Shown here in pieces: positions 1 through 64,000 of a stretch of 64,000 bases of DNA. This DNA comes from Methanococcoides methylutens MM1 (lineage in GTDB: Archaea > Halobacteriota > Methanosarcinia > Methanosarcinales > Methanosarcinaceae). Location of the stretch: the NCBI RefSeq assembly GCF_000970325.1, contig NZ_CP009518.1, positions 1,426,001 to 1,490,000 of the forward strand, given 5' to 3'. The notes under the pieces were generated by a model, which was given only the letters and a program-made list of their open reading frames with translations, ran no database searches and was not told the origin of the DNA. The translations under genes and the position numbers were made by a program. Numbering within the stretch: the first letter of the stretch is position 1; each line of letters begins with the position of its first letter.

Positions 1-975
1 TGCTCTTCCGAGGATCCTTGAGATACGGTCACTTGTACGACCACATGGACACTCGCTTGCCAGGCGCCTGGCGATATCACCGGTACGGTACCTGAGAACA
101 GGAAGCGCTTCCTTTGTCAGTGAAGTAAGAACGATCTCTCCTTTTTCACCTTCTGCGACCTCTTCACCGTTCTCGTCAAGGATCTCTACTATATAGTGAT
201 CGCTCCAGATGTGAAGGCCGTCCTGCTCCTGGCATTCAAAAGCAATACCCGGACCCATCATCTCGGAAAGTCCGTAGGAATCGTAAGCCTTTATCTGGAA
301 AGCATCCTCAAGCTCTTTCCTTGTACTGGAAGACCATGGTTCTGCACCAAAGCAGCCTACACGTAATGATAATTTATCTGCAACGCCCATTTCCCTGACA
401 GTCTCTGCAAGGTAAAGGCCATAAGAAGGAGTACAGTGGATAGCAGTGACACCAAAGTCCTGCATCATCTCGATCTGGCGAACAGTATTTCCGGTTCCGC
501 TTGGGACTGCCATGGCACCGAGCCTTTCAATACCATAATGGAAACCAAGACCACCTGTAAAAAGACCGTAGTTGACGGCATTCTGGAAAACATCGCTTGC
601 ATCCAGGCCGATCATTGTGAAGTTGCGGGCCATCATGTCTGCCCAGGTCTCGATATCTTTTGCAGTGTATCCGACAACGGTAGGTTTACCGCTTGTACCG
701 GAAGATGCATGGATACGGACGATCTCATCCTTCGGGACAGCAAAAAGGCCGAAAGGATAGTTGTCACGAAGATCTGTTTTTCGGGTCATAGGCAATTTCT
801 TGATGTCATCAAGGGTCTTGACGTCATCAGGGGTTATGCCAAGAGCATCGAACTTCTCCCTGTAGAAAGGAACATTTTCATAGACTGCAGCAGCCGTTTT
901 CTTTAAACGCTTCAATTGCAGTTCCTGAAGTTCATCGTGCTTCATTGTTTCAAATTTTGGCTGCCAGTATTTCAT
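1..975 (-). CDS. Phenylacetate-CoA ligase family protein (partial)
   Basis: The gene reads leftward from an ATG at 975 and is cut by the window edge after 325 codons. The translation has the adenylate-forming phosphate loop SSGTSGKPTVVGYT and continues with the PaaK-type core GLSEMMGPG and the Y-R-T-G-D-I segment. Such enzymes activate an aryl or other acid with ATP and transfer it to CoA; methanogens carry several copies, some related to coenzyme F390 synthetase, so the substrate cannot be told from sequence. The start is supported by the ribosome-binding site GGTGATC eight bases upstream. It is divergent from the UbiA-family gene, with about 230 bases of promoter region between them. Confidence 0.85.
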   Translation of the reverse strand, partial: MKYWQPKFETMKHDELQELQLKRLKKTAAAVYENVPFYREKFDALGITPDDVKTLDDIKKLPMTRKTDLRDNYPFGLFAVPKDEIVRIHASSGTSGKPTVVGYTAKDIETWADMMARNFTMIGLDASDVFQNAVNYGLFTGGLGFHYGIERLGAMAVPSGTGNTVRQIEMMQDFGVTAIHCTPSYGLYLAETVREMGVADKLSLRVGCFGAEPWSSSTRKELEDAFQIKAYDSYGLSEMMGPGIAFECQEQDGLHIWSDHYIVEILDENGEEVAEGEKGEIVLTSLTKEALPVLRYRTGDIARRLASECPCGRTSDRISRILGRA

Positions 976-1207
976 GAGATGATCACCTTTTCAGCTCTGA
1001 TTGGATTCAATCTTTAAATTATTTCCTATTAACCAGTCAGTGAAAATTCAAATTGGAAATATCTCATTTTTTATGTTCCACAAAAAGACATTGTGAGATT
1101 ATATAAAAAATCATACATCCATGAAATATATTTTTGTTGACATAAAACTTATCTTATGTTCATATATTGCTGCTTTGTGAACAGAAATTGTTTTTTGAGG
1201 GGAAAAC

Positions 1208-2143
1208 ATGAACGAAGCATGTAATATAACTGAAAATGGCAGAATATGTAGAGAAACGTTAGACACAATTAAGGAGCTATGGGCTGATTTCATATATGGA
1301 GGACATATTTTCGCATTTGGTGCGATCTGTGTTGCATTTATGTGTTCGATCCTTTTTGAGATCCCCATAACATGGGATTTTCTGGTCATAATCTACCTGA
1401 CTTTCTACATAATCTATCTTTATGACTACTTCAATGGAACAGAAGATGATGAGAAAACAAATTCAACCCGTGCAAACTATTTCCGGCAAAATGATTCAAA
1501 GACAATAACCCGAATATTATACGGATCCATCGTATCCATTGCTTCCATTTATGTGCTCTACAGTGACATTCCGAACATGCTCATCGGATTCGCTATCCTC
1601 TTTCTCGGAGTGACATATCAGGCATATTTCAAGGGCCTGACAAAAAAGATAACGGCATTCAAAAATATTTTTGTATCAATGGTATGGGCCATACTTGTGT
1701 ATGTTATGTTCATATATTACTCATATCCGATCACAACAGAAGCCCTGATCATCTCCGCATTTATATTCCTGAGAATGACCGGGATACAGATCCTTTTTGA
1801 TATCAGGGACATCGAAGGTGACCAGAAGAAAGGCCTCCGCACATTCCCTGCGATCTACGGATACAGGAAAGGTCTTATGACACTGATCGCCATCAATTTC
1901 ATTACTTCTATACTGCTTGTCTACGGAGCATATATCGAAGCCATACCATACACAGCATTGATGATAGTACCGGTGATCTTCTACGCCCAGAACTATCTTG
2001 ACAAAGTAGACAGGTCAAGAAAGGACCACAAAAGCTACCTCTTTGCAGCCGGAGAACCATTCATCTGGTTCATCCTTATCTTCTCAGGTTCAATGTTCTT
2101 CCGCGTGGTCCCATACATATCAGAGATCACGAACGTCCTCTGA
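1208..2143 (+). CDS. UbiA-family prenyltransferase-like membrane protein
   Basis: A polytopic membrane protein of 311 residues. It has the two Asp-rich motifs of the UbiA superfamily: YDYFNGTEDD in the first third and DIRDIEGDQKKG near residue 200. In the family these bind the Mg-diphosphate of a prenyl donor, and the enzyme attaches the chain to an aromatic or lipid acceptor. In methanogens candidate roles include methanophenazine or archaeal lipid synthesis, but no neighbour fixes the substrate. The ATG follows GAGGGG at a normal distance. An AT-rich stretch before position 1200 serves as promoter. It stands alone, with no co-directional gene close enough for an operon. Confidence 0.75.
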   Translation: MNEACNITENGRICRETLDTIKELWADFIYGGHIFAFGAICVAFMCSILFEIPITWDFLVIIYLTFYIIYLYDYFNGTEDDEKTNSTRANYFRQNDSKTITRILYGSIVSIASIYVLYSDIPNMLIGFAILFLGVTYQAYFKGLTKKITAFKNIFVSMVWAILVYVMFIYYSYPITTEALIISAFIFLRMTGIQILFDIRDIEGDQKKGLRTFPAIYGYRKGLMTLIAINFITSILLVYGAYIEAIPYTALMIVPVIFYAQNYLDKVDRSRKDHKSYLFAAGEPFIWFILIFSGSMFFRVVPYISEITNVL

Positions 2144-2168
2144 GTGAGCAGATCAGAGCTAAAGTTAG

Positions 2169-2234
2169 TGAGAAAAAAGGGAAAGCTAATGGACACCATG
2201 GCCATACCGGTTATGGTACTTTCCCATTTCTCAG
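2169..2234 (+). terminator. Long imperfect hairpin after the UbiA-like gene
   Basis: GAGAAA...GGGAAAG at 2170-2185 pairs with CTTTCCC...TTCTC at 2219-2233, and the loop contains a smaller CCAT/ATGG palindrome. It lies just downstream of the stop codon and probably ends or stabilises the transcript. There is no strong T-run, so termination is an inference. Confidence 0.4.
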
Positions 2235-2333
2235 ATCTTAAATGATACTTTTTACAACCTCGGACTTTTTTGAGATCGATCTTACAAGTATTTTCAGAAT
2301 AAACTGGAACAGCGATCGACCTGGATCAGGGCA

Positions 2334-2427
2334 CATATATTTATAGCTTTCAAATATTATTATATTGGGCAGGTATTTCCGCAAATAACTGCGGAAATAT
2401 GATGAGGGCTGTCCCAGAGGTAATCAG
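2334..2427 (+). promoter_or_regulatory. Promoter and structured 5' leader of the TPR gene
   Basis: A TATA-like stretch (ATATTTATAG, about 2337-2346) would start transcription near 2365-2370. The leader that follows contains a perfect 10-bp stem, TATTTCCGCA (2374-2383) with TGCGGAAATA (2390-2399), loop AATAAC. GGGCAG at 2367-2372 can pair with CTGTCC at 2407-2412 to extend it. The ribosome-binding site GAGGTAATC follows directly. Confidence 0.45.
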
Positions 2428-3357
2428 ATGGGTTTTATAAATAATCTTAAGGATAAACAAAAGGACCAGAGCGCTAAGAACTGGTTCGATCTTGGTGTGC
2501 AGACAAAAAGCCTGGATAAAAAGGTCCAGTATTTCACAAAATGCCTGTTGATAGAACCGGAGAATGTACAGGCACTAAGGCTTCTTGCAGATGCGCAGGA
2601 TGAGCTTGGCATGATCGATGCTGCCATGGGAAGCCGTGCAAGAGCAGATGATATCGAAGGTGCAGCAGGTGCATTCAGCCAGGAACCCGAAAGTTATACA
2701 GAAACTAATTCATTTGATTCCGATAGCTTTAACTCTAACACGATGTTCGCAGAGGAAGAGAACCAGGAGATTGGAAGCTCATTCATGGAAGAGACAACGT
2801 TCTCAACGCCTGAGAACAACGCATCCATGGGTTTTGAGACCCCTGCAAGCGAACCAGAATCAAATATAGAGAGCTCCGATGCCAACAACGAAAAGTGGGC
2901 AATCTTTGAGATCGCAAAAGAGAACGAAGCGAAGAAGAATGAAGAGCCCTTCAGCACAGGTTCAGAAACATTCAGCCAACCTGAAACAAATGTGATCGTT
3001 GAAGAACTGAACGAAGTTGAAGAACAGCTAGCTTCAACCCCTGCTCAGCCAGAGACCCCTGTAAGAGTAAAACCTGAGCCTGCTGTTGTCAGGAAACCGG
3101 CAGAAGAAAAAGCACCAGCTCCGGTTAGAGAGCAAAACGCTGCAAACCCGGTTGCTGAAAGACCGGTCAGCAGACCTGCACCTACACCGGCACCATCAGT
3201 CTCACATTCAGCTGCAGTTCCACAGGCAATGCCACAATGCAACATTTCTGAACCGGTAGCAATGAAGTTGCCAATGGGCGAAATCATCAAGTTCTGGGTA
3301 GTGGGTGCCGTCGTGTTGATCATCGTGGGCATGATCATGAATTCCCTGACATTATGA
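2428..3357 (+). CDS. TPR protein with disordered linker and C-terminal membrane anchor
   Basis: I do not recognise a named family. Residues 1-75 form two helical TPR-like repeats (KNWFDLGVQ..., VQALRLLADAQDELGM). Residues 80-280 are low-complexity, first rich in Ser, Glu and Asn and then in Pro and Ala, probably an unstructured linker. The last 25 residues are a single hydrophobic helix (WVVGAVVLIIVGMIM) followed by only five residues, the pattern of a tail-anchored protein with its bulk in the cytoplasm. A protein-protein adaptor at the membrane is the simplest reading. The start has the ribosome-binding site AGAGGTAATC. It is monocistronic, with a terminator after it. Confidence 0.7.
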   Translation: MGFINNLKDKQKDQSAKNWFDLGVQTKSLDKKVQYFTKCLLIEPENVQALRLLADAQDELGMIDAAMGSRARADDIEGAAGAFSQEPESYTETNSFDSDSFNSNTMFAEEENQEIGSSFMEETTFSTPENNASMGFETPASEPESNIESSDANNEKWAIFEIAKENEAKKNEEPFSTGSETFSQPETNVIVEELNEVEEQLASTPAQPETPVRVKPEPAVVRKPAEEKAPAPVREQNAANPVAERPVSRPAPTPAPSVSHSAAVPQAMPQCNISEPVAMKLPMGEIIKFWVVGAVVLIIVGMIMNSLTL

Positions 3358-3408
3358 TCATCAGGGAATAACAGACAACTAATAAATTACAGGATCAAAT
3401 ACCAAAAA

Positions 3409-3446
3409 CTACCAATTACTACTGAATTGGTAGCTTTCTTTTTTAT
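3409..3446 (+). terminator. Intrinsic-type terminator
   Basis: CTACCAATT (3409-3417) and AATTGGTAG (3425-3433) form a perfect 9-bp stem with a 7-base loop, followed by CTTTCTTTTTTAT. It lies between the convergent TPR and lipoprotein genes and can serve the rightward transcript. Confidence 0.75.
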
Positions 3447-3471
3447 CGGAAAGAGATCTCACCTGCAACGG

Positions 3472-4452
3472 TCACAGGTCACTGTCACCATCACATCTGA
3501 CCTCCATGTAGACCGGATAGTGGTCTGATACAGCCACAGTCATTTCTTCGGACAGACCGTATTCAAGATCATACCTGAAAACGCCATGATCCCCAACAAT
3601 GTCGGAAGTATCGGTCATGACTATCCTGTCGTAAGTGTAGTCAGTGCTCTTTGTGGTAGTATCAATACTATCATCGATCAGCCAGAAGTAGGCATCAAGG
3701 TCACTGGATGAGTCTTCATCGAAGTAGTTTCCGTCAGCGTTGAAATCACCCATGATGACAAAGTCACCTTCATCAGGATAGGACATCTGTGCATATTCCA
3801 GGACATCATCAAGAGCATTGATCTCTTCCGTAGCTTCGTCCGGATCGGTGTGTATCACCATGAGAACTACATCATAATCTCCACCCAACGCACTGAATGA
3901 ACTTATATATGGCTGCCTGTGGAACGGATCGGTTGCCTCCGGCTCAGGATAGGTTTCAGGAGTTCCGGTTACTGCAACCGTCGTGGTGTCGTAGATGTAT
4001 GCATACTGCTCCTTGCTGGAAGTCCTTCCAAGGCGCTCGCTTACGACATAATCGTATTGTGAACCATCGCTGTTCACAAGGTCCACAAGTTCAGGAAGAG
4101 CGGTCTGGGAAGAGTCCCGGATCTCCTGGATGGCAATGATATCATAAGTGCGTACGATGTCTGCAAGAACCAGCATTACATCCGGTTTTGATGCCTTTGT
4201 TACTCCGAAGACCTGTATGTTGAAGGCACCTATACGGAGATCTTCACCATCGGAAACAACAAGTTCTCCTGATTCACTATTTTGAACCGGTTCGTTCAGT
4301 TCGCTTTCTATTTCTTCAATAGCACCTGAAATCTCGGCTGCAGCTGTAGCGACTTCCTCCACTGAACCGGCAAGGTCTTCTGTGGAATCCGTGCAACCGG
4401 AAGATAGCAGGAATATTGATAAAAATAAGATAAGGATTGTTTTTTTTAGCAT
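3472..4452 (-). CDS. Exported endonuclease/exonuclease/phosphatase-fold lipoprotein
   Basis: A signal peptide with lipobox LLSSGC at residues 16-21 predicts a lipid-anchored extracellular protein. After an acidic linker the domain from about residue 70 follows the DNase I-like fold: RIGAFNIQVFG, IIAIQEIRD (metal-binding Glu), FVIMGDFNADG (catalytic Asp and Asn) and the closing SDHYPV (catalytic Asp and His). All key residues of a metal-dependent phosphodiesterase are present, so it should be active. Family members cut DNA or phosphate esters; here nucleic-acid scavenging or cell-surface phosphate release is plausible. It is a single gene convergent with the TPR gene. Confidence 0.8.
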   Translation of the reverse strand: MLKKTILILFLSIFLLSSGCTDSTEDLAGSVEEVATAAAEISGAIEEIESELNEPVQNSESGELVVSDGEDLRIGAFNIQVFGVTKASKPDVMLVLADIVRTYDIIAIQEIRDSSQTALPELVDLVNSDGSQYDYVVSERLGRTSSKEQYAYIYDTTTVAVTGTPETYPEPEATDPFHRQPYISSFSALGGDYDVVLMVIHTDPDEATEEINALDDVLEYAQMSYPDEGDFVIMGDFNADGNYFDEDSSSDLDAYFWLIDDSIDTTTKSTDYTYDRIVMTDTSDIVGDHGVFRYDLEYGLSEEMTVAVSDHYPVYMEVRCDGDSDL

Positions 4453-4689
4453 TTCTATACCCCATTTATGGAAGTATAGATTTTGTGATGTAATATTATA
4501 ATAAAGTTATTAAATATACAGAAGACTGCTTTGGCATTCCAGGTCAAATTTCAGAAAAATAAAAACGAGTGGGAGAGGATATCACTCCGAACCACTCTGA
4601 TTATACTCTATTTACTCAATCATTGCAACTACGTCAGTTTCAACTCCCATCTCAGAACTGAAACCATATCAGAGTAACAAGATGAAAGC

Positions 4690-6354
4690 TCAATTCCCAT
4701 TTCCACCCTTCCCGACAGACTTCAGGAAACCAAGAGCTTCCTGAGTCCTGCTGAATACAAGTACGTCTTTTTCCCGTATCATTCCAGTAAGATCGTTATC
4801 GGAGTCAATAACAGCCATTACTGATGGCTGGACACTTGTCAGGTAAACCTTCTGACCCATTTTCTTACGGAGCGAAATGAAGCTTTTCAGCCTTTCGATG
4901 CCTGTGGTATCAATGAAAGGAACATATCGCATTCGTATTACGATGTGCTTTTTGCTCATCTTGATCTGTTCATCGACCTTGTGCTCGAACACGTTCATCG
5001 CTCCAAAGAAGAACGGACCGTTTATAGTATAGACAGCTACATTCTCATCAAGGTACGGATCGGAATTTATCGTAGCATTGATACCTTCCGATGGGTCGTA
5101 GTTTTCCATGGAACTTATGTCAATTATGTTCGTCAGGCGTATGAACAGCAGTACTATGGAAAGGAACATGCCTGCCTGAATGGCAAATACAAGATCCGTC
5201 AGGACTGTCAGTGCAAAGGTTGCAAGCAGGACGAAGGTATCCATCTTGCTGATCCTCATGGTAGTCCTGAACTCTTCGATGTTGATCATGTTCACAGATA
5301 CCAATATCAGGATTCCTGCAAGGTAGGCCTTTGGTATGTACCTTGCGACGGGGCCGAAGAACAGCAGGATCGCAAACAATACAAGGGCATGTATTACTCC
5401 GGACATACGTGTCCTGGCACCCTCCCTGATGTTCACTGCACTTCTTGCAATTGCGGCTGTTGCCGGAATACCTGCAAAGAAAGGCAGAAGGATATTTGTA
5501 AGACCCTGACCGATCAGTTCTTTCTTGCTATCATGCTTTGTATTTGTCATTGCATCACAGACCACCGCACAGAGAAGTGATTCTATGGAACCGAGCAATG
5601 CTATGGTAAAAGCAGCAGGTAGAACTGCATACATGAGCTCAAGGTTGAAATTCAGCATGTGGAACTGCGGAATATTGCCGGGTATGTCTCCGACTATCGG
5701 GACTTCAAGGCGGAAATAATACGTAGCTATCACAGAGATGACCAATGTCACGATGGATGCAGGAACGTTGTTCAAATAGCGATATCCGGAGAGTATTCCG
5801 GGAAGCAACAGCATCAGGCCAATTGTTCCGCCGAAGATGAGGACTGCCGTAGTGTTCGCCATTCCAAGGGATATGAATACATCATATACGGTTTCCCAGA
5901 CATGCTCACGTGCAGGAAGCACAAGACCAAAGGAATTGGATAGCTGGCCGATGAGGATGATCACACCGATACCACTGGTAAATCCTGAGATCACAGGCAG
6001 GGGAATATATTTCACAACTTTTCCCAGGTTCATAGTTCCAAAGAGTATCTGGAACAGACCTGCCAGGAATCCTGCAAGCAACAGCCCTTCCACACCATGA
6101 ATATTGACGGTGGAAAGGATGATAACGGTCATGGCACCTGTGGGACCGGATATTGAATAGCGTGATCCGCCAGAAGCGGATACAAGGACACCTGCAATGA
6201 TCGCAGTATAAAGTCCCATCACAGGTTCCACACCGGATGCCAGTGCAAATGCGATGGCAAGCGGGAGTGCTACAACAGCCGTGATGAAACCTGCTTTAAG
6301 GTCGTTTAAAAACTATTCTTCAAAGTAGGTTCTGATTTTATATTCTTTTATCAT
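4690..6354 (-). CDS. SulP-family anion transporter with STAS domain, interrupted by an in-frame TAG
   Basis: The body (from 6231 downward) is a SulP permease with about ten membrane helices (GSRYSISGPTGAMTVI, GFTSGIGVIILIGQ) and a C-terminal STAS domain (IDTTGIERLKSF). It should carry sulfate, bicarbonate or a similar anion. The canonical N-terminus NDLKAGFITAVVALPLAIA lies upstream of the first usable ATG of that body. In the same frame it extends to ATG 6354 (MIKEYKIRTYFEE) with a single TAG at 6313-6315 just before FLNDLKAG. The upstream ATG has a TGATC ribosome-binding site. In a pyrrolysine-decoding archaeon the TAG may be read through. Alternatives are a nonsense mutation or a base error. 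Confidence 0.8.
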
Positions 6355-6730
6355 TAAGATCAAGTCGTTAAATCGATTCATTTTTGATTTATGAAGCACG
6401 AAATCGAAAAAAAGCATCAGACCGACATAGAAATGACTCAGGACACATGGACGAAACCTGTGGCTATCAAAGACCATATCCAGCAGATCAGATGACTGAT
6501 GCGTTAAATTCCACGGGCTCCATCACCGATTGCTAATTTTTTAAATGCAGTCGGTTGATTGCGTTAGACATGCTACTGGTGTAAATAGTTTTTGGACAGC
6601 TTTTCGACTTTTTCAACCAAATGACCTGTTTCCTATTCCACCACTTAGGATATGAAAGGATACAGGCCACCTGGCAAACTAAAAGAGTTAGTGACTTGTT
6701 TCTGCGAATTAACTCACAGAATAACTGTAT
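6355..6730. other. Gap between the SulP and fae genes
   Basis: No convincing gene on either strand. The SulP frame stays open upstream of 6354 to about 6490 (with another ATG at 6381), but the peptide resembles nothing I know. The rest has many stops in all frames and may be decayed sequence. Confidence 0.4.
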
Positions 6731-7234
6731 TTAAGCAAATGGATGCTCTGCAGAATCCTTCTTTGCAAGTGCTTCATCAACTGTAGGTGTTCCGTCAATA
6801 GCACGCTTGATCGCCATCTTTGTTGCTTCATAGTTGAAGTCGTAGATCTTTTCCTTGTCTGTTGCATCCCATTCGAGGAAGACTGAAACAATGATGAGAA
6901 GGTTTTCTGCTTCTTCTTTTGGTATGACGCCATCAGCTACACTGTCCATTACAGCTTTTGCAACAGCTGCCTGTGCAGGGCCGAACATGAGAGAAGCCTG
7001 GGATACATTTTTGATGGTTACCTTGTTCACCAGAAGTGTTGCAGGTTTTGGCATAACATTTGGTTCAAGCACTGCAAGCAAAGGGGAATGACCCTGCTGT
7101 GGGTTTGCAAGTGCGTTCATGAATGCTGTCTCAACTGCACTTCCCTTTGTACCGATAACAAGGTCGATGTGTGCAACTTCAGGTCCTTCTCCTACCAATG
7201 CTTCGCCAATAAGACTCTGTGTGATCTTTGCCAT
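6731..7234 (-). CDS. fae: Formaldehyde-activating enzyme
   Basis: The 167-residue product matches the Fae family from end to end: IGEALVGEGPEVAHIDLVIG at the N-terminus, ETAFMNALANPQQGHSPLLA with the conserved active-site His, then a C-terminal AIDGTPTVDEAL. Fae catalyses condensation of formaldehyde with tetrahydromethanopterin (tetrahydrosarcinapterin here) to the methylene derivative, in the cytoplasm, either for detoxification or to feed the C1 pathway. The ATG is preceded by GGAGA at normal spacing. It is divergent from an HxlR-family regulator 180 bases away. In some bacteria HxlR controls formaldehyde metabolism, so regulation by the neighbour is a reasonable inference. Confidence 0.92.
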   Translation of the reverse strand: MAKITQSLIGEALVGEGPEVAHIDLVIGTKGSAVETAFMNALANPQQGHSPLLAVLEPNVMPKPATLLVNKVTIKNVSQASLMFGPAQAAVAKAVMDSVADGVIPKEEAENLLIIVSVFLEWDATDKEKIYDFNYEATKMAIKRAIDGTPTVDEALAKKDSAEHPFA

Positions 7235-7362
7235 ATTTTATTCTCCATTTGGCCTGTAGAATGGGATGATCCGGATTTCAACGGAAGTAATTTAAGGTAT
7301 GTACCGAATTTTACTCCGAAATCTGGAAGCATTCTACAAGACCGGTTTAGCACCCTCTAATT

Positions 7363-7416
7363 ACAAAAGGTTATTTAATAACTTAATCTAACCAAATGGT
7401 AACCAGGTGAGGATTC
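7363..7416. promoter_or_regulatory. Divergent control region between fae and the HxlR-type gene
   Basis: GTTAT-TTA-ATAAC (7371-7383) is an AT-rich inverted repeat that could serve as TATA element or operator. TGGT-A-ACCA lies at 7398-7406, just before the ribosome-binding site of the regulator. Winged-helix regulators often bind such sites over their own promoter; this is inference. Confidence 0.4.
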
Positions 7417-7794
7417 ATGGGAGAATTAGAACACAGCCCTATCGATAAAGCGATCAGATTGATAAGCAAGAAATGGACCCTTAATATTATCAGGGACATG
7501 TTCTGTGGAAGCACCCGCTTCAACGATTTTTTAAAGAGCAATCCCAAACTCAGCAGCAAGGTCCTGTCAGACAAGTTGCGCCAGATGGAAGAAGATGAAC
7601 TGATAGAGAAAGTAATTGTTTCCAAAACTCCGCTGTCTATCGAGTATCACCTCACGGACAAAGGCAGGAATCTCAACAAGGTACTTTACGAGCTTTCAGA
7701 TTTTGCGTATAAGGAGTGCATCGATGAATCTGCTCCGGAATGTACTGAGAAAAGTTTTGAGCTTACAAAGAAGATACTGGGGATAGAAAATTAA
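7417..7794 (+). CDS. HxlR-family winged-helix transcriptional regulator
   Basis: A 125-residue protein with the HxlR signature SPIDKAIRLISKKWTLNI, then FNDFLKSNPKLSSKVLSDKL (recognition helix) and the wing ending EYHLTDKGRNL. The Cys that precedes the Pro in redox-sensing members is Ser here, so direct thiol sensing through that residue is unlikely. The ribosome-binding site AGGTGAGG precedes the ATG. It is divergent from fae, its likely target. Another possibility is simple autoregulation without a link to formaldehyde. Confidence 0.88.
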   Translation: MGELEHSPIDKAIRLISKKWTLNIIRDMFCGSTRFNDFLKSNPKLSSKVLSDKLRQMEEDELIEKVIVSKTPLSIEYHLTDKGRNLNKVLYELSDFAYKECIDESAPECTEKSFELTKKILGIEN

Positions 7795-7859
7795 AAGCAG
7801 CTCATATATAGCTGCTATCAACAAAAAATGGCAAGAAGGACAGATATCCTTATTTCATT

Positions 7860-10136
7860 TCAAGATCTCCTTTCAGAATATCCCGCAACAACAGCCTGTC
7901 CCAGGGAAACACCGCCATCTCCACACGGAATTCTGTTATGAGTAAGGAATTCAAAACCCGAATCCTTTACAACTTCACAGATACGACCTGTTATGTGTTC
8001 GTTGTATGCAACACCCCCACTGAGCCCTATAACATCAATACTCCGTTTCTTAGCAGCTGAAACAGCAAGTTCTGCAACCCCAACAGCAAGTGCATCTTCT
8101 ATGGAATATGCTAGATCACGAACATCATGTGAATCAAGCCTTTCGTACAGACCATACAAAAGGCTGGTAGTATCAAGCACTCCACGTTTGCAAACGACAG
8201 GCAGATCCAGATCATGCACACCATCTCTTGCGACTGATTCAAGCTTCATTGCAGGCTCACCCTGATAACTGCGATAATGAGAGATCCCAAGAAGTGCTGC
8301 TGCACTGTCAAGCACCCTTGCAAAACTGCTCGTTCTTACAAGATTAACATTCCTTTCCAGTTGTTGCAAGACAACATTACGTTCAGATTCACCATGCCTG
8401 AAGTAAAGAGGCAATTCCCTCAACTCTTCCGGCTCAAGAACATCATGCAGCATCCCCAGAACCATACGTGAAGGATAGATCGCAGCCATATCCCCACCCG
8501 GCATCGACTGCTCCATAAGATGAGCAACTCTTTCATAACCTGAATACGTGGCTTCAAAGACCTCACCGCCCCATATTGTTCCATCTTCCCCGTAACCTGC
8601 ACCATCAAGAGCAATACCGATGATCCTTGAATCGGCTGGCAAAAGATTGTCCACCATTAGCGAAACGATGTGTGCATAATGGTGCTGCACGAAGACCGTT
8701 CTATTTCCACCTTGCTCCTGTGCGAAACGTGTGGTGTTAAATTCCGGATGCAGGTCGCAACCCCACCGATAAGGGTTGATCTTTGTTAACCGTTCCAGAT
8801 CAGAAATGACCTGCTTATGATATTGGGCAGTTTCAAAATGACTTGTGTTCCCGATATACTGGGAAATATATGCATTATTATCCTTTGCCAGTGTAACAGT
8901 AGTGTTTAGCTCGGGACCAACACCTATCACTGACTCTATCGAAAACGGAAGTTCTATCCTCTCGGGTACAAAACCCCGGGAACGACGTATGAAAGCCTTT
9001 TTGCCATTAATGAGCCTGATCACCGAATCATCGATCCTGTTCCTGATAACATAGTTATGAAGCAGAAAATGATCTGCTATTCTACTGAGATCCGACAATG
9101 CTTCTTCACTATCGGTCAACATTGGAAGACCCGGAAGATTGGCAGATGTCATTACGTAGACAGCTGAATCAGTATTATCAAACAGTAGGTGATGTGTGCC
9201 TGAGTAAGGTAACATCACACCCATGTTGTGAAGATCAGGAGCAATGTGAGAAGATAGCGAAAAGTCACCATTTTTATCCAGAACAACGATCGGAAGCTGC
9301 CTGCTTTGCAACAGAGAACTCTCTTCTGCATTGATACAAGCAAAAGAAGATACAGTATCAATGTCCTTTGCCATCACCGCGAAAGGCTGTGCAGACCGAT
9401 TAAGAGAATCCCTGAGATTCAGGACAGCACTGTCCGAAGTCGCATCACATACAAGGTGGAACCCACCATAGCCTTTGATCGCAACGATCGACCCCTCATC
9501 TATGAGTTCAGCACATCTGAGAATAGCATCATGTCCGGATGCAAGAACATCGCCACTGCAATTGGTGAATGAAAGAACAGGACCACATTCCGGACAACAC
9601 GTGGCCTGTGCATGGAATCTCCTGTCAGAAGGAAATTTGTACTCAAGACTGCATTCCGTGCAAAGGGGGAATTGATCCATACTAGTATTTCCCCTATCAA
9701 AAGGGAGAGAACTTACAAGGGAATATCTCGGCCCGCAGTTTGTACAGGACGTAAAAGGATAATGGAAATGCCTGTCCTTACTATCGTACATATCACGCAG
9801 GCAATCAGAACAGATAGCAGTGTCAGGCGGGATAATGGATCTGGCAGATTCATCCTGTTCACTGTCAAGTATAGAGAAATTGGAAAAGCCCGATACACGG
9901 GAAACTTTCGTTCTTATCTGGTCAACAGATGCAAGCGGAGGTCTTTTGCTCTGTAGCTCGTGGAGAAAACGTTCGATATTCTCTTTTTTACCTTCTGAGA
10001 CTATCTCTACATCATTACCTGTGTTCTTCACATAACCGCAGAGTCCGTTCTCTATTGCAATATGATGTACGAACGGGCGAAAGCCAACCCCCTGCACTAC
10101 CCCGCTAACATTGATCTTCCTACATTGAGTTTGCAT
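7860..10136 (-). CDS. hypF: Carbamoyltransferase HypF
   Basis: HypF makes the cyanide ligands of the NiFe hydrogenase active site: it adenylates carbamoyl phosphate and passes the carbamoyl group to the C-terminal Cys of HypE. The 758-residue chain has the expected domains in order: acylphosphatase (GVVQGVGFRPF, residues 10-20), two zinc fingers (CSDCLRDMY, CTNCGPRY, CTECSLEY, CPECGPVL within 109-190), a YrdC-like ATP-binding domain to about 380, and a Kae1-like domain with HHYAH and ALDGAGYGEDG. The start has AGGT upstream. It is the last gene of the leftward hydrogenase cluster, 63 bases after the protease gene. Confidence 0.95.
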   Translation of the reverse strand: MQTQCRKINVSGVVQGVGFRPFVHHIAIENGLCGYVKNTGNDVEIVSEGKKENIERFLHELQSKRPPLASVDQIRTKVSRVSGFSNFSILDSEQDESARSIIPPDTAICSDCLRDMYDSKDRHFHYPFTSCTNCGPRYSLVSSLPFDRGNTSMDQFPLCTECSLEYKFPSDRRFHAQATCCPECGPVLSFTNCSGDVLASGHDAILRCAELIDEGSIVAIKGYGGFHLVCDATSDSAVLNLRDSLNRSAQPFAVMAKDIDTVSSFACINAEESSLLQSRQLPIVVLDKNGDFSLSSHIAPDLHNMGVMLPYSGTHHLLFDNTDSAVYVMTSANLPGLPMLTDSEEALSDLSRIADHFLLHNYVIRNRIDDSVIRLINGKKAFIRRSRGFVPERIELPFSIESVIGVGPELNTTVTLAKDNNAYISQYIGNTSHFETAQYHKQVISDLERLTKINPYRWGCDLHPEFNTTRFAQEQGGNRTVFVQHHYAHIVSLMVDNLLPADSRIIGIALDGAGYGEDGTIWGGEVFEATYSGYERVAHLMEQSMPGGDMAAIYPSRMVLGMLHDVLEPEELRELPLYFRHGESERNVVLQQLERNVNLVRTSSFARVLDSAAALLGISHYRSYQGEPAMKLESVARDGVHDLDLPVVCKRGVLDTTSLLYGLYERLDSHDVRDLAYSIEDALAVGVAELAVSAAKKRSIDVIGLSGGVAYNEHITGRICEVVKDSGFEFLTHNRIPCGDGGVSLGQAVVAGYSERRS

Positions 10137-10199
10137 CTTTAATTTACCTGGTTCAAAATAGTATAAATAGGCCTCGTGAAAAACACCCCGAATTCTTTG

Positions 10200-10697
10200 T
10201 CATTGATGCATTCCAGAAATTTCTTCAACAACATACGGAATCACCCTGCCCACCGCATCAAGAACCTCCGGACTGAGGTCCATTGACATATCCTGCTGTA
10301 TATTACCAATCTCTATTCCAAAAACGATAATTTCAGGAAGTTCCTGAACATGTTTTGCAATAGTCAGGATATCAGAAATTCCGAAATCATGGGCAGAGAA
10401 AATTCCAGCGTGCTCATTGGCTTTGCTCAAAAGGTCCTCAAGACCAAAACGAAGAATCGAACCTTTTTCCCCACTTCCGCTGCCAACTATTGAATCAATA
10501 ATGATGACCTTATTAACGCCATCTAGCAGGTTCAGGATGTCAAGACCGCACACACCGGCATCATGTATCTCTACTTTTTCCGGAAGATCACTGGCCCTTT
10601 TTTCTAGAGCTTCGACAACCCTCACGCCAACGCCATCATCCCCCATTAAAAGATTCCCACATCCGATTATTCGAACAGATGGATCAGATTCAGACAT
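10200..10697 (-). CDS. Hydrogenase maturation endopeptidase
   Basis: A 165-residue protease of the HycI/HyaD/FrhD family. It has GCGNLLMGDDGVG near the N-terminus with the first Ni-binding acid, IIIDSIVGSG in the middle and SAHDFG with the conserved His. These enzymes recognise nickel in the large subunit and remove its C-terminal peptide after the last His of the DPCxxCxxH motif. The substrate is surely the large subunit encoded just upstream, which still carries a 16-residue tail. GGAGG lies upstream of the ATG. The gene sits between the large subunit and hypF. Confidence 0.92.
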   Translation of the reverse strand: MSESDPSVRIIGCGNLLMGDDGVGVRVVEALEKRASDLPEKVEIHDAGVCGLDILNLLDGVNKVIIIDSIVGSGSGEKGSILRFGLEDLLSKANEHAGIFSAHDFGISDILTIAKHVQELPEIIVFGIEIGNIQQDMSMDLSPEVLDAVGRVIPYVVEEISGMHQ

Positions 10698-10768
10698 TCA
10701 GGCCTCCTATGTGAATTCAAGCGTATATTCCAGTATGCATTCGGATAATATTTTGATCCCAAAGACCC

Positions 10769-12556
10769 TCAGAGCAGTCTGACCATGCCGGGTGGATTCT
10801 TCCCTGTGAGATCGATGGTGTGGACAGCACACGTTATACAGGGATCATAGGACCTCCCTACATGTAATATGCCGGTCGGATTGCTGAAATCGACTCCCAG
10901 CCAGTTATCAACAGCAGATATTGTGGAACCAATCAATGCATGTTCAAGAGGACCGGGTACCCCCTCACTGTCCCGTGGGCTCAGGTTCCAGGCGCTTGGT
11001 GTAACGATCTGATAATTGGCGACCTTTGCGTCGTTATCTGTTATGACCCAATGTCCCAGTGCACCCCTGGGGGCTTCACAAATACCCATTCCCCTGGAAT
11101 CCTCTGCTGCTGACATGTCAATATCCACCCGGAACCTTCCATTTGGATCAAGGTCTGTTGTTATCCATTGAATCACTTCATTGGTTATTATGAACAATTC
11201 CTGCATGCGTGCTATCATTCTGGTAAAGCTGTTGAAAGGAGAATATCCATTATCCAGGAACAATTGCACAAGACCCGTAACAAGTGGCTCTTTCATGATA
11301 AGCAAACGGGAGAACGGGCCCACCTCACAGGGGATGCCCTCATAACGTGGAGCTTTGGACCATGTGTATTTTTCCGCAGAGAAATCCTGATAATCGATCC
11401 TACCGGGATCAGTAAAAGGTTCGGTAACACCCTCATAAGGATGTTTATCGCCTTCATAGTCGTCATAGAAGGCATGTTTTACACTTTCCGTGACCTTAGC
11501 TGAATCAAATTTGTGGTATTCAAGCGAACTGGTCATAAAACCGGAGGTCTGGAAGCGATCACCGGCAGGACTTGTTGGTTCATATCCTTCGTGTTCCACG
11601 TTGTAGAAATCCCCATATGAAAGGAAACCGATCTTTGAAAGATCATTGTATCCACTCATATTGTCGTGCTTGAGACTTATTGGAAGTCCCATTATTTGTT
11701 CACCGATAAGTTCCGAGCCTAATGCGGAATAGAGTTCAACATCCCCCCAGCCATTTGAACGCGAAAGGTCGTTTGTTCTGAGTGATCTTTCGGTCAGTTC
11801 GTGAAGATGTTCAATAAAGAAATCCACAGCTTTCTTTGGAGAAGATGCCCTGTACGTGTTCCCAACCCATTCCTCGAAGGGTATTCCTATCGAAGTAGCA
11901 TTTAGGAAATCGACCACCTCTGACATGATCGACGACATTGTTTCAACATCTGAAGCCGTCGGATTGTTCGTAACCCCGCCGGGATACATGACAGTCTGGT
12001 GGGGCATCTTTCCACCGATCACAGCACCGGCATCGTGCAGTATCTTCTTCATCGGTATTACGCCAACATAGGAACTTCCGGGAGGAATAGATTCTCCACC
12101 GATCTTGTAGCTGATCGGGGCAAATCTCCCAAGAAACTCTTTCCATACCGATGATCCCAGGTTCCCAAAAGTGGACAGTACATCACCATAGGCAGGATTT
12201 GCAAGGTCCGGGCCCCACAGGATGTAGAAATGGAGTAAATGATTTGAGATCGTGTTCAGTCCGTGATTAATGTTCCTTGCAACAAGTGCATCCTTTGGAA
12301 CAGACTCAGCAACGCCATATAGATCATCAAGTGCATTGACAGCAGCTATGGAGTGTGCCACCGGACAGACACCACAGATCCTCTGGGAAAGGAGAATTGA
12401 ATCCCTCGGATCCTGACCGCGATATATACGTTCAAACCCCCTGAAGATCATGTTGGAACTTCTTGCCTCAGTTATGATACCGTTCTCATCGACCTCGGTA
12501 TCAAGCCTTAAAGGACCTACTACCCTTGTAAGGGGGTCAACCGTTACACGGACCAT
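10769..12556 (-). CDS. NiFe hydrogenase large subunit
   Basis: The catalytic subunit, 595 residues. Ni-binding motif L1 is RICGVCPVAHS (Cys61, Cys64) and L2 is DPCITCAVH (Cys573, Cys576). The last 16 residues after the His form the peptide removed at maturation. Length and sequence fit group 1 uptake hydrogenases, nearest in kind to the methanophenazine-reducing Vht/Vho enzymes of Methanosarcina. It oxidises or forms H2 together with the small subunit. The ATG overlaps the stop codon of the small-subunit gene, pointing to coupled translation. Unlike vht operons, no cytochrome b gene follows; the next genes are the protease and hypF. Confidence 0.93.
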   Translation of the reverse strand: MVRVTVDPLTRVVGPLRLDTEVDENGIITEARSSNMIFRGFERIYRGQDPRDSILLSQRICGVCPVAHSIAAVNALDDLYGVAESVPKDALVARNINHGLNTISNHLLHFYILWGPDLANPAYGDVLSTFGNLGSSVWKEFLGRFAPISYKIGGESIPPGSSYVGVIPMKKILHDAGAVIGGKMPHQTVMYPGGVTNNPTASDVETMSSIMSEVVDFLNATSIGIPFEEWVGNTYRASSPKKAVDFFIEHLHELTERSLRTNDLSRSNGWGDVELYSALGSELIGEQIMGLPISLKHDNMSGYNDLSKIGFLSYGDFYNVEHEGYEPTSPAGDRFQTSGFMTSSLEYHKFDSAKVTESVKHAFYDDYEGDKHPYEGVTEPFTDPGRIDYQDFSAEKYTWSKAPRYEGIPCEVGPFSRLLIMKEPLVTGLVQLFLDNGYSPFNSFTRMIARMQELFIITNEVIQWITTDLDPNGRFRVDIDMSAAEDSRGMGICEAPRGALGHWVITDNDAKVANYQIVTPSAWNLSPRDSEGVPGPLEHALIGSTISAVDNWLGVDFSNPTGILHVGRSYDPCITCAVHTIDLTGKNPPGMVRLL

Positions 12557-13677
12557 TATTGATCAGCCTCCTTTCTTTTCCTGTTTTTCTTGCTTGAATA
12601 CAGTGGTCTTGTATTATCAGGAAAATCCGGTTCCACGCATGCAATACAAGGGGAACCTGCCTGCACACAGTAGCTGTGCCCGTCATTCCATTTGCGCAGT
12701 GCACAGTCGGCATGTGCAAGGAAGGCCTGGCATCCCATTTTCAGCAGGCATTTCTCTCCGCCAACACAGGTATCGAATTCCTTGTTATCAAAAAACTCCT
12801 TTCTGGGACAGTCCTTGTGAACGTTATGATCCGGTGGGAAGAAAACCTTGGGCCTGCCAAATTTATCCAGCACCTCAGGCAGGTCATCGGGTATCTTAAC
12901 ATTACCTGATATAATTGCACTTAACGTATAGATTATCCAGTCGGGATGAGGGGGACAGCCCGGAATGTTGATCACAGGTTTGTCTATCCCGAGAAGGTTC
13001 AACATTCCTTTTGAAGGATCTTTCTTCGTAAAGGCAACACCTCGATAATCCAGAATATTAACGATGTCGCTGTCAGCAGTATTTATGCCACCGTATGCAG
13101 CACAGGTCCCCACAGCTATTATCAGGTCAGCATTTTGGGCTGCCTTTTTGAACATTTCCTTGCTGCTGCGGTTTCCGGACATGAAATATTTCCCCGAACC
13201 ATCGGGACCGTTCGCAATTGCACCCTCCACCATCAGAATATAGTTGCCCTGTTCACTGATCTCATCAAGAAGTATTTCTGAATTTAGTTCTGAAGTATTG
13301 GCAGGCTCCCCATCAACAAATAGCCCCTGATGTGCAAGGAAAGCTTCATGACGTTTCAGATCTATGTTCAGTATCTCGAATGCCTTCAGGAGTGCAGGAT
13401 TGGAAGCATCCAGTAAAGACTCAGAACAACCTGTACATTGGGCTCCCTGGATCCACAATACACGAGTCTCAGGAAAGTCATGATCTCCAGGATTATCATT
13501 CATGTAGGACTCCAGAAGCTTGAATCCCCCTCCTGACCTTCTTGCCTTAAGGAACTTGTGCCAGTCCATCCTTAAGAAATCAAGATCATTGGCAGTGCTG
13601 CCTGAATCGGTACTTTCCTCACTCAAGTGATCATCCCAATATGAATTATCGTTGAAATGGATCAGGATATTTCCCAC
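12556..13677 (-). CDS. NiFe hydrogenase small subunit, without Tat signal
   Basis: The 373-residue electron-transfer subunit has the proximal-cluster ligands QGAQCTGCSESL, AVGTCAAYGG and IPGCPPHPDW, and in the C-terminal part the medial and distal ligands (HKDCPRKEFF, KCLLKMGC, HADCAL, GSPCIACVEPDFP). Group 1 small subunits normally begin with a twin-arginine signal and, in Vht types, end in a membrane helix. Here residues 1-60 are acidic and hydrophilic (FLRMDWHKFLKARRSGGG is the nearest to a Tat motif, with no hydrophobic stretch after it) and the C-terminus is a basic tail. It therefore looks cytoplasmic. The start codon is GTG at 13677. Confidence 0.92.
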   Translation of the reverse strand: MGNILIHFNDNSYWDDHLSEESTDSGSTANDLDFLRMDWHKFLKARRSGGGFKLLESYMNDNPGDHDFPETRVLWIQGAQCTGCSESLLDASNPALLKAFEILNIDLKRHEAFLAHQGLFVDGEPANTSELNSEILLDEISEQGNYILMVEGAIANGPDGSGKYFMSGNRSSKEMFKKAAQNADLIIAVGTCAAYGGINTADSDIVNILDYRGVAFTKKDPSKGMLNLLGIDKPVINIPGCPPHPDWIIYTLSAIISGNVKIPDDLPEVLDKFGRPKVFFPPDHNVHKDCPRKEFFDNKEFDTCVGGEKCLLKMGCQAFLAHADCALRKWNDGHSYCVQAGSPCIACVEPDFPDNTRPLYSSKKNRKRKEADQ

Positions 13678-13798
13678 TAAAAACGCCCGATAAAACCCAT
13701 CCCACTATTGTAGTTATTTTACTTTCAGGTATAAATAACAATCCAATCACTACTGGCAGACACCACATATTAAATACAAAAGATTCCATTTTTATAGT
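13678..13798. promoter_or_regulatory. Divergent promoter between the hydrogenase and hypCDABE operons
   Basis: Rightward, TATTAAATAC at about 13769-13778 lies 25-30 bases before the hypC ATG, predicting a leaderless or nearly leaderless transcript. Leftward, TTATTTATACC (complement of about 13727-13737) is a TATA candidate for the small-subunit gene. Confidence 0.45.
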
Positions 13799-14029
13799 AT
13801 GTGCATAGCCATTCCGGGAAAAATAACTTCGATCCTGAATGAGAATACGGCTACTGTGGATATCGGGGGTATAAAGAGAAAGGTGAACCTTGATCTGATA
13901 GGGGGAGCTGACAGTTCGCTTATAGGCAGGTATGCACTTGTCCATGTCGGCTATGCCATCTCATTGGTATCTGATGAAGAAAGTGAAGAAATTCTCAAAT
14001 TACTAAGAGATGTGATGGACCTCAGTTGA
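13799..14029 (+). CDS. hypC: Hydrogenase maturation chaperone HypC
   Basis: Small 76-residue chaperone with the invariant N-terminal MCIAIPGK, whose Cys2 binds the iron centre and the large-subunit precursor, and the OB-fold sequence ALVHVGYAIS. With HypD it forms the platform on which the Fe(CN)2CO group is built. It opens the hypC-D-A-B-E operon, divergent from the structural genes, with four bases before hypD. Confidence 0.95.
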   Translation: MCIAIPGKITSILNENTATVDIGGIKRKVNLDLIGGADSSLIGRYALVHVGYAISLVSDEESEEILKLLRDVMDLS

Positions 14030-14033
14030 TATT

Positions 14034-15122
14034 ATGGAAAGCATTGAGCAAAAGCTGATATCAAGGATCAATGAACATGCCACCCCTCTTCGGATAATGC
14101 ATGTATGTGGAACTCATGAAAGGACCATATCAAAATATGCAATTCGCGATGTGATCTCCGAGGATATTCAGCTGTTAAGTGGCCCCGGATGTCCTGTTTG
14201 TGTGACCCCTGCAGAGGATATCGACTTTGCAATTGCACTGGCAAGGTCCGGAAAGGTGATAACATCCTTTGGGGATATGATGAGGGTCCCGGGAACTTTG
14301 GGAAGTCTCTTCGATGCAAGGTCAGAGGGATGTGATGTTCGCATGGTCTACAGCATCGATGATGCCATAAGGATCGCAGAAGATAACCCGACCCAGGAGA
14401 TCGTATTTTTCGGGATCGGATTTGAGACCACCGCTCCCTCAAATGCTGCTGCCTTGCTGAGAGGTGTGCCAGAGAACTTCAGCATTCTGATAAGCCATAA
14501 ACTCATGCCTCCGGCAATGGAGATACTCACACAGGATACGATTGTTGACGGATTCCTGGCACCCGGACATGTTTCAACGATCATTGGGACAGAGCCATAT
14601 GAACCCATTTCAAAAAAGGGATTTCCGATCGTAGTAACAGGTTTCGAAGCTCTGGATGTTCTGCTCGGCATAGCTATGATACAGAACCAGATCGAATCCG
14701 GCAGCTCCTCTGTTGAGAATGCATATCCACGTGCAGTAAATGCTGAGGGGAATATTAAGGCCCGGGAAATGATGTATCAGGTCTTTAAGCAGACTGATAG
14801 CGAATGGCGGGGAATCGGGATTATAGAAAACTCAGGAATTGCTCTGAGAACGGAGTTTGAGCAATTTGATGCTTCGAATATTCATGCTGAGATCTATGAA
14901 AAGGTCTTACATGACAGGAAGGTTTCAGAAAACGATAGTGATGGAACTAGCCTTTATGAAGAATGTATGTGTGCTGAGATACTGACAGCACGCGCCCAAC
15001 CTTCCCAATGTCCTTTCTTTGCCGGAAGATGTTCACCAGAAGATCCGGTCGGGCCCTGTATGGTAAGCCTGGAAGGCACATGCTATAACTGGTACAAATA
15101 CAGACATACTAAGGGAATATAA
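14034..15122 (+). CDS. hypD: Hydrogenase maturation protein HypD
   Basis: The 362-residue iron-sulfur protein on which Fe(CN)2CO is assembled. It shows the family signatures MHVCGTHERTI with the active-site Cys, GPGCPVCVTP, GFGIGFETTAP-like FFGIGFETTAP, and a C-terminal 4Fe-4S group built from CMCAEIL, CPFFAGRCSP and GTCYNW. It receives cyanide from HypE and works in complex with HypC. It follows hypC by four bases and ends one base before hypA, so the genes are certainly cotranscribed. Confidence 0.95.
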   Translation: MESIEQKLISRINEHATPLRIMHVCGTHERTISKYAIRDVISEDIQLLSGPGCPVCVTPAEDIDFAIALARSGKVITSFGDMMRVPGTLGSLFDARSEGCDVRMVYSIDDAIRIAEDNPTQEIVFFGIGFETTAPSNAAALLRGVPENFSILISHKLMPPAMEILTQDTIVDGFLAPGHVSTIIGTEPYEPISKKGFPIVVTGFEALDVLLGIAMIQNQIESGSSSVENAYPRAVNAEGNIKAREMMYQVFKQTDSEWRGIGIIENSGIALRTEFEQFDASNIHAEIYEKVLHDRKVSENDSDGTSLYEECMCAEILTARAQPSQCPFFAGRCSPEDPVGPCMVSLEGTCYNWYKYRHTKGI

Positions 15123-15123
15123 A

Positions 15124-15507
15124 ATGCATGAATATTCACTTGCCTGTGAGATATTTGAAACTGTGATAGAAACAGCACATGATAATAAAGCATCAGCAGT
15201 AAATTCCATAACACTGGAAATCGGAATGCTTACCCATGCGAATCCGGAACAGTTATTGTTCTGCCTTGAAGTTCTATCCCGGGATAGTATTGCCGAAGGT
15301 GCAAAGGTCAACGTGAACTTCATTTCACCATATGGGGAGTGTGATTGTGGATACCGGGGAGATGTCGGAGTGGGAGATGGCATCAATTGTGAAGATCAGC
15401 CATCCCTTTATGAGTATGCAGTAATGACCTGCCCATCATGTGGAAAGCCGCTTCAACTCGTGGGTGGAGATGAGCTCATTGTCCAGACGATCGATATCGA
15501 AATATGA
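15124..15507 (+). CDS. hypA: Hydrogenase nickel incorporation protein HypA
   Basis: Begins MHEYSL, in which the His2 region binds nickel. The zinc-binding segment is somewhat expanded: CDCG near residue 69 and CPSCG near residue 104, with about 30 residues between them instead of the shorter spacing usual in bacteria. HypA delivers nickel to the large-subunit precursor together with HypB. The start ATG is one base after the hypD stop codon. Length 127 residues. Confidence 0.93.
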   Translation: MHEYSLACEIFETVIETAHDNKASAVNSITLEIGMLTHANPEQLLFCLEVLSRDSIAEGAKVNVNFISPYGECDCGYRGDVGVGDGINCEDQPSLYEYAVMTCPSCGKPLQLVGGDELIVQTIDIEI

Positions 15508-15528
15508 AAACAGAGAGAGGAACTGTCA

Positions 15529-16185
15529 ATGCTGATGCATGTTGTAAACGTTAATAAGGATGTCCTGAAAGCCAATAATGAAATTGCACAGAGCAACAGG
15601 AAGCTTTTGATCAGGAACAGAGTCTTCACCATGAACATCATGGGAGCCATCGGTTCCGGGAAGACGACACTTATTGAAGAGGCGATCAATGCACTCGGAG
15701 ATCATTACAGGATAGCGGTAATTGCAGGCGATGTGGTAGCAGAGATGGATGCATCCCGTTTCGAAAGGCTTGGTGTGAGAACGGTAGCTGCAAACACCGG
15801 AAGAGAATGTCACCTGGATGCTAGACTTGTGGAAAGATCACTGGCGGATCTGGACCTTAAGAACATTGACATCCTGTTCATTGAAAACGTAGGGAATCTC
15901 ATCTGTCCTGTTGATTACAAACTCGGTGAACGCGTCCGTGTTGTGATCGTAAGTGTAAGTGAAGGTGATGATACTGTTATGAAGCATCCGATGATCTTCA
16001 AAAGCTCAGACCTTGCCATCGTAAACAAAGTTGACATCAGTGAAGCTGTAGATGCGGATCCTGCAAAAATGAAAGCTGACATCAAGCAATTGAAACCATC
16101 AATTCCGGTACTGCTAACCTCTAAAAATGACAGGATAAGCATTGACAGATGGATAGAGTATATTGAATCGTATATTGAAGAATAA
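15529..16185 (+). CDS. hypB: Hydrogenase nickel incorporation GTPase HypB
   Basis: A 218-residue SIMIBI-class GTPase with Walker A GAIGSGKTT, the metal-site pair NTGRECHLDA at the dimer interface, FIENVGNLICPVD, and the G-specificity motif NKVD. GTP hydrolysis drives nickel transfer with HypA. It lacks the His-rich N-terminal nickel-storage stretch of some bacterial HypB proteins. The ribosome-binding site GAGAGGA lies ahead of ATG 15529. It is the fourth gene of the hyp operon. Confidence 0.94.
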   Translation: MLMHVVNVNKDVLKANNEIAQSNRKLLIRNRVFTMNIMGAIGSGKTTLIEEAINALGDHYRIAVIAGDVVAEMDASRFERLGVRTVAANTGRECHLDARLVERSLADLDLKNIDILFIENVGNLICPVDYKLGERVRVVIVSVSEGDDTVMKHPMIFKSSDLAIVNKVDISEAVDADPAKMKADIKQLKPSIPVLLTSKNDRISIDRWIEYIESYIEE

Positions 16186-16233
16186 TATACCTGTTTCTGA
16201 TAGTTATAAACCTGAGAGACCGAAGTGAGAATC

Positions 16234-17331
16234 ATGCCAAAAGATAATGTCATAAAGATGGAACACGGAGCAGGCGGAGAGCCGATGCAGGCTCTGATAC
16301 GTGACCTGATCCTCAACAACATAATCAGCAGATCTGCGGGACTTGTGGGACTTGATGATCTCGATGATGGTGCAACGATTAACATCACAGGTATACTTGA
16401 AAATAAAAACAGTAATGTCAACAGTAATGACAGTGGCAATTGCAATAATCCTGGTGAGATCGTTATCACTACAGACAGTCACGTAATAACACCTGCCTTT
16501 TTCCCGGATTCCAATATTGGCAGGCTTGCTGTCTCAGGCACTGTGAACGATCTCGCAGTAATGGGAGCTGAACCTCTTGCTCTTACATGTGCAATGATTG
16601 TGCCTGAAGGATTTGAACTTAGCTCTTTTGAGAAAATAGTCAGATCAATGAGCGAAGCTGCAGAAGAGGTGGATGTCCCTATTATAACAGGCGATACGAA
16701 AACGGTGGAAAGAAACGGACTTGACTCTATCATAATTAACACTACAGGCATCGGAATAGCGAATGAAGTGATAAGGGACTGCGGTTTGTGTACCGGTGAC
16801 AAAATAATACTTACAGGCACCATAGGTGACCATGGGATATCGCTTCTGGCTCACAGGGAAGGATTCGAACTTACCACCGATCTGGTGTCTGATGTGGCTC
16901 CCTTGTGGAATATGCTAAAGGACGTTGTTCAGATAAGAACTATCGAAGGAAAGCCTGCCATATCAGCGATGAAGGACCCTACCAGAGGAGGACTTGCAGG
17001 CACACTGAACGAAATGGCTCAAAAAAGCGGAACAGGGATCAGCATTGAACAAAAGGACCTGCCGATAAAAGAAGCCGTATCTTCTGCCTGCGAAATGCTT
17101 GGCATAGACCCTCTTGAAGTAGCAAATGAAGGTAAAGCTGTCATCTGTGTTAAGGCTGAAAATGCAGAAGAAGTGCTGTCAATAATTCGTGAACATGAGT
17201 ATGGCAAAGATGCTGCTATCATAGGAGAAGCAACAGAAGAGAATTTAGGGAAGGTTCTGATGAGGACACCAATTGGTAGCATGAGATATGTGGACCCGCC
17301 TACAGGCGATCTTATACCACGTATCTGCTGA
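16234..17331 (+). CDS. hypE: Carbamoyl dehydratase HypE
   Basis: HypE dehydrates the carbamoyl group placed on its C-terminal Cys to a thiocyanate and donates cyanide to HypC-HypD. The protein ends PRIC, the required terminal Cys, and carries the PurM/AIR-synthase signatures MEHGAGGEPM, GDTKTVER and DPTRGGLAG. I place the start at ATG 16234 because GTGA stands five bases upstream; the GTG at 16225 is in frame and would add three residues. A hydrophilic Asn-rich insert (NKNSNVNSNDSGNCNNPG) near residue 57 is unusual. It ends the hyp operon. Confidence 0.94.
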   Translation: MPKDNVIKMEHGAGGEPMQALIRDLILNNIISRSAGLVGLDDLDDGATINITGILENKNSNVNSNDSGNCNNPGEIVITTDSHVITPAFFPDSNIGRLAVSGTVNDLAVMGAEPLALTCAMIVPEGFELSSFEKIVRSMSEAAEEVDVPIITGDTKTVERNGLDSIIINTTGIGIANEVIRDCGLCTGDKIILTGTIGDHGISLLAHREGFELTTDLVSDVAPLWNMLKDVVQIRTIEGKPAISAMKDPTRGGLAGTLNEMAQKSGTGISIEQKDLPIKEAVSSACEMLGIDPLEVANEGKAVICVKAENAEEVLSIIREHEYGKDAAIIGEATEENLGKVLMRTPIGSMRYVDPPTGDLIPRIC

Positions 17332-17492
17332 AACATGAATTGAATCTGATTCTCTTTTAACTTTTCAAACGACATGACGTTTTTACGAAGTTGTTTCGTT
17401 AAATTATATCCATATTAATCAGTAACTAGTAAAATTTATATAACTCCTTTGCTAATTTTGTTACATATTATAAATTTCAAAGAGGATGTATA

Positions 17493-18284
17493 ATGAATAA
17501 AAATATAGGACTGATATTCATCGCGTTAGCAATCCTTGCTTCTGGTTGTGTATCTACGACGACCATATCTCCTGTGACATCAGGAGATCTCATCGTGAGT
17601 ACAGAACCAATAGTCATGAAGGAATTCCAGGAACAGCAAATATCTGTAATTGTCCTGAACAACAATACCAGCCAGCCGATCGATTCCGTAAGCGTAAGTT
17701 CTTTCGGCCTCTTTACGGTTCTCGGGGACACTTCTAACATAAACATCCCTGCAACCAAGCAAGCAACTGTTAATGCCAGGATACAGGCCCCTGCATTTGA
17801 TTCAGTAGAAGATACCACAATGCTGACCATATCATATACATCAGGCCTTGATGAAGATGAGAAACCTGTGATCCAGACAAAGAACATTCCAGTCCAGACC
17901 GTGGTTCTCCCAGATGCAGAATTGCAATTCGTAGGTTTTGTAGAAGATATAGATAATCTGCTTGCAACTCCACCAGTTTCCACCTGGGAAGCTGAAAAGG
18001 GTGAAAATGTTACTGTAAAATTCTCAGTTAAAAATAGTGGACAGAGCACGATCCCTGCAGATAGCCTTGTTGTATATATCGATATTGAAAATGAGCTTAT
18101 CGGAGGAAATGCAAGCTTCAACATAACCCAGGCAATGGCAAGGGGCGGTACATCATATACCCGTGGTGTTGAACTTCTAATCCTTGAGGATGCTCCTAAC
18201 GGGGAAACTGACGTGTCTGTAACACTAATGCAGGGAGATTATGTTCTTGATACCCAATCCCTCGTGCTTAAAGTAAAACTTTAA
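17493..18284 (+). CDS. Surface lipoprotein with CARDB-like beta domains
   Basis: Lipobox LASGC at residues 15-19 after a short signal peptide. The rest consists of two beta-rich segments with features of archaeal CARDB/Ig-like modules (ISVIVLNNNTSQPIDSVSV, VTVKFSVKNSGQSTIPADSL). Function unknown; probably cell-envelope. A TATA element (ATTTATATAA, about 17434-17443) and the ribosome-binding site AGAGGATG precede the ATG. It forms a likely operon with the next two genes (gaps of 15 and 11 bases). Confidence 0.75.
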   Translation: MNKNIGLIFIALAILASGCVSTTTISPVTSGDLIVSTEPIVMKEFQEQQISVIVLNNNTSQPIDSVSVSSFGLFTVLGDTSNINIPATKQATVNARIQAPAFDSVEDTTMLTISYTSGLDEDEKPVIQTKNIPVQTVVLPDAELQFVGFVEDIDNLLATPPVSTWEAEKGENVTVKFSVKNSGQSTIPADSLVVYIDIENELIGGNASFNITQAMARGGTSYTRGVELLILEDAPNGETDVSVTLMQGDYVLDTQSLVLKVKL

Positions 18285-18299
18285 CCAGGTCTGATTCCC

Positions 18300-19292
18300 A
18301 TGGGATTTAAAATATCGGGATCTAAAAGGTCCCTATTTTTATTTTTTATTTCCATCAGTTTGATCTTAATCTCATTTTCCGGGTGTGTTGAAACACCAGG
18401 CGACCTTTATAGGGAGTATGAGCATGTCTTTATTCAGGACATAGATGTGATGTCCACTCCCCAGGAAGAAGGTGCTCTCCTGACAGTAACTCCCTATATC
18501 CGAAACGATCAGAGCTCTGACAGTTCGATGCTTTCTATAAAGATCAAGGTGATCGACCAAACCACACAACTGATCGTAGCAGAAAAGGATCTGGACATGG
18601 GATACGTAAAAGCTGAATCCATGGCATACAATAGTGCATCCCTTGAGGTTCCGGAAGCCGGAAAGTATGTGGTCGAAGTTCAGCTTTTTGAGGATGACAG
18701 ACTTCTGGAAGAGATGGGCACTTTCGTTACCGTGAAAGAAAAACCATCAGCTGACCAGCCAGCGAATATCAAGCTCACTGACATGAACCTTGTGATCACA
18801 AAATTTGTAAACTCAGATAGAGAAGCAGTGGTGGATGTCTCTCCCGGAGTCTACAACGAAGGAGGAGATTCCAGGTCCCTGAATATGATCGTAACAGCAA
18901 GGGTGGACCCATACACAGCATATACTGAAAGTGACGAACTCGGGATACTCAAAGGATCGAGCAGGGTTAGGGGAAACGTTCGTTTTGTCCTTCAGAGGAA
19001 TGACGATTACACATTTACAGTTGTTGTTGAAGAGAACGGACGGGAAGTTGCCATATCTGAAAACCCGGCGCCTGTAAAGCTGGATGAGATCTATAAAATA
19101 GACGTTGTCAATACGTATCCACTTGTAGAAGAAGGCACACCAATTGTTGAGGAACCAACAGACGAACCAGTCGAAGAACCAGATGAAGATGCAATGCCGG
19201 GATTCCAAGTCCTGCTTACACTCACAGCAATCCTTCTGACAGCCGGGATCGTTAACAGAGGAATACTAAGCAGTAAAAAGCAAAGAAAATGA
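18300..19292 (+). CDS. Lipoprotein-like surface protein with PGF-CTERM anchor
   Basis: The N-terminus has a signal peptide with lipobox SFSGC. The middle consists of two beta-sandwich modules. The C-terminus has an acidic Pro/Glu linker followed by PGFQVLLTLTAILLTAGIV and a basic tail (SKKQRK), a PGF-CTERM sorting signal normally processed by archaeosortase A and replaced by a lipid. Carrying both an N-terminal lipobox and a C-terminal sorting signal is notable. The function is unknown. It follows the preceding lipoprotein gene by 15 bases and shares with it the beta-rich character, suggesting a cell-surface complex. Confidence 0.75.
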   Translation: MGFKISGSKRSLFLFFISISLILISFSGCVETPGDLYREYEHVFIQDIDVMSTPQEEGALLTVTPYIRNDQSSDSSMLSIKIKVIDQTTQLIVAEKDLDMGYVKAESMAYNSASLEVPEAGKYVVEVQLFEDDRLLEEMGTFVTVKEKPSADQPANIKLTDMNLVITKFVNSDREAVVDVSPGVYNEGGDSRSLNMIVTARVDPYTAYTESDELGILKGSSRVRGNVRFVLQRNDDYTFTVVVEENGREVAISENPAPVKLDEIYKIDVVNTYPLVEEGTPIVEEPTDEPVEEPDEDAMPGFQVLLTLTAILLTAGIVNRGILSSKKQRK

Positions 19293-19303
19293 AGGGGGAT
19301 AAT

Positions 19304-19618
19304 ATGACAGAGGAAGAAGACAGGCATAATATGGAAAAACGGGAAGAGGAAGTTCCCGCAATGGAAAATGCGAATACAAAAGGAAGAACTTCAAACCGCA
19401 ACAACAATGACGAATCTTTCAAAAAGCTCGTTAATGCTGCAGTGGTGATCGTCCTTGTGGCTCTGATATTCATTGCCCTGATCCCCTTCTTTTTTAGCAT
19501 GCAGGAAGCAATATTTGCCCTTTTTAATCTCAGGTATCAGGCACTCATGCAGGCAGTCTTTAGTCTGATGGTCGTGGTTATGGGAGTTTACATGATCAAG
19601 ATGTTTTTGGCAAAATGA
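19304..19618 (+). CDS. Small membrane protein with two transmembrane helices
   Basis: I choose ATG 19304 because AGGGGGAT sits directly upstream; an ATG at 19289 overlapping the previous stop is the alternative. The first 45 residues are hydrophilic and charged (rich in Glu and Asn), followed by two hydrophobic helices (AAVVIVLVALIFIALIPFFF and AVFSLMVVVMGVYMI). No family recognised. It closes the three-gene surface-protein operon and may anchor or assist its products. Confidence 0.65.
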   Translation: MTEEEDRHNMEKREEEVPAMENANTKGRTSNRNNNDESFKKLVNAAVVIVLVALIFIALIPFFFSMQEAIFALFNLRYQALMQAVFSLMVVVMGVYMIKMFLAK

Positions 19619-19734
19619 TCAAGGAGAAATACCTCACTTCTGCAACCTGATAACTTATCAGGAACACAAAGCGAGGTTACAAAACCTCCAGATATTCTGA
19701 GATATGAAAAACAGGAAACATAAAACAACAAACA

Positions 19735-20292
19735 TTATTTCTTTTTCAGAACAACTGCCCTGCTGAAAAATAGATTTGGCCTTTCCACAATAGTGAAACC
19801 ATTATCTAAAGCCGTCCTGACAAACTCATTAAATCTCTTCGATGAAACATGGAAATATGGTTCTGCTATGAACAGTAACCCGTTGGCCTTTACAATGGAA
19901 ACCAGCTCATTGATAGTCTTTTCCGGGTTTAAAACCTCATGGAGCATGTAAAAGGCTATTGCGAGATCGACCTTCTCTGATATACCAATGATATCTTTTT
20001 CAGACTTGTGTAGTACAATATGCTTCTCCAACTCCGTACCCTGGATCTTCTTTTCGAGTTTTCGAAGCATCCCCTCCTGAAGATCAGCCGCTATGACCAG
20101 ACCGGAACTACCGACCATTCGGGCTATTTCTGTTGAGAAGTAACCGGGACCGCATCCAAGATCCAGAACGATCATCCCTTCCCTTACATAAGGTTCCAGA
20201 ATCTTCCGGGGTTTCTGGAACCATCTTCTTATCCTGTTATCCAGAATGCCTGAGATCGCAGCCGGACACACGCGATTGTACCGAATGTTCAC
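19735..20292 (-). CDS. Class I SAM-dependent methyltransferase
   Basis: A 185-residue methyltransferase with motif I VLDLGCGPGYFS, motif II acidic residue in VIAADLQEGML and a post-motif YMLHEVLNPEKT. The N-terminus RYNRVCPAAISGILDNRIR resembles a subgroup whose members act on small molecules such as arsenite or lipids, but the substrate cannot be assigned. The start codon is GTG at 20292 with GAGGGG upstream. Transcribed toward the surface-protein operon; the CPBP protease gene lies upstream on the same strand. Confidence 0.8.
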   Translation of the reverse strand: MNIRYNRVCPAAISGILDNRIRRWFQKPRKILEPYVREGMIVLDLGCGPGYFSTEIARMVGSSGLVIAADLQEGMLRKLEKKIQGTELEKHIVLHKSEKDIIGISEKVDLAIAFYMLHEVLNPEKTINELVSIVKANGLLFIAEPYFHVSSKRFNEFVRTALDNGFTIVERPNLFFSRAVVLKKK

Positions 20293-20334
20293 ACTATACC
20301 CCTCAAAAATAATTAGATAGCATGGAACATATAG

Positions 20335-21165
20335 TTAACTTAAATCTGCAAGATGTTCCCTTGAAAAGAACATTTCCCGATCATACGCAATGATAGCAGC
20401 AGCCACAATAATGAGAACTCCGGTTTCAATCATCTTTGTGGTCTGGGATATATCTAGGATCTCCTGAGACATGTTAATAATAAAGTGGAAAGCAATTGCA
20501 GCAATGATACTTTTCCTGTTCTTTATGCATATCCAGCTGATTATCATTCCCATGGGAACGATGCTGACAAAGAAGTTTAGGCCATACCAGAAACTTTCGT
20601 GGAATATCTCATACTGATAGGAGTTGTTAACAAATATCAGAGGGAAGTGCCAGAGTGACCACAGTATGCTGAAAATGAGCGATGCTTTGAAGTAGGTATG
20701 CCGACTCTGCAGGCTGTCAAAAGCATAGCCTCGCCATCCCAATTCTTCAAAGCCTGCAGCGAGCAGAAGCAGCAGCAAAACAGGGACAAATCCGGTAGAG
20801 AAGGAGAAGCCATCAGCAAGCTGGAACTGTGACACCGATCCTCCGAACAAAAGGGAGATAAAGATCGATGCAAGGACTGACAGAGGCATTAATAGAATGA
20901 ATACAGGGAGGATTTTTGGTTGTATAAGTCTTATGTTGATCAGCCTGTTAACAAAATCCCTCCTTAGATCCATATTTTTGGACCTGATGATCATGACAAT
21001 TGATATCAGAAATGGTGCCATAAGACCCGGCAGCATGAGCAGCATATAGAAGCCTTCTCCGCCATCCTGAAAACTTACATAAGCTCCTGCAAACCAGAGA
21101 GCATAGGTTATGATAAAAGTTGAAAGATAATATGTGCCGGGTCTGTAATTGTAGTTGGGTATCAT
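20335..21165 (-). CDS. CPBP-family intramembrane metalloprotease
   Basis: Eight or so hydrophobic helices in 276 residues and the three motifs of the CAAX/bacteriocin-processing (Abi) family: EELGWRGY at about residue 147, WHFP at about 173, and FHFIIN near residue 233. These provide the Glu, Arg and His residues of a glutamate intramembrane protease. Members in archaea are uncharacterised; prenyl-protein processing in eukaryotes and bacteriocin self-protection in bacteria are known roles. GGAGAT precedes the ATG. Confidence 0.85.
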   Translation of the reverse strand: MIPNYNYRPGTYYLSTFIITYALWFAGAYVSFQDGGEGFYMLLMLPGLMAPFLISIVMIIRSKNMDLRRDFVNRLINIRLIQPKILPVFILLMPLSVLASIFISLLFGGSVSQFQLADGFSFSTGFVPVLLLLLLAAGFEELGWRGYAFDSLQSRHTYFKASLIFSILWSLWHFPLIFVNNSYQYEIFHESFWYGLNFFVSIVPMGMIISWICIKNRKSIIAAIAFHFIINMSQEILDISQTTKMIETGVLIIVAAAIIAYDREMFFSREHLADLS

Positions 21166-21326
21166 TCTATATCTCCAGTTCTTAATTACGATGGCTTTTC
21201 AACCAAAATAATATTTGGCCATTTGCATAAATTTAATTTAGAAGTATTAATAAGAACTTGCTATTAAAATATATATTTTCTGTTTGAATACACACCAGAT
21301 ATGTCAGATACGCCAAATCACCAGCT

Positions 21327-21458
21327 CCAGATCACGCTTCTGGACGCGCCAGATCACGCTTCTGGACGCGCCAGATCACGCTTCTGGACGCGCCAGATCA
21401 CGCTTCTGGACGCGCCAGATCACGCTTCTGGACGCGCCAGATCACGCTTCTGGAGCGC
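21327..21458. repeat. Six tandem copies of a 22-bp hairpin unit
   Basis: Units begin at 21327, 21349, 21371, 21393, 21415 and 21437. Each carries CCAGA and TCTGG arms around a 7-base loop (TCACGCT), with ACGCG as linker. All six are identical until the last, which runs into the larger dispersed repeat. Because there are no spacers this is not a CRISPR array. Confidence 0.95.
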
Positions 21459-21497
21459 GGACCGAGGTGATGAGCTTCGCTCAACACCTCACTGGAA
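21459..21497. repeat. Dispersed hairpin repeat, copy A
   Basis: GAGGTGATGAGC (21464-21475) pairs with GCTCAACACCTC (21479-21490) around TTC, with one mismatch. Same sequence as the copy at 53.1 kb; related copies lie at 23.8, 28.1 and 33.1 kb. Confidence 0.9.
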
Positions 21498-21924
21498 GTG
21501 GAATGGGAGTTTCAATCATAGATTAAAAGTAATAAAAACAAAGCTATTCACCCCCTAAAGTCAGGGAAAAGGGAGTGAAATAGTATTGATCAGATCCGGA
21601 GTTATTACACTCAGAAAAATTACTATTATCTGGTTTTCATTAGATTCATTTTTTAGTGGTTTAACACATAAACCTAATCTTTTTTGGTTTGCCAAATGAC
21701 CACAAGAGATAAATATAACCATCATAATTATTCATGATGGATGGGAACTATTAACCTCTGGTTTCACTATCTCTTCCTTATTTGGTTCCATTAACATCCA
21801 TAGCCATCGACAGAATTCTCTGCCTAATGGATATTATTGAATGGTTCCAAAGCTGAGTTCAATGACCTGAAACTAGGTCAGGTCATGTGAAATATCTAAT
21901 GAATAATAGTTAGGAATAGAGAAC
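21498..21924 (+). promoter_or_regulatory. Upstream region of the acetyl-CoA synthetase gene
   Basis: No gene seen. A TATA candidate GATAAATATAA (about 21707-21717) would give a transcript with a leader of about 180 bases. Near its end TGACCT (21863-21868) and AGGTCA (21875-21880) form an inverted repeat followed by a further GGTCA, possibly an operator or leader hairpin. Confidence 0.4.
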
Positions 21925-23814
21925 ATGTCTGAGAATTTTGATGTTAAGCTGGACAATGAGAGCTATCTTCCTGATCCATCGGTAAAAGAAAATTCCTGGA
22001 TGCAGGATTATGAAAAGGTCTATAGTGAATCTCTTAAGGACCCTGAAAAACACTGGGAAAGTGTTGCAGAGGAACTTGAATGGTTTGAAAAATGGGATAA
22101 GGTGATGGAATGGGACCATCCTTATGCAAAATGGTTCACCAATGCCAGGATGAACATCACTTACAATTGTCTTGACCGCCATGTGTTCAATGGGAAAAGG
22201 AACAAAGTCGCAATGATCTGGGTAGGCGATGGCGGAGAAGAACAGGTTATCACCTATCGTCAGCTTTACCGTGAGGTCATGAGATTTGCCAATGGACTCA
22301 AGTCCCTGGGAGTTGAGAAAGGTGACAAGGTCTGCATATATATGCCACAGGTCCCTGAACAGATCGTGGCAATGCTGGCATGTGCACGCATAGGTGCGAT
22401 CCATAGTGTGGTATTCGGAGGATTCGGTGCCAAAGCATTACATTCCAGGATTAAGGATGCACAGGCAAAGATCGTTATTACTGCAGATGCAACCCTTCGA
22501 CGTGGTAAGCGCATTGACCTTAAGTCCCTTGTGGATGAAGCTGTGGTCAATGCCTCGTGTGTTGAGAAGATAGTTGTCCTGAGAAGAATGACCCCGCAAA
22601 TGGAACTCTTTTCTGAGATCGAGGTTGACTTCTATGAGATAATGGAAGATGTTGATAAGGAATGTGAGCCAGAGATGATGGATTCCGAAGATCCTCTGTT
22701 CATTCTTTATACCAGCGGAACAACCGGGCCGGCCAAGGGCATAGTTCATGCCTGCGGTGGCTACATGGTAGGCACCTACTACACTACAAAGAATATCCTG
22801 GACCTGAAAGAAAACGATGTCATGTGGTGTACTGCAGATCCCGGGTGGATCACCGGCCATAGTTACATTGTCTATGGTCCGCTTTCAATGGGTGCGACGA
22901 TCCTTATTTCAGAGACAACACCCGACCATCCCGATCCGGGTGTTTGGTGGAGCATGATAGAGGAATTCGATGTGAGCGTATTCTATACGGCACCAACAGC
23001 AATACGCATGTTCATGAGAATGGGGGAGGAATGGCCTGGAAAGTACAACCTGAGCTCCCTGAGGGTCCTGGGTTCGGTTGGCGAACCTCTGAACCCGGAA
23101 GCGTTCAAGTGGTACTATCGTGTGATCGGCAAGGAGAAGTGTCCTATTCTGGATACCTGGTGGCAGACTGAGACGGGTATGCACATGCTTACCACACCAG
23201 TTGGGGAACCCATGAAACCGGGATTCACAGGAAGACCTATACCCGGTGTGATCGCCGATGTTGTGGATGAAAATGGCGATCCGGTGCCGGCAGGAACAGG
23301 TGGTTTCCTTGTGATAAAACAACCCTGGCCTTCCATGATGAGGACAGTTCATGGTAATGATGAAAGATATCGGCAGTACTGGACAACGATCCAGAACTAC
23401 TACAGTGCAGGAGACCTTGCCGTAAAGGACGAGGATGGCTATATCATGATACAGGGCCGTTCCGACGATGTCCTTATCGTTGCCGGTCACAACATCGGCA
23501 GTGCAGAGGTCGAGAGTGCGCTTGTATCCCATGAGGCTGTAGCAGAAGCCGCTGTAATAGGAAAGCCCGACCCTCTGAAAGGGGATTCCATCAAAGCTTT
23601 CGTCATACTTCGCATGGGCTTTACTCCTTCAGATAAACTGAAGCCTGACCTCATGTATCATGTAAGAATGAACCTGGGACCAATTGCCATGCCTTCCGAG
23701 ATCGAATTCGTTGATTCGCTACCAAAGACCCGTAGCGGAAAGATAATGAGGAGATTGCTTAAGGCACAGGAGCTTGGAATGGATCCAGGGGATTTGTCTA
23801 CGTTGGAGGATTGA
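21925..23814 (+). CDS. acs: Acetyl-CoA synthetase, AMP-forming
   Basis: A full-length 629-residue enzyme that makes acetyl-CoA from acetate, ATP and CoA in the cytoplasm. Core motifs are [14 protein letters not shown] (phosphate loop), TWWQTETG, the hinge region [19 protein letters not shown], and C-terminal [11 protein letters not shown] with the catalytic Lys that is acetylated for regulation in many species. In Methanosarcinaceae that cannot grow on acetate it serves assimilation. The ATG at 21925 gives a normal N-terminus. The stop codon abuts the next copy of the hairpin repeat, so the native 3' untranslated region has been replaced. Confidence 0.95.
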
Positions 23815-23924
23815 CGCGCCAGATCTCGCTTCTGGAGCGCGGACCGAGGTGATGAGCTACGCTCATCACCTCACTAATAGCAAAACGGAAAATCAAGAGC
23901 AGAATCAAAACACCAAACCCAAAT
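23815..23924. repeat. Dispersed hairpin repeat, copy B
   Basis: Contains GCGCCAGA...TCTGGAGCGC and then a perfect 12-bp stem, GAGGTGATGAGC (23846-23857) with GCTCATCACCTC (23861-23872). The stretch from 23829 to 23924 is nearly identical to 28073-28168, forming direct repeats around the AT-rich gene between them. Confidence 0.9.
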
Positions 23925-23956
23925 CTCTTCATCGCGAACTTCAGAAGAATAGGAGT

Positions 23957-24012
23957 GTGATGGAAACCGGTGAGATTCGAACTCCTAATATCTTCAATGT
24001 GAAGGCGACATC
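23957..24012 (-). pseudogene. Decayed 3' half of a tRNA-Val gene (old attachment site)
   Basis: On the minus strand GCCTTCAC, then AGTTCGAATCTCACCGG and TTTCCA, follow the tRNA-Val(UAC) gene at 53.2 kb in order but with many substitutions. CCTTCACATT suggests a valine CAC anticodon origin. Only the anticodon-to-3' half is present, the part duplicated when elements integrate into tRNA genes. Confidence 0.6.
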
Positions 24013-24208
24013 ATAAGAAATTAGATTGCAAGCCAACACATACAATCTAAAAATATCACTGCATCTTATTACATCCAATATGTAAATATTTACAATCATT
24101 TGCAATTTACGAAAGACAAAATTATTGCGAAGAGTTTATCATTATGAATATCATTTCCATATACATTAGCTCCTATTAAAATAATTTTTAATTTCTTTGG
24201 TTTGAATT

Positions 24209-26380
24209 ATGAAGCAAAATAAAATTGATTTTAAAGATTTGTGTCCTAGTGGCAGGGATACAAAATTCACAAAAAGTTCATCATCAAATTTATTGGACCA
24301 TAATACCTCAACCATTGTCGATTCTGATTACGACCTATTGAAAGCATATTTTAAAAAAGTAAATTCTAAAGAGTTGGTTGCAACACTTGGTGGTCTTCAT
24401 CTTTTTCCAGAAAATCAATGTCACACTATCAGATTAGAAACTGCTTCGAGAATTACATGTGCTTTGAAAGAGACTGGCAATAAAAAAATATATAGAAAAC
24501 AGCTAAAAAAGATTCTGAAAAAAGGTCTTCCTACAGGAGGAGATATTGGGTTAAAAGAAGATCCATCCGAAAACTTGTTCACAGAAAACATCTTGTTTCA
24601 TGGTGGCAATTATGTAATTTATTCAGGCAATTCTACAAATGATACCTTTATATTAACTGGTTTATTTGATACAATTTCCAAAAATAAAAATGCATTCCCC
24701 ATTGATTTTGTTTCAGAAATTGAAAGTTCTTCCATTGCTTTACTTTCCATAAGCAATGAAATTGTAAGGCGAATGGATCACACTCGCAATATGGATGTAG
24801 TTAACACTTGGAAAAAAGATATATATATTCCTTCTGATGACGATATTGAAAAATCTAAGGATGCTGTAATTTTCACAATACAAGAAATTGATGATTTATT
24901 TAGAAAATATGGGTTCAATAATTCTATATTAAATCCATTTTGCCTTCATCTAAATGATGTTGCTTTTAGTGAAAGTGATTTTAAAGATGATCTGTTTCAA
25001 TATTTTCCATTTATTCGCATTGAAGATCGTTTAATAGTTTCTTCACCCAGTTCAATTGTAACTTCAATTCGCAAATTTATTGTAAAAACAGCTAAAATAC
25101 AATCAGTATATTCCCTTCTTTTTAAAAAGTTCAAAGAAAATATGTGGGAATCTGTACAACAATATTTGATTGCCCTAAGTTTTTTGCCTTCAAGTTTAAA
25201 GTTACCTAAGTTTGATGAAGAATATGAATTAAATGAAGCCATTTATGCTATTGATATTGACAAAATAGCTTATGTCCAATTGCTTGTGGAAAATGGTGAA
25301 GAGCATACTGATTTCAATTATGAAAAGCTTATTGAATTCAATTATGAAATGTCTAATGCAGAAAAAAGATTACAAAAACTAGTTTCTGAAAGAGATAGAC
25401 AAATCTCTGAATTTTTATATGATGCTGAGAAATTTACAAATGATGAAATATTATATATAAAGGTACTTTGCTCAATGGAAGGGAACTTTGTATATTCCTT
25501 TGAAAGAAAAAGTAAACAATTAGCAATACAAATCGATGATTTAAAAATTATTAGCATGCTAAATGATACAAATTGTTTAGCGTTTTGGAAGTATGCTAAA
25601 GCACAAAATGAAGTTACTTTAAACCCAATAAGTTCCTTTTTAGACAATTTCAATCATTATTATAAGAACAGTTATTCATTTCATATTCCCGCTGCTAAAC
25701 AAAATGAATTGCAAAAACCATCTATTTTCTTACTTCCAGGTTCTGGTATTGAGTTGAAATCGAAAATGCTTCAAGATATTGATATGCATGGAGTGTTGAT
25801 TGGCAATCCTCCAAACTATACCAGTGTTATTAACTATAATGAAGATAAAGAAATTCCGATATATATTATAAATTCCCTATTTACTGGACATTTTTATCAA
25901 TTGATTGAAGGTTATAATCAACCAATATGGGTTTGTCCTGATGGTTCTTACGAGAATAGTAATGCAAATAATGAAAAGATATCTTTATTCATTGATACTA
26001 TTTCATATTGGATATGGCAAATAACACCAACGTTGAGAAATCATTTGGCTCCTCTAGGGCAGAATCCCATATCGATTGAAGTTTCTCTAGAAGAATCCTC
26101 TATGTGGGATTCTTTTGAAGAAACAAAAGATAATATTGATAATCTGGAAGTTAATTTCAAGTGGAACATTATAGATTCGAAAATTCAGCTTTCTATCCCT
26201 TCAGCTATTATTCCTGTTTTAATGAAGCCACACAATTTGGGTGAACGCTGGTTACTTGATGCAATATTATGTGCATTTGGAGAAATGCTCGAATGTAATT
26301 CATTTACGGATACTTTGAATGAAGATAATAGAAATATTATAGTGAACAAACATGCACCCTTTGGAATGAAAAAAAATTAA
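24209..26380 (+). CDS. Unrecognised large AT-rich protein, N-terminal part
   Basis: 723 residues with no domain that I recognise. It is strongly AT-rich compared with its chromosomal neighbours and reads as soluble alpha/beta protein without membrane helices. Near residue 385-400 a charged helical segment (NAEKRLQKLVSERDRQ) may form a coiled coil. The frame ends at TAA 26378 directly after a run of eight A. Shifting by one base at that run joins it without a stop to the next reading frame, so both are probably one protein of about 1280 residues. There is no clear ribosome-binding site. Direct repeats flank the whole unit. Confidence 0.6.
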   Translation: MKQNKIDFKDLCPSGRDTKFTKSSSSNLLDHNTSTIVDSDYDLLKAYFKKVNSKELVATLGGLHLFPENQCHTIRLETASRITCALKETGNKKIYRKQLKKILKKGLPTGGDIGLKEDPSENLFTENILFHGGNYVIYSGNSTNDTFILTGLFDTISKNKNAFPIDFVSEIESSSIALLSISNEIVRRMDHTRNMDVVNTWKKDIYIPSDDDIEKSKDAVIFTIQEIDDLFRKYGFNNSILNPFCLHLNDVAFSESDFKDDLFQYFPFIRIEDRLIVSSPSSIVTSIRKFIVKTAKIQSVYSLLFKKFKENMWESVQQYLIALSFLPSSLKLPKFDEEYELNEAIYAIDIDKIAYVQLLVENGEEHTDFNYEKLIEFNYEMSNAEKRLQKLVSERDRQISEFLYDAEKFTNDEILYIKVLCSMEGNFVYSFERKSKQLAIQIDDLKIISMLNDTNCLAFWKYAKAQNEVTLNPISSFLDNFNHYYKNSYSFHIPAAKQNELQKPSIFLLPGSGIELKSKMLQDIDMHGVLIGNPPNYTSVINYNEDKEIPIYIINSLFTGHFYQLIEGYNQPIWVCPDGSYENSNANNEKISLFIDTISYWIWQITPTLRNHLAPLGQNPISIEVSLEESSMWDSFEETKDNIDNLEVNFKWNIIDSKIQLSIPSAIIPVLMKPHNLGERWLLDAILCAFGEMLECNSFTDTLNEDNRNIIVNKHAPFGMKKN
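26369..26376 (+). other. A8 slippery site joining two reading frames
   Basis: ATG followed by eight A and TTAATT. Read without shift it gives M-K-K-N-stop. With a -1 shift, or one extra A in the transcript, it gives M-K-K-K-L-I-I-V-G-S-G and continues openly into the nuclease frame. It could be programmed frameshifting, transcriptional slippage, a decayed gene, or a homopolymer sequencing error. Confidence 0.6.
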
Positions 26381-28044
26381 TTATAGTTGGGTCTGGACAA
26401 AATGCATCATTAGACACTCGTTTTGTTCCAAAAATACGCATGATTCAAGATCATGATGTACAAGAACAAATGGACTGGTTAGCAAGTACTTTATCCAAAA
26501 AACTGGAACTACAAAACAAATTCACTTCTAAAAAAGAATGTACCTATGTTTGTAATTTAATAGTTTCTGAATATCTTTCTAAAATAAAGGCAAAAATCTC
26601 TTTATTTTCTTGGCAAGATTTATTACATTATCTTATTACTTCAAATGAAGCAATATGTCATCAGAGAGCATATTCATATCTTACAACTCCAACAATACTC
26701 GAATGCTTCTCTGATATAGAATCACTCGTAAATAGCGAAATTAAAAATAATTTCTTGATAGATTCAACTGCTTTATCTATACGTACTCTAATTGAGATAA
26801 TTGCTGCTGAACCACCTACTGGCAAAAAGCAAATAAATTTTTGTGAAATGGATGAACTCATAGCGATATCTTCTCAATTAATTAACTGGGCTATGATTAG
26901 TGATTATATTCACCAGGATCTAACTAGATATAGTATATATGTTTTGAACTCAGGCAGAATAATTGCAGAAGCTGTTGATCATGATGATATTTTTCTTCCC
27001 TTCCAAAAATCAAGATTGAGAGAAATATATGAGTCTTCATCAATAAATTTTGAAAATCATTTTGTGGAAGATATTTCCGATTTTGATGACCGTATCAAAC
27101 CATATGAAATTCCTTTCAAGGCAGAATTTGGCTTATCATATTCAGAAATCATTAAATTAACAGCTTTTTTAATTGATTTGGGAATTGAAAGAGAAAGTTC
27201 TTCTCCAAATATGCCTCTTTCTGAACTTAAAACAAGAATTAAAGAGGAACTTAATTGGGATACAGAACTAATTGAAAAATCGATAGAGTTGTTTTCTCTG
27301 AAAAATCGTAAATGTTGGGAAACTCCTCCTCTTGGATTTAATCTGAATGATATTTTGCCATGGAAATATAATAGAAGACTTTCATATGTTAGAAGGCCAC
27401 TTATTATTGGACCAGAACCAATGGATGACCCACTTGTATTTTGGGGAATACGGCATGTCGAAGAAGCTGCAAGATACCTGATAAATTTAGTTTTTAGTGG
27501 TAGATATAAAGTAAATCACGAGAAGTGTTCAGAAGAGATTAAAAAATTGATTGGATCATCCATCAATAAAAGTGGAACTGATTTTACTCTTGAGGTTAAA
27601 AATTGGTTTGAAACAAATACTGATTTTAAGACTTATTCTGAGGTTCCAATTGGACCAAATGAAATATTTCATTCAGACGTGGATCTCGGGGATGTTGATG
27701 TTCTCGCAATTGATGATGTGAATTATCAAATTTATTTAATTGAATGCAAGTGTATAAATTTCGGAAGAAATGCTTATGAAGTGGCTAATGAAGTTGAACG
27801 GTTTTTAGGCAATAGCAAAAGTAAAAATGGTTGGATGGCTAAGCATCTCAAAAGAGATGAATGGGTAAAATCTAATCTTAATTCTATAATCCATGAATAC
27901 AAATTAGAAAACAAAACTTTTCAAGTGAATAGCATATTTATAATTTCATCAGATATTTTGACTAAATATATACATGATACACTTTTTCCAATAGTGTCTT
28001 TTTCACAATTACTTAGAGATGGGATCTCAGCTTTACAAAAATGA
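26381..28044 (+). CDS. PD-(D/E)XK nuclease part of the frameshifted large protein
   Basis: Open in the shifted frame from 26381; an internal ATG at 26440 could give a separate 534-residue protein. The first 380 residues are helical with no known motif. Near residues 418-437 (counted from 26440) GDVDVLAIDD, then YLIECKC, is a PD-(D/E)XK nuclease core with the metal-binding Asp and the E-x-K pair; EVANEVERFLG follows as the usual helix. The domain resembles restriction-type nucleases at the end of large defence proteins. A role in defence against foreign DNA is inferred from the nuclease, the base composition and the island setting only. Confidence 0.6.
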
Positions 28045-28072
28045 ACAAGTTCTAACTCATTTGATTCATGAA

Positions 28073-28168
28073 CTTCTGGAGCGCGGACCGAGGTTTTGAG
28101 CTTCGCTCAAAACCTCACTGACAGCAAAACGGAAAATCAAGAGCAGAATCAAAACAACAAACCCAAAG
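28073..28168. repeat. Dispersed hairpin repeat, copy C
   Basis: A perfect 12-bp stem GAGGTTTTGAGC (28090-28101) with GCTCAAAACCTC (28105-28116). Relative to copy B three bases have changed on both arms, keeping pairing. The tail matches copy B almost base for base. No tRNA remnant follows. Confidence 0.9.
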
Positions 28169-28369
28169 CTCTAATTTCGAAACTCATGCTCTGGCAAAGT
28201 TCGATGATTCAATAAAGGATACCAATCAATAGAGAAAATAGTTTGAGTATGACACCATATCAATAATTAGCTATTTATACAATTTGAATTGAATTGCTTT
28301 GCTTTGTTTCTATTATAATTATTTAATTTTAATTATAATCATATTTAGTAATTATAGATAGGTGATCAA

Positions 28370-30508
28370 TTGCACAACCAAAGTGATATTCATCATAAAA
28401 AAATGATTTCTGCAATATCTTTGATAATATTAATTGCAAGTTTTGTTTTAGTTATTAATTTTGGATACGATCTTGTTTATGGTACCGATCAGATACTAGA
28501 ATCATCAATTGATTCTGCACAACTTGAAGCACAGAATTCTGCGGAACAGATTTCTTCAACTTTGATTGTTCTTTCGGATATTTCTCAATCAATTGCTGCA
28601 GAACTAAGTTCAGGTGAATTGAAAGAAGAACATATTGAAGACAGACTTTTTGAAGACATTAATTCGAATCCGGAGATCTTTGGAGTAGGAGTGGCATACA
28701 AAAAGGGTGCCTATAAGAAATATGATGAAAGTTCACAAAATGATCTCCTCTATGCCCCAACCTATTCAAGAAAAAACGGAGATCCACAATTATTCCAGGC
28801 ATCTTACGATTATACTGTAAGATATAATGAAAGCGATAATGGGCCTAATACAGAATGGTATCACCGCGCATTGATCGAAGGTGGCGGATTTAATGATCCA
28901 TACTTCGGAAGTAGAAGTAACAAGTATATTATTGAGTATTCGATACCTTTCACAACTGCATATGCTGACCAGAAGGAATTATCCCCTGCAGGAGTTGTCT
29001 ATGCAAGCTATTCTCTCGAAGGAGTAAGGAACAATATAGCATCCCTGGAGTCCGGGAATACAGGGTACGGATTTATAGTCTCTAAGGATGGAAACGTTAT
29101 ATCCCACCCAATCAAAAATTATGTCGGTAAGAGCGTTGATGAGATCTCAGGAACTGATGAAGTCTTCAAAGAGCTCACAAGTAGCATTTCTCATGATACA
29201 ATAAATACTGTATATGAAGCTCAAAGTGGCAACAAATTATGGGTATTCTACGAAGAGATTCCTGGAACGGAATGGATCCTTGGCGTCGTTTTAAAGGATG
29301 AAGAAATCTCAAACCAAATGAGTCAGGAGCAATACAATAAAAAGATATATTTGTCACTGGCAATGGCGGTATTTTTAGCCTCCATTTCAATTATAGGTTT
29401 CACAAGAAATGGCATAACCTCACGATCCTTGTGGAAAATAGCGATCATAATCTCTGTTCTATGCCTTATTGAAATGGGATTTATTTGGAACCTTGCCATG
29501 ACAAAGCCAATTTCAGAAAATATGGATGATATTATCATATATGATGAATCGGGACTTGAAAGCTCTCTTGAAAAGATATATGTCTCTGAAATGGGAGATC
29601 TGAACAATGAATACGTAGATTCAGTGATCAAGGTTCCAACAGGAATATTTGTTCAATCGATCGAGTTCTCGACGGGAAATGATGTGATCATTACTGGTTA
29701 TGTATGGCAGAAGCATATAGAAGGAGTAAATGATGATCACGTACATGGAGTAATTTTCCCAGAGTCAGAATCTACTAGTATCGACAAAGCCTACGAAACA
29801 GAAGATGTTACAGGTTGGTACTTTACAACAACACTGAGAGAACAATTTGACTATATGACTTATCCTTTCGATGTGGAAAATGTCTGGATCAAATTATGGA
29901 GTGACAGTTTTGAGAACAATGTAATTCTTGTTCCTGATCTGGAATCATATGAGTCACTGGATCCTGAATCAAATCCGGGTCTCGAAAAGGACCTTGTTCT
30001 TGAAGGATGGGAAGCTAAGGAAAGCTATTTTTCATACAGGGTTAATGACTATGATAGTAATTTCGGAATTGATGGATATAACCATCAGGGCAATCCAGAC
30101 CTGTATTTCAATATGGAACTAAAAAGAGATGTGATAACGCCATTTATCACATATATGATTCCTTTGTTGTTGATAGCATTATTGATCTTCATTGCTCTTT
30201 TTACAGAGGTAAAAGTAGATACTGATCCATCAGAGATATTGAAATACAGTGCTTCATTGATGCTAATATTAATGGTAGCACATGTTTCTCTGCGTGATAG
30301 TCTCACAGCTTCAGGCATCATTTATATCGAGTATTTCTATATCATCATGTATTTGGTGGTGCTGGGCATTTCCCTAAATGCTCTCTTATTTGCTTCAGAC
30401 AAAAAAATACCGATAATAGATTACGAAAACAATATAATTGCAAAAATAATCTATTGGCCTGTTATTATGACATTGGTCTTAATGGTAACTATAAAAACAT
30501 TTTACTGA
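28370..30508 (+). CDS. Cache sensor fused to a pentameric ligand-gated ion channel-like domain
   Basis: 712 residues. A membrane helix at 12-32 is followed by an extracellular double-Cache region (about 40-315), with NTEWYHRAL and VVYASYSLEGV typical of dCache. Two helices (about 324-343 and 352-372) lead to a second extracellular beta domain (about 400-585) with YPFD at 498-501, the position of the loop hallmark of Cys-loop receptors, then RDVITPFITYMIPLL and three more helices, the 4-TM layout of pentameric channels. This suggests a ligand-gated channel with an extra sensor. Start is TTG 28370 behind GGTGATC, or ATG 28403. A Cache-only sensor with unrelated C-terminus is the alternative. 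Confidence 0.6.
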   Translation: MHNQSDIHHKKMISAISLIILIASFVLVINFGYDLVYGTDQILESSIDSAQLEAQNSAEQISSTLIVLSDISQSIAAELSSGELKEEHIEDRLFEDINSNPEIFGVGVAYKKGAYKKYDESSQNDLLYAPTYSRKNGDPQLFQASYDYTVRYNESDNGPNTEWYHRALIEGGGFNDPYFGSRSNKYIIEYSIPFTTAYADQKELSPAGVVYASYSLEGVRNNIASLESGNTGYGFIVSKDGNVISHPIKNYVGKSVDEISGTDEVFKELTSSISHDTINTVYEAQSGNKLWVFYEEIPGTEWILGVVLKDEEISNQMSQEQYNKKIYLSLAMAVFLASISIIGFTRNGITSRSLWKIAIIISVLCLIEMGFIWNLAMTKPISENMDDIIIYDESGLESSLEKIYVSEMGDLNNEYVDSVIKVPTGIFVQSIEFSTGNDVIITGYVWQKHIEGVNDDHVHGVIFPESESTSIDKAYETEDVTGWYFTTTLREQFDYMTYPFDVENVWIKLWSDSFENNVILVPDLESYESLDPESNPGLEKDLVLEGWEAKESYFSYRVNDYDSNFGIDGYNHQGNPDLYFNMELKRDVITPFITYMIPLLLIALLIFIALFTEVKVDTDPSEILKYSASLMLILMVAHVSLRDSLTASGIIYIEYFYIIMYLVVLGISLNALLFASDKKIPIIDYENNIIAKIIYWPVIMTLVLMVTIKTFY

Positions 30509-30527
30509 ATCATTCAATGATTCTAAA

Positions 30528-30562
30528 GATCAGTGTAGTTTCACTGATCATTTCTTTTTTTA
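30528..30562 (+). terminator. Intrinsic-type terminator
   Basis: GATCAGTG (30528-30535) pairs with CACTGATC (30542-30549), loop TAGTTT, followed by ATTTCTTTTTTTAT. It ends the transcript of the Cache/channel gene. Confidence 0.8.
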
Positions 30563-30713
30563 TAATTTAGACTATATCCATACATAGCACGCATTACATC
30601 AATTTCTTCCCCTAAATAATGTCCAATCATCTTATTGTGCCATCATCAATGAAAACGTTTAACTAATGTTCACTACAAACACAATTGCTGACGCACACAG
30701 AAACGGAGTATAT

Positions 30714-31079
30714 ATGACAGAAGTTACGAAAGTATTACTGCTTCTCAAGAACATGGTCTACGAAAGTACCAGCCCCATGGAAACCCTTAGGTTTGCGAAT
30801 TACTATTGCGGCAAAGGTCTTGATGTAGTGGTTATCATATTCGGCCCGATGGGCGTCATCCTTGGAAAAGCTGATAAATGCGGATCTCCTGCCTACGATG
30901 ACAAGATAAGGGAATGCATGGAACAGGGTGTACAGTTCAAGTGCTGCAAACTTGGAGCATCCATTATAGGAATGAAAGAGGAAGAGCTTATTCCTGGTAT
31001 TGAGCTTATCGAGTCGCATGAGATAGCAGAGATGCTTCTGGAATACTGTAGTGAAGGACAACTGATCGTTACGTTATGA
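30714..31079 (+). CDS. DsrE-like family protein
   Basis: A 121-residue protein from ATG 30714, which has GGAG five bases upstream; the frame is open further back but without a ribosome-binding site. The fold signature is KVLLLLKNMVYE, then VVVIIFGPMGVILGK, and GVQFKCCKLGASIIGM with the conserved Cys region of DsrE/DsrF proteins, which carry sulfur on a Cys. A role in sulfur relay is possible but unproven. A monocistronic gene between the channel-like gene and the integrase relic; it looks like native chromosome by codon use. Confidence 0.7.
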   Translation: MTEVTKVLLLLKNMVYESTSPMETLRFANYYCGKGLDVVVIIFGPMGVILGKADKCGSPAYDDKIRECMEQGVQFKCCKLGASIIGMKEEELIPGIELIESHEIAEMLLEYCSEGQLIVTL

Positions 31080-31218
31080 TATGATCAAAGGTGTGTTCTC
31101 AAACCTGAATTTTGCGTAAGGACGATTTCTTAATATTTAGTATTTCAAGTGTAAATGCCCATTTTTTGTATGTGTTCTATACCTCATATCTTATTCTTGC
31201 CTATGGTAATCGGAAAAC

Positions 31219-31587
31219 TTCAAGTTGAAGGACAAAGAGTTCCGTAGACTCCGGAATTTCTTCAACTACTGCGAGGATGAGGAGATTAATTATGTTGCCG
31301 GATACGGCATACAGAAATGAAGGCACTTCATCAAAATTCAAAGATCTGGAGTTGTCGAGGTATATGTCAATGACGACGAAATGAAGGAAGCCTATGATGC
31401 CTGTCTGGAAAACATTAAGGCAGTCTTCCATTTACTTGCACACTTTAGAAGCAGGCCAACATACCTCCATAAAATGCTCCAGAGCTTCGATGAGAAGAAA
31501 ATTATCCTAGATTGGGATCTTGCCTTACACCACAGCTTCTTTTTTAGAAGAAACAAAATTACCTTTGAGATACATGCATACAACTAA
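31219..31587 (+). pseudogene. Remnant of an SSV-type integrase
   Basis: The translation FKLKDKEFRRLRNFFNYCED continues colinear with the intact integrase at 33.35 kb (residues about 38-160), with a TGA in place of Trp after GYGIQK and with the catalytic Arg region changed (HFRSRPTYLH). Both ends are missing. It marks an earlier, now deleted element related to the one at 33.2-53.3 kb. Confidence 0.9.
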
Positions 31588-31599
31588 TTAATATCTAAA

Positions 31600-32592
31600 T
31601 CATTGATGTCTAACTTTATTTCCTAAAATAAACCCAAAGATTGCAATTAATAGTATCCCAAATATTCTTTGAATTATCATAATAATGTCAAATCCTAAAA
31701 ACATATTTGTTACTTCTTCGGTGCTCATAGCCACCATATTCTTTAGACTTATCATGATCGGATTGTAAAGATACGTGTCAGGCAATTCAATAGAATATAT
31801 GTAAGTAAGTAGTATATAGTAAAAAATTGCAAACAAAATAGTTATACTGATAAACGTACCCATTGTTTTATATAAACTTTCACCATACCCACATATAAAA
31901 TCAATAGAATAATTAGAAAATAAAGAATATATGTTTTTAATTTTGTGATAAAAAGAAGGAGCATTTTTACCTTTAAGTTTCAATTCATTTTTCAATTGTT
32001 CGCGTTCCATTTTTTTAGCTTGTAAATATGCCCAATTTGAATCACCGATATGACCTTTACTCAGCCAAAAACCACTTAGAAGTTCAAAAATAACCTTTGC
32101 ATCTGAGAATCTTTTATTTAAAGAGGCTTCCCAATCCCATTCAGTACCTTCGGGACGGCGACGATACCATTCTTCCAGAAAAGTTCTATAAAGCTCTTCA
32201 TTTTGCTGTAATATTTTATGATTTTTAAGATTACTTTTCCCTATAGTTGCCCCATCACGAATATCAGGTAAACCAGTATTAGATATACTACAGTTTATAA
32301 AAATATTCACTCCACTGAATAAAGCTCTATAAAAATCACAATACTCAATATTTGATGATTCAAATGTTGTACCACTTATCTTAGAATATTTGAAATTACA
32401 CCATGAAATTATAGCCTCACGAAATCTACAATTTATTAGTTTACAGTTTAAAAAACTAGTATGATTAAGGTTAGCTTTATCAAAATTACAGTTAATTAGA
32501 ATTGCATTATCAAAAATAATTTCATTAAGGTTAGCTTTTTTAAAGATAACATTTTTAATAACTTTGCTTTTTTGGTCCTTCTTAGAAAACAC
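31600..32592 (-). CDS. Pentapeptide-repeat protein with C-terminal pore-like membrane domain
   Basis: 330 residues. The first 110 form pentapeptide repeats with the A/C-N/D-L/F-x-x pattern (KANLNEIIFDNAILINCNF), a right-handed beta helix. A helical linker follows (EWYRRRPEGTEWDWEAS). The C-terminal third has one helix (FISITILFAIFYYILLTYIY), a re-entrant-like segment (MISLKNMVAMSTEEVTN) and a last helix with GILLIAIFGFILGN, the layout of two-helix ion channels without the K+ filter TVGYG. Such fusions occur in many prokaryotes, and the ligand is unknown. AT-rich and between integrase relics, so probably cargo. The start is GTG. Confidence 0.65.
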   Translation of the reverse strand: MFSKKDQKSKVIKNVIFKKANLNEIIFDNAILINCNFDKANLNHTSFLNCKLINCRFREAIISWCNFKYSKISGTTFESSNIEYCDFYRALFSGVNIFINCSISNTGLPDIRDGATIGKSNLKNHKILQQNEELYRTFLEEWYRRRPEGTEWDWEASLNKRFSDAKVIFELLSGFWLSKGHIGDSNWAYLQAKKMEREQLKNELKLKGKNAPSFYHKIKNIYSLFSNYSIDFICGYGESLYKTMGTFISITILFAIFYYILLTYIYSIELPDTYLYNPIMISLKNMVAMSTEEVTNMFLGFDIIMIIQRIFGILLIAIFGFILGNKVRHQ

Positions 32593-32854
32593 GATATATT
32601 GAATATTGTAACCTTCAAAATTACGTCCACTTATATCTATTTTAGAGCAATCTTTCTATTTATTCAATGAATTTGTTTTCATAACTTCCAATTTTCTGCC
32701 CCCGACTCCAATATAGTAATTACTCCATAAGTACTATAAAAAAATATAACAACATGATTTTTATAAATTAATAATGAAAATTAGGTTTCGTTTTCCTTCA
32801 TTCAAATATAGTACATCTCAAATACCACATCTTTTTTGTTCCCAATACTATTGA
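32593..32854. other. Gap upstream of the pentapeptide-repeat gene
   Basis: AT-rich, no gene seen. It should hold the leftward promoter of the pentapeptide-repeat gene and the lost 5' part of the AbrB-like relic. Confidence 0.4.
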
Positions 32855-33028
32855 TTAAACGGAAAAATAACATATAACCGAATAATTAACCTAGACGAAA
32901 ACCTGCAAGTTGTGCAACCTTCACATTCATCCCTCGAAACCCGCCTGGAAACCCTCGAAAACCAGATGAAATCATTGGAGAAATCGCTACAGACCACCGG
33001 CTCTTCCTCTCGAAAATCAAAAGAATAG
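32855..33028 (+). pseudogene. Truncated AbrB-like gene, 3' end only
   Basis: The frame reads NLDENLQVVQPS, then LETRLETLENQMKSLEKSLQ, and ends SRKSKE-TAG, matching the last 50 residues of the intact AbrB-like protein at 52.8-53.1 kb. The DNA-binding half is gone. The frame is in phase with the integrase downstream. Confidence 0.85.
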
Positions 33029-33095
33029 GATTGTGATGGGGGCGGTGAGATTCACAACCCAGATACCGCTTCTGAACCACAGCCCGAGCTTTCTC
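33029..33095. repeat. Decayed attachment site and hairpin repeat
   Basis: GGCGGTGAGATTCACAACCC (33040-33059) is a degenerate copy of the tRNA-Val T-arm region. AGATACCGCTTCTG (33061-33074) then corresponds to the start of the dispersed hairpin repeat. This is an older att scar wedged between the AbrB-like relic and the present left attachment site. Confidence 0.6.
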
Positions 33096-33246
33096 GCTTC
33101 GCTCAACACCTCACTGACAGCAGAACGGAAGTCTCAATTGTAGAATCAAAACAGCAAGCCCAAAGCTCTTCATTTCGAAACCCAAAAGAATAGAAGTGTG
33201 GTGGGCCCGGTGAGATTCGAACTCACGACCCCCGCCGTGTAAAGGC
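33096..33246. repeat. Left attachment site: 151-bp direct repeat
   Basis: Identical over 151 bp to 53116-53266. It contains the 3' half of tRNA-Val (33199-33246, minus-strand sense, up to the anticodon loop) plus 103 bp of hairpin-repeat tail. The crossover took place somewhere within it. Confidence 0.95.
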
Positions 33247-34087
33247 TTCCGATAGCGTTTTTGGACCAAATTGCAAACCAAAAAACCAAGAACAGTATGC
33301 AACTCTTAACGAATTTTGGGAAGGACACAAAGAAGAATTCAATTCATGGTTGGATCTACGAGACATCATACCCTCCACGAAACAGTCCTACAGAAGTGCT
33401 GTCCCAAGATTCTTCGAAAAATATGTAGTCTACAAGCCAAAGGATCTTCGAGCTTTCAAGTTGAAAGACAAGGAATCTCGTGGGCTCCGAAATTTCTTCA
33501 ATTACTGTGAAGACGAAGATATTGATTATGTTGTCGGATACAGCATCGAGAAATGGAGGCGCTTCATCAAAATTCGAAAATCGGGAGTAACGGAAGTATA
33601 TGTCACTAATGACGAAGTGAAGGAAGCCTATGATGCCTGTCCGGACGACATGAAGACCATCTTTCAATTACTCGCATACTCTGGAAGTAGACTCACACAT
33701 ATCCATAAAATGCTCCAGAGCTTCGATGAGAGGAAAATTATCGTAGATGGGGATGTTGCCTACTACCCCACAGCTTCCTTCTCAGAAGGGACGAAAAACA
33801 CCTTTGAGGTCTTTTTCCCCACCACCTTCATCCCCAAGCTCAAGAGCATCAGTAAAGTTTACTGCTATTTCACCTTCATGAAGAAAATTCGCCATGGAAG
33901 AGTATCTGCGAAGACCATTCGCAAATGGCATCTCAACATAATGATAAAGGAAGGAGTCACCGAAAGCCTTGCAGACTTCATCCAAGGACGGGCTTCCATG
34001 ACCGTCGGAAGTGCCCATTACCTCAACAAGGTTGAACAGGCGAAGAACGAATACAGAAGGATTATGAGGAAGCTCTCGATAGTTTAA
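33194..34087 (+). CDS. SSV-type tyrosine integrase, N-terminus cut off by integration
   Basis: The conserved body runs from TTG 33350 (245 residues): an N-terminal SAM-like domain (SYRSAVPRFFEKYVV, LRNFFNYCED), then LAYSGSRLTHIHKMLQS with the first catalytic Arg, a C-terminal domain with VSAKTIRKWHLNIM, and SAHYLNKVEQAKNEY with the Tyr. The frame is open upstream through the tRNA half to TAG 33191-33193 (K-C-G-G-P-G-E-I-R-T-H-D-P), as in SSV-type integrases whose gene spans attP. No ATG exists in that stretch. In the excised circle the frame would continue to ATG 53112 through one TAG, giving 331 residues, the normal length of SSV-type integrases. Confidence 0.85.
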   Translation, partial: KCGGPGEIRTHDPRRVKASDSVFGPNCKPKNQEQYATLNEFWEGHKEEFNSWLDLRDIIPSTKQSYRSAVPRFFEKYVVYKPKDLRAFKLKDKESRGLRNFFNYCEDEDIDYVVGYSIEKWRRFIKIRKSGVTEVYVTNDEVKEAYDACPDDMKTIFQLLAYSGSRLTHIHKMLQSFDERKIIVDGDVAYYPTASFSEGTKNTFEVFFPTTFIPKLKSISKVYCYFTFMKKIRHGRVSAKTIRKWHLNIMIKEGVTESLADFIQGRASMTVGSAHYLNKVEQAKNEYRRIMRKLSIV

Positions 34088-34088
34088 A

Positions 34089-34226
34089 ATGCTTATTGAA
34101 AGGTATGATGAAGTGAAGTCAAACACTTTCACCAAACTTACATACAGTTCATATAATATCACTCCACAAGTTAAAAAATATATAATGAACGACATTATGC
34201 TTGAAATTAAACAGATTAATATATAG
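34089..34226 (+). CDS. Possible 45-residue protein after the integrase
   Basis: ATG one base after the integrase stop, ending in TAG. The sequence MLIERYDEVKSNTFTKLTYS is ordinary in composition, but there is no family and only weak support from the spacing. Confidence 0.25.
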   Translation: MLIERYDEVKSNTFTKLTYSSYNITPQVKKYIMNDIMLEIKQINI

Positions 34227-34280
34227 GATCATCATTAAAGTGCACACACTTCTTAATATTTTAATTAAACACACCAAAAG

Positions 34281-35021
34281 GTGGCGAAAATTACAACCAT
34301 AATTTACGAAACGAAAGGAAGGGCAAGAGAATATTGCGAGCTCGCTGCAAATCTGTACCGGGGATGCGGACACGGATGTACATATTGCTATGCTCCATCG
34401 GCCACTTTCCGAAAACGAGAAGACTTTTGTAATGCCACCGTTCGCGACGATGTTCTGAAGAAGTTCAGGAAGGACGTTCTTGAGCTCGAGAAAGCTGGTG
34501 AAACCCGTCCGATTTTACTTTCATTCACAACTGATCCCTACCAACCATTGGATGCAGAAGAAGAGTTGACTCGGAAAGCAATTCGATTACTCCATAAACA
34601 CGGATTGAAGGTTGAGATCCTCACGAAAGGAGGAAAACTGTCTGAAAGGGATTTTGATCTCCTTTCAGCAAATCCGGAACTAAGTAGCTATGGCTCGACT
34701 CTTGTCTTCACAGATGAGACCATGCGGAAAGAAATAGAACCCAATGCTGCTCCCACAAATGAAAGGATTGAGTCCTTGAAGAAGGCCCACGAAATGGGTA
34801 TCCGTACATTTGTATCTCTCGAACCTGTGTGGGACCCCGTTCAAACACTGGAAATCATTGATCTAACCCATGAGTTCGTTGATCTCTTTAAAGTGGGAAA
34901 ACTGAATTACAACAAACAGCATAAGAATGTCGATTGGGTGCAGTTCAAGGAAGACGTCGTTCAGAAATTAGAGGAGTACGGGAACAAGTACTACCTAAAA
35001 CAATCATTACAAGACGTTTAA
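34281..35021 (+). CDS. Radical SAM protein of the spore-photolyase-like (SPL) type
   Basis: A 246-residue protein starting at GTG 34281. The radical SAM cluster motif is CGHGCTYCYAP near residue 30, followed by LLSFTTDPYQPLDAEEELT and VEILTKGGKL, typical of the SPL-like family, members of which repair DNA lesions or modify unknown targets. It meets the TcmP gene tail to tail with one base between them. Radical SAM proteins with three-Cys motifs and TcmP proteins are recurrent partners in prokaryotic accessory regions, so the two probably work together, though the reaction is not known. Confidence 0.8.
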   Translation: MAKITTIIYETKGRAREYCELAANLYRGCGHGCTYCYAPSATFRKREDFCNATVRDDVLKKFRKDVLELEKAGETRPILLSFTTDPYQPLDAEEELTRKAIRLLHKHGLKVEILTKGGKLSERDFDLLSANPELSSYGSTLVFTDETMRKEIEPNAAPTNERIESLKKAHEMGIRTFVSLEPVWDPVQTLEIIDLTHEFVDLFKVGKLNYNKQHKNVDWVQFKEDVVQKLEEYGNKYYLKQSLQDV

Positions 35022-35022
35022 A

Positions 35023-36147
35023 TCAAAAATCAAAGAGCGATTTTTGTGCTGTTTCATTGCAATCATCGGTTATTTTGGATGCCTCTGTAGGCGAAACAAA
35101 GGTTATTGTTGTGCCTTTTGGATAACCTGATTTTCCAGGTCTGTCGACAATGATTTCTGGAGAAGTGGCATTTTCCATATGGGTTAGGATTTGTCTTTTA
35201 AAATGTGTCTCTCGATATATTGTTTCAATCACAACATATCTCTCGATATCTTCGATACTAACCTCTAAACCATCAAATTTGTTGACAATAAGTCTTTTCA
35301 AATCTTGATAATTTGGTTCGTGGGGGATCAAAAGAACCTGGTTTGGATCAGTTCTGTCTGAAAATGTGAATGAACCAGATTTATCTACATTCCACATCGC
35401 CGCCTTCATCTTCTTTAGTCCCTCATAACTGTTCGTTCCAAAAACTAATCGGTATATTACCTGATTGTTTTCATTTTTCATTGCAAACGAACGGACATAT
35501 TTTGCGGTGGTTCCCAGTCTTTGTTGATAGTATTCAACGAACCCTTGTTCTGTTCTTGTGGCTTCCGCTTGCCATGCAGGAGTTCCAAAAAGATTATTGA
35601 TATGTTCTTCATTCATATCCAGATCTTTAAAACGGTTCAGGAATCCGGACATGAAATTTATAAAAACCTCGCATTTTTTGTTTTTAAGGATTTTTCCGAC
35701 TACTGAAAAAGGTGTGTCAGAAATTCCGAATGGATCAATAAAAGCAAAAGTCGGTGCCAAATGTTTACCTTGGTTCTCAATGTCTTCCAACGCTCTCGTT
35801 AATCTTTCATCAAAGCTTCCACACTCTGCGTGTATAGTGAAGTTTTGTGGAACTTCTTCTTTCGCAAGGATACTTTTGAGATGGTTGCATCTCTCCTCAT
35901 CTTCTTCAATAAACCAGAAAACAATTTCGGACTTCAATTTTAAAGAGTGGTCCTTAGCTGTATGCAAAGCGATTATTGGTGAACCCGCTTCTCCCCCTTC
36001 GTATTCACCCGGACCAGCAAAACCGTCAATATAAACTATCTTTTTGTTAGTACTGTTTAAAATTGGATACCATGCCTTGAGATATTCACTAAGGATGTCG
36101 TGCTTTGCTTTAGTGTGTTGATCGAGAGGCCAGCGAACTTTACCCAT
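35023..36147 (-). CDS. tcmP: Three-Cys-motif partner protein TcmP
   Basis: A 374-residue protein with the family hallmarks: N-terminal WPLDQHTKAKHDILSEYLKA, YIDGFAGPGEYEGGE (a Rossmann-type glycine loop), and FAFIDPFGIS. The architecture suggests a SAM-dependent methyltransferase-like core plus a C-terminal winged region (residues 280-350). Family members are found beside radical SAM three-Cys-motif proteins, as here. Function unknown; a place in mobile islands near restriction genes hints at defence or DNA modification. AGGTGGAT precedes the ATG. Confidence 0.85.
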   Translation of the reverse strand: MGKVRWPLDQHTKAKHDILSEYLKAWYPILNSTNKKIVYIDGFAGPGEYEGGEAGSPIIALHTAKDHSLKLKSEIVFWFIEEDEERCNHLKSILAKEEVPQNFTIHAECGSFDERLTRALEDIENQGKHLAPTFAFIDPFGISDTPFSVVGKILKNKKCEVFINFMSGFLNRFKDLDMNEEHINNLFGTPAWQAEATRTEQGFVEYYQQRLGTTAKYVRSFAMKNENNQVIYRLVFGTNSYEGLKKMKAAMWNVDKSGSFTFSDRTDPNQVLLIPHEPNYQDLKRLIVNKFDGLEVSIEDIERYVVIETIYRETHFKRQILTHMENATSPEIIVDRPGKSGYPKGTTITFVSPTEASKITDDCNETAQKSLFDF

Positions 36148-36386
36148 GTATCCACCTACTATAGAAAATCTAATACTTTCTATATATAATTAATTATGCA
36201 GTGATAAACTTTTGACATACTCCTCAAAGGAACAGGTGTCGAAATAAATCAATATGAGGTTAACCAAAAAATAAAAAGAAAATAATTTATAAGATAACAA
36301 TAGAACTGTTCGCAGAATACACAAATGTCCCTCTCCAACATCAATGACGAAGAAAAAAACGGTAAAACTTCAGTGAGAACGATTAC

Positions 36387-39143
36387 ATGAGCAACAACCA
36401 GAACCCAGAACAAAAAGCAAGAGACATCATCGATACGAAGCTTAACGATGCTGGATGGGTCGTTCAGGACAAAAATAAAGTCGACTGGAATGCTTCTTCG
36501 GGAATTGCTGTGAAAGAATATCAGACGGACGTGGGACCTGCTGATTATGTTCTTTTTGTCGATAGAAGACCGGTTGGGATCATCGAGGCCAAAAAAGAGG
36601 AGGAAGGTCATCATCTGACGGTTGTTGAAGAGCAGTCGTCCAGATATGCCACAAGCAAATTGAAGTATCTGGACAATGACCCACTTGATTTTGTTTATGA
36701 AAGTACTGGAGAAGTCACACGATTCACAAACCACCGAGACCCAAAACCAAGGTCCAGACGTGTTTTCTCATTCCATAAGCCGGAAACCTTCCGGACCTAT
36801 CTCAAGAAGGACAAATCCTTGAGAACACGCCTCCTTGACATACCGGAATTAAAACACGAAGGACTCCGAGATTGTCAGATCATGGCTATCGACAACCTCG
36901 AACGCTCTTTCAAGGATAATCACCCCAGAGCTCTCGTTCAAATGGCAACAGGCTCCGGAAAAACCTACACCGCAATCACATTCATTTACCGCCTTCTGAA
37001 GTATGCGGACGCAAAAAAGATCCTGTTCCTTGTTGATACCAGAAACCTTGGAGAACAGGCGGAACAGGAATTCATGGCCTACATGCCAAACGACGATAAC
37101 CGCAAATTTATGGAGCTCTACAACGTCCAGAGGCTACGTTCCAATTACATTTCATCGGACAGCCAGGTATGCATTTCCACAATCCAACGTATGTATTCCA
37201 TTCTTAAAGATGAGGAGCTTGATGAGGAATCCGAAACCGAGAACCCCGCAGAAAAGGAATGGCAACCAAAGGAACCAATGCCTGTAGTCTATAATGAGAA
37301 AATCCCTATCGAAGAATTTGATTTTGTAGTGGTCGATGAATGCCACCGCTCCATCTATAACCTCTGGCAACAGGTCCTTGACTATTTCGATTCATTCATC
37401 ATAGGCTTGACTGCAACCCCGGACAAACGCACCTTCGGATTCTTCAACGAGAATGTTGTGAGCGAGTATGGTCATGAAGAAGCGGTTGCTGATGGTGTGA
37501 ACGTTGGATATGAAGTGTACACCATTGAAACCGAGATCACGAAAAACGGAGCGGAAATCAAGGCGAAGGAATTCGTGGACAAAAGGGAGAAGCTGAGCCG
37601 GAGGAAGCGATGGGAACAGCTTGATGAGGCCTACACGTACACCGGGAAGAGGCTTGACAGGGATGTCGTCAACCCAAGCCAAATACGAAACGTCATAAGG
37701 ACCTTCAAAAACAAGCTCCCGGAAATTTTCCCCGAAAGAGAAGAGGTCCCTAAGACACTCATATTCGCCAAGACCGACAGCCATGCGGATGACATCATCC
37801 AAATTGTCCGAGAGGAGTTCGGAGAAGGTAATGCCTTCTGCAAGAAGGTGACCTACAAAGTCGAAGAAGACCCGAAATCAGTGCTCTCCCAGTTCCGTAA
37901 TGATTACAACCCAAGGATTGCCGTTACGGTGGATATGATCGCCACAGGTACGGACGTGAAGCCTCTGGAGTGTCTCCTTTTCATGAGGGATGTCAAAAGC
38001 CGAAACTACTTCGAGCAAATGAAAGGTCGAGGAACCCGTACCATGGGTCATGATGACCTCAAAAAAGTAACACCTTCAGCAGTTTCATCCAAGACTCATT
38101 TCGTGGTCGTTGATGCTGTTGGGGTCACAAAGTCCATGAAAACCGACAGTAGACCTCTGGAGCGAAAGAAAGGAATTGCCCTTAAGGACCTCCTTGCTGC
38201 TGTCACTTTTGGAGCTCAAGATGAGGATATTTACATTTCATTGGGCGGTCGTTTGGCGAGGCTAAACAAACAGATAACCGACGATGAGAAAGCCACCTTT
38301 GCCGAGAAAGCCGGAGGAAAAGACCTCAGTGAAGCAATCCGGGACCTTTTTAGTGCATATAATCCCGACATCATCGAGGCCAGAGCTGCTGGAATAAGGC
38401 AACTGGAGCCTCAGATGGACGAGCAGGAGGCACAGAAGCAAGCCCAACAGGAGCTTATCGATGTCGCAAGATCGACCTTCTCCGGGGAGCTTAACGAATA
38501 CATCGAAAATGTCCGTAGAGTCCACGAACAGATCATCGATACAGTCAACGTCGACAAGGTCCTCAGAGCCGAATGGGACAAGGATGCTGTCGTAAAGGCA
38601 GATGAACTCATATCTGACTTCAAGGCCTATCTGGAGGCAAATAAGGACGAAATCACGGCCCTCAGAATCTTCTACAACCAACCCTTCAATCGGAGGGACG
38701 TTACCTTCACGATGGTCAAGGAAGTCCTCGAGAAACTCAAACTGGAGAAACCATACCTCGCACCTTCAAGGGTATGGAAGGCCTACGAACAGCTCGAGAA
38801 GGTCAATGGTAATTCCCCGAAGAACGAGCTCACAGCCCTCGTATCCCTCATTCGCAGAGTCACCGATATCGACCCCGTCCTGACCGCCTACGACCAGACC
38901 GTGAACCGGAATTTCCAGGAATGGGTGTTCTCTAAACAGGCCGGAACCCTCAAGTTCAATGAAGACCAGATGAACTGGCTCCGAATGATAAAAGATTACG
39001 TCGCCACCAGCTTCCATCTTGAACTCGAAGACCTCGATTATAGTCCTTTCGATGCTCTGGGAGGTCGTGGAATGATGTATCAGCTCTTTGGTGAAGAGAT
39101 GAATGTGGTTATTAGTGAATTGAATGAGGCTTTGGCGGCGTGA
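36387..39143 (+). CDS. hsdR: Type I restriction enzyme, R subunit
   Basis: 918 residues. The N-terminal nuclease domain has DYVLFVDRRPVGIIEAKK (PD-ExK). The SF2 motor has Walker A MATGSGKTYTA, VVDECHRS, GLTATPDKRT and the helicase-end motif QMKGRGTR. The C-terminal region binds the methylase. It translocates DNA and cuts it away from the recognition site. The order R-S-M, with the hsdS start overlapping the hsdR stop, shows one operon. GC content is higher than in the AT-rich island genes, so the module may have a different source. Confidence 0.95.
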   Translation: MSNNQNPEQKARDIIDTKLNDAGWVVQDKNKVDWNASSGIAVKEYQTDVGPADYVLFVDRRPVGIIEAKKEEEGHHLTVVEEQSSRYATSKLKYLDNDPLDFVYESTGEVTRFTNHRDPKPRSRRVFSFHKPETFRTYLKKDKSLRTRLLDIPELKHEGLRDCQIMAIDNLERSFKDNHPRALVQMATGSGKTYTAITFIYRLLKYADAKKILFLVDTRNLGEQAEQEFMAYMPNDDNRKFMELYNVQRLRSNYISSDSQVCISTIQRMYSILKDEELDEESETENPAEKEWQPKEPMPVVYNEKIPIEEFDFVVVDECHRSIYNLWQQVLDYFDSFIIGLTATPDKRTFGFFNENVVSEYGHEEAVADGVNVGYEVYTIETEITKNGAEIKAKEFVDKREKLSRRKRWEQLDEAYTYTGKRLDRDVVNPSQIRNVIRTFKNKLPEIFPEREEVPKTLIFAKTDSHADDIIQIVREEFGEGNAFCKKVTYKVEEDPKSVLSQFRNDYNPRIAVTVDMIATGTDVKPLECLLFMRDVKSRNYFEQMKGRGTRTMGHDDLKKVTPSAVSSKTHFVVVDAVGVTKSMKTDSRPLERKKGIALKDLLAAVTFGAQDEDIYISLGGRLARLNKQITDDEKATFAEKAGGKDLSEAIRDLFSAYNPDIIEARAAGIRQLEPQMDEQEAQKQAQQELIDVARSTFSGELNEYIENVRRVHEQIIDTVNVDKVLRAEWDKDAVVKADELISDFKAYLEANKDEITALRIFYNQPFNRRDVTFTMVKEVLEKLKLEKPYLAPSRVWKAYEQLEKVNGNSPKNELTALVSLIRRVTDIDPVLTAYDQTVNRNFQEWVFSKQAGTLKFNEDQMNWLRMIKDYVATSFHLELEDLDYSPFDALGGRGMMYQLFGEEMNVVISELNEALAA

Positions 39144-40672
39144 TGATGGAAGAAAAAGTTGGATGGATCGATACAAATTTATCAGTAATCTCAAATAAAA
39201 TAACCGATGGTTCTCATAATCCTCCACCCAAATCAGAAGTTGGAGAACCGATGTTAAGTGCTCAAAACGTCTTCGATGACCATATTTTGTTTGAAGGGTA
39301 TAGACTAATTACAAGTGACAACTTTGAAAAAGAATACAAGAGAGCGAATGTTGAACCCGGAGATGTACTACTAACAATTGTAGGCACGATAGGACGTTCA
39401 ACGGTAGTCCCTGATAAAATAAGGAAGTTCACACTTCAGCGAAGTGTTGCATTAATTAAACCAAATACGATAAATTCACACTACATTTCCTATTATTTAA
39501 GATCTCCAAAAAGCCAGATATATTTCCAACAAAATTCAAAAGGTACAGCACAAAAAGGAATTTACTTAAATTCATTAAAAAAGTTACCAATTTCGTTTCC
39601 ACCCCTCCTCGAACAACACGCTATCGTCTCCAAAATCGAACAACTCTTCAGCGACCTCGACAACGGCATTGCTAACCTCAAATTGGCCCAAGAACAGCTC
39701 AAGGTGTACCGTCAGGCGGTGTTGAAAAAGGCCTTTGAGGGGGAACTTACGAGGGAATGGCGGGAACAACAGACTAACCTCACAGATGCGGAAGATTTAC
39801 TCGAGCAGATTCGGTTGGAAAGGGAAGAGAATTATAACAAGAAGCTTGATGAGTGGAAAGGAGCAATAAAAGAATGGGAATCTGCGGGAAAGGAAGGGAA
39901 AAAACCCAGCAAACCAAAAAAAATCAAGAAAACTGAAAGATTTACAGAATCCGAATTGGTTGACTTGCCAAAGCTATTAGAGAACTGGGCATGGATTAGG
40001 TTAGAGGAAATCTCAAATAAAATAACCGATGGTTCTCATAATCCTCCACCCAAATCAGAAGTTGGAGAACCGATGTTAAGTGCTCAAAACGTCTTCGATG
40101 ACCATATTTTGTTTGAAGGGTATAGACTAATTACAAGTGACAACTTTGAAAAAGAATACAAGAGAGCGAATGTTGAACCCGGAGATGTACTACTAACAAT
40201 TGTAGGCACGATAGGACGTTCAACGGTAGTCCCTGATAAAATAAGGAAGTTCACACTTCAGCGAAGTGTTGCATTAATTAAACCAAATACGATAAATTCA
40301 CACTACATTTCCTATTATTTAAGATCTCCAAAAAGCCAACCCTACTTCCAAAATCATTCAAAAGGCACTGCCCAAAAAGGAATTTACTTAAATTCATTAA
40401 AAAATTTGCCAATTTCACTTGCTCCCCTCCCTGAGCAACAAGCCATCGTAACCGAAATCGAAACACGGCTTTCGGTTTGTGAGAAAGTCGAACAGGACAT
40501 CGAAGAAAACCTCGAAAGGGCCGAAGCATTGCGACTGAGTATCTTGAAAAAGGCGTTTGAAGGGAAGTTACTCAATAAGAGGGAGCTTGAGGAAGTTCGC
40601 AATGAAGCGGATTGGGAACCTGCTGAGGTATTGCTTGAACGAATAAAGACCGAAAAAGCGAATAAAAAATAA
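39143..40672 (+). CDS. hsdS: Type I restriction enzyme, S (specificity) subunit with two identical recognition domains
   Basis: A 509-residue S subunit with two target-recognition domains, each followed by a conserved helix (LEQHAIVSKIEQLFSDLD and PEQQAIVTEIETRLSV). The two recognition domains are encoded by a perfect 330-bp direct duplication (39187-39516 and 40009-40338), while flanking sequences differ. Each domain reads half of the bipartite site, so a symmetrical (inverted-repeat) recognition sequence is expected. The first domain starts almost at the N-terminus. The ATG at 39143 overlaps the hsdR stop. Confidence 0.93.
   Translation: MMEEKVGWIDTNLSVISNKITDGSHNPPPKSEVGEPMLSAQNVFDDHILFEGYRLITSDNFEKEYKRANVEPGDVLLTIVGTIGRSTVVPDKIRKFTLQRSVALIKPNTINSHYISYYLRSPKSQIYFQQNSKGTAQKGIYLNSLKKLPISFPPLLEQHAIVSKIEQLFSDLDNGIANLKLAQEQLKVYRQAVLKKAFEGELTREWREQQTNLTDAEDLLEQIRLEREENYNKKLDEWKGAIKEWESAGKEGKKPSKPKKIKKTERFTESELVDLPKLLENWAWIRLEEISNKITDGSHNPPPKSEVGEPMLSAQNVFDDHILFEGYRLITSDNFEKEYKRANVEPGDVLLTIVGTIGRSTVVPDKIRKFTLQRSVALIKPNTINSHYISYYLRSPKSQPYFQNHSKGTAQKGIYLNSLKNLPISLAPLPEQQAIVTEIETRLSVCEKVEQDIEENLERAEALRLSILKKAFEGKLLNKRELEEVRNEADWEPAEVLLERIKTEKANKK
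39187..39516 (+). repeat. 330-bp direct repeat within hsdS, copy 1
   Basis: Identical to 40009-40338 with an offset of 822 bp. It encodes KITDGSHNPPPKSEVGEPML and the rest of the recognition domain. Confidence 0.97.
40009..40338 (+). repeat. 330-bp direct repeat within hsdS, copy 2
   Basis: Second perfect copy. Sequence on both sides diverges at once (Q-I-Y-F-Q-Q-N against Q-P-Y-F-Q-N-H after the repeat), so it is a domain replacement rather than a gene duplication. Confidence 0.97.
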
Positions 40673-40695
40673 TTCTCATACCAAGGATCAAAAAC

Positions 40696-42186
40696 ATGGC
40701 CGAACATACATCATCCATTGTCTCCAAAGTTTGGAGTTTCTGTAATGTCCTCCGTGATGGGGGAGTAAGCTATGGCGATTATCTGGAGCAATTGACGTAT
40801 CTCATATTCCTGAAAATGGCGGAGGAATACAGAAAACCTCCATATAACCGCGATATTGGAATTCCGGAGGAATTCACATGGGAAGTCTTAAAGCAAACAC
40901 GTGGAGCTGAGCTTGACACCCATTACAGGATGCTTCTGGAGGAACTGGGGAAAAAGCCAGGTATGCTCGGGCAGATTTTCCTCAAGGCCCAGAACAAGGT
41001 CAGTGACCCTGCAATGCTCTACAAGGTCATCGACATGATCGACAAGGAAAGCTGGGTGATGATGGGTGTTGACACCAAGGGCGAAATCTACGAAGGTCTT
41101 TTGCAGAAGAACGCGGAGGATACCAAGAGTGGAGCTGGACAATATTTCACTCCAAGACCTCTTATCAAGACCATGGTGGAGTGTGTAAGGCCTGAGCCTA
41201 TGAAGACCATAGGTGACCCTTGCTGTGGTACAGGGGGCTTCTTCTTAGCTGCATACGACTTCCTCAAGGACCACTACCAACCGGACAGGGAACACAGTCG
41301 TTTCCTCAAAAAGAAGACCTTTGGAGGCAATGAGATCGTTGCAGGAACGCGAAGACTGGCACTCATGAACCTCTTCCTCCACAACATTGGAGAAATCGAC
41401 GGGGAACCTGCAATCTCCAATTCAGATGCTCTCATCGCCGACCCCGGAGTACGTTATGATTACATCCTCACAAATCCTCCATTCGGTAAGAAGAGCAGTA
41501 TGACCTTCACTAACGATGCAGGAGAACAGGAAAAGGAAGATCTCACCTACAACCGTCAGGACTTCTGGGTTACAACAAGCAACAAACAGCTCAACTTCGT
41601 CCAGCATATCCACACCATCCTCAAAGCTGGAGGTCAGGCGGCAGTGGTCCTTCCGGATAATGTTCTTTTCGAAGGAGGTGTAGGGGAAACAGTCCGCAAA
41701 AAGCTCCTTGAGACCACCGACCTCCACACGATACTTCGCCTCCCCACAGGCATATTCTATGCGAATGGTGTCAAGGCAAACGTCTTGTTCTTCGATGCAA
41801 AACCCGCATCAAAGGACCCATGGACAAAGGAAGTCTGGATTTACGATTACAGGACCAACGTCCATCACACGATGAAGAAGAATCTCATGAAGTTCTCAGA
41901 TCTGGAGGATTTTGTCAGGTGTTACAATCCAGAAGACCGTTTCAAGCGTGAGGAGACCTGGAGCGAAGAGAATCCGGAGGGTCGGTTCCGCAAGTTCACC
42001 TACGACGAAATCGTTGCAAGAGACAAGACGAACCTCGATATATTCTGGCTCAAGGATGCGAGTCTTGCCGATCTCGATAATTTGCCGGACCCCGATGTTC
42101 TTGCGAACGAGATAATCGAAAACATCGAAGCTTCTCTTGAAAGCTTCAAGGAGATCATGGAAGTTATCAATGGGGACGGCGAGTGA
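40696..42186 (+). CDS. hsdM: Type I restriction enzyme, M (methylase) subunit
   Basis: A 496-residue N6-adenine methyltransferase with an N-terminal HsdM helical domain (YGDYLEQLTYLIFLKMAEEY), SAM-binding motif DPCCGTGGFFLAAYD, and catalytic NPPFG. With HsdS it protects host DNA; with HsdR it forms the restriction complex. AAGGATC is the ribosome-binding site. It follows hsdS by 23 bases and closes the R-S-M operon, possibly with the RNase III-like gene downstream. Confidence 0.95.
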   Translation: MAEHTSSIVSKVWSFCNVLRDGGVSYGDYLEQLTYLIFLKMAEEYRKPPYNRDIGIPEEFTWEVLKQTRGAELDTHYRMLLEELGKKPGMLGQIFLKAQNKVSDPAMLYKVIDMIDKESWVMMGVDTKGEIYEGLLQKNAEDTKSGAGQYFTPRPLIKTMVECVRPEPMKTIGDPCCGTGGFFLAAYDFLKDHYQPDREHSRFLKKKTFGGNEIVAGTRRLALMNLFLHNIGEIDGEPAISNSDALIADPGVRYDYILTNPPFGKKSSMTFTNDAGEQEKEDLTYNRQDFWVTTSNKQLNFVQHIHTILKAGGQAAVVLPDNVLFEGGVGETVRKKLLETTDLHTILRLPTGIFYANGVKANVLFFDAKPASKDPWTKEVWIYDYRTNVHHTMKKNLMKFSDLEDFVRCYNPEDRFKREETWSEENPEGRFRKFTYDEIVARDKTNLDIFWLKDASLADLDNLPDPDVLANEIIENIEASLESFKEIMEVINGDGE

Positions 42187-42233
42187 AGGTCTGAAATAAT
42201 GGAGAAAATGGGCTTGGAGAGGAGCGTAACACC

Positions 42234-42677
42234 ATGTCAAACGGAACAACGATGAACAATAACATCGAGATGATTCTCGGGTTTCGCTTCAAAAATAGAG
42301 ATTTCTTGGACCAAGCCCTCGTACACAAAGGCTACTCGAATGAACATCCTTGTGATGATCAAAGTGAATTTCAAACAATTGGAGACGCGGTCCTGAAGCT
42401 TGTTTTGACGGAATTATTGATTGAGAAGGGGCACAAAACCGGAGGAGCAATAACTCCAAAAAGAGTGGAACAAGAGAAAAAAGAGGGACTCGCTAAAGTC
42501 GCTCGAAACCTTGGAATCGGTCCCTTCATTAAGCTCGGAAATGGGCAAATACTGCAAAATCATGGTGAAAGCGATCATGTTTTAGCGGAGACTCTCGAAG
42601 CAATCGCCGCTGCCATCTACTTTGATGGAGGATTCGATAAAACCAAGCATACAATGAAAAAATGGTTTGATTCCTGA
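42234..42677 (+). CDS. Stand-alone RNase III catalytic domain protein
   Basis: A 147-residue protein with the RNase III signature in the form QSEFQTIGDAVLKLVLTELL (catalytic Glu and Asp kept) and a second motif LAETLEAIAAAIYFDGGF, where Glu replaces the usual first Asp. No double-stranded-RNA-binding domain follows. It could cut structured RNA as a dimer. The ATG with GGAG upstream lies 47 bases after hsdM, so it may share that operon. RNase III is uncommon in archaea; here it is element-borne, and an antiviral or plasmid-control role is an inference. Confidence 0.8.
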   Translation: MSNGTTMNNNIEMILGFRFKNRDFLDQALVHKGYSNEHPCDDQSEFQTIGDAVLKLVLTELLIEKGHKTGGAITPKRVEQEKKEGLAKVARNLGIGPFIKLGNGQILQNHGESDHVLAETLEAIAAAIYFDGGFDKTKHTMKKWFDS

Positions 42678-42688
42678 AAGCCTCTCCA

Positions 42689-42799
42689 TCACTCTGATGC
42701 ACTTTTAACTTTCTCGATCCGATCCTGTTCTTCCCATATGTCCCTGTACTTGTACAATGTACTTGCAGGAACATTCATCACCCTCGAGATTTCTGACCA
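42689..42799 (-). pseudogene. Duplicated 3' end of the serine recombinase gene
   Basis: On the minus strand it reads WSEISRVMNVPASTLYKYRD, then WEEQDRIEKVKSASE and stop, matching the last 36 residues of the recombinase at 43.4-44.1 kb. Together they bracket the TATA-binding-protein gene as diverged direct repeats. Confidence 0.9.
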
Positions 42800-42856
42800 T
42801 ACAATTGTGATTAATTATAGAAAACTACTTACTATTTCCGAGATTATGTGCATAGC

Positions 42857-43369
42857 ATGGGAATTGTCAATGTGGTTGCAACAGTAGAATTAACATCTCC
42901 TTTAGACCTTGAAAAGGTAAAGGAATCAATCGAAAATACCGAATTTTCGTCTTCAGGTGCTGGATGGCTCAAAATGAGATTAATGCCTGAGGGTCACTAT
43001 ATAGCATTTTATAAATCTGGAAAATTTCTAATCACGGGTCTTAAATCTGTACAAAAAGTGGATGAAGTTGCTAATAGAGTCATATCACTTGTTAAAAATT
43101 CAGGAATAGACATTGATAAAAAGAAAATCATAATCCAAAACATTGTTGCTGTTGATAAAATTGAAATGAGTTCCACTCTTGAAAAACTTATACATTCGCT
43201 GGATCCGTCGAAAACGAATTATGAACCAGAACAATTTCCAGGTTTAATTTATAAAGATTTTGGCGCAACTTTTCTCCTATTTTCAAATGGAAAAATGATA
43301 ATAAATGGTGTCAAAAAAGAAAATGATTTGAAAAATTTAGTCATCAAATTTGAGAGTTTAATTCAGTAA
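42857..43369 (+). CDS. Divergent TATA-box-binding protein
   Basis: 170 residues with the two-repeat TBP layout. Repeat 1 reads IVNVVATVELTSPLDLEKV and ends AFYKSGKFLITGLKS. Repeat 2 has IIIQNIVAVDKIEM, EPEQFPGLIYKDFG, and LFSNGKMIINGVKKE, which are unmistakable TBP sequence. Repeat 1 has lost the PEQFPG-like segment (GAGWLKMRLMPEG instead), so DNA contacts on that side will differ. TBP recruits TFB and RNA polymerase to promoters. An element-borne TBP could redirect host transcription. Start ATG 42857 (or GTG 42848) lies about 40 bases after the TATA-like AATTATAG, so a short leader is expected. Confidence 0.88.
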   Translation: MGIVNVVATVELTSPLDLEKVKESIENTEFSSSGAGWLKMRLMPEGHYIAFYKSGKFLITGLKSVQKVDEVANRVISLVKNSGIDIDKKKIIIQNIVAVDKIEMSSTLEKLIHSLDPSKTNYEPEQFPGLIYKDFGATFLLFSNGKMIINGVKKENDLKNLVIKFESLIQ

Positions 43370-43419
43370 CAAATAGGTCATAATTAGGATAAATTTATCC
43401 ATAATTCCCACTTAATCAT

Positions 43420-44073
43420 TCACTCTGAAGCACTATTTACTCTCTCAACCCGGTCCTGCTCTTCCCATTTGTCTCTATACTTGTACAATGTGCTCGCAGG
43501 AACGTTCATCACTCTCGAGATCTCGGACCACGTCAAGCCCTTATCTCTGTACTTCATGACCTCTTTTTTGTTCGGCTCTTTGGTAGGCCTTCCCCACGTC
43601 TTCTTCTCCTTCCTGTGTCGCTCTATACCCACCTTTATCCGTTCCCTCATTATCCTCTTTTCATTCTCCGCAACCCATCCAAAGATGGATATCAACAGCT
43701 TCCTGTAATGAGGATCACCGGATGTGGACCATGCCTCACTGGGGCTCAATGAGACCACCCTGACGCCTTTATCTTCAAATTCCATGATAAGATTAAGGGT
43801 GTTGATGAAAGTCCTCCCAAGCCTCGAGATTTCGAACAGATAGATCGTCTCTACTTCATGAGACTCGATATATTTCAGGAGCTTTTTGAACCCAGGTCTA
43901 TCGGGAGCCGGAACACTCCCACTGATACCTTCATCAAAAAATATTTGTTCCGGAGGAATGCCTTTGTTTTTGAGCTGGACTATTTGGGTGTCGATGTTCT
44001 GATCCTTCGTACTTGTCCTTGCATATCCCACTGAATTTTTTGAAGATTCCATTAAACATATTTTGTGTAACAC
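43420..44073 (-). CDS. Serine recombinase (resolvase/invertase family)
   Basis: A 217-residue site-specific recombinase. The catalytic Ser lies in VGYARTSTKDQN, followed by DEGISGSVPAPDRPGFKKLL, IYLFEISRLGRT with the conserved Arg residues, and a C-terminal helix-turn-helix (TWSEISRVMNVPASTLYKY). It could invert, resolve or integrate DNA within the element. The start is ATG 44052 (MESSKNS) or ATG 44073. Its 3' end is duplicated 0.7 kb downstream. No inverted target sites were recognised. Confidence 0.9.
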   Translation of the reverse strand: MLHKICLMESSKNSVGYARTSTKDQNIDTQIVQLKNKGIPPEQIFFDEGISGSVPAPDRPGFKKLLKYIESHEVETIYLFEISRLGRTFINTLNLIMEFEDKGVRVVSLSPSEAWSTSGDPHYRKLLISIFGWVAENEKRIMRERIKVGIERHRKEKKTWGRPTKEPNKKEVMKYRDKGLTWSEISRVMNVPASTLYKYRDKWEEQDRVERVNSASE

Positions 44074-44281
44074 ACCTATTATAAGGGTTATGTCACGGTT
44101 TTATGGAATCAAAAAGACATGTAATGTGGAATCCAAAAATAGCTCAAATTGGGTCATTTTGTAATACCATAAAAAGTTTCGATGACTATATCGGCTACGT
44201 CATGTGTTGTCATACGTCCAAAAATAATTTATAAATTCTAATCCATTTATCAATATCTTCAATTTTAATAGAGTGGTAGAT

Positions 44282-44443
44282 ATGGGAATAATAGGATGTA
44301 GGCCTGATGAAGACGGCGATACGAGATATTGTGAATGTTGTGCTTTTAATCCAAATACAACTGAATGTCGAAAGTCCAGACGGGGTCATGTAAGAGATTA
44401 TGATGAGGGATATGAAATGGAATATGTAATTGATGACATCTAA
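44282..44443 (+). CDS. Small Cys-rich (zinc-binding) protein
   Basis: 53 residues: MGIIGCRPDEDGDTRYCECC, later TTECRKSRRGH, and an acidic end. Five Cys in 27 residues suggest one zinc site. TTTATAAATT at 44230-44239 is a TATA candidate and GGTAGAT precedes the ATG. No family recognised. Confidence 0.55.
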   Translation: MGIIGCRPDEDGDTRYCECCAFNPNTTECRKSRRGHVRDYDEGYEMEYVIDDI

Positions 44444-44580
44444 GGTGATTGTATTTCGACCATTTTTAACCTCTCTCGTCCAAAAATTGATGTTAGCTAT
44501 ATAGACACTTCTCGAGTCCCGAAATGGTTCTTACATAACAGGAAACTATGATATTTTGGGAGTGAATTGAGGGTGCATAA

Positions 44581-45366
44581 ATGAGTAGGGAAGAAATACT
44601 GAACATATTGGGTTATTTACGATCTGAGAGGATTGATGGATATTATTACAAAAGAATAAATCGTAAAGTGACTATCGGCATAAATTTGGATTCATCGTAT
44701 GGAAAAATCATTAATGTATATCCAGACAACGATTTCAAAGAAGTTCTGGACTATCCTCACTTCACAATATTAAGAACAGGGGATTGGGAAGTCAATCGAT
44801 CTGTGATTGACGAATTTAAAAAATTACATTATGCTGGTGTAATAGGAGGGGAGGTTAGAAAATCCGATAAAGAGTTAATTGCGATGTTGATTGAGGATGG
44901 ATATTATGACATTAACATTAATGGATTTTGTAATTGGTGCAATAAAGACATCCAAAAATATGATAAATTTTGTAGTGAAGACTGCAAATTAAATTATGAT
45001 TTGCAACACGGTTTCAAAATTCGATGCAGTGTATGTAATAATCCTATTAAAAAAGAGGACATTGTGAAACATCACACCTCATATAAAAAAGATATAACTA
45101 TTGATGTATGTAGAATCTGTCATGCCAAGATTCATCACTCAAACGTCCCAAATTTTACTATATATCAACCAGATGATGACAGGCCACATACAAAACCGAA
45201 ATACAAGTTAATAAGATGCGATGGGTGTGGGGGTCAATTACGACTAAATTTAGAAGCACCTAATTATGTCATAGATTGCAGTGGTAAGATTCTTAATTTA
45301 TGTTCGAAATGTAAAACAAAAATGAGTAGGTGGAAAGAAGTAGATATTAAAGCCTTTAAAAAATAA
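44581..45366 (+). CDS. HNH-type zinc protein
   Basis: 261 residues in three parts. Residues 1-100 are of unknown fold. The middle has a zinc finger CNWCNKDIQKYDKFCSEDC, then an HNH-like nuclease region: CSVCNNPIKKEDIVKHHTSY followed by DVCRICHAKIHH. The C-terminus has another zinc ribbon (CDGCGGQL, CSKCKTKM). The double His followed by CxxCH and IH fits HNH endonucleases of the zinc-finger class. It may be a homing or defence nuclease of the element. GAGGGTG precedes the ATG. Confidence 0.65.
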   Translation: MSREEILNILGYLRSERIDGYYYKRINRKVTIGINLDSSYGKIINVYPDNDFKEVLDYPHFTILRTGDWEVNRSVIDEFKKLHYAGVIGGEVRKSDKELIAMLIEDGYYDININGFCNWCNKDIQKYDKFCSEDCKLNYDLQHGFKIRCSVCNNPIKKEDIVKHHTSYKKDITIDVCRICHAKIHHSNVPNFTIYQPDDDRPHTKPKYKLIRCDGCGGQLRLNLEAPNYVIDCSGKILNLCSKCKTKMSRWKEVDIKAFKK

Positions 45367-45447
45367 TATTTTTGATTTCTATTAGAATTTCTACAAAGTC
45401 ACAAAATTTATATTATCATAATGCATCGTCTGTCAGGGGTATGTGTT

Positions 45448-45699
45448 ATGGATGAGTTTATGTCCGAGAAAGAAATCGAAGAGGATGACGAAGACACGCT
45501 TTTATGTTGTCCTGCATGTGGTGGTACTGAACTTTATTACGAAGCAGGCATGAAAATGGGTAGAATTTACCATTGCAAATATTGTAACTACATCGGTGCT
45601 TTTGTTCTTGAAGGGAACTTGGAAATGCGTCAGCTCTTGCGTGATGAATACGAGAGGAAATTGTGGGCTTTCAAAAACTTTGGTCACTCTTACAAATGA
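45448..45699 (+). CDS. Small zinc-ribbon protein
   Basis: 83 residues from ATG 45448; an ATG at 45421 is in frame, but the TATA-like stretch at 45408-45416 is too close to it. An acidic N-terminus is followed by a zinc ribbon with CPACGG and CKYCNY. Related small ribbons often bind nucleic acid. No closer identification. Confidence 0.6.
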   Translation: MDEFMSEKEIEEDDEDTLLCCPACGGTELYYEAGMKMGRIYHCKYCNYIGAFVLEGNLEMRQLLRDEYERKLWAFKNFGHSYK

Positions 45700-46200
45700 C
45701 CACTGAGATATAAAAAATTATAAAGATATACGAAAGGTGCGATGGTACTCTCAAAGCACAACACCTCTTTTTCTGGCTTCTCAGGGATATACCTGAAGTC
45801 CATGATCTTCCTTCACCTATAACGACCATATACCCTGAGACTTACGAGAATCGCCCATATGAAGATTTTTTGATGTAGGTTAATTCTCCCATGTAACGGC
45901 TCAAAAAACACTCAAATTACCCATATTTTAAATTATAAAAAATGTATTGAGGTCTCCATGTCATATATCGCAAGCTGTCAGTTCAAAGTAGACATACCAA
46001 AAATTTATAAACAAGAAACCTCTATTATATTTTGATATATGAATGTGGACCGGACACGTTTTAAAGGAGCCTTTTTAACGGGACCGGGACATATTCATAT
46101 TATCCCATATGGAGCTTTTTTGGAGAGCTTATAACAAAGCTTACCCTAACTTATATTGTTCCATGCTCAGATTGGAAAACTTTGACCTATAATTAACTGG
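45700..46200. other. 500-bp gap within the element
   Basis: AT-rich and without a convincing gene. ATAAAAAATTATAAAG at 45710-45725 looks like a promoter. After it AGGTG (45736-45740) and CACCT (45761-45765), followed by CTTTTTCTGG, could form a small terminator or the end of a short RNA. A 26-codon reading frame from ATG 45742 overlaps it. Confidence 0.3.
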
Positions 46201-46935
46201 TTACAGACTCATGGCATGTTTTAAGATGTCACGAATATAGTCTGGATCATCCAAATCATCATACTCAAGGTCCTCTATCAAGTAATATGGATAGTTGCCA
46301 AAAGTTGAACTGCGGACTTGATCTTCATTAATCAAACCTTTACTTAGGGCCTCATCCACACCGGGCATGTCTTTGGAATACACAATCTTGTGAAGCCTAT
46401 CCACATCACTGTATATACCCTTACGTAGAACTATAGTCATATTTTTGTCTGGGTACCTTATCCAAACTAAACCTCGCCTGTTGTGATTTATACCAACCAT
46501 TGTTGAACCTGGATACTTCATTTCACAACCCTTGGCAATTAACAATCCTATTAATGAAGAGAACAAAGTATACTCCAGTCCACGGTTGAATTTCACGTTG
46601 TCTACTAGTTGTAACTGTGAGTTTTCAATCATATCTGAGAAAACAAACAACCAATCATTGTCTTCTCCTTCTAGGTCCCAGCCCTTGCTATCCTCATTAA
46701 ATTTGAGATTATATTTATTCATATAGTCTTTGACATCCTTGTACCGGAGAAGTTCTGCCTGATCACCTATTGTATCATAAGTTTCAGTGAGCTTTTCTTC
46801 ATCGATAGACTCTTCCAAGATGTGATCCTCAATCTCCTTCTGCAATTCTGCGGATATATTCTTTGGGATTAACATTGCCAATGTAGGTTCAGTTACTTTA
46901 TCCGATTGAATTATAATGTGTTTCATAGTTCTCAT
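46201..46935 (-). CDS. Unrecognised element protein
   Basis: 244 residues, acidic, no membrane helix, signal or known motif; a mixed alpha/beta composition with a hydrophobic segment LFSSLIGLLIAKGCE in the middle. ATG 46935 has GAGG very close, so ATG 46926 is equally possible. Its promoter (TTTAAATATAA on the minus strand, about 47021-47031) is embedded in a cluster of TGCATT-type motifs, suggesting tight regulation. It follows the winged-helix gene on the same strand with 177 bases between. Confidence 0.55.
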   Translation of the reverse strand: MRTMKHIIIQSDKVTEPTLAMLIPKNISAELQKEIEDHILEESIDEEKLTETYDTIGDQAELLRYKDVKDYMNKYNLKFNEDSKGWDLEGEDNDWLFVFSDMIENSQLQLVDNVKFNRGLEYTLFSSLIGLLIAKGCEMKYPGSTMVGINHNRRGLVWIRYPDKNMTIVLRKGIYSDVDRLHKIVYSKDMPGVDEALSKGLINEDQVRSSTFGNYPYYLIEDLEYDDLDDPDYIRDILKHAMSL

Positions 46936-46980
46936 AGCCTCTTTTGGTAAATTTTTCTAACATATAGGACATGTGTGCAT

Positions 46981-47059
46981 ACAATGCATGTACAATGAAA
47001 ATACATTACCCCATTATATTTAAAGCTAATGATTGTGCATTCATTGTCAATGCATTGTG
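46981..47059. promoter_or_regulatory. Iterated TGCATT/CATTG motifs at a promoter
   Basis: CAATGCATTG (47048-47057) is a perfect palindrome; TGCATT (47036-47041) and AATGCA (47049-47054) form an overlapping inverted repeat. ACAATGCATGTACAATG stands at 46981-46997 on the other side of the TATA box. The arrangement suggests an operator array or replication-related repeats. Confidence 0.5.
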
Positions 47060-47112
47060 AGAACATGCACGAAGAAAAGTAATACAAATGGACATCAACA
47101 AATAATGTCAAA

Positions 47113-48195
47113 TTACTTGGAGGGAGGAACAATCCTCACCTCTTTCTTTGGCTTTTTGGGAATTTGTTCGGATTTGAAGATCAACTTCTTTAAGGGGAAC
47201 ACCTTGGAGAAAATGTAGAATCCCTCAGGACGTTGTCGAAGGAAGAAACCACACTCTTCTATCTCCTTAGCTGTCAACTTCCTTATGAGGCCTTTCTGGA
47301 CCATTTCAGCGGCAGTTCTGTCGTCATATATGGCGACCTCTCCGCCTTTGAGTTTGTTCTTCGCAAGTTCGGACATACTGCTGGAGCCGATGACTTTGTA
47401 AGGGTAGAAGGGGACCTCGGAGAAATCGAAGAACTTTTTTCGGAGCTGTTTTTTCAAATAATCCTTCATCACATTATACCGATTTTCATTCGTTTGAAGG
47501 GTTTTTGGGGATTCCGGAGGTTTCGGAGATTTTACCTCCACAAATGGTACTCTCTGTGAAGCAATTATTCTCCGAAGTTTCAGATTTTCCTCCACCAGTT
47601 CCTTTTCACGCTTCGATTTCTCCGTATGAACAACGTTTTTCTCTATATCGACCCCTTCATCCTCCAGGATCTTGTCCCTCGTAGGAACTGGGATTTGCCT
47701 TGTGAGGGTCTTGTAGATGGTCTCTGCCTGGCTTGGATACTCCGAAGCTATCCTCTCAATGATCCACGGGTCCTGAAGAAGGTTGGTGATTTCTTCCTCG
47801 ACCTTATTGTCGATAAAACCCTCTATTTTTGCATAGAAGTTTTCCCTGTATAGAAAAGGGTTCGCAGCATGTTCCATGCCTTTCGGTGTAAGCATGTATC
47901 TATAGGGTTTCCCATCTACTTTCCTTAAATATCCGTATTTACAATAGCGATATAGGCTTGTCCTTAAGGATCCATAGTTCACATGGGGAACCTTACTTCT
48001 AATGTCTGCACACGTATTGGCTCCATCAAGCACAGCATTCAAAATTGCTCCCTTGACTTTGCAGTCGGAGGTTGGGGAAGGGATGTTGGTGTTGTGACCT
48101 GTTTGAGTGGGTCGATTGATGTTGTTTTTGTTAATTCCTTGTTCCCAACCTTTTCCGGGAACTTCATTGATATTGGGTGGGGATATTTTGTCCAT
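47113..48195 (-). CDS. Winged-helix protein with coiled coil
   Basis: I choose ATG 48195, which has GGTGA six bases upstream and a TATA-like ATATATGTTAAC further up; the open frame extends to a TTG at 48291 without such signals. Residues 30-130 form a winged helix (ILNAVLDGANTCADIRSK, YRYMLTPKGMEH). Residues 190-240 look coiled-coil (KSKREKELVEENLKLRR). The C-terminal part contains two helix-strand modules (SSSMSELAKNKL, AAEMVQKGLIRKL). Probably DNA-binding, perhaps a plasmid replication or partition factor given its place beside the helicase-primase gene. Confidence 0.55.
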   Translation of the reverse strand: MDKISPPNINEVPGKGWEQGINKNNINRPTQTGHNTNIPSPTSDCKVKGAILNAVLDGANTCADIRSKVPHVNYGSLRTSLYRYCKYGYLRKVDGKPYRYMLTPKGMEHAANPFLYRENFYAKIEGFIDNKVEEEITNLLQDPWIIERIASEYPSQAETIYKTLTRQIPVPTRDKILEDEGVDIEKNVVHTEKSKREKELVEENLKLRRIIASQRVPFVEVKSPKPPESPKTLQTNENRYNVMKDYLKKQLRKKFFDFSEVPFYPYKVIGSSSMSELAKNKLKGGEVAIYDDRTAAEMVQKGLIRKLTAKEIEECGFFLRQRPEGFYIFSKVFPLKKLIFKSEQIPKKPKKEVRIVPPSK

Positions 48196-48575
48196 TTGCT
48201 TCACCAATACTTGAGGGTTGCTTGATGCTGATTTTTGAAAGGGGGTGTTGTTAACATATATGGAGTGACGGGGTTTTGTTGGAACTGTCAACGTTATACT
48301 GTTGACATTATGTGAGAAGGTGGGGAAATGCTTTAAAGGTTATCCTCGAAGATGCAAAGCAGGAACAAGAGACGTTTTATCCTTCTCCAATATCGATGAT
48401 TTGGAGGTGTTTTCGGACCTAAAAAACTCAATCTTAAGGAGGAATGTGTTCGATGTCCATAAGCCTCCTGAGGTATTCATAGAAGCTCTATATGAGGAGG
48501 AATGTTTGAAGATCCATATTCCTCCAAAGTCTTCTAGGGTCCTCTCAGAAAGCTTCTACGACAATATTAGTGGAA
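48196..48575. other. Gap with an inverted repeat and an uncertain rightward reading frame
   Basis: TGTCAAC (48286-48292) and GTTGACA (48301-48307) form a perfect inverted repeat with an 8-base spacer, a likely operator for the leftward winged-helix gene. A rightward frame from TTG 48302 to 48673 (123 codons, no ATG start, overlapping the helicase end by about 100 bases) may be a small gene, but I give it only slight weight. Confidence 0.35.
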
Positions 48576-51272
48576 TTAGCCAGAACTTGAAGTTGAAGAA
48601 GTTTCAAACGACACAACCCCAATTGTCAATTCCTCAAAATCGTTCACGAATTCCCCATCAATTAGTATTTTAGAGTCTTTTCCAAAAGGTAAAATAACAA
48701 GATCTCCGGGATAATGACTGGTGATTTTGGTTTTGCTTGGGAAATATGTGCAATTTCTGTTTTTACCTTTCACCACGATGTCCTTCCTCTTCAGTTCTGA
48801 TTTGAAAAGTCCCATTAGAGCATCACAAATATTTTTAACAACTGTCGCCTTCATCGATTCAATAAAAATCCATATTCGATAGCCACTTACGGTTTTTTCG
48901 ACGAGACTTGGGAACTGCATGGCTTCAAAATAACCATGCATTAAAGACATATGCAATTCTTCTGCAAACTCAAAACAGATCCAATCGACCTCATTGATAT
49001 TCGAAAGAGTTATGGCCTCAACCAACTTTTCACCTTCGAAGTGTTTTTGGAGGATATCGTCGGAAAGTTTAGTCCCAGAGATTTCATCTTCATCGAACAT
49101 AAATCGACTTTTGTTCTTGATGATGTGGTTACGGATTAGAGAACTTCTCGAATATTCTTTGTATTCATTCTGATGAAAAGTACCAGTTATATCTTTAATA
49201 GCTCTAATACCTGGTACTTTTGGTATGAACGAATACAAAGGTTTTTTATAATGTAGTGCTGCAAGCAGTTTTTCCACTGGTTTTCTAACATATATGATAT
49301 TTGGCTTTGTTATGCATTCCTCTTCGACATTGACCTTTTTGACCTTCTTCATGCCTTTTTTTGGAGGTTTTTCAATTTCGATGGAACGATTATAACCATA
49401 TTTGATGACGTTTTCGCAATCATCCGAAGTCACTCCGAGACAAATTACAAGAGAGGACACCTTACCTTCCGGATCCTTAACCCGCGACCATGCCTGCCAT
49501 GTATCATTACAAGTCACCTCATACCTGAGTTTTTGACTCTCCTCATGTGAATCGGTTACCGTATCATATGCATTTGCGGGTTTATGGGCCAAACCAACTA
49601 CAATGGCAACTCTCGCATAGCAAGACACTCCCATCAACTCAGATGAACCATAATATTCGACTTTGTGGGGATGATTTGCCTTTTCCAAAACCTTTTCTAT
49701 TTCCTTTGCCTGCCCTGCATTATTGACAATTATTAGACAATTCCCGTCTCCATAAAGCTCAAGATATTGAATTATCTCAGAGGTGATCTCATCCATATGT
49801 TTTTCAATTGCATATGGTCCACGGGTACTGTATTTTTTCTTATCGGGGAAAATGAACATTTTTTCGTTGGTCTTTTTGGGGTCACCGCCCTCCCCAAAGG
49901 TGATTTTTTTGAGATTATCTTTATGATCCAATAGCAGCTTACTGAAATCGTAGCTCCCTTGGGTTGCAGAGGTGAAAATTATACGTTTTTTCTCGCTTTT
50001 ATGTATATTCTTTATGAAAATTGCCAACAATTCATCAAACAATGTGTCGACCGAAGAGACATTAACAAGTATCCACTGTCCAATTGGCTGCGCGTTTACA
50101 GAAATTGTTTCAGAGGTTATTATTTTTAGGATATCATATAGAGGCAGTATATATTCCATTTGGAGATCAATTTCAGGATCGATAACCATTTCCTCAATTT
50201 TTTGGAATGCTTTTACAATATATCTTGGAGTTACTTGATGGCGATTTGGAATCGGATGGCTGAGATGTTCTTCGAAGTAGTTGTCCTTAGAAGCTTTCTC
50301 AATAGCCTTATTTTTGGCCTCAATAAGGTCATTTTGTTCAAGAAGTGATTTGAAGTGTTCCACTATTTCCCAAATAAATTTGTATTTTTTCATATTCTTC
50401 AATGCATCATATACACCAAAATCAAAATCAGAAACCTTTTTTTCATCGATAGTGGCAATCCTGAAATCGACTTGTGGTTTATCTTGGAGCATATGGCTTT
50501 CGTCAATGATGATATTTTTAGAACTCGATATCAAGTCCAAAATCCATCTCGGAAGTCGATATTGATAATCGTTGGTAAAAGAAGATAGTAAAACAGCCAC
50601 TAGCTTTTGTGTGGTTAAAGTAATACCATCTAGTTTTTGATCTCTGACCCCTTTAAGATAAACTTCTTTCACTTTCTCAAGATAGGTACCTCCACTGGAA
50701 GTATTGCCTAAAACATCATGACGTATTAATGTAGTGACCGGACACTCGGCATGGTATTCACATTCTAAGCAGTTCTTTGGTAACCGTAGGAAAGGTAATT
50801 TTTTAAGAGCCGGGTATTTTGCAATCCTTTCTTGGTTAATGATGCACTTACGATTGGGTTCCACATGGATTATATTCGGTTTTCTCGAACAGAATTCTGC
50901 AAGATCGGCTCCTGCTGTTTGGGTTAGAATGTTTGTTGTTGGAGCGATTAGTACAAAGGTTTCTCCAAGTTCTATTAATGTCAATAATAGGGATGTAGTA
51001 CATCCGCAACGTGTTGTTTTATGAAGAATAAGAGGTCCATTTGGATGATTCCAATATATTTCATAAGCAGTTATAGTCCTTATGTCGCCCGTTTTTGGAG
51101 GACTTGTTTTGATGGGGAGCTGTTTGGGTTTTATTTCATATGCAACTTCAAGTGGAAGTGGTTCTGGAGGGTTGTAGAGATATGATATTCCGGATTCAAC
51201 CCGATTGCTTTTTTGTTTTTCGAGCAAACGTTCATATACAATAGACTCACACGTAACTGTTTGAGGAGACAT
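48576..51272 (-). CDS. SF2 helicase-like protein with degenerate primase-like C-terminus
   Basis: The start is ATG 51272, with AAAGGA upstream and outside the overlapping small gene. The N-terminal motor has HKTTRCGCTTS near residue 85 where Walker A is expected, with Cys in place of the catalytic Lys. Four clustered Cys (CLECEYHAEC region) may bind zinc or iron-sulfur. Motif II IIIDESHML and IIFTSATQG are intact. The C-terminal 150 residues resemble archaeo-eukaryotic primase domains (VSGYRIWIFIES, DLVILPFGKDSK), but the D-x-D metal site appears as CFEF. Probably the replication protein of the element; catalysis is uncertain. Confidence 0.65.
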   Translation of the reverse strand: MSPQTVTCESIVYERLLEKQKSNRVESGISYLYNPPEPLPLEVAYEIKPKQLPIKTSPPKTGDIRTITAYEIYWNHPNGPLILHKTTRCGCTTSLLLTLIELGETFVLIAPTTNILTQTAGADLAEFCSRKPNIIHVEPNRKCIINQERIAKYPALKKLPFLRLPKNCLECEYHAECPVTTLIRHDVLGNTSSGGTYLEKVKEVYLKGVRDQKLDGITLTTQKLVAVLLSSFTNDYQYRLPRWILDLISSSKNIIIDESHMLQDKPQVDFRIATIDEKKVSDFDFGVYDALKNMKKYKFIWEIVEHFKSLLEQNDLIEAKNKAIEKASKDNYFEEHLSHPIPNRHQVTPRYIVKAFQKIEEMVIDPEIDLQMEYILPLYDILKIITSETISVNAQPIGQWILVNVSSVDTLFDELLAIFIKNIHKSEKKRIIFTSATQGSYDFSKLLLDHKDNLKKITFGEGGDPKKTNEKMFIFPDKKKYSTRGPYAIEKHMDEITSEIIQYLELYGDGNCLIIVNNAGQAKEIEKVLEKANHPHKVEYYGSSELMGVSCYARVAIVVGLAHKPANAYDTVTDSHEESQKLRYEVTCNDTWQAWSRVKDPEGKVSSLVICLGVTSDDCENVIKYGYNRSIEIEKPPKKGMKKVKKVNVEEECITKPNIIYVRKPVEKLLAALHYKKPLYSFIPKVPGIRAIKDITGTFHQNEYKEYSRSSLIRNHIIKNKSRFMFDEDEISGTKLSDDILQKHFEGEKLVEAITLSNINEVDWICFEFAEELHMSLMHGYFEAMQFPSLVEKTVSGYRIWIFIESMKATVVKNICDALMGLFKSELKRKDIVVKGKNRNCTYFPSKTKITSHYPGDLVILPFGKDSKILIDGEFVNDFEELTIGVVSFETSSTSSSG

Positions 51273-51336
51273 ATTTATTTCCTTTTGTAGTGTGTGGGGC
51301 AATACACACTGCAAATCTTTTATTTTGAAATAGTTA

Positions 51337-51495
51337 TTATTCAATCATTTTCGGCATTTTTGAAAGCTTCGAGAGCTGACTCTGGACCAAGTCTTCAATA
51401 TATTTGCTTCTGGGGGTGTGAGTCCGTTCCAGCAAAATATCGAGTCTATTTACGGTTTCTTGTTCAATTGAGAGCATAATTTTCTTCTTTGTCAT
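51337..51495 (-). CDS. Ribbon-helix-helix DNA-binding protein
   Basis: A 52-residue protein from ATG 51495 with GGTGA six bases upstream. KKKIMLSIEQETVNRLDILL gives the DNA-contacting strand and first helix, and TPRSKYIEDLVQSQLSKL the turn and second helix of a CopG-type fold. It is transcribed just ahead of the helicase gene and is the likely copy-control repressor of that operon. The promoter region upstream (51500-51560) holds three TATAGC repeats and GGAG-TATAG-CTCC. Confidence 0.8.
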   Translation of the reverse strand: MTKKKIMLSIEQETVNRLDILLERTHTPRSKYIEDLVQSQLSKLSKMPKMIE

Positions 51496-51504
51496 TGTTC
51501 TCAC

Positions 51505-51565
51505 CGATCTGTACGTTTATAGCGGAGTATAGCTCCATATAGAGGTGTATTTTATAGCTATTTAA
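51505..51565 (-). promoter_or_regulatory. Promoter/operator region of the RHH-helicase operon
   Basis: TATAGC occurs three times (about 51519, 51529 and 51552), and GGAG (51524-51527) with CTCC (51533-51536) form a short inverted repeat. Repeated short sites ahead of an RHH gene are typical of autoregulation. Confidence 0.4.
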
Positions 51566-51955
51566 GGGTGTTTACTTCATAATTAAATAGATGGAAAACA
51601 TAGTTTTTCTTATTAATAATAAAAAAAATATTGTTCCTTTATTTTATTTCCAAAACAAGCAGAGGATTGCGATTTAAAGGAACAATGGTTCTATTTTTGT
51701 GATTAAATATGCCTACTATTTACTCCTTGTAGAGGGGCTTGTTTGCGATTTCGAATGAAAATAGAATAGAACCTAAAAACAGAAGCATGAGGCATTACGG
51801 AGGAATAAATGTAGTGAAATGTTTTCCTCGGAGAAGATCGTAATAACCTCAGATGAGTTTTCCACAAATCCATGAGAGCCACTGAAAGAGTGAAATGATA
51901 GAAACACTTAAATAAAGAATTTGGAGAGGGGAAGGAGACCCCCCATTCACTCCGA
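51566..51955. other. Gap without a recognisable gene
   Basis: AT-rich with many stops. A leftward reading frame at 51703-52011 overlaps the end of the winged-helix gene in another phase and has no family features; I do not accept it. Nothing else seen. Confidence 0.35.
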
Positions 51956-52435
51956 TCATTTGGAGCCTCTTTTGGGAAAAACATATACTCCAGACTTGAC
52001 TTTCCGTACAATTTTGTTAGTTGTCATGTATTTTAAGTATGCCCAAGCATAATTCTCTATGGTCCTATCTGCCCGATTCTTCATATGAGGTCCCAATAAT
52101 GCACGAAAATCCAGAGGTGTAAATTCATCCCGGAAGGTGTTTCTAGCATCCTCTAAAATTTCTCCCTAAATGGAAAATCGGCCTTGTTTACCAACTATGT
52201 TATAAGGACATTTCATAGAAGTATCAATCTCAGACTCCAAGGAAGTATCGAGATCACCACAAGGTGTTAAAAATAGTTTTATATGTTGGAGTGAGCCTCT
52301 TTCCTTGAAATCCTCACTTACATCAATAGAAGAACCATCATGTATAAATTTTTTAATCTCACCGTCGACAATAAATCCTAAGGTAGTATTTTTATTTAAT
52401 CCAGGAATAGGTACAAAATATTTGTGAAATGCCAT
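51956..52435 (-). CDS. Element DNA-binding protein read through an in-frame TAG
   Basis: From ATG 52435 (GAGGGA upstream; GTG 52447 also possible) the frame gives about 89 residues to KQGRFSI, a TAG at 52166-52168, then a further 69 codons in the same frame to a TGA. The second part (GEILEDARNTFRDEFTPLDF, RADRTIENYAWAYLKYMTTN, GVYVFPKRGSK) looks like a winged-helix domain and has no start codon of its own before GPHM. UAG decoding as pyrrolysine would give a protein of about 159 residues; otherwise this is a broken gene with a 89-residue product. Confidence 0.55.
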
Positions 52436-52769
52436 CTTTTCCCTCACACATTGTTTATCATTCCAATCCTTTTTTTATTGAACTTGTTTTATGAAATTAC
52501 GTAAACCGTGTTTGGGGATTTTTAAAAGTACTGAATCATGTATAAATGTTATGCATAAAAACGATATATTTTGACGAAGCTTACTTTCCAATTGGAGGAT
52601 CTATTGTAAAGAAAACCCCCCTCCAAAAGCTCCTCACAGCCTCCTCAAGGACTTGAACCTTTCTTTAGGTATTTCCCCCATGGGTCACATCACAAGAGAT
52701 CTCAAAGAGGACGAGGGTAAATTATACAATAAGTGTACACTATATACCATAATTGGGGAGGGAAAAGCC

Positions 52770-53078
52770 ATGGAACCTATTGGAAAGTCCAAAATCACAG
52801 GGCATCGGCCTAACAAGGATACCACATATCCACTGATCCGATTACCAAAGTCGTACTCACACCTTATCGGAGAAACAGCCCATTTTTTTGAAATCGACAA
52901 CAATGGAACTCCTTTATTAGTAATTTCCTTGGACGAAGATTTCGACGGAAACATCAAAATTGTACAATCCACACCATCAGACCTTGAAACCCGCCTGGAA
53001 TCCCTAGAAAAACAGATGAAATTACTTGAAAAATCGCTACAGACCACCGGCTCTTCCCCTCGAAAACCAAAAGAATAG
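52770..53078 (+). CDS. AbrB-like DNA-binding protein with C-terminal coiled coil
   Basis: 102 residues from ATG 52770 with GGGGAGGG upstream. Residues 1-50 (MEPIGKSKITGHRPNKDTTY, then IRLPKSYSHLIGETAHFFEI) follow the swapped-hairpin AbrB/SpoVT pattern. Residues 70-92 are a leucine-patterned coil (LETRLESLEKQMKLLEKSLQ). The stop is TAG, and the same frame remains open beyond it across the hairpin repeat and the attachment site. A truncated copy lies beside the left attachment site. Probably the regulator of the element and possibly of its integrase. Confidence 0.7.
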   Translation: MEPIGKSKITGHRPNKDTTYPLIRLPKSYSHLIGETAHFFEIDNNGTPLLVISLDEDFDGNIKIVQSTPSDLETRLESLEKQMKLLEKSLQTTGSSPRKPKE

Positions 53079-53115
53079 CCAGATCACGCTTCTGGAGCGC
53101 GGACCGAGGTGATGA
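53079..53115. repeat. Dispersed hairpin repeat, copy D (left part)
   Basis: CCAGA and TCTGG arms at 53079-53095, then GAGGTGATGAGC (53106-53117) pairing with GCTCAACACCTC (53121-53132). ATG 53112-53114 within it is in frame with the integrase of the excised circle. Confidence 0.85.
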
Positions 53116-53266
53116 GCTTCGCTCAACACCTCACTGACAGCAGAACGGAAGTCTCAATTGTAGAATCAAAACAGCAAGCCCAAAGCTCTTCATTTCGAAA
53201 CCCAAAAGAATAGAAGTGTGGTGGGCCCGGTGAGATTCGAACTCACGACCCCCGCCGTGTAAAGGC
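53116..53266. repeat. Right attachment site: 151-bp direct repeat
   Basis: Identical to 33096-33246. It includes the 3' half of the intact tRNA-Val gene and carries TAG 53211-53213 in the AbrB/integrase frame. Confidence 0.95.
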
Positions 53267-53295
53267 GATGTCATGACCGGCTAGACCACGGGCCC
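53219..53295 (-). tRNA. tRNA-Val (anticodon UAC)
   Basis: On the minus strand the acceptor arm GGGCCCG pairs with CGGGCCC, the anticodon loop is TTTACAC (anticodon TAC), the T-arm is GTGAG-TTCGAAT-CTCAC, and the discriminator A is followed by an encoded CCA. It is intact and serves as integration site of the 20-kb element, whose right end lies in its anticodon loop. Confidence 0.95.
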
Positions 53296-53457
53296 AGTGT
53301 TGCTAATAATGCACATCAGTATCCGCTACCATCTTAGTGGTGTGGGATGTGCAACCCCATAATAGCATTAGTAATATATAACGTTTTTCGTGAGATGGCG
53401 GGGCTGTGCAGGAATGAATCACAACCATTAATAATCAGTAGTGCATACGTTGGTAGC

Positions 53458-53751
53458 ATGACCGAGAATAATGAAGAGACTGAGATAGTGCAGCAGAGCA
53501 AGCAGCTTGAAGAGTTCAAGGTTGACCTCAATTATAATGAGGAGATGGGACAGATCGTCATATGGATGCCTGTTGATGAGCATGATATGCGTGTCGTTAC
53601 CACAAGCGAGGACGGTAAGCTGGATTGCGTTTTTTACAGGATGTTCCCCACTCCTGAAGCCGCTCAGGAAGCCTATGAGGATTTTGCAGTTGCACAGGAC
53701 ATAAGGGACATGTTCACTCGTAGTGGCATTGGAAAGAAATGTAACTTATAA
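53458..53751 (+). CDS. Conserved small acidic protein of unknown function
   Basis: 97 residues from ATG 53458; the frame is open further up, but that part covers the promoter (TAATATATAACG, about 53370-53381). An acidic N-terminus is followed by a compact alpha/beta domain (DLNYNEEMGQIVIWMPVDEH, FYRMFPTPEAAQEAYEDF). No motif tells the function. It has the codon character of the core genome and stands first after the integrated element. Confidence 0.6.
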   Translation: MTENNEETEIVQQSKQLEEFKVDLNYNEEMGQIVIWMPVDEHDMRVVTTSEDGKLDCVFYRMFPTPEAAQEAYEDFAVAQDIRDMFTRSGIGKKCNL

Positions 53752-53853
53752 TAGTTGATGTTTAGTAACAATTAATAATAAATTTGGAATTTCATAATTC
53801 CACACCCATAATTACCTCATATATTAACAAACCTTCAAGAGGAAGCCTGTCAC

Positions 53854-56208
53854 ATGCGAATCGGAGTATATATCTGCCACTGTGGATTGAACATTGCAAG
53901 TGTCATCAACATGGATGCACTGCACAAAAAGGTCGAGGAGATGGGGGATGTCGCCCTTGTGAAAGACATCCAGTTCATGTGCTCTGACTTCGGGCAGGAA
54001 CAATTGATAGAGGACATCAGAGAGAACAACATCGACAGGATCCTGGTCGCAGCCTGCACTCCGAAGCTCCATGAACCTACTTTCAAGAGAGTTCTTGAAA
54101 AGGCCGGTATCAATCCATATCTCCTGGAGATCGCAAACATCCGTGAGCAGTGCTCCTGGGTACACATGCACAAACAGAATATGGCCACCCAGAAGGCTTT
54201 TGATCTTATCAAAATGGGAGTTGCAAAGCTGAAGCTGCTCCAGCCTTTGCAGATCCGCACGTACAAGGCGAACAAGGACGTCCTTGTCATTGGAGGTGGT
54301 GTTGCCGGTATCGAGGCAGCCCTGACACTGGCAGATGCCGGAACGCACGTCCACATGGTGGAAAGGGAACCCACAATCGGCGGTAAGATGGCTTTGCTCA
54401 ATGAGGTTTTTCCCACCAATGACTGCTCCATTTGCGTGCTGGCACCCAAGATGACGGACGTGCAGAACCATCCCAACATCGAGATGAGGACCTATGCCGA
54501 GATCACTGACATCTCCGGTTCGGTGGGTAATTTCACTGTAAAAGGTATCCAGCGCTCCAGATACGTGATCGTTGACCGCTGCAAGGGATGTATAGACCAG
54601 TGCTCCAATGTCTGCCCTGTGGAGATACCAAACCCATTCGATAGCGGCCTTGGCAAAGTAAAGGCCATCAGCATGGCCATTCCGCAGGCCGTCCCGCAAT
54701 CTGCTTACATCAACAACGAGTTCTGCGTTGGCTGCGGACTTTGCAAGCAGGCCTGCCCGGCAGATGCCATTGATTATGAAATGAAGGAAGAAGAGTTCTC
54801 GTTCACCGTCGGGGCTGTGATCGTTGCAACCGGTTACCAGGGATTCGATGCCAGGCGCAAGGAGGAGTATGGTTACAGCGTCTATCCGGATGTCCTGACC
54901 AACATGGAACTTGAAAGACTGCTCAATGCATCAGGACCAACACGAGGCAAGGTCGTAGTGCCATCCACCGGAGAAACACCGAAGAAAGTCGCCTTCATCC
55001 AGTGTGTCGGTTCCAGGGACGAGACCGTCGGCAATCCGTACTGTTCGCGGGTATGCTGCATGTCTTCCATGAAGAACGCACAGATGATAAAGGAGCGCTA
55101 CCCTGATTGTGATGTTACAATTCATTACATTGATGTACGTGCGTCCGGCGAGATGTATGAGGAATACTATGTGCGCTCACAATCAATGGGAATCAATTTT
55201 ATCCGTGGCAAGGTTGCAGAAGTTCAGCCTGATCCGCAGGGCCATATGCAGCTTCGGTATGAAGACACACTTGAGAGTGCCATCCGGGAGGATCCTTACG
55301 ACCTGGTCATCCTGGCAACCGGAATAGAAGCCAGCACAACTTCAGATCCGATAGCAAAGATGCTGAACCTCTCAAAAAGGCCTGACAGGTTCTTTTCAAT
55401 CGCACACCCCAAGATGAGGCCTGTGGATGCACACATAAACGGTGTCTTCATCGCGGGCTGTGCCTCAGGTCCAAAGGAGATCCAGACGTCCATCGCACAG
55501 GGAAGCGCAGCTGCTGCAAGGTCCACCCGCCTGCTGGCAAAAGGTGAACTTAAGAATGACCCGTTCAGTGCACATGTGGATCCGGAAAAATGCATCGGAT
55601 GCCGTATATGTGAAGAGGCCTGTAATTTCAACACCATCAAAGTAATAGAAGGCAAGGCGGTTGTCGATGAGATCTCCTGCCAGACATGTGGCTCATGCAG
55701 TGCATCGTGTCCCACAGATGCGATCACCATGCCTCACAGCACCGATGAGCAGATCATAGCACAGATCAGGGCAGCCCTTGAGGTCAAGGACGAATTCCCT
55801 CTGATCATCGCATTCCTCTGCAACTGGTGCAGCTATGGTTCAGCAGACCTTGCAGGAACATCAAGGATACAGTACCCGACTAACGTAAGAATTATCAAAC
55901 TCATGTGTGCAGGCCGTGTGGACCCGGACTTCGTGCTGGAAGCACTGCAGGGAGGAGCCGACGGAGTGCTCGTTACCGGCTGCCGTCTCGATGAATGTCA
56001 CTACATCCTCGGAAACCATGATGCAAAGCACAGGATGGAGAACCTGAAGGAAGTTCTCGACGAGATGGGACTGGACCCGGCAAGGCTAAAGCTGCAGTGG
56101 ATATCCGCAGCAGAAGGAGACAAGTTTGCAAAGACTATCGAGGATTTCGTTGACGAGCTGACCGAGCTTGGTCCTGTCGGTTCAGAATTACCGGAGGTAA
56201 AGGAATGA
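53854..56208 (+). CDS. Heterodisulfide reductase subunit A fused to MvhD (HdrA2 type)
   Basis: 784 residues. The N-terminal domain has YICHCGLNIASV, then comes the FAD site VLVIGGGVAGIEAAL (about 146-160) and four ferredoxin-type clusters (RCKGCIDQCSNVCP, FCVGCGLCKQACP, KCIGCRICEEAC, CQTCGSCSASCP). The last 140 residues are an MvhD domain (FLCNWCSYGSADLAG, MCAGRVDPDFVL). HdrA carries the bifurcating flavin of heterodisulfide reductase; the fused MvhD links it to a hydrogenase or F420 partner. In Methanosarcina this fusion is HdrA2, acting with HdrB2C2. No hdrB or hdrC lies beside it here. The stop overlaps the start of the polyferredoxin gene. Confidence 0.92.
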   Translation: MRIGVYICHCGLNIASVINMDALHKKVEEMGDVALVKDIQFMCSDFGQEQLIEDIRENNIDRILVAACTPKLHEPTFKRVLEKAGINPYLLEIANIREQCSWVHMHKQNMATQKAFDLIKMGVAKLKLLQPLQIRTYKANKDVLVIGGGVAGIEAALTLADAGTHVHMVEREPTIGGKMALLNEVFPTNDCSICVLAPKMTDVQNHPNIEMRTYAEITDISGSVGNFTVKGIQRSRYVIVDRCKGCIDQCSNVCPVEIPNPFDSGLGKVKAISMAIPQAVPQSAYINNEFCVGCGLCKQACPADAIDYEMKEEEFSFTVGAVIVATGYQGFDARRKEEYGYSVYPDVLTNMELERLLNASGPTRGKVVVPSTGETPKKVAFIQCVGSRDETVGNPYCSRVCCMSSMKNAQMIKERYPDCDVTIHYIDVRASGEMYEEYYVRSQSMGINFIRGKVAEVQPDPQGHMQLRYEDTLESAIREDPYDLVILATGIEASTTSDPIAKMLNLSKRPDRFFSIAHPKMRPVDAHINGVFIAGCASGPKEIQTSIAQGSAAAARSTRLLAKGELKNDPFSAHVDPEKCIGCRICEEACNFNTIKVIEGKAVVDEISCQTCGSCSASCPTDAITMPHSTDEQIIAQIRAALEVKDEFPLIIAFLCNWCSYGSADLAGTSRIQYPTNVRIIKLMCAGRVDPDFVLEALQGGADGVLVTGCRLDECHYILGNHDAKHRMENLKEVLDEMGLDPARLKLQWISAAEGDKFAKTIEDFVDELTELGPVGSELPEVKE

Positions 56209-57494
56209 CCGACGAAGAGAAGCCCATGGAAGTCTCAAGGGAGATGGACATACAGGAAAACCACATTCTCTACAAGCTGGTCTCCGACAGGTCTGAAAAA
56301 ACGCTTGATTACGATTACAAACGATGTGTGGGCTGTGGCATCTGCGTAAGGATCTGTCCCACAAAGGCACTGGAGCTCGGCCCCATCAAGGAAATAGCCA
56401 CAGGCATGGAAGCACCACCTGTGATGATGGATCTGGAGAAGTGCACCTTCTGCTCCATGTGCGTGAACTTCTGCCCTGTAACAGCACTTGAAATGCACAC
56501 TGAAGGAGACTTTCCTGAGGAGGAGCTCTTCCCTGTACTGGAGTACAAGGTCGAAATGAACGAGAAATGCGTCCCCTGCTCGCTCTGTGAAGCAGCCTGC
56601 CCGGAGGATGCCATTGAACTGGAATACACATTCCCTAAGAAGGAAGAGATAGCACCTCTGAAGGAGAACGCCGAAGGCGAGATCGAGATAGACACCGATA
56701 AGTGTAACCTCTGTGGCATTTGTGCGTATTTCTGTGATGCTTTCCTCATGCTGGAAAAGGAACCAACACCAACTGACCCCATGCCCTTCGAGCAACTCAT
56801 CGTTGATGAGGACATGTGCGACTACTGCACGCTCTGCCAGGATATATGTCCCGAGGACGCGATAAGGGTAAAGGGAGAGAAACCCTGCGAACCGCCGGTT
56901 GTCTCAGGACATGTAACAGTGGATGATGAAAAGTGCACACGCTGTGGCTGGTGTGACGCTGTCTGCCCTTATGAGGCAGTAGATCTTATCAAGCCGTTCG
57001 AAGGCGAACTTGTTCTTGTCGATGAACACGTCGAACAATGCGACACGCAGGGATGCCATGCCTGCTTCAACATTTGCCCGTCACATCTCTGGTATGTGCC
57101 GGAGGACGGGAAGAAGATCGCAGCAGTACACGATCTCTGTACCTACTGTGGAGCCTGTGTCAATGCCTGTCCTGTGGATGTGATGAAGGTCGCACGCAGC
57201 AAGGTAAATCATACTGAGATCCCTAACACGCCCTGGGCAGCAGAGTGGAAGGATGCCATCAATTCACTGCTGACAAAGGAAAGAAAGCGTCCGGATCTGT
57301 CAAGGGCACTCGAGGTCGAACCCGAACCTCTGAAAGAACATGTGGACATCGCATTCCCTGAGGTCGATGAAGACATGATGGCAAAGGTTGCTGAAAGGAT
57401 GCAGAAGGCCAAGGATTCCATCACTAATCCGAAGTTCAGAAGGATACTGAACAAAGGTGAGGCTGAAGAGATCCACAGGTCAATTCAGAAATGA
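56205..57494 (+). CDS. Polyferredoxin with eight 4Fe-4S-type motifs
   Basis: 429 residues with eight Cys groups: RCVGCGICVRICP, KCTFCSMCVNFCP, KCVPCSLCEAACP, KCNLCGICAYFCD, MCDYCTLCQDICP, KCTRCGWCDAVCP, QCDTQGCHACFNICP and LCTYCGACVNACP. The fourth ends in C-D instead of C-P and the seventh has an altered spacing. Such a chain can shuttle electrons between the HdrA-MvhD unit and a reductant. The ATG overlaps the HdrA stop and GGAGG lies inside the HdrA gene, so translation is coupled. Confidence 0.93.
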   Translation: MTDEEKPMEVSREMDIQENHILYKLVSDRSEKTLDYDYKRCVGCGICVRICPTKALELGPIKEIATGMEAPPVMMDLEKCTFCSMCVNFCPVTALEMHTEGDFPEEELFPVLEYKVEMNEKCVPCSLCEAACPEDAIELEYTFPKKEEIAPLKENAEGEIEIDTDKCNLCGICAYFCDAFLMLEKEPTPTDPMPFEQLIVDEDMCDYCTLCQDICPEDAIRVKGEKPCEPPVVSGHVTVDDEKCTRCGWCDAVCPYEAVDLIKPFEGELVLVDEHVEQCDTQGCHACFNICPSHLWYVPEDGKKIAAVHDLCTYCGACVNACPVDVMKVARSKVNHTEIPNTPWAAEWKDAINSLLTKERKRPDLSRALEVEPEPLKEHVDIAFPEVDEDMMAKVAERMQKAKDSITNPKFRRILNKGEAEEIHRSIQK

Positions 57495-57611
57495 AATGAA
57501 ATGAAATGAAATGAAAAAAGGGAAAACTGGAAAACTCCGGGATTTTCTCCTTTCAACTTTCTCCTTTCAACTTTCTCCTTTCAACTTTCTCCTTTCAACT
57601 TTCTCTTTTCA
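57490..57611. repeat. Two short tandem repeats between convergent genes
   Basis: AAATG repeated five times (57490-57514, covering the polyferredoxin stop codon) and then about four and a half copies of a 15-bp pyrimidine-rich unit TTCTCCTTTCAACTT (57545-57611). The T/C-rich tract may terminate the rightward transcript. Confidence 0.85.
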
Positions 57612-57626
57612 CTAATCCACTTTCAG

Positions 57627-60242
57627 TCACTTTTTCAGGAAACAGATAGCATCCTGCTTCTCCGGGTCTGCCGACACGCAGGCATGAGCACCTGTAACAG
57701 CAGGAACATCGATCAGTTTTATTATATCGCTGAAACTATCGTATTCAGGAAGAATATCTGAGAATGAATTTGCTGATCTCTCAAAGAACCTCTCATTGAA
57801 CTGAGCTTCAGGCTCGTCAGGATACAAAGGAAGGTAGATGATCTCTTCCTCGACAAGGTCCAGGAAGAAATGGGTACCATAGGAAACATCAGGCCTGTGC
57901 TCGGTGGTCTGCCTTGCTACCTCGATGAGCACGGACGTGTTCCGTATCTCCGAATATGTCACGTTGACACCAAGTTCAAGGTTACTGCTGCCCCACCTTC
58001 CGGGTCCCATGAGGATGAACTCCTCCCCCTCTTTACCCAGCTTTTCGTTCAGATGACCAATTATCCTTCCAAGGGATTGCTTCTTTTCAAAATCAATATC
58101 TGTAGAATAAATAACAGGATCCACATAGACGATATAACGGATATCAGGAACAACCCCTCCGCAAATGGTCTTTGAAGACCTGAACAATATTTCATCCGGA
58201 CCCAGATCAGCGGGCAATGAAAGTGATTCCACCTTTCCGGGGATCTTCATCGGCCTGCACTGGAGAATGTTAAGCTTGATGTTGTTCGACTTGCCGATAA
58301 ATGCAGTGAATTCCACATCCACAGGCTGACCATATGCTTTTTCGATGGTCTGGATAGCATTGCCGATGATCTCAACAAACTTTGTTTTGGATATCAGATT
58401 ATTGAAAGTAAGTACAGGCTTCCCATCGGAAGCTGATATGAAGTTTGTGACAGGGTCCCTGAGATAGTCATCCTTCAGTAGAGAAGTATACATTCTCAGC
58501 CTGGGATAATCAAAATCCTTAAGCAATGTTGAAACGGGAACCGTCCTGAACTCGTTCCTTTCAAGGTCCAGCAGGTCCACCTCTATCTGGGAATATCTGG
58601 CGATCTGGCGACCTCTCTCAGGCCTCAGTTGGGGATGGCTTACCGAGACGATACGTGGGTAATCCCGGTCAACACGATCCACGGCCCGCGTACCAAGTCC
58701 GAATACCAGACGTATCATTCCTTTGTTCGGATCGATCTGCTCACTCCAGGCAAATAGGTTCCTGGAGAATGTCACACCTGCCAGGGCCGGGAAGAAGTAG
58801 TTCTTGTAATGGGTACCTGACACACGCTGTACAAGGATTGCCATCTGTTCATCAGTATTATCAAGACCATGTACCTTGCGGTAGATGAGCGCATCCGGAT
58901 CAAGAGCACTGGCATAGACCAGTTTGACGGCTTCAAGGAAAGCAGTCAGTCTTTCCTCAGGGTCACCCTGGTTCGTGCAGAACTCGCTCCGGTACTTTCC
59001 TGCAAATGCATTGCCGAAATTATCTTCCAGCAAGCTGCTTGACCTGACGATTATCGGAGCCTGACCGAAATAATCCAGCATACTGCGGAACTGCTCCATA
59101 ATATCAGCAGGGAATGTTCCCTCAAGGAAACGCTGTTCAACCTCCCGGAACTCCTCCTTTGAGAGCCGGTAGCCATTTGACAGATCGATCTTCAACCGGA
59201 AGAGGTCATTGTTGATGAGGAATGTAAAGAAAACATCGGAACCGATGTAGAATGAATCGTGGGGTTCCATGATCTTTCCAAACTCGCCAGTGTCATCTTC
59301 CTTGAGAACGATGTTCCTTGAAAGCAACATTCCGACACTTTTGCCGCCGATCATCCCGGAACCAATGATCCTTTCCCTGATATAGAGCAGGTCATCGATA
59401 TCAAAATATTTCTCGGCGAGTTCCCTGAAACGTGGCCTGTCACCTATGATCATACGGCATAGTTCACTTTTGAGCGCCATCATTTCCTGCAGAGGTATCC
59501 TACCTTCCTCATAGAGCATTTGATACTGCAACGCCTTGCTATAGATCGTGTCCCAGGGAGCTATGCTGCTTACCCCCGGATCCAATATGTGGCGGTCTTT
59601 CCCTCCGGAGACTGATGCAGCTTCTCCGCTGTTGAACAATGGGACCCACTCGTCCTCCTGCATGAGATGGGGAAGGAACATCTGGCTTGAATAGCGGCCA
59701 TATACCTTTAGCGGATGGATGTATGCATTGCTTTCCACATGGTAGAAGTTCAGGAGCAACTGCGTGGTCTCCCTGATAGCTGCAACAGCCTGATGGCCAT
59801 GCCTTCCTTTTGTAAGTGCGAAATACGTTACCGTGTCAAGTTCATAAAGATAGGGGCATGTGGCCTTAAAGAAATTCGCAAGCAATTCGTCTGTTGCCCA
59901 TTCAACAACCAGTGTTGAAAGGTTATCGAATACGTAGAAGACCTCACGACCATAGCTCTCAATGATCCTGTGGACCTCTGTACTGAAATAGTCAAAACCC
60001 TTTGCGGGATCGACTTCGACGATATCCAATCCCTTAGTTGGTTCCAGGATCGGCCTGTGGGGTGCAAATCTGATATAGACACATCTGTGCCCCTCTTCTA
60101 TAGCATTTTCCATGAACTTCTCTGCAAAGAAGATGTAATCTTCAAGTTCGTCAACCTGCCAGACAACGTTGTCACCATACCACAGGTTCTGAAGCAGTTC
60201 GTCAAGTCCCACTAATCCACTGCTCGCCATTCTTTTATCCAT
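57627..60242 (-). CDS. PEP-synthase-like protein with KaiC-like N-terminal domain
   Basis: 871 residues. The first 230 resemble a RecA/KaiC-like fold (SSGLVGLDELLQNLWYGDN, HRCVYIRFAPHRPI) without a P-loop. From about residue 300 a pyruvate-phosphate dikinase N-terminal, ATP-binding domain follows (GGKSVGMLLSRN, IIVRSSSLLEDNFG, AFAGKYRSEF, LQCRPM). The phosphohistidine and PEP-binding domains of true PEP synthase are absent, so it is not the metabolic enzyme. Relatives are common in methanogens and of unknown function; ATP-dependent phosphotransfer to a target is a guess. Start ATG 60242. Confidence 0.75.
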   Translation of the reverse strand: MDKRMASSGLVGLDELLQNLWYGDNVVWQVDELEDYIFFAEKFMENAIEEGHRCVYIRFAPHRPILEPTKGLDIVEVDPAKGFDYFSTEVHRIIESYGREVFYVFDNLSTLVVEWATDELLANFFKATCPYLYELDTVTYFALTKGRHGHQAVAAIRETTQLLLNFYHVESNAYIHPLKVYGRYSSQMFLPHLMQEDEWVPLFNSGEAASVSGGKDRHILDPGVSSIAPWDTIYSKALQYQMLYEEGRIPLQEMMALKSELCRMIIGDRPRFRELAEKYFDIDDLLYIRERIIGSGMIGGKSVGMLLSRNIVLKEDDTGEFGKIMEPHDSFYIGSDVFFTFLINNDLFRLKIDLSNGYRLSKEEFREVEQRFLEGTFPADIMEQFRSMLDYFGQAPIIVRSSSLLEDNFGNAFAGKYRSEFCTNQGDPEERLTAFLEAVKLVYASALDPDALIYRKVHGLDNTDEQMAILVQRVSGTHYKNYFFPALAGVTFSRNLFAWSEQIDPNKGMIRLVFGLGTRAVDRVDRDYPRIVSVSHPQLRPERGRQIARYSQIEVDLLDLERNEFRTVPVSTLLKDFDYPRLRMYTSLLKDDYLRDPVTNFISASDGKPVLTFNNLISKTKFVEIIGNAIQTIEKAYGQPVDVEFTAFIGKSNNIKLNILQCRPMKIPGKVESLSLPADLGPDEILFRSSKTICGGVVPDIRYIVYVDPVIYSTDIDFEKKQSLGRIIGHLNEKLGKEGEEFILMGPGRWGSSNLELGVNVTYSEIRNTSVLIEVARQTTEHRPDVSYGTHFFLDLVEEEIIYLPLYPDEPEAQFNERFFERSANSFSDILPEYDSFSDIIKLIDVPAVTGAHACVSADPEKQDAICFLKK

Positions 60243-60450
60243 TATAGTACCCGGAAAATTATTTCTGAGTACTACAATAAGTAATTATCTATCAGGAGGA
60301 AGATTATAAGAAATAAAGAGGATGCTCAGGTCACGGAACAAAATACAAAATGCTATAATACATTCCAGTGAACGGATAGCAAACAATACTTTTATAACGG
60401 CTAACACGTTTTGTTGTCTAGATTGTGACAGAGTAATTGGTGATACTTCT

Positions 60451-62352
60451 ATGAGCGAAAAGATCGACTACCGTGAACTTGGATTGAAATGCGGACTTGA
60501 GATCCATCAGCAACTGGACTCAAAAGAGAAACTTTTCTGTAAATGCCCTACTAAGATACGGGACACGGATGAGTCGAACTTTGAATTTTTCCGTTACCTG
60601 CGTCCCACTGCAAGTGAGATGGGAGAGACCGACAGGGCTGCGCTTGAGCAGACAAAGGTCAACAGGAAGTACATCTACAAAGCATACGACACCACCTGCC
60701 TTGTGGAGAACGATGAGGAACCACCGCGTGAACTAAACCAGGAATCACTTGATATCGCATTGTCCATTGCAAAACTGCTTCACATGATCCCGGTCGAGCA
60801 ACTCCACGTCATGCGAAAGATCGTTGTGGACGGGTCAAACACCAGCGGATTCCAGAGAACCGCTTTCCTCGCCGGAGGCGGGCACCTGGATACGTCCGAA
60901 GGACCCGTGGGTGTTGATGTCCTCTGTGTGGAAGAGGAAGCTGCACAGAAGATAGAGGATCAGGGCGATTCTATCATATATTCACTTGACAGGCTTGGTA
61001 TCCCGCTGGTGGAGATCGGAACAGCACCTGACATAATCACACCGGCACATGCAAGAGAAACGGCTGCAAATATCGGTATGTTACTTCGTTCCACCGGAAA
61101 GGTGAAAAGAGGACTGGGTACCATCAGGCAGGATGTTAATATCTCCATTGCAGAAGGAGCACGTGTGGAGATCAAGGGTGTCCAGGCACTGGACCTTATA
61201 GAGACCATTGTTGAAAGGGAAGCTGAGAGACAGGTAAACCTGCTTGAGATACGCAGGTCCCTTCTGGAAAGGAATGCAAGCGTCCATGATGAGATATTTG
61301 ACGTAACAGACCTTTTCAAGGGAACAGAATCAAAGGTCATAAAGAAAGCACTCAAGAAAGGAAAAGTACTGGCAGTCCTCCTGCCCGGATTCGCCGGACA
61401 TGTGGGCATGGAAGTGCAACCCGGAAGACGCCTAGGTACTGAATTCTCCGACCGTGCGAAGACCTCAGGCGTAGGCGGCATATTCCACACAGACGAACTG
61501 CCAAATTATGGAATTACCGAAGAAGAGGTCACATCATTGCGTGAATTCGTTGGTGCAAAGGAAGACGATGCTGTCGTAATGGTAGCTGACAAGGAAAAGC
61601 GTGCAAGAGGTGCCATGGAAAGTGTGCTTACCCGTGCACAGGAAGCCCTTGAATTCGTTCCTGAAGAGACAAGGCGTGCACTTCCTGATGGAAACAGTGC
61701 ATACATGAGACCGCTTCCGGGAGCATCAAGGATGTACCCTGAGACCGATGTCCCACAGGTGGAGATCAGCAAGGAGTACTTTGAGGCTGTGGAGATCCCT
61801 GAGCTTCTTACCGAGAGGGCAAAGAGATTCAGTAAGGATTACGGGCTCAACGAGGAACTTGCAGAGAAGATCGCATATTCACAGCATCTCCCACTCTTCG
61901 AGGAACTGATGGACAGGTTCAGCAATGACAAGACCGTTACTGCAACCCTTATTGTTACAACTATAACAGGACTTGTACCTGAACTCAAGCGTGATGGCGT
62001 GGATGTTGCCAACATCACTGACGAGCATTTCAAAGAGACCTTCGAGATCGTCTCATCAGGTGACGTTGCCAAAGAGGGTATCGAACAGATCCTCCGCCAT
62101 GTTGCAAAGAAACCTAAGGCCAATATCAGGGACAGTCTGGAAGAACTCGGACTTACAGCCATAGATACATCAGAGATCGAGGCATTCATAGCAAAGGTAG
62201 TCTCTGAAAGGCAGGAGTTTGTGGCAGAAAAGGGAATGGGAGCCGTTGGTCCACTCATGGGAGTTGTCATGGGAGAATTCCGCGGAAAAGTTGACGGAAA
62301 GGTACTCAGTGAACTCCTGAAACAAAAGATTAATGAGCAAATCAATACATAA
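60451..62352 (+). CDS. gatE: Glutamyl-tRNA(Gln) amidotransferase subunit E
   Basis: 633 residues from ATG 60451, with GGTGAT upstream; a TATA element (TTTATAAC, about 60391-60398) makes a longer N-terminus unlikely. The N-terminal part is the GatB-like kinase core ([34 protein letters not shown]); it includes the archaeal AspRS-like insertion and ends in the YqeY-type tRNA-binding tail ([20 protein letters not shown]). With GatD it converts Glu-tRNA(Gln) to Gln-tRNA(Gln), the archaeal route to glutaminyl-tRNA. GatD is not in the window. Confidence 0.95.
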
Positions 62353-62367
62353 TGTCTTATAGATATT

Positions 62368-63438
62368 ATGATGGTTGGAAGGAATTACACGGGGACATTG
62401 GTGTTAAAGATTGCATTGATCGCGTCACTTCTATTGATATCAGCTACTATGGCAAGTGCTGTGACAGTAGGAGAGACAGAACAACTTACCTTTGAGGTCA
62501 ACCAGAGAGCGCCTGCATGGAGTCCGGACGGACAGCTCATTACTTATTCTTCAGAGCAGGCAATCTGGTCCATGAATGCTGATGGTTCTGAACAGACAAG
62601 GATCTATGATACCATTGCATGGGAAGGAGAACCTTCTTTCAGTGCAGATGGCAAATATATCTATTTTGCTACGGAGCATGTCCAGCCATTCTCTTCCAAC
62701 TTTATCAGTATCCGCAAGGTAGAGATTGCGGAAAAGAGCAACAGCTTACAGGTAGCTGATTCCACTGCTGACAAGAGAGCTCCTGTTATGAGCCCTGATG
62801 GGACAAAGATAGCATATCTTTCAAAAGCTGCAGGAAACTATGACATCTGGGTAATGAACCCTGATGGCAGTAGCAACAGGCAGATAACAGATTCCAGTTC
62901 CGACGAGGGAGCTCCGGCATGGTCACCTGATGGTAAGATGCTGGTGTACTCACTGGAAGGCAACATCTGGGAAGTTGGTATTGATGGCAGTGTTCCTGTT
63001 GTCCTCAGGGATGATGCTTTTGAGAACACACACCCGGTGTTCAGTCCGGATGGTACAAAGATAGCATTTGTATCGGACAGATCAGGGAATTCTGACCTGT
63101 GGGTGATGAACTCTGATAATTTGGGTATAGAACAGATCACATTTGATAATTCCAGCCAGACGCATCCAGCCTGGAGCCCTGAAGGCGATAAACTCGCATT
63201 TGCATCCAATGAAGGCGGTGACTTCAATATCTGGACAATCGCACTTTCAGATATAGACAGTCCAATTGAGCTGGGACAGGACAAGGAACTGATAATTGAA
63301 GAAGAACCTTTTAACATCGTAAAAGAAATAGAAGATTTTGTACTAGAATCACCATTAAGGACGCTTATGATACTGTTTGCAATGTCGGTAGTGATAATGT
63401 TGTTCTTCCTGAGGAACTTCCTGAAAGGCCTGGACTGA
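62368..63438 (+). CDS. Extracytoplasmic TolB-like beta-propeller with C-terminal membrane anchor
   Basis: 356 residues. A signal peptide (IALIASLLLISATMASA) is followed by five to six PD40/TolB-like blades with the motif A-W-S-P-D-G (residues 50-290: RAPAWSPDGQLITYSS, HPVFSPDGTKIAFVSD and so on). A last hydrophobic helix (TLMILFAMSVVIMLFFL) anchors it to the membrane, with the propeller outside. The role may be protein binding at the cell surface. It follows gatE by 15 bases, so the two could be cotranscribed, but the functions are unrelated. Confidence 0.8.
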   Translation: MMVGRNYTGTLVLKIALIASLLLISATMASAVTVGETEQLTFEVNQRAPAWSPDGQLITYSSEQAIWSMNADGSEQTRIYDTIAWEGEPSFSADGKYIYFATEHVQPFSSNFISIRKVEIAEKSNSLQVADSTADKRAPVMSPDGTKIAYLSKAAGNYDIWVMNPDGSSNRQITDSSSDEGAPAWSPDGKMLVYSLEGNIWEVGIDGSVPVVLRDDAFENTHPVFSPDGTKIAFVSDRSGNSDLWVMNSDNLGIEQITFDNSSQTHPAWSPEGDKLAFASNEGGDFNIWTIALSDIDSPIELGQDKELIIEEEPFNIVKEIEDFVLESPLRTLMILFAMSVVIMLFFLRNFLKGLD

Positions 63439-63460
63439 CAGGCCTTTGCCTTTTTATTTT
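63424..63460 (+). terminator. Intrinsic-type terminator overlapping the stop codon
   Basis: AAAGGCC (63424-63430) and GGCCTTT (63441-63447) form a perfect stem around the TGA stop, followed by GCCTTTTTATTTTTTATT. Confidence 0.8.
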
Positions 63461-63589
63461 TTATTATTATCGTATATTATCCTACTATTTTACAGAAAAA
63501 ACTCTTAAAGCTTATAATTGTTTTAAAAACCATAGATTCCATCGTAACGCTTATAGCCTATTCATGACATGTATTCGCAGGTTCGGATG

Positions 63590-64000
63590 ATGTCTGCAGT
63601 AATAGGATTAGAAGATGGAACAATTTTAAAAGGTACTGGTTTTGGTGCCGAAGGTATCGTTTGCGGAGAACTTGTTTTTACTACCCAGTACACAGGATAT
63701 GAGGAGTCACTCACCGACCCTTCATACGCTGGTCAGATATTAATGTTCACGTACCCTCTTATAGGGAATTATGGTGTCAATGATGAGACCTTCCAGTCCG
63801 ACGGCGTAAAGGCCGAAGGGCTTGTTGTAAGGGAAGCCTGCCCTTCCCCAAGTCATCACCTGTCAACTCGTAACATCTACAAGTTGATGGAAGACGAAGG
63901 TAAACCGGGAATCTCCGGAATTGACACACGTATGCTCACCATAGGTACCAGGGAGCATGGTACCATGCGTGCCGCGTTGATAAACGGCAGCGACGATGGT
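63590..64000 (+). CDS. carA: Carbamoyl-phosphate synthase small subunit (partial)
   Basis: The first 137 codons of CarA, cut by the window edge. The sequence shows [51 protein letters not shown] and [11 protein letters not shown], the conserved N-terminal half of the glutamine-hydrolysing subunit. It supplies ammonia to CarB for carbamoyl phosphate used in arginine and pyrimidine synthesis. Two adjacent ATG codons (63587 and 63590) can start it. Confidence 0.95.

Follow-up and report, generated by a model that had tools for sequence, protein, structure and literature searches.

A candidate structured, non-coding repeat unit of tRNA 3' trailers in the archaeal family Methanosarcinaceae

Introduction

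The 178-bp repeats of Escherichia coli tyrT, known together with the rtT RNA, are non-coding units that lie 3' of a tRNA gene and each carry a copy of the 3' end of that tRNA, and the bacterial REP and BIME sequences are short imperfect palindromes which lie near gene ends and are alike within a genome. Methanosarcinales tRNA genes are listed among the targets of SSV-type (suicidal) integrases (PMC8371274), and integrative elements are known to leave partial tRNA genes (PMC9897764).

Here we describe a repeat from a 64,000-nucleotide stretch of the genome of Methanococcoides methylutens MM1 (assembly GCF_000970325.1, contig NZ_CP009518.1, positions 1,426,001 to 1,490,000 of the forward strand), which is referred to below as the window. 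Like the tyrT/rtT repeats, the archaeal units stand in tandem or singly behind a tRNA gene with a copy of that tRNA's own 3' end, and their RNA would likewise be freed by tRNA processing, a prospect to which the strand bias of G-U pairs lends indirect support. Unlike them, they are archaeal, occur at several different tRNAs, measure 80-165 bp, contain two covarying stem-loops and are also found, apparently stranded, 3' of protein genes; in seven carrier loci the matches above the Rfam gathering scores were to tRNA and rRNA only, with no tyrT/rtT or other relevant family among them. With REP and BIME sequences the repeat shares its short imperfect palindromes near gene ends and its within-genome similarity, but it is archaeal, has few copies, is tied to tRNA genes and carries tRNA 3' ends on its flanks.

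The window also holds an integrated element whose attachment site, as with SSV-type integrases, lies inside the integrase gene, which is split on integration into tRNA-Val; unlike at SSV-type sites, crossing over takes place in the anticodon loop, and no need for the repeat is seen, since there are integrase relatives without it. The partial tRNA 3'-end copies near an intact gene resemble those left by integrative elements (PMC9897764), but the intervening DNA here may measure no more than about 80 bp and is conserved and structured. A literature search, which included repeats in these genera, found no description of this archaeal repeat; it is apparently undescribed, a negative search of this kind being weak evidence of newness.

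Occurrence of the repeat

An earlier note, made from the letters of the window, had listed five copies of a dispersed hairpin repeat, and all five were recovered (Table 1), with chance excluded by a search of the host's own genome (E = 1.6e-90 to 3.4e-22). Elsewhere the host genome contains three further clear copies (442.4, 1539.3 and 1716.9 kb), together with diverged relatives at 47, 546 and 1577 kb, all three separated by about 340 nt from a tRNA-Cys gene. The copy at 23.8 kb has the same position in nine genomes of the host genus, the copies at 21.4 and 28.1 kb have no tRNA segment within 300 nt, and the copy at 33.1 kb is preceded by a second tRNA-Val 3'-end copy (33034-33061). Read on the RNA strand, the 53.1 kb locus runs from the tRNA through a 79-nt trailer and the hairpin to CCAGAAGCGTGATCTGG, and its trailer has homologues both at tRNA-Val(CAC) and in further species. 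Arrays of the first stem-loop, shorter than that in Table 1 or diverged, also stand ahead of copies in three other loci (L046, L048, L181).

Table 1. Coordinates of the repeat copies, tRNA features and integrase parts within the window.
Feature	Position	Strand	Remarks
Array of six 22-bp units, CCAGATCACGCTTCTGGACGCG	21327..21459	+	The repeat's first stem-loop in tandem
Repeat copy	21438..21494	+	Between divergent 276-aa gene and acs-like gene
Repeat core	23820..23879	+	Directly 3' of 629-aa acs-like gene; perfect stem 23846-23857/23861-23872
Decayed tRNA-Val remnant	23967..24014	-	Beyond 23.8 kb copy; scores 22 in local alignment (500 shuffles, at most 14)
Repeat copy without first stem-loop	28073..28123	+	28 nt 3' of ORF 26440-28044; perfect stem with paired change
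Remnant of second integrase of same family	31219..31518	+	See last section
Degraded repeat copy	33060..33119	+	Adjoins left attachment end
Left attachment repeat	33096..33246	.	151 bp identical to 53116-53266
Archaeal integrase, catalytic part	33209..34087	+	PF16795, 1.7e-40; phrog_5127
Probable integrase N-terminal part	52653..53078	+	Homologous to part fused to integrase in L091; TAG just before repeat
Repeat core beside tRNA-Val(TAC)	53080..53139	- (inferred RNA strand)	+ is the hairpin orientation in the earlier note
Right attachment repeat	53116..53266	.	End in anticodon loop of tRNA-Val; overlaps second half of 53.1 kb hairpin copy
tRNA-Val trailer between hairpin and tRNA 3' end	53140..53218	-	Sequence homology
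tRNA-Val(TAC)	53219..53295	-	Target of 20-kb integrated element

Of 111 genomes from the host's family, 42 were matched by a covariance model of the core, and its 16 matches in a 294-genome sample of the phylum all fell within that family (Methanosarcinaceae). Each carrier genome has 1 to 13 matches, mostly at tRNA loci, and viral contigs, searched with a 29-letter pattern from the core, contained no exact copy of it. A convergent tRNA lies no more than 420 nt away for 73 of 110 copies, and most copies lie 5-80 nt 3' of a tRNA gene for Val, Pro or Ile, with a weaker set at Cys, so that copies at other tRNA genes, for which the earlier note had advised a search, do exist. Within a tRNA class and genus the spacing is conserved (about 71 for Pro; 139 or 115-117 for Val-TAC). 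Across many species of the host genus the copies are placed 79-83 nt 3' of tRNA-Val or tRNA-Ile, always oriented against the tRNA, or else 2-35 nt past stop codons. Nearly all copies in other genera are 3' of tRNA-Val (TAC, CAC, GAC), tRNA-Pro(GGG) or tRNA-Ile(GAT), with a lower-scoring set 3' of tRNA-Cys(GCA). In two loci (L187, L183) the tRNA-Cys relatives have tRNA-Cys on one side and a 5S rRNA gene on the other and lie on the rRNA strand, where transcription is therefore expected. The rRNA operons concerned have two 5S genes, which flank tRNA-Cys and the diverged unit copy.

Unit structure and conservation of the hairpin

In the tRNA sense, the unit consists of the tRNA, a trailer of 5-80 nt, a 12-bp hairpin, CGCG, a nearly invariant second stem-loop (CUCCAGA-AGCGUNA-UCUGGG) and, often, a duplicated tRNA 3' end, which spans the T-loop to CCA and comes from the same tRNA as the adjacent gene. 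This distal tail is recognisable (at least 14 of 20 positions identical) in 40 of the 73 tRNA-adjacent copies, although the majority of distal tails in the host genus have decayed, and when its own tRNA was set against a different end of the same isotype, the own tRNA gave the better fit 264 times and the worse fit 24 times. No full cloverleaf relic of a tRNA was seen in folds of single units, and pairing of the CGCG linker with the acceptor strand of the tail, judged by eye, was inconsistent.

The compensatory changes proposed for the two arms of the hairpin are real in the window, where the perfect 12-bp stem of the 23.8 kb copy (GAGGTGATGAGC/GCTCATCACCTC at 23846-23872) and that of the 28.1 kb copy (GAGGTTTTGAGC/GCTCAAAACCTC) differ by paired changes; however, not every stem there is intact, with an A.A mismatch in the 21.4 and 53.1 kb copies and a partly broken stem at 33.1 kb. 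In an alignment of 95 copies fitted to the covariance model (A2), in which related copies are counted as separate, 84.8% of cells are paired, and double-change cells number 108, against a mean of 37 after shuffling and at most 44 in slid controls; 10 of 15 pairs, and 9 of the 11 modelled hairpin pairs, show changes on both sides. In an independent MAFFT alignment of 25 units in the tRNA sense the hairpin was 83.6% paired and 7 of its 12 pairs had changed on both sides; the corresponding values were 98% and 2 of 6 pairs for the second stem-loop, with which an alternative pairing preferred by RNAalifold (CGCGCT/AGCGTC) competes.

The strand on which the stem tolerates wobble pairs differs with the neighbouring gene. 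Near tRNAs, 36 G-U stem pairs fall on the tRNA strand versus 5 on the other (23 versus 5 as distinct events), whereas 3' of protein genes the direction is reversed (2 versus 5), a contrast with a Fisher p of 0.0025 for cells and 0.013 for distinct events. Such a bias is the expected trace of RNA that is read together with the neighbouring gene, and the wobbles on the tRNA strand, together with the covariation, strongly support conservation of the hairpin, most likely as RNA. Transcription-linked mutation, rather than selection on shape, could produce part of the wobble bias, and this too requires transcription of the tRNA strand.

Proposed nature of the unit

The reading we favour, and which we hold to be rather probable, is that the repeat is a short non-coding unit of certain tRNA 3' trailers, a structured repeat of the tyrT/rtT kind within one archaeal family. 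Its anatomy, its link to tRNA genes, its covariation and the absence of frame constraint described below are observed directly; that the unit is transcribed as a tRNA trailer and works as a folded RNA is what we infer from these sequence patterns. The RNA may be released as a small RNA by tRNA 3' processing, like that of E. coli tyrT/rtT, or the unit may act as a 3'-end or processing element. More tentative is the broader proposal that a gene-free archaeal module of 80-165 bp enters the T-loop of several different tRNA genes by insertion or copying, gives rise to a second tRNA 3' end and yields a structured small RNA with a tRNA-like CCA tail, which would form a class previously undescribed.

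If the favoured reading is true, a structured RNA is attached to several tRNA transcripts in one archaeal family and, via the tRNA-Cys relatives, also to rRNA operons, and a spare tRNA 3' end lies downstream of it. The units would then provide a test case for the origin of tRNA-trailer repeats such as those of E. coli tyrT and for whether their RNA acts. They also carry a caution, in that open frames through repeats that flank tRNA genes can mimic integrase N-termini.

Origin of units at tRNA genes

Tandem units recur with periods of 163, 102, 81 and 105 bp, direct repeats of the tRNA 3' end are present at both unit ends, and no recombinase gene is contained in the tandem units (81-165 bp). 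Similarity is higher between paralogues of one genome (0.888) than between copies that share neither genome nor locus (0.828), a difference reached in 0 of 1000 permutations, and may reflect exchange by recombination or a recent spread. Tandem arrangement, a tail that tracks its own tRNA and within-genome likeness together suggest that the units arose at the tRNA 3' end, through duplication or insertion, with subsequent recombination among copies. Among tRNA-Pro loci, L166 has the unit and a second trailer resembling the sole trailer of L232, from which the unit is absent, and this comparison likewise indicates a duplication or an insertion there. Loss via recombination between direct repeats would leave the same pattern, and insertion and loss are indistinguishable because genomes that lack the full unit retain a single trailer, in some cases with a decayed hairpin (L231 and L234 have one; L233 has none).

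The same features could be explained by a minute integrative element, in which the 80-165 bp unit itself is mobile and is inserted at the tRNA T-loop by a recombinase acting in trans, so that the two tRNA 3' ends would serve as its attachment sites and the hairpins as signals for the recombinase or for folding. The direct repeats on both sides, the tandem units, the pair of sites with and without the unit (L166 versus L232) and the homologous bodies at Val, Pro, Ile and, in diverged form, Cys tRNAs all agree with this. However, by inspection the bodies at each tRNA seem to follow lineages when species are compared, as in old vertical inheritance, the unit is gene-free and a recombinase was not identified, the crossover of the local integrase is in the anticodon loop and not the T-loop, and the G-U strand bias favours RNA. 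We regard a mobile unit as unlikely, though as the strongest of the rival readings.

Relation to protein genes and to the integrase

Several copies of the host genus have no tRNA nearby (3' of the acs-like gene, 3' of a radical-SAM gene and upstream of the acs-like gene), and copies 3' of protein genes are read here as stranded units. The repeat might instead be an ordinary REP-like extragenic palindrome, found mostly between convergent genes and acting as a 3'-end stabiliser of mRNA or tRNA, whose link to tRNA genes would be partly a side effect of integration hot spots. Several copies do lie just past stop codons between convergent genes, and at the acs-like locus the hairpin is kept across nine genomes at an identity of 0.79, compared with 0.43 for the 100 nt that follow; yet the hairpin identity barely exceeds that of four-fold sites (0.75), the copies per genome are few, and in other genera nearly every copy is 3' of a tRNA and bears that tRNA's own tail. 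We hold a REP-like palindrome to be improbable.

The region 33.2-53.3 kb is a 20-kb element integrated in tRNA-Val(TAC), and the earlier note had proposed that the repeat is the N-terminal coding part of its integrase family, kept both as a hairpin and as protein and left behind at each integration. The catalytic part of the integrase does continue in frame out of the tRNA segment. The segments 52653-53266 and 33096-34087, taken together, place the probable N-terminal part, the repeat and the catalytic part in one frame with only two TAG interruptions, and since the genome has pylS, reading of these TAG codons as pyrrolysine is conceivable. Likewise, a relative (L164/L087) has a 411-codon frame which runs from two tandem units into the integrase. 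The proposed frame (A-S-G-A-R-T-E-V) is indeed open at the start of every copy in the window, and it is in phase with the tRNA-derived G-E-I-R-T segment in the three copies that have this segment; however, two of these three, at 33.1 and 53.1 kb, contain an in-frame TAG ahead of the segment.

Wider comparison gave no sign of selection on the reading frame. From the hairpin anchor to the tRNA core, pN/pS (the form in which the suggested dN/dS check was run) is 1.02 in the host genus and 0.91 in other genera, not below two shifted frames, and entropy is flat across codon positions (0.555/0.465/0.553). At least four copies (L069, L070, L071, L081) have lost the frame through indels of 1 or 2 nt, and the phase from hairpin to tRNA GEIRT is 0, 1 and 2 in 9, 6 and 4 copies, phase 0 being commoner at tRNA-Val(TAC) loci and other phases occurring at tRNA-Pro and tRNA-Ile loci. 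Openness alone tells little, as within the core the proposed frame is open in 41 of 46 copies and the antisense frame in nearly as many (38 of 46). In this larger set of copies, then, frame breaks were found, and unpaired arm changes, which had been named alongside them as counter-evidence, were not.

The integrase relatives point the same way. Named relatives occur in Methanolobus, and in L091 the integrase is fused directly, via the tRNA core, to an N-terminal part matching ORF 52653-53078; no hairpin stands between the N-terminal part or upstream flank and the tRNA core in L091, L083, L043 or L044. These relatives give no support to the hairpin as the N-terminus of the integrase, the likely N-terminal part in the window being a separate ORF, and in view of the relatives without a hairpin the repeat was most likely picked up from the tRNA flank. 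Mobile elements integrating at the anticodon loop of tRNA-Val would have acquired the flanking unit, which would account for a unit at either end of the 20-kb element. Of these two copies, the one at 53.1 kb overlaps the attachment repeat at its end and the one at 33.1 kb lies next to it. Deposition at integration holds only inside this island, whereas five of ten genomes of the same genus have the repeat without any detected integrase relative, so that repeat and integrase are uncoupled. As a general rule integrase coding is refuted, and we give it very little credence in any form, although phase 0 at tRNA-Val(TAC) and the 411-codon frame make the coding impression understandable.

An intrinsic-type transcription terminator of tRNA genes, which the fixed short distance of the hairpin 3' of these genes might recall, is likewise most improbable, since the hairpin is followed in the 25 aligned units by the highly conserved CGCGCTCC, continuing into GAAGCG and the tRNA tail, with no T-run.

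Further observations on the integrated element

The integrase remnant listed in Table 1 is the trace of an earlier integration. Within the element, a perfect 300-bp direct repeat (39187-39486 and 40009-40308) lies in an apparent type I restriction specificity gene, and an RNase III-like gene (42234-42677) is immediately 3' of the restriction-modification genes. Of the two copies of a 111-bp direct repeat (42689-42799 and 43420-43530, 85%), the second overlaps the end of a gene for a DNA-invertase-like recombinase, and a large protein encoded at 48576-51344 has an AEP-TOTE primase-like match (9e-08).

Follow-up and report, generated by a model that had tools for sequence, protein, structure and literature searches.

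A split tyrosine integrase gene at an archaeal tRNA-Val(UAC), with two in-frame UAG codons in its linker that are probably decoded and tolerated

The closest characterised protein to the integrase described here is that of pT26-2 from Thermococcus sp. 26/2, with 35 % identity over 97 % of Int(C), the C-terminal part of the integrase. Its parts follow a like order, with a small N-terminal domain, a translated tRNA half (GGPGGIRTRDLR), a core domain starting with SLNEIW and a catalytic domain, whereas its N-terminal domain looks unrelated, its length is 352 aa and it contains no UAG. To our knowledge, its host lacks a Pyl system. The pT26-2 integrase has been reported to be active, and its gene is likewise split on integration (PMC8371274). 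The SSV1 integrase is alike in its catalytic family (Phage_integr_3, PF16795) and in having attP within the gene, and its N-terminal part has been described as needed for multimerisation (PMC8371274). Gene splitting and translated attachment sites are also described in a review of archaeal tyrosine recombinases, which does not mention AbrB (PMC8371274). In-frame UAG codons outside methylamine metabolism are known from amber-containing transposases and from Thg1 of Methanosarcina, also in pyl hosts, and pyrrolysine was found not to be essential in Thg1 (PMC2933860). Those genes differ from the present case in being single and intact, with no integration split and no adjoining tRNA.

The window, a stretch of 64,000 nt from the Methanococcoides methylutens MM1 genome, contains an integration site in the 3' part of a tRNA-Val(UAC) gene (53219-53295, minus strand), at the right end of an element. 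At the opposite end lies Int(C) (33194-34087, plus strand), which comprises a tRNA-derived segment, a core-binding domain and a catalytic domain, ends with TAA and was assigned to the Phage_integr_3 tyrosine recombinases by profile search (E=1.2e-40). The active-site motifs R, K, KTIRKWH and HYLNK are kept in 21 sequences. Int(C) also matches the PDB entries 3vcf, 4dks and 3uxu ('Probable integrase'), which we take to be the catalytic domain of the SSV1 integrase. The remaining part of the gene, Int(N) (52770-53075, plus strand), consists of an N-terminal domain that resembles AbrB by eye and a coiled coil. As in-frame rejoining indicates, the attachment site lies inside the int gene, with int(N) and int(C) at opposite ends of the element. 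Judged from the gene split, the catalytic domain and the tRNA target, the integrase is a "suicidal" tyrosine integrase of the SSV/pT26-2 type.

Related integrases were found in 34 of 112 Methanosarcinaceae genomes, and Archaeoglobaceae and Thermococcus likewise have relatives of Int(C) in which a tRNA segment is translated. Among the viral contigs of IMG/VR there was no relative of Int(C) and none of the N-terminal domain, and the plasmid and phage collections contained distant relatives only. Other suicidal integrases (loci L204, L218, L146 and L219) seem to carry a different small N-terminal domain, ribbon-helix-helix-like by eye, which stands alone or after an AbrB-like one.

The reading frame from ATG 52770 contains TAG at 53076-53078 and at 53211-53213, and its first TAA or TGA is the TGA at 53274-53276, all at the coordinates given by the earlier note. 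The integrase frame at the left end is open upstream in the same phase apart from TAGs at 33026 and 33191-33193, of which the latter is the counterpart of 53211. When the ends are joined as in an excised circle, one frame of 445 codons results with the predicted order of AbrB-like part, TAG, repeat, TAG and integrase, in which the two TAGs are codons 103 and 148 and neither TAA nor TGA occurs. It had also been proposed that translation from ATG 53112 with one decoded UAG would give 331 residues, the usual size of such integrases; the count of 331 codons is correct, whereas the family measures 384-447 aa including the AbrB-like part.

Both ends share a direct repeat of 188 nt (33059-33246 and 53079-53266) with 93 % identity and a spacing of 20,020. 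Its last 151 nt are identical between the left copy on the attL side (33096-33246) and the right copy on the attR side (53116-53266), which suggests a recent exchange between the ends. Upstream of 33059, the left end repeats the AbrB-like tail and its TAG because this region is a relic of the right end of an earlier element: the segment 32894-33028 (plus strand), with TAG 33026 at its end, is 83 % identical to 52944-53078. A relic of the Int(C) of an older element, with one TGA and one TAA, is present at 31219-31600 (plus strand). The att-side repeat copies and the integrase relic between 21400 and 33250 of the window suggest that several older elements are stacked at the same tRNA-Val.

The element ends of relatives were rejoined in the same manner. 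Nineteen pairings were tried and 16 were usable; G066, G055 and G031 were left out, as no shared core was found, Int(C) was cut by a contig end or Int(C) was decayed. All 16 pairings, from Methanococcoides, Methanolobus, Methanosarcina and Methanohalophilus, rejoin in frame to give 384-447 aa, where one right end (G058) is common to two pairings and those of G021 and G038 are less sure because their ends are on different contigs. The tRNA reading frame is identical on both sides of each element. Fourteen of the 16 are free of stops from the start codon onwards, the single TAA of G035 lying ahead of its ATG, and TAG occurs only in the window (two) and in Methanococcoides seepicolus (one). Fused genes exist as well: in G060 (locus L012), the AbrB-like part, the tRNA segment and the integrase form one stop-free ORF of 442 codons, and an intact ORF of 457 codons in G358 (L205), from another family of the phylum, covers Int(N) and Int(C). 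A search for the AbrB-like part placed it beside tRNA genes across the family, and at about 40 right ends the frame of Int(N) continues, uninterrupted by any stop, into the antisense 3' half of a tRNA for Val, Gly or Gln. In other families of the phylum, the tRNA half entered by the frame of this N-terminal domain is that for Val, Asp, Pro, Gly, Cys, Phe, Glu or Arg.

Both parts of the gene appear to be under selection at the protein level, since Int(C) has dN values of 0.17-0.21 against saturated dS and the N-terminal domain has a dN/dS of about 0.16, which indicates purifying selection on both halves. Together with the 16 in-frame joins out of 16, this shows that the shared frame is more than chance. 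The in-frame rejoining and the fused ORFs in relatives therefore identify the "AbrB-like gene" as Int(N), the N-terminal part of a suicidal integrase, and not as a separate regulator. The suggestion of a readthrough fusion of the integrase to its regulator is thus replaced by an ordinary N-terminal integrase domain, fused without a stop in nearly all relatives, and the proposal that the integrase is whole only in the excised circle gains support from the rejoined ends. Many methanogens accordingly have front halves of integrases in the form of small hypothetical ORFs next to their tRNA genes, which annotation easily misses.

The AbrB-like label itself, taken over from the earlier note, rests on resemblance by eye. 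Confirmation was sought with Pfam, NCBIfam, PDB sequences and hhalign, and none of these supported the assignment: no profile match to PF04014 (AbrB / MazE) was obtained in the window or in its relatives, and the hhalign probability for this family was 5.9. In one member, the N-terminal domain gave a weak best match to DUF2080 (E=0.0015). Modelling of the domain with AlphaFold, without an alignment, gave a structure too poor for a fold search (pLDDT 53).

The sequence context of the two TAGs offers an explanation for their presence. An alignment of related integrases had been proposed to see whether UAG is conserved or replaced by sense codons, and UAG proved not to be conserved: TAG stands at the homologous position in three Methanococcoides species only. 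The linkers of G016 and M. seepicolus (G021) share the sequence RKPKE-TAG-K, that at locus L091 of G018 has RKPKE-CAA-D, with CAA at the place of the first TAG, and those of the other relatives consist of unrelated sense codons. The second TAG lies within AAAAGAATAGAAGTG (53204-53218, plus strand), the complement of the T-rich 3' flank of tRNA-Val and a possible tRNA terminator, which is followed by the tRNA 3' half translated antisense as GGPGEIRTHDPRRVKA. In G016 and G021, the 38 nt directly preceding the tRNA match without any difference the flank of a tRNA-Val(UAC) in G023, a locus without an AbrB-like match. The 15 nt of AAAAGAATAGAAGTG are found unchanged beside tRNA-Val(UAC) at loci without an AbrB-like match, and they or a close variant stand beside tRNA-Ile and tRNA-Val(CAC), again at loci without such a match. 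The best-kept part of the flank is AAAAGAATAG, which the tRNA strand reads as CTATTCTTTT, and CTATTCTTTT / CTTCTATTCTTTT at tRNA-Val may be a tRNA terminator. Within the host genome, copies of the TAG-bearing flank were found only at the two tRNA-Val genes; a third match beside tRNA-Thr looks like chance. The TAGs are thus accounted for by attachment-site DNA, and that several elements have them in common does not speak for pyrrolysine at these sites. The variable linker, the CAA in one relative and the position of TAG within tRNA-flank sequence leave little evidence that the UAGs were selected as pyrrolysine codons.

The stretch of 44 codons that separates the TAGs is part of a dispersed repeat, which was detected in 27 of the 112 Methanosarcinaceae genomes, often beside the 3' ends of tRNAs. 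Its core with two hairpins (53079-53138, plus strand) is open in the integrase frame, and further copies in the window lie at 21436, 23818, 28073 and 33059. The two hairpins show paired, compensatory changes (17 cells against 4.4 in shuffles), and folding of the full segment was not better than in shuffles (z -0.78). Conservation of the codons between the TAGs as protein was considered and rejected, since they lie in this repeat and the changes in its two hairpins are paired. At locus L252 of M. seepicolus, three tandem repeat units of 163 nt precede tRNA-Ile, and in a short tandem array at 21376-21450 of the window CCAGATCACGCTTCTGGACGCG, which forms the repeat's first hairpin, recurs several times in succession.

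Archaea in which all TAG codons are read as pyrrolysine have reportedly been described. The earlier note had made its pyrrolysine reading dependent on pylS and pylT, and the host carries both PylS and tRNA-Pyl. Its MtmB and MtbB genes contain in-frame TAG codons, the position of which is conserved, whereas the UAG site of the integrase is variable. Among 272 ORFs of at least 150 aa in 400 kb of the host genome, only 6 terminate at TAG, so that UAG is a rare stop in this host, and four of these six stay open for at least 56 codons past the TAG. As had been noted, no ATG precedes TTG 33350 in the integrase body; the search for a usable start between the second UAG and the core domain also found no GTG or TTG in frame between 33194 and that TTG. 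Given the host Pyl machinery and this lack of a start, a full-length integrase would need UAG decoding. Provided that the joined gene is expressed, its UAGs are probably decoded; both expression from the circle and this decoding are deduced from the host. In a second integrase of M. seepicolus (L069 / L123), the linker that follows the attachment site contains one TAG (NDSS-TAG-NASLNDFW), apparently an independent case of an in-frame UAG.

The reading we favour, and hold to be probable, is a suicidal integrase whose linker UAGs are decoded and tolerated. The window carries an element of about 20 kb, inserted into the 3' end of tRNA-Val(UAC) through an integrase of the SSV/pT26-2 kind, which is encoded by a single gene in the order of small N-terminal domain, coiled coil, linker, antisense tRNA 3' half with the attachment site, core-binding domain and catalytic domain. 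Integration cuts this gene at the attachment site and circularisation restores it, as the comparison with relatives shows. With two UAGs in the linker and no start before the core domain, the complete integrase would arise only by UAG decoding, most likely as pyrrolysine through the host PylS and tRNA-Pyl. The UAGs themselves probably stem from the tRNA 3'-flank sequence (CTATTCTTTT, the possible terminator) and the duplicated hairpin repeat, and would be tolerated since UAG seldom serves as a stop in this host. Nothing indicates that pyrrolysine itself is needed in the integrase, and the simplest and likeliest account is that UAGs are neutrally tolerated in a flexible linker. Three points weigh against this reading: at the 20-30 % read-through per UAG reported for a reporter in M. 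acetivorans (PMC2933860), two UAGs would yield little protein; the right end may have been remodelled after integration, so that the circle, if formed, could differ; and the 151 identical nt at both ends suggest that these exchanged sequence recently.

The main rival is decay, in which the split gene was free of selection and recombination with tRNA-side repeats replaced the linker, leaving real stops and a dead integrase. The sharing of the right-end tail of G016 and G021 with the G023 flank would fit this scenario, as would a copy of the tail in G016 without any integrase left and the older relics stacked to the left. However, neither half is disrupted and purifying selection acts on both, the inserted repeat does not break the reading frame, and M. 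seepicolus shares the TAG while both ends are otherwise intact. TAA or TGA at these positions, which the earlier note had named as evidence against its own reading, were looked for in Methanococcoides relatives and none was found; in the linkers examined beside an intact N-terminal part, the in-frame stops are only TAG. Decay of the right end is considered unlikely, though less so than the alternatives that follow. If translation of the integrase began at TTG 33350 or another weak start, the upstream UAGs would be irrelevant. This TTG is in frame, some relatives (L004, L019) have an ATG shortly before the core domain, and truncated Int(C) of SSV1 and SSV2 is weakly active in vitro (PMC8371274), but the start lies within the conserved LNEFW...W at the beginning of the core domain and would delete that segment, and no ATG, GTG or TTG is available between the second TAG and this codon, which makes an internal start the least probable of these readings.

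A regulated switch would assign a function to the UAGs, with the pyrrolysine supply during growth on methylamines setting, through read-through, how much short Int(N) is made relative to full integrase and so linking mobility to metabolism. UAG decoding in pyl archaea is partial and conserved amber codons have been reported in Methanosarcina transposases (PMC2933860), and TAG stands at the same place in three Methanococcoides species. Against this, most relatives of the same family have no UAG, and the TAG is accounted for by tRNA-flank DNA that is kept even where the N-terminal part has no match, so that such a switch is very unlikely. The related proposal that the integrase is a genuine pyrrolysine protein made only through UAG read-through, with the element's mobility governed jointly by pyrrolysine supply from methylamine metabolism and by whether the circle is present, is viewed with strong doubt. 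If the full-length integrase is made as in the favoured reading of decoded and tolerated UAGs, this would be a natural case of attachment-site sequence bringing UAG into the coding frame of the element itself. Only a host with the extended code could then read the gene, and such variants would be restricted to pyrrolysine-using hosts.

Further genes of the element include a type I restriction-modification system with R, S and M genes (36387-42183 of the window), the S gene of which contains two identical repeats of 300 nt (39187 and 40009). The element also encodes a TATA-binding protein (TBP, PF00352) at 42848-43366, and this gene adjoins those of an RNase III-like protein (42234) and a serine resolvase (43420).
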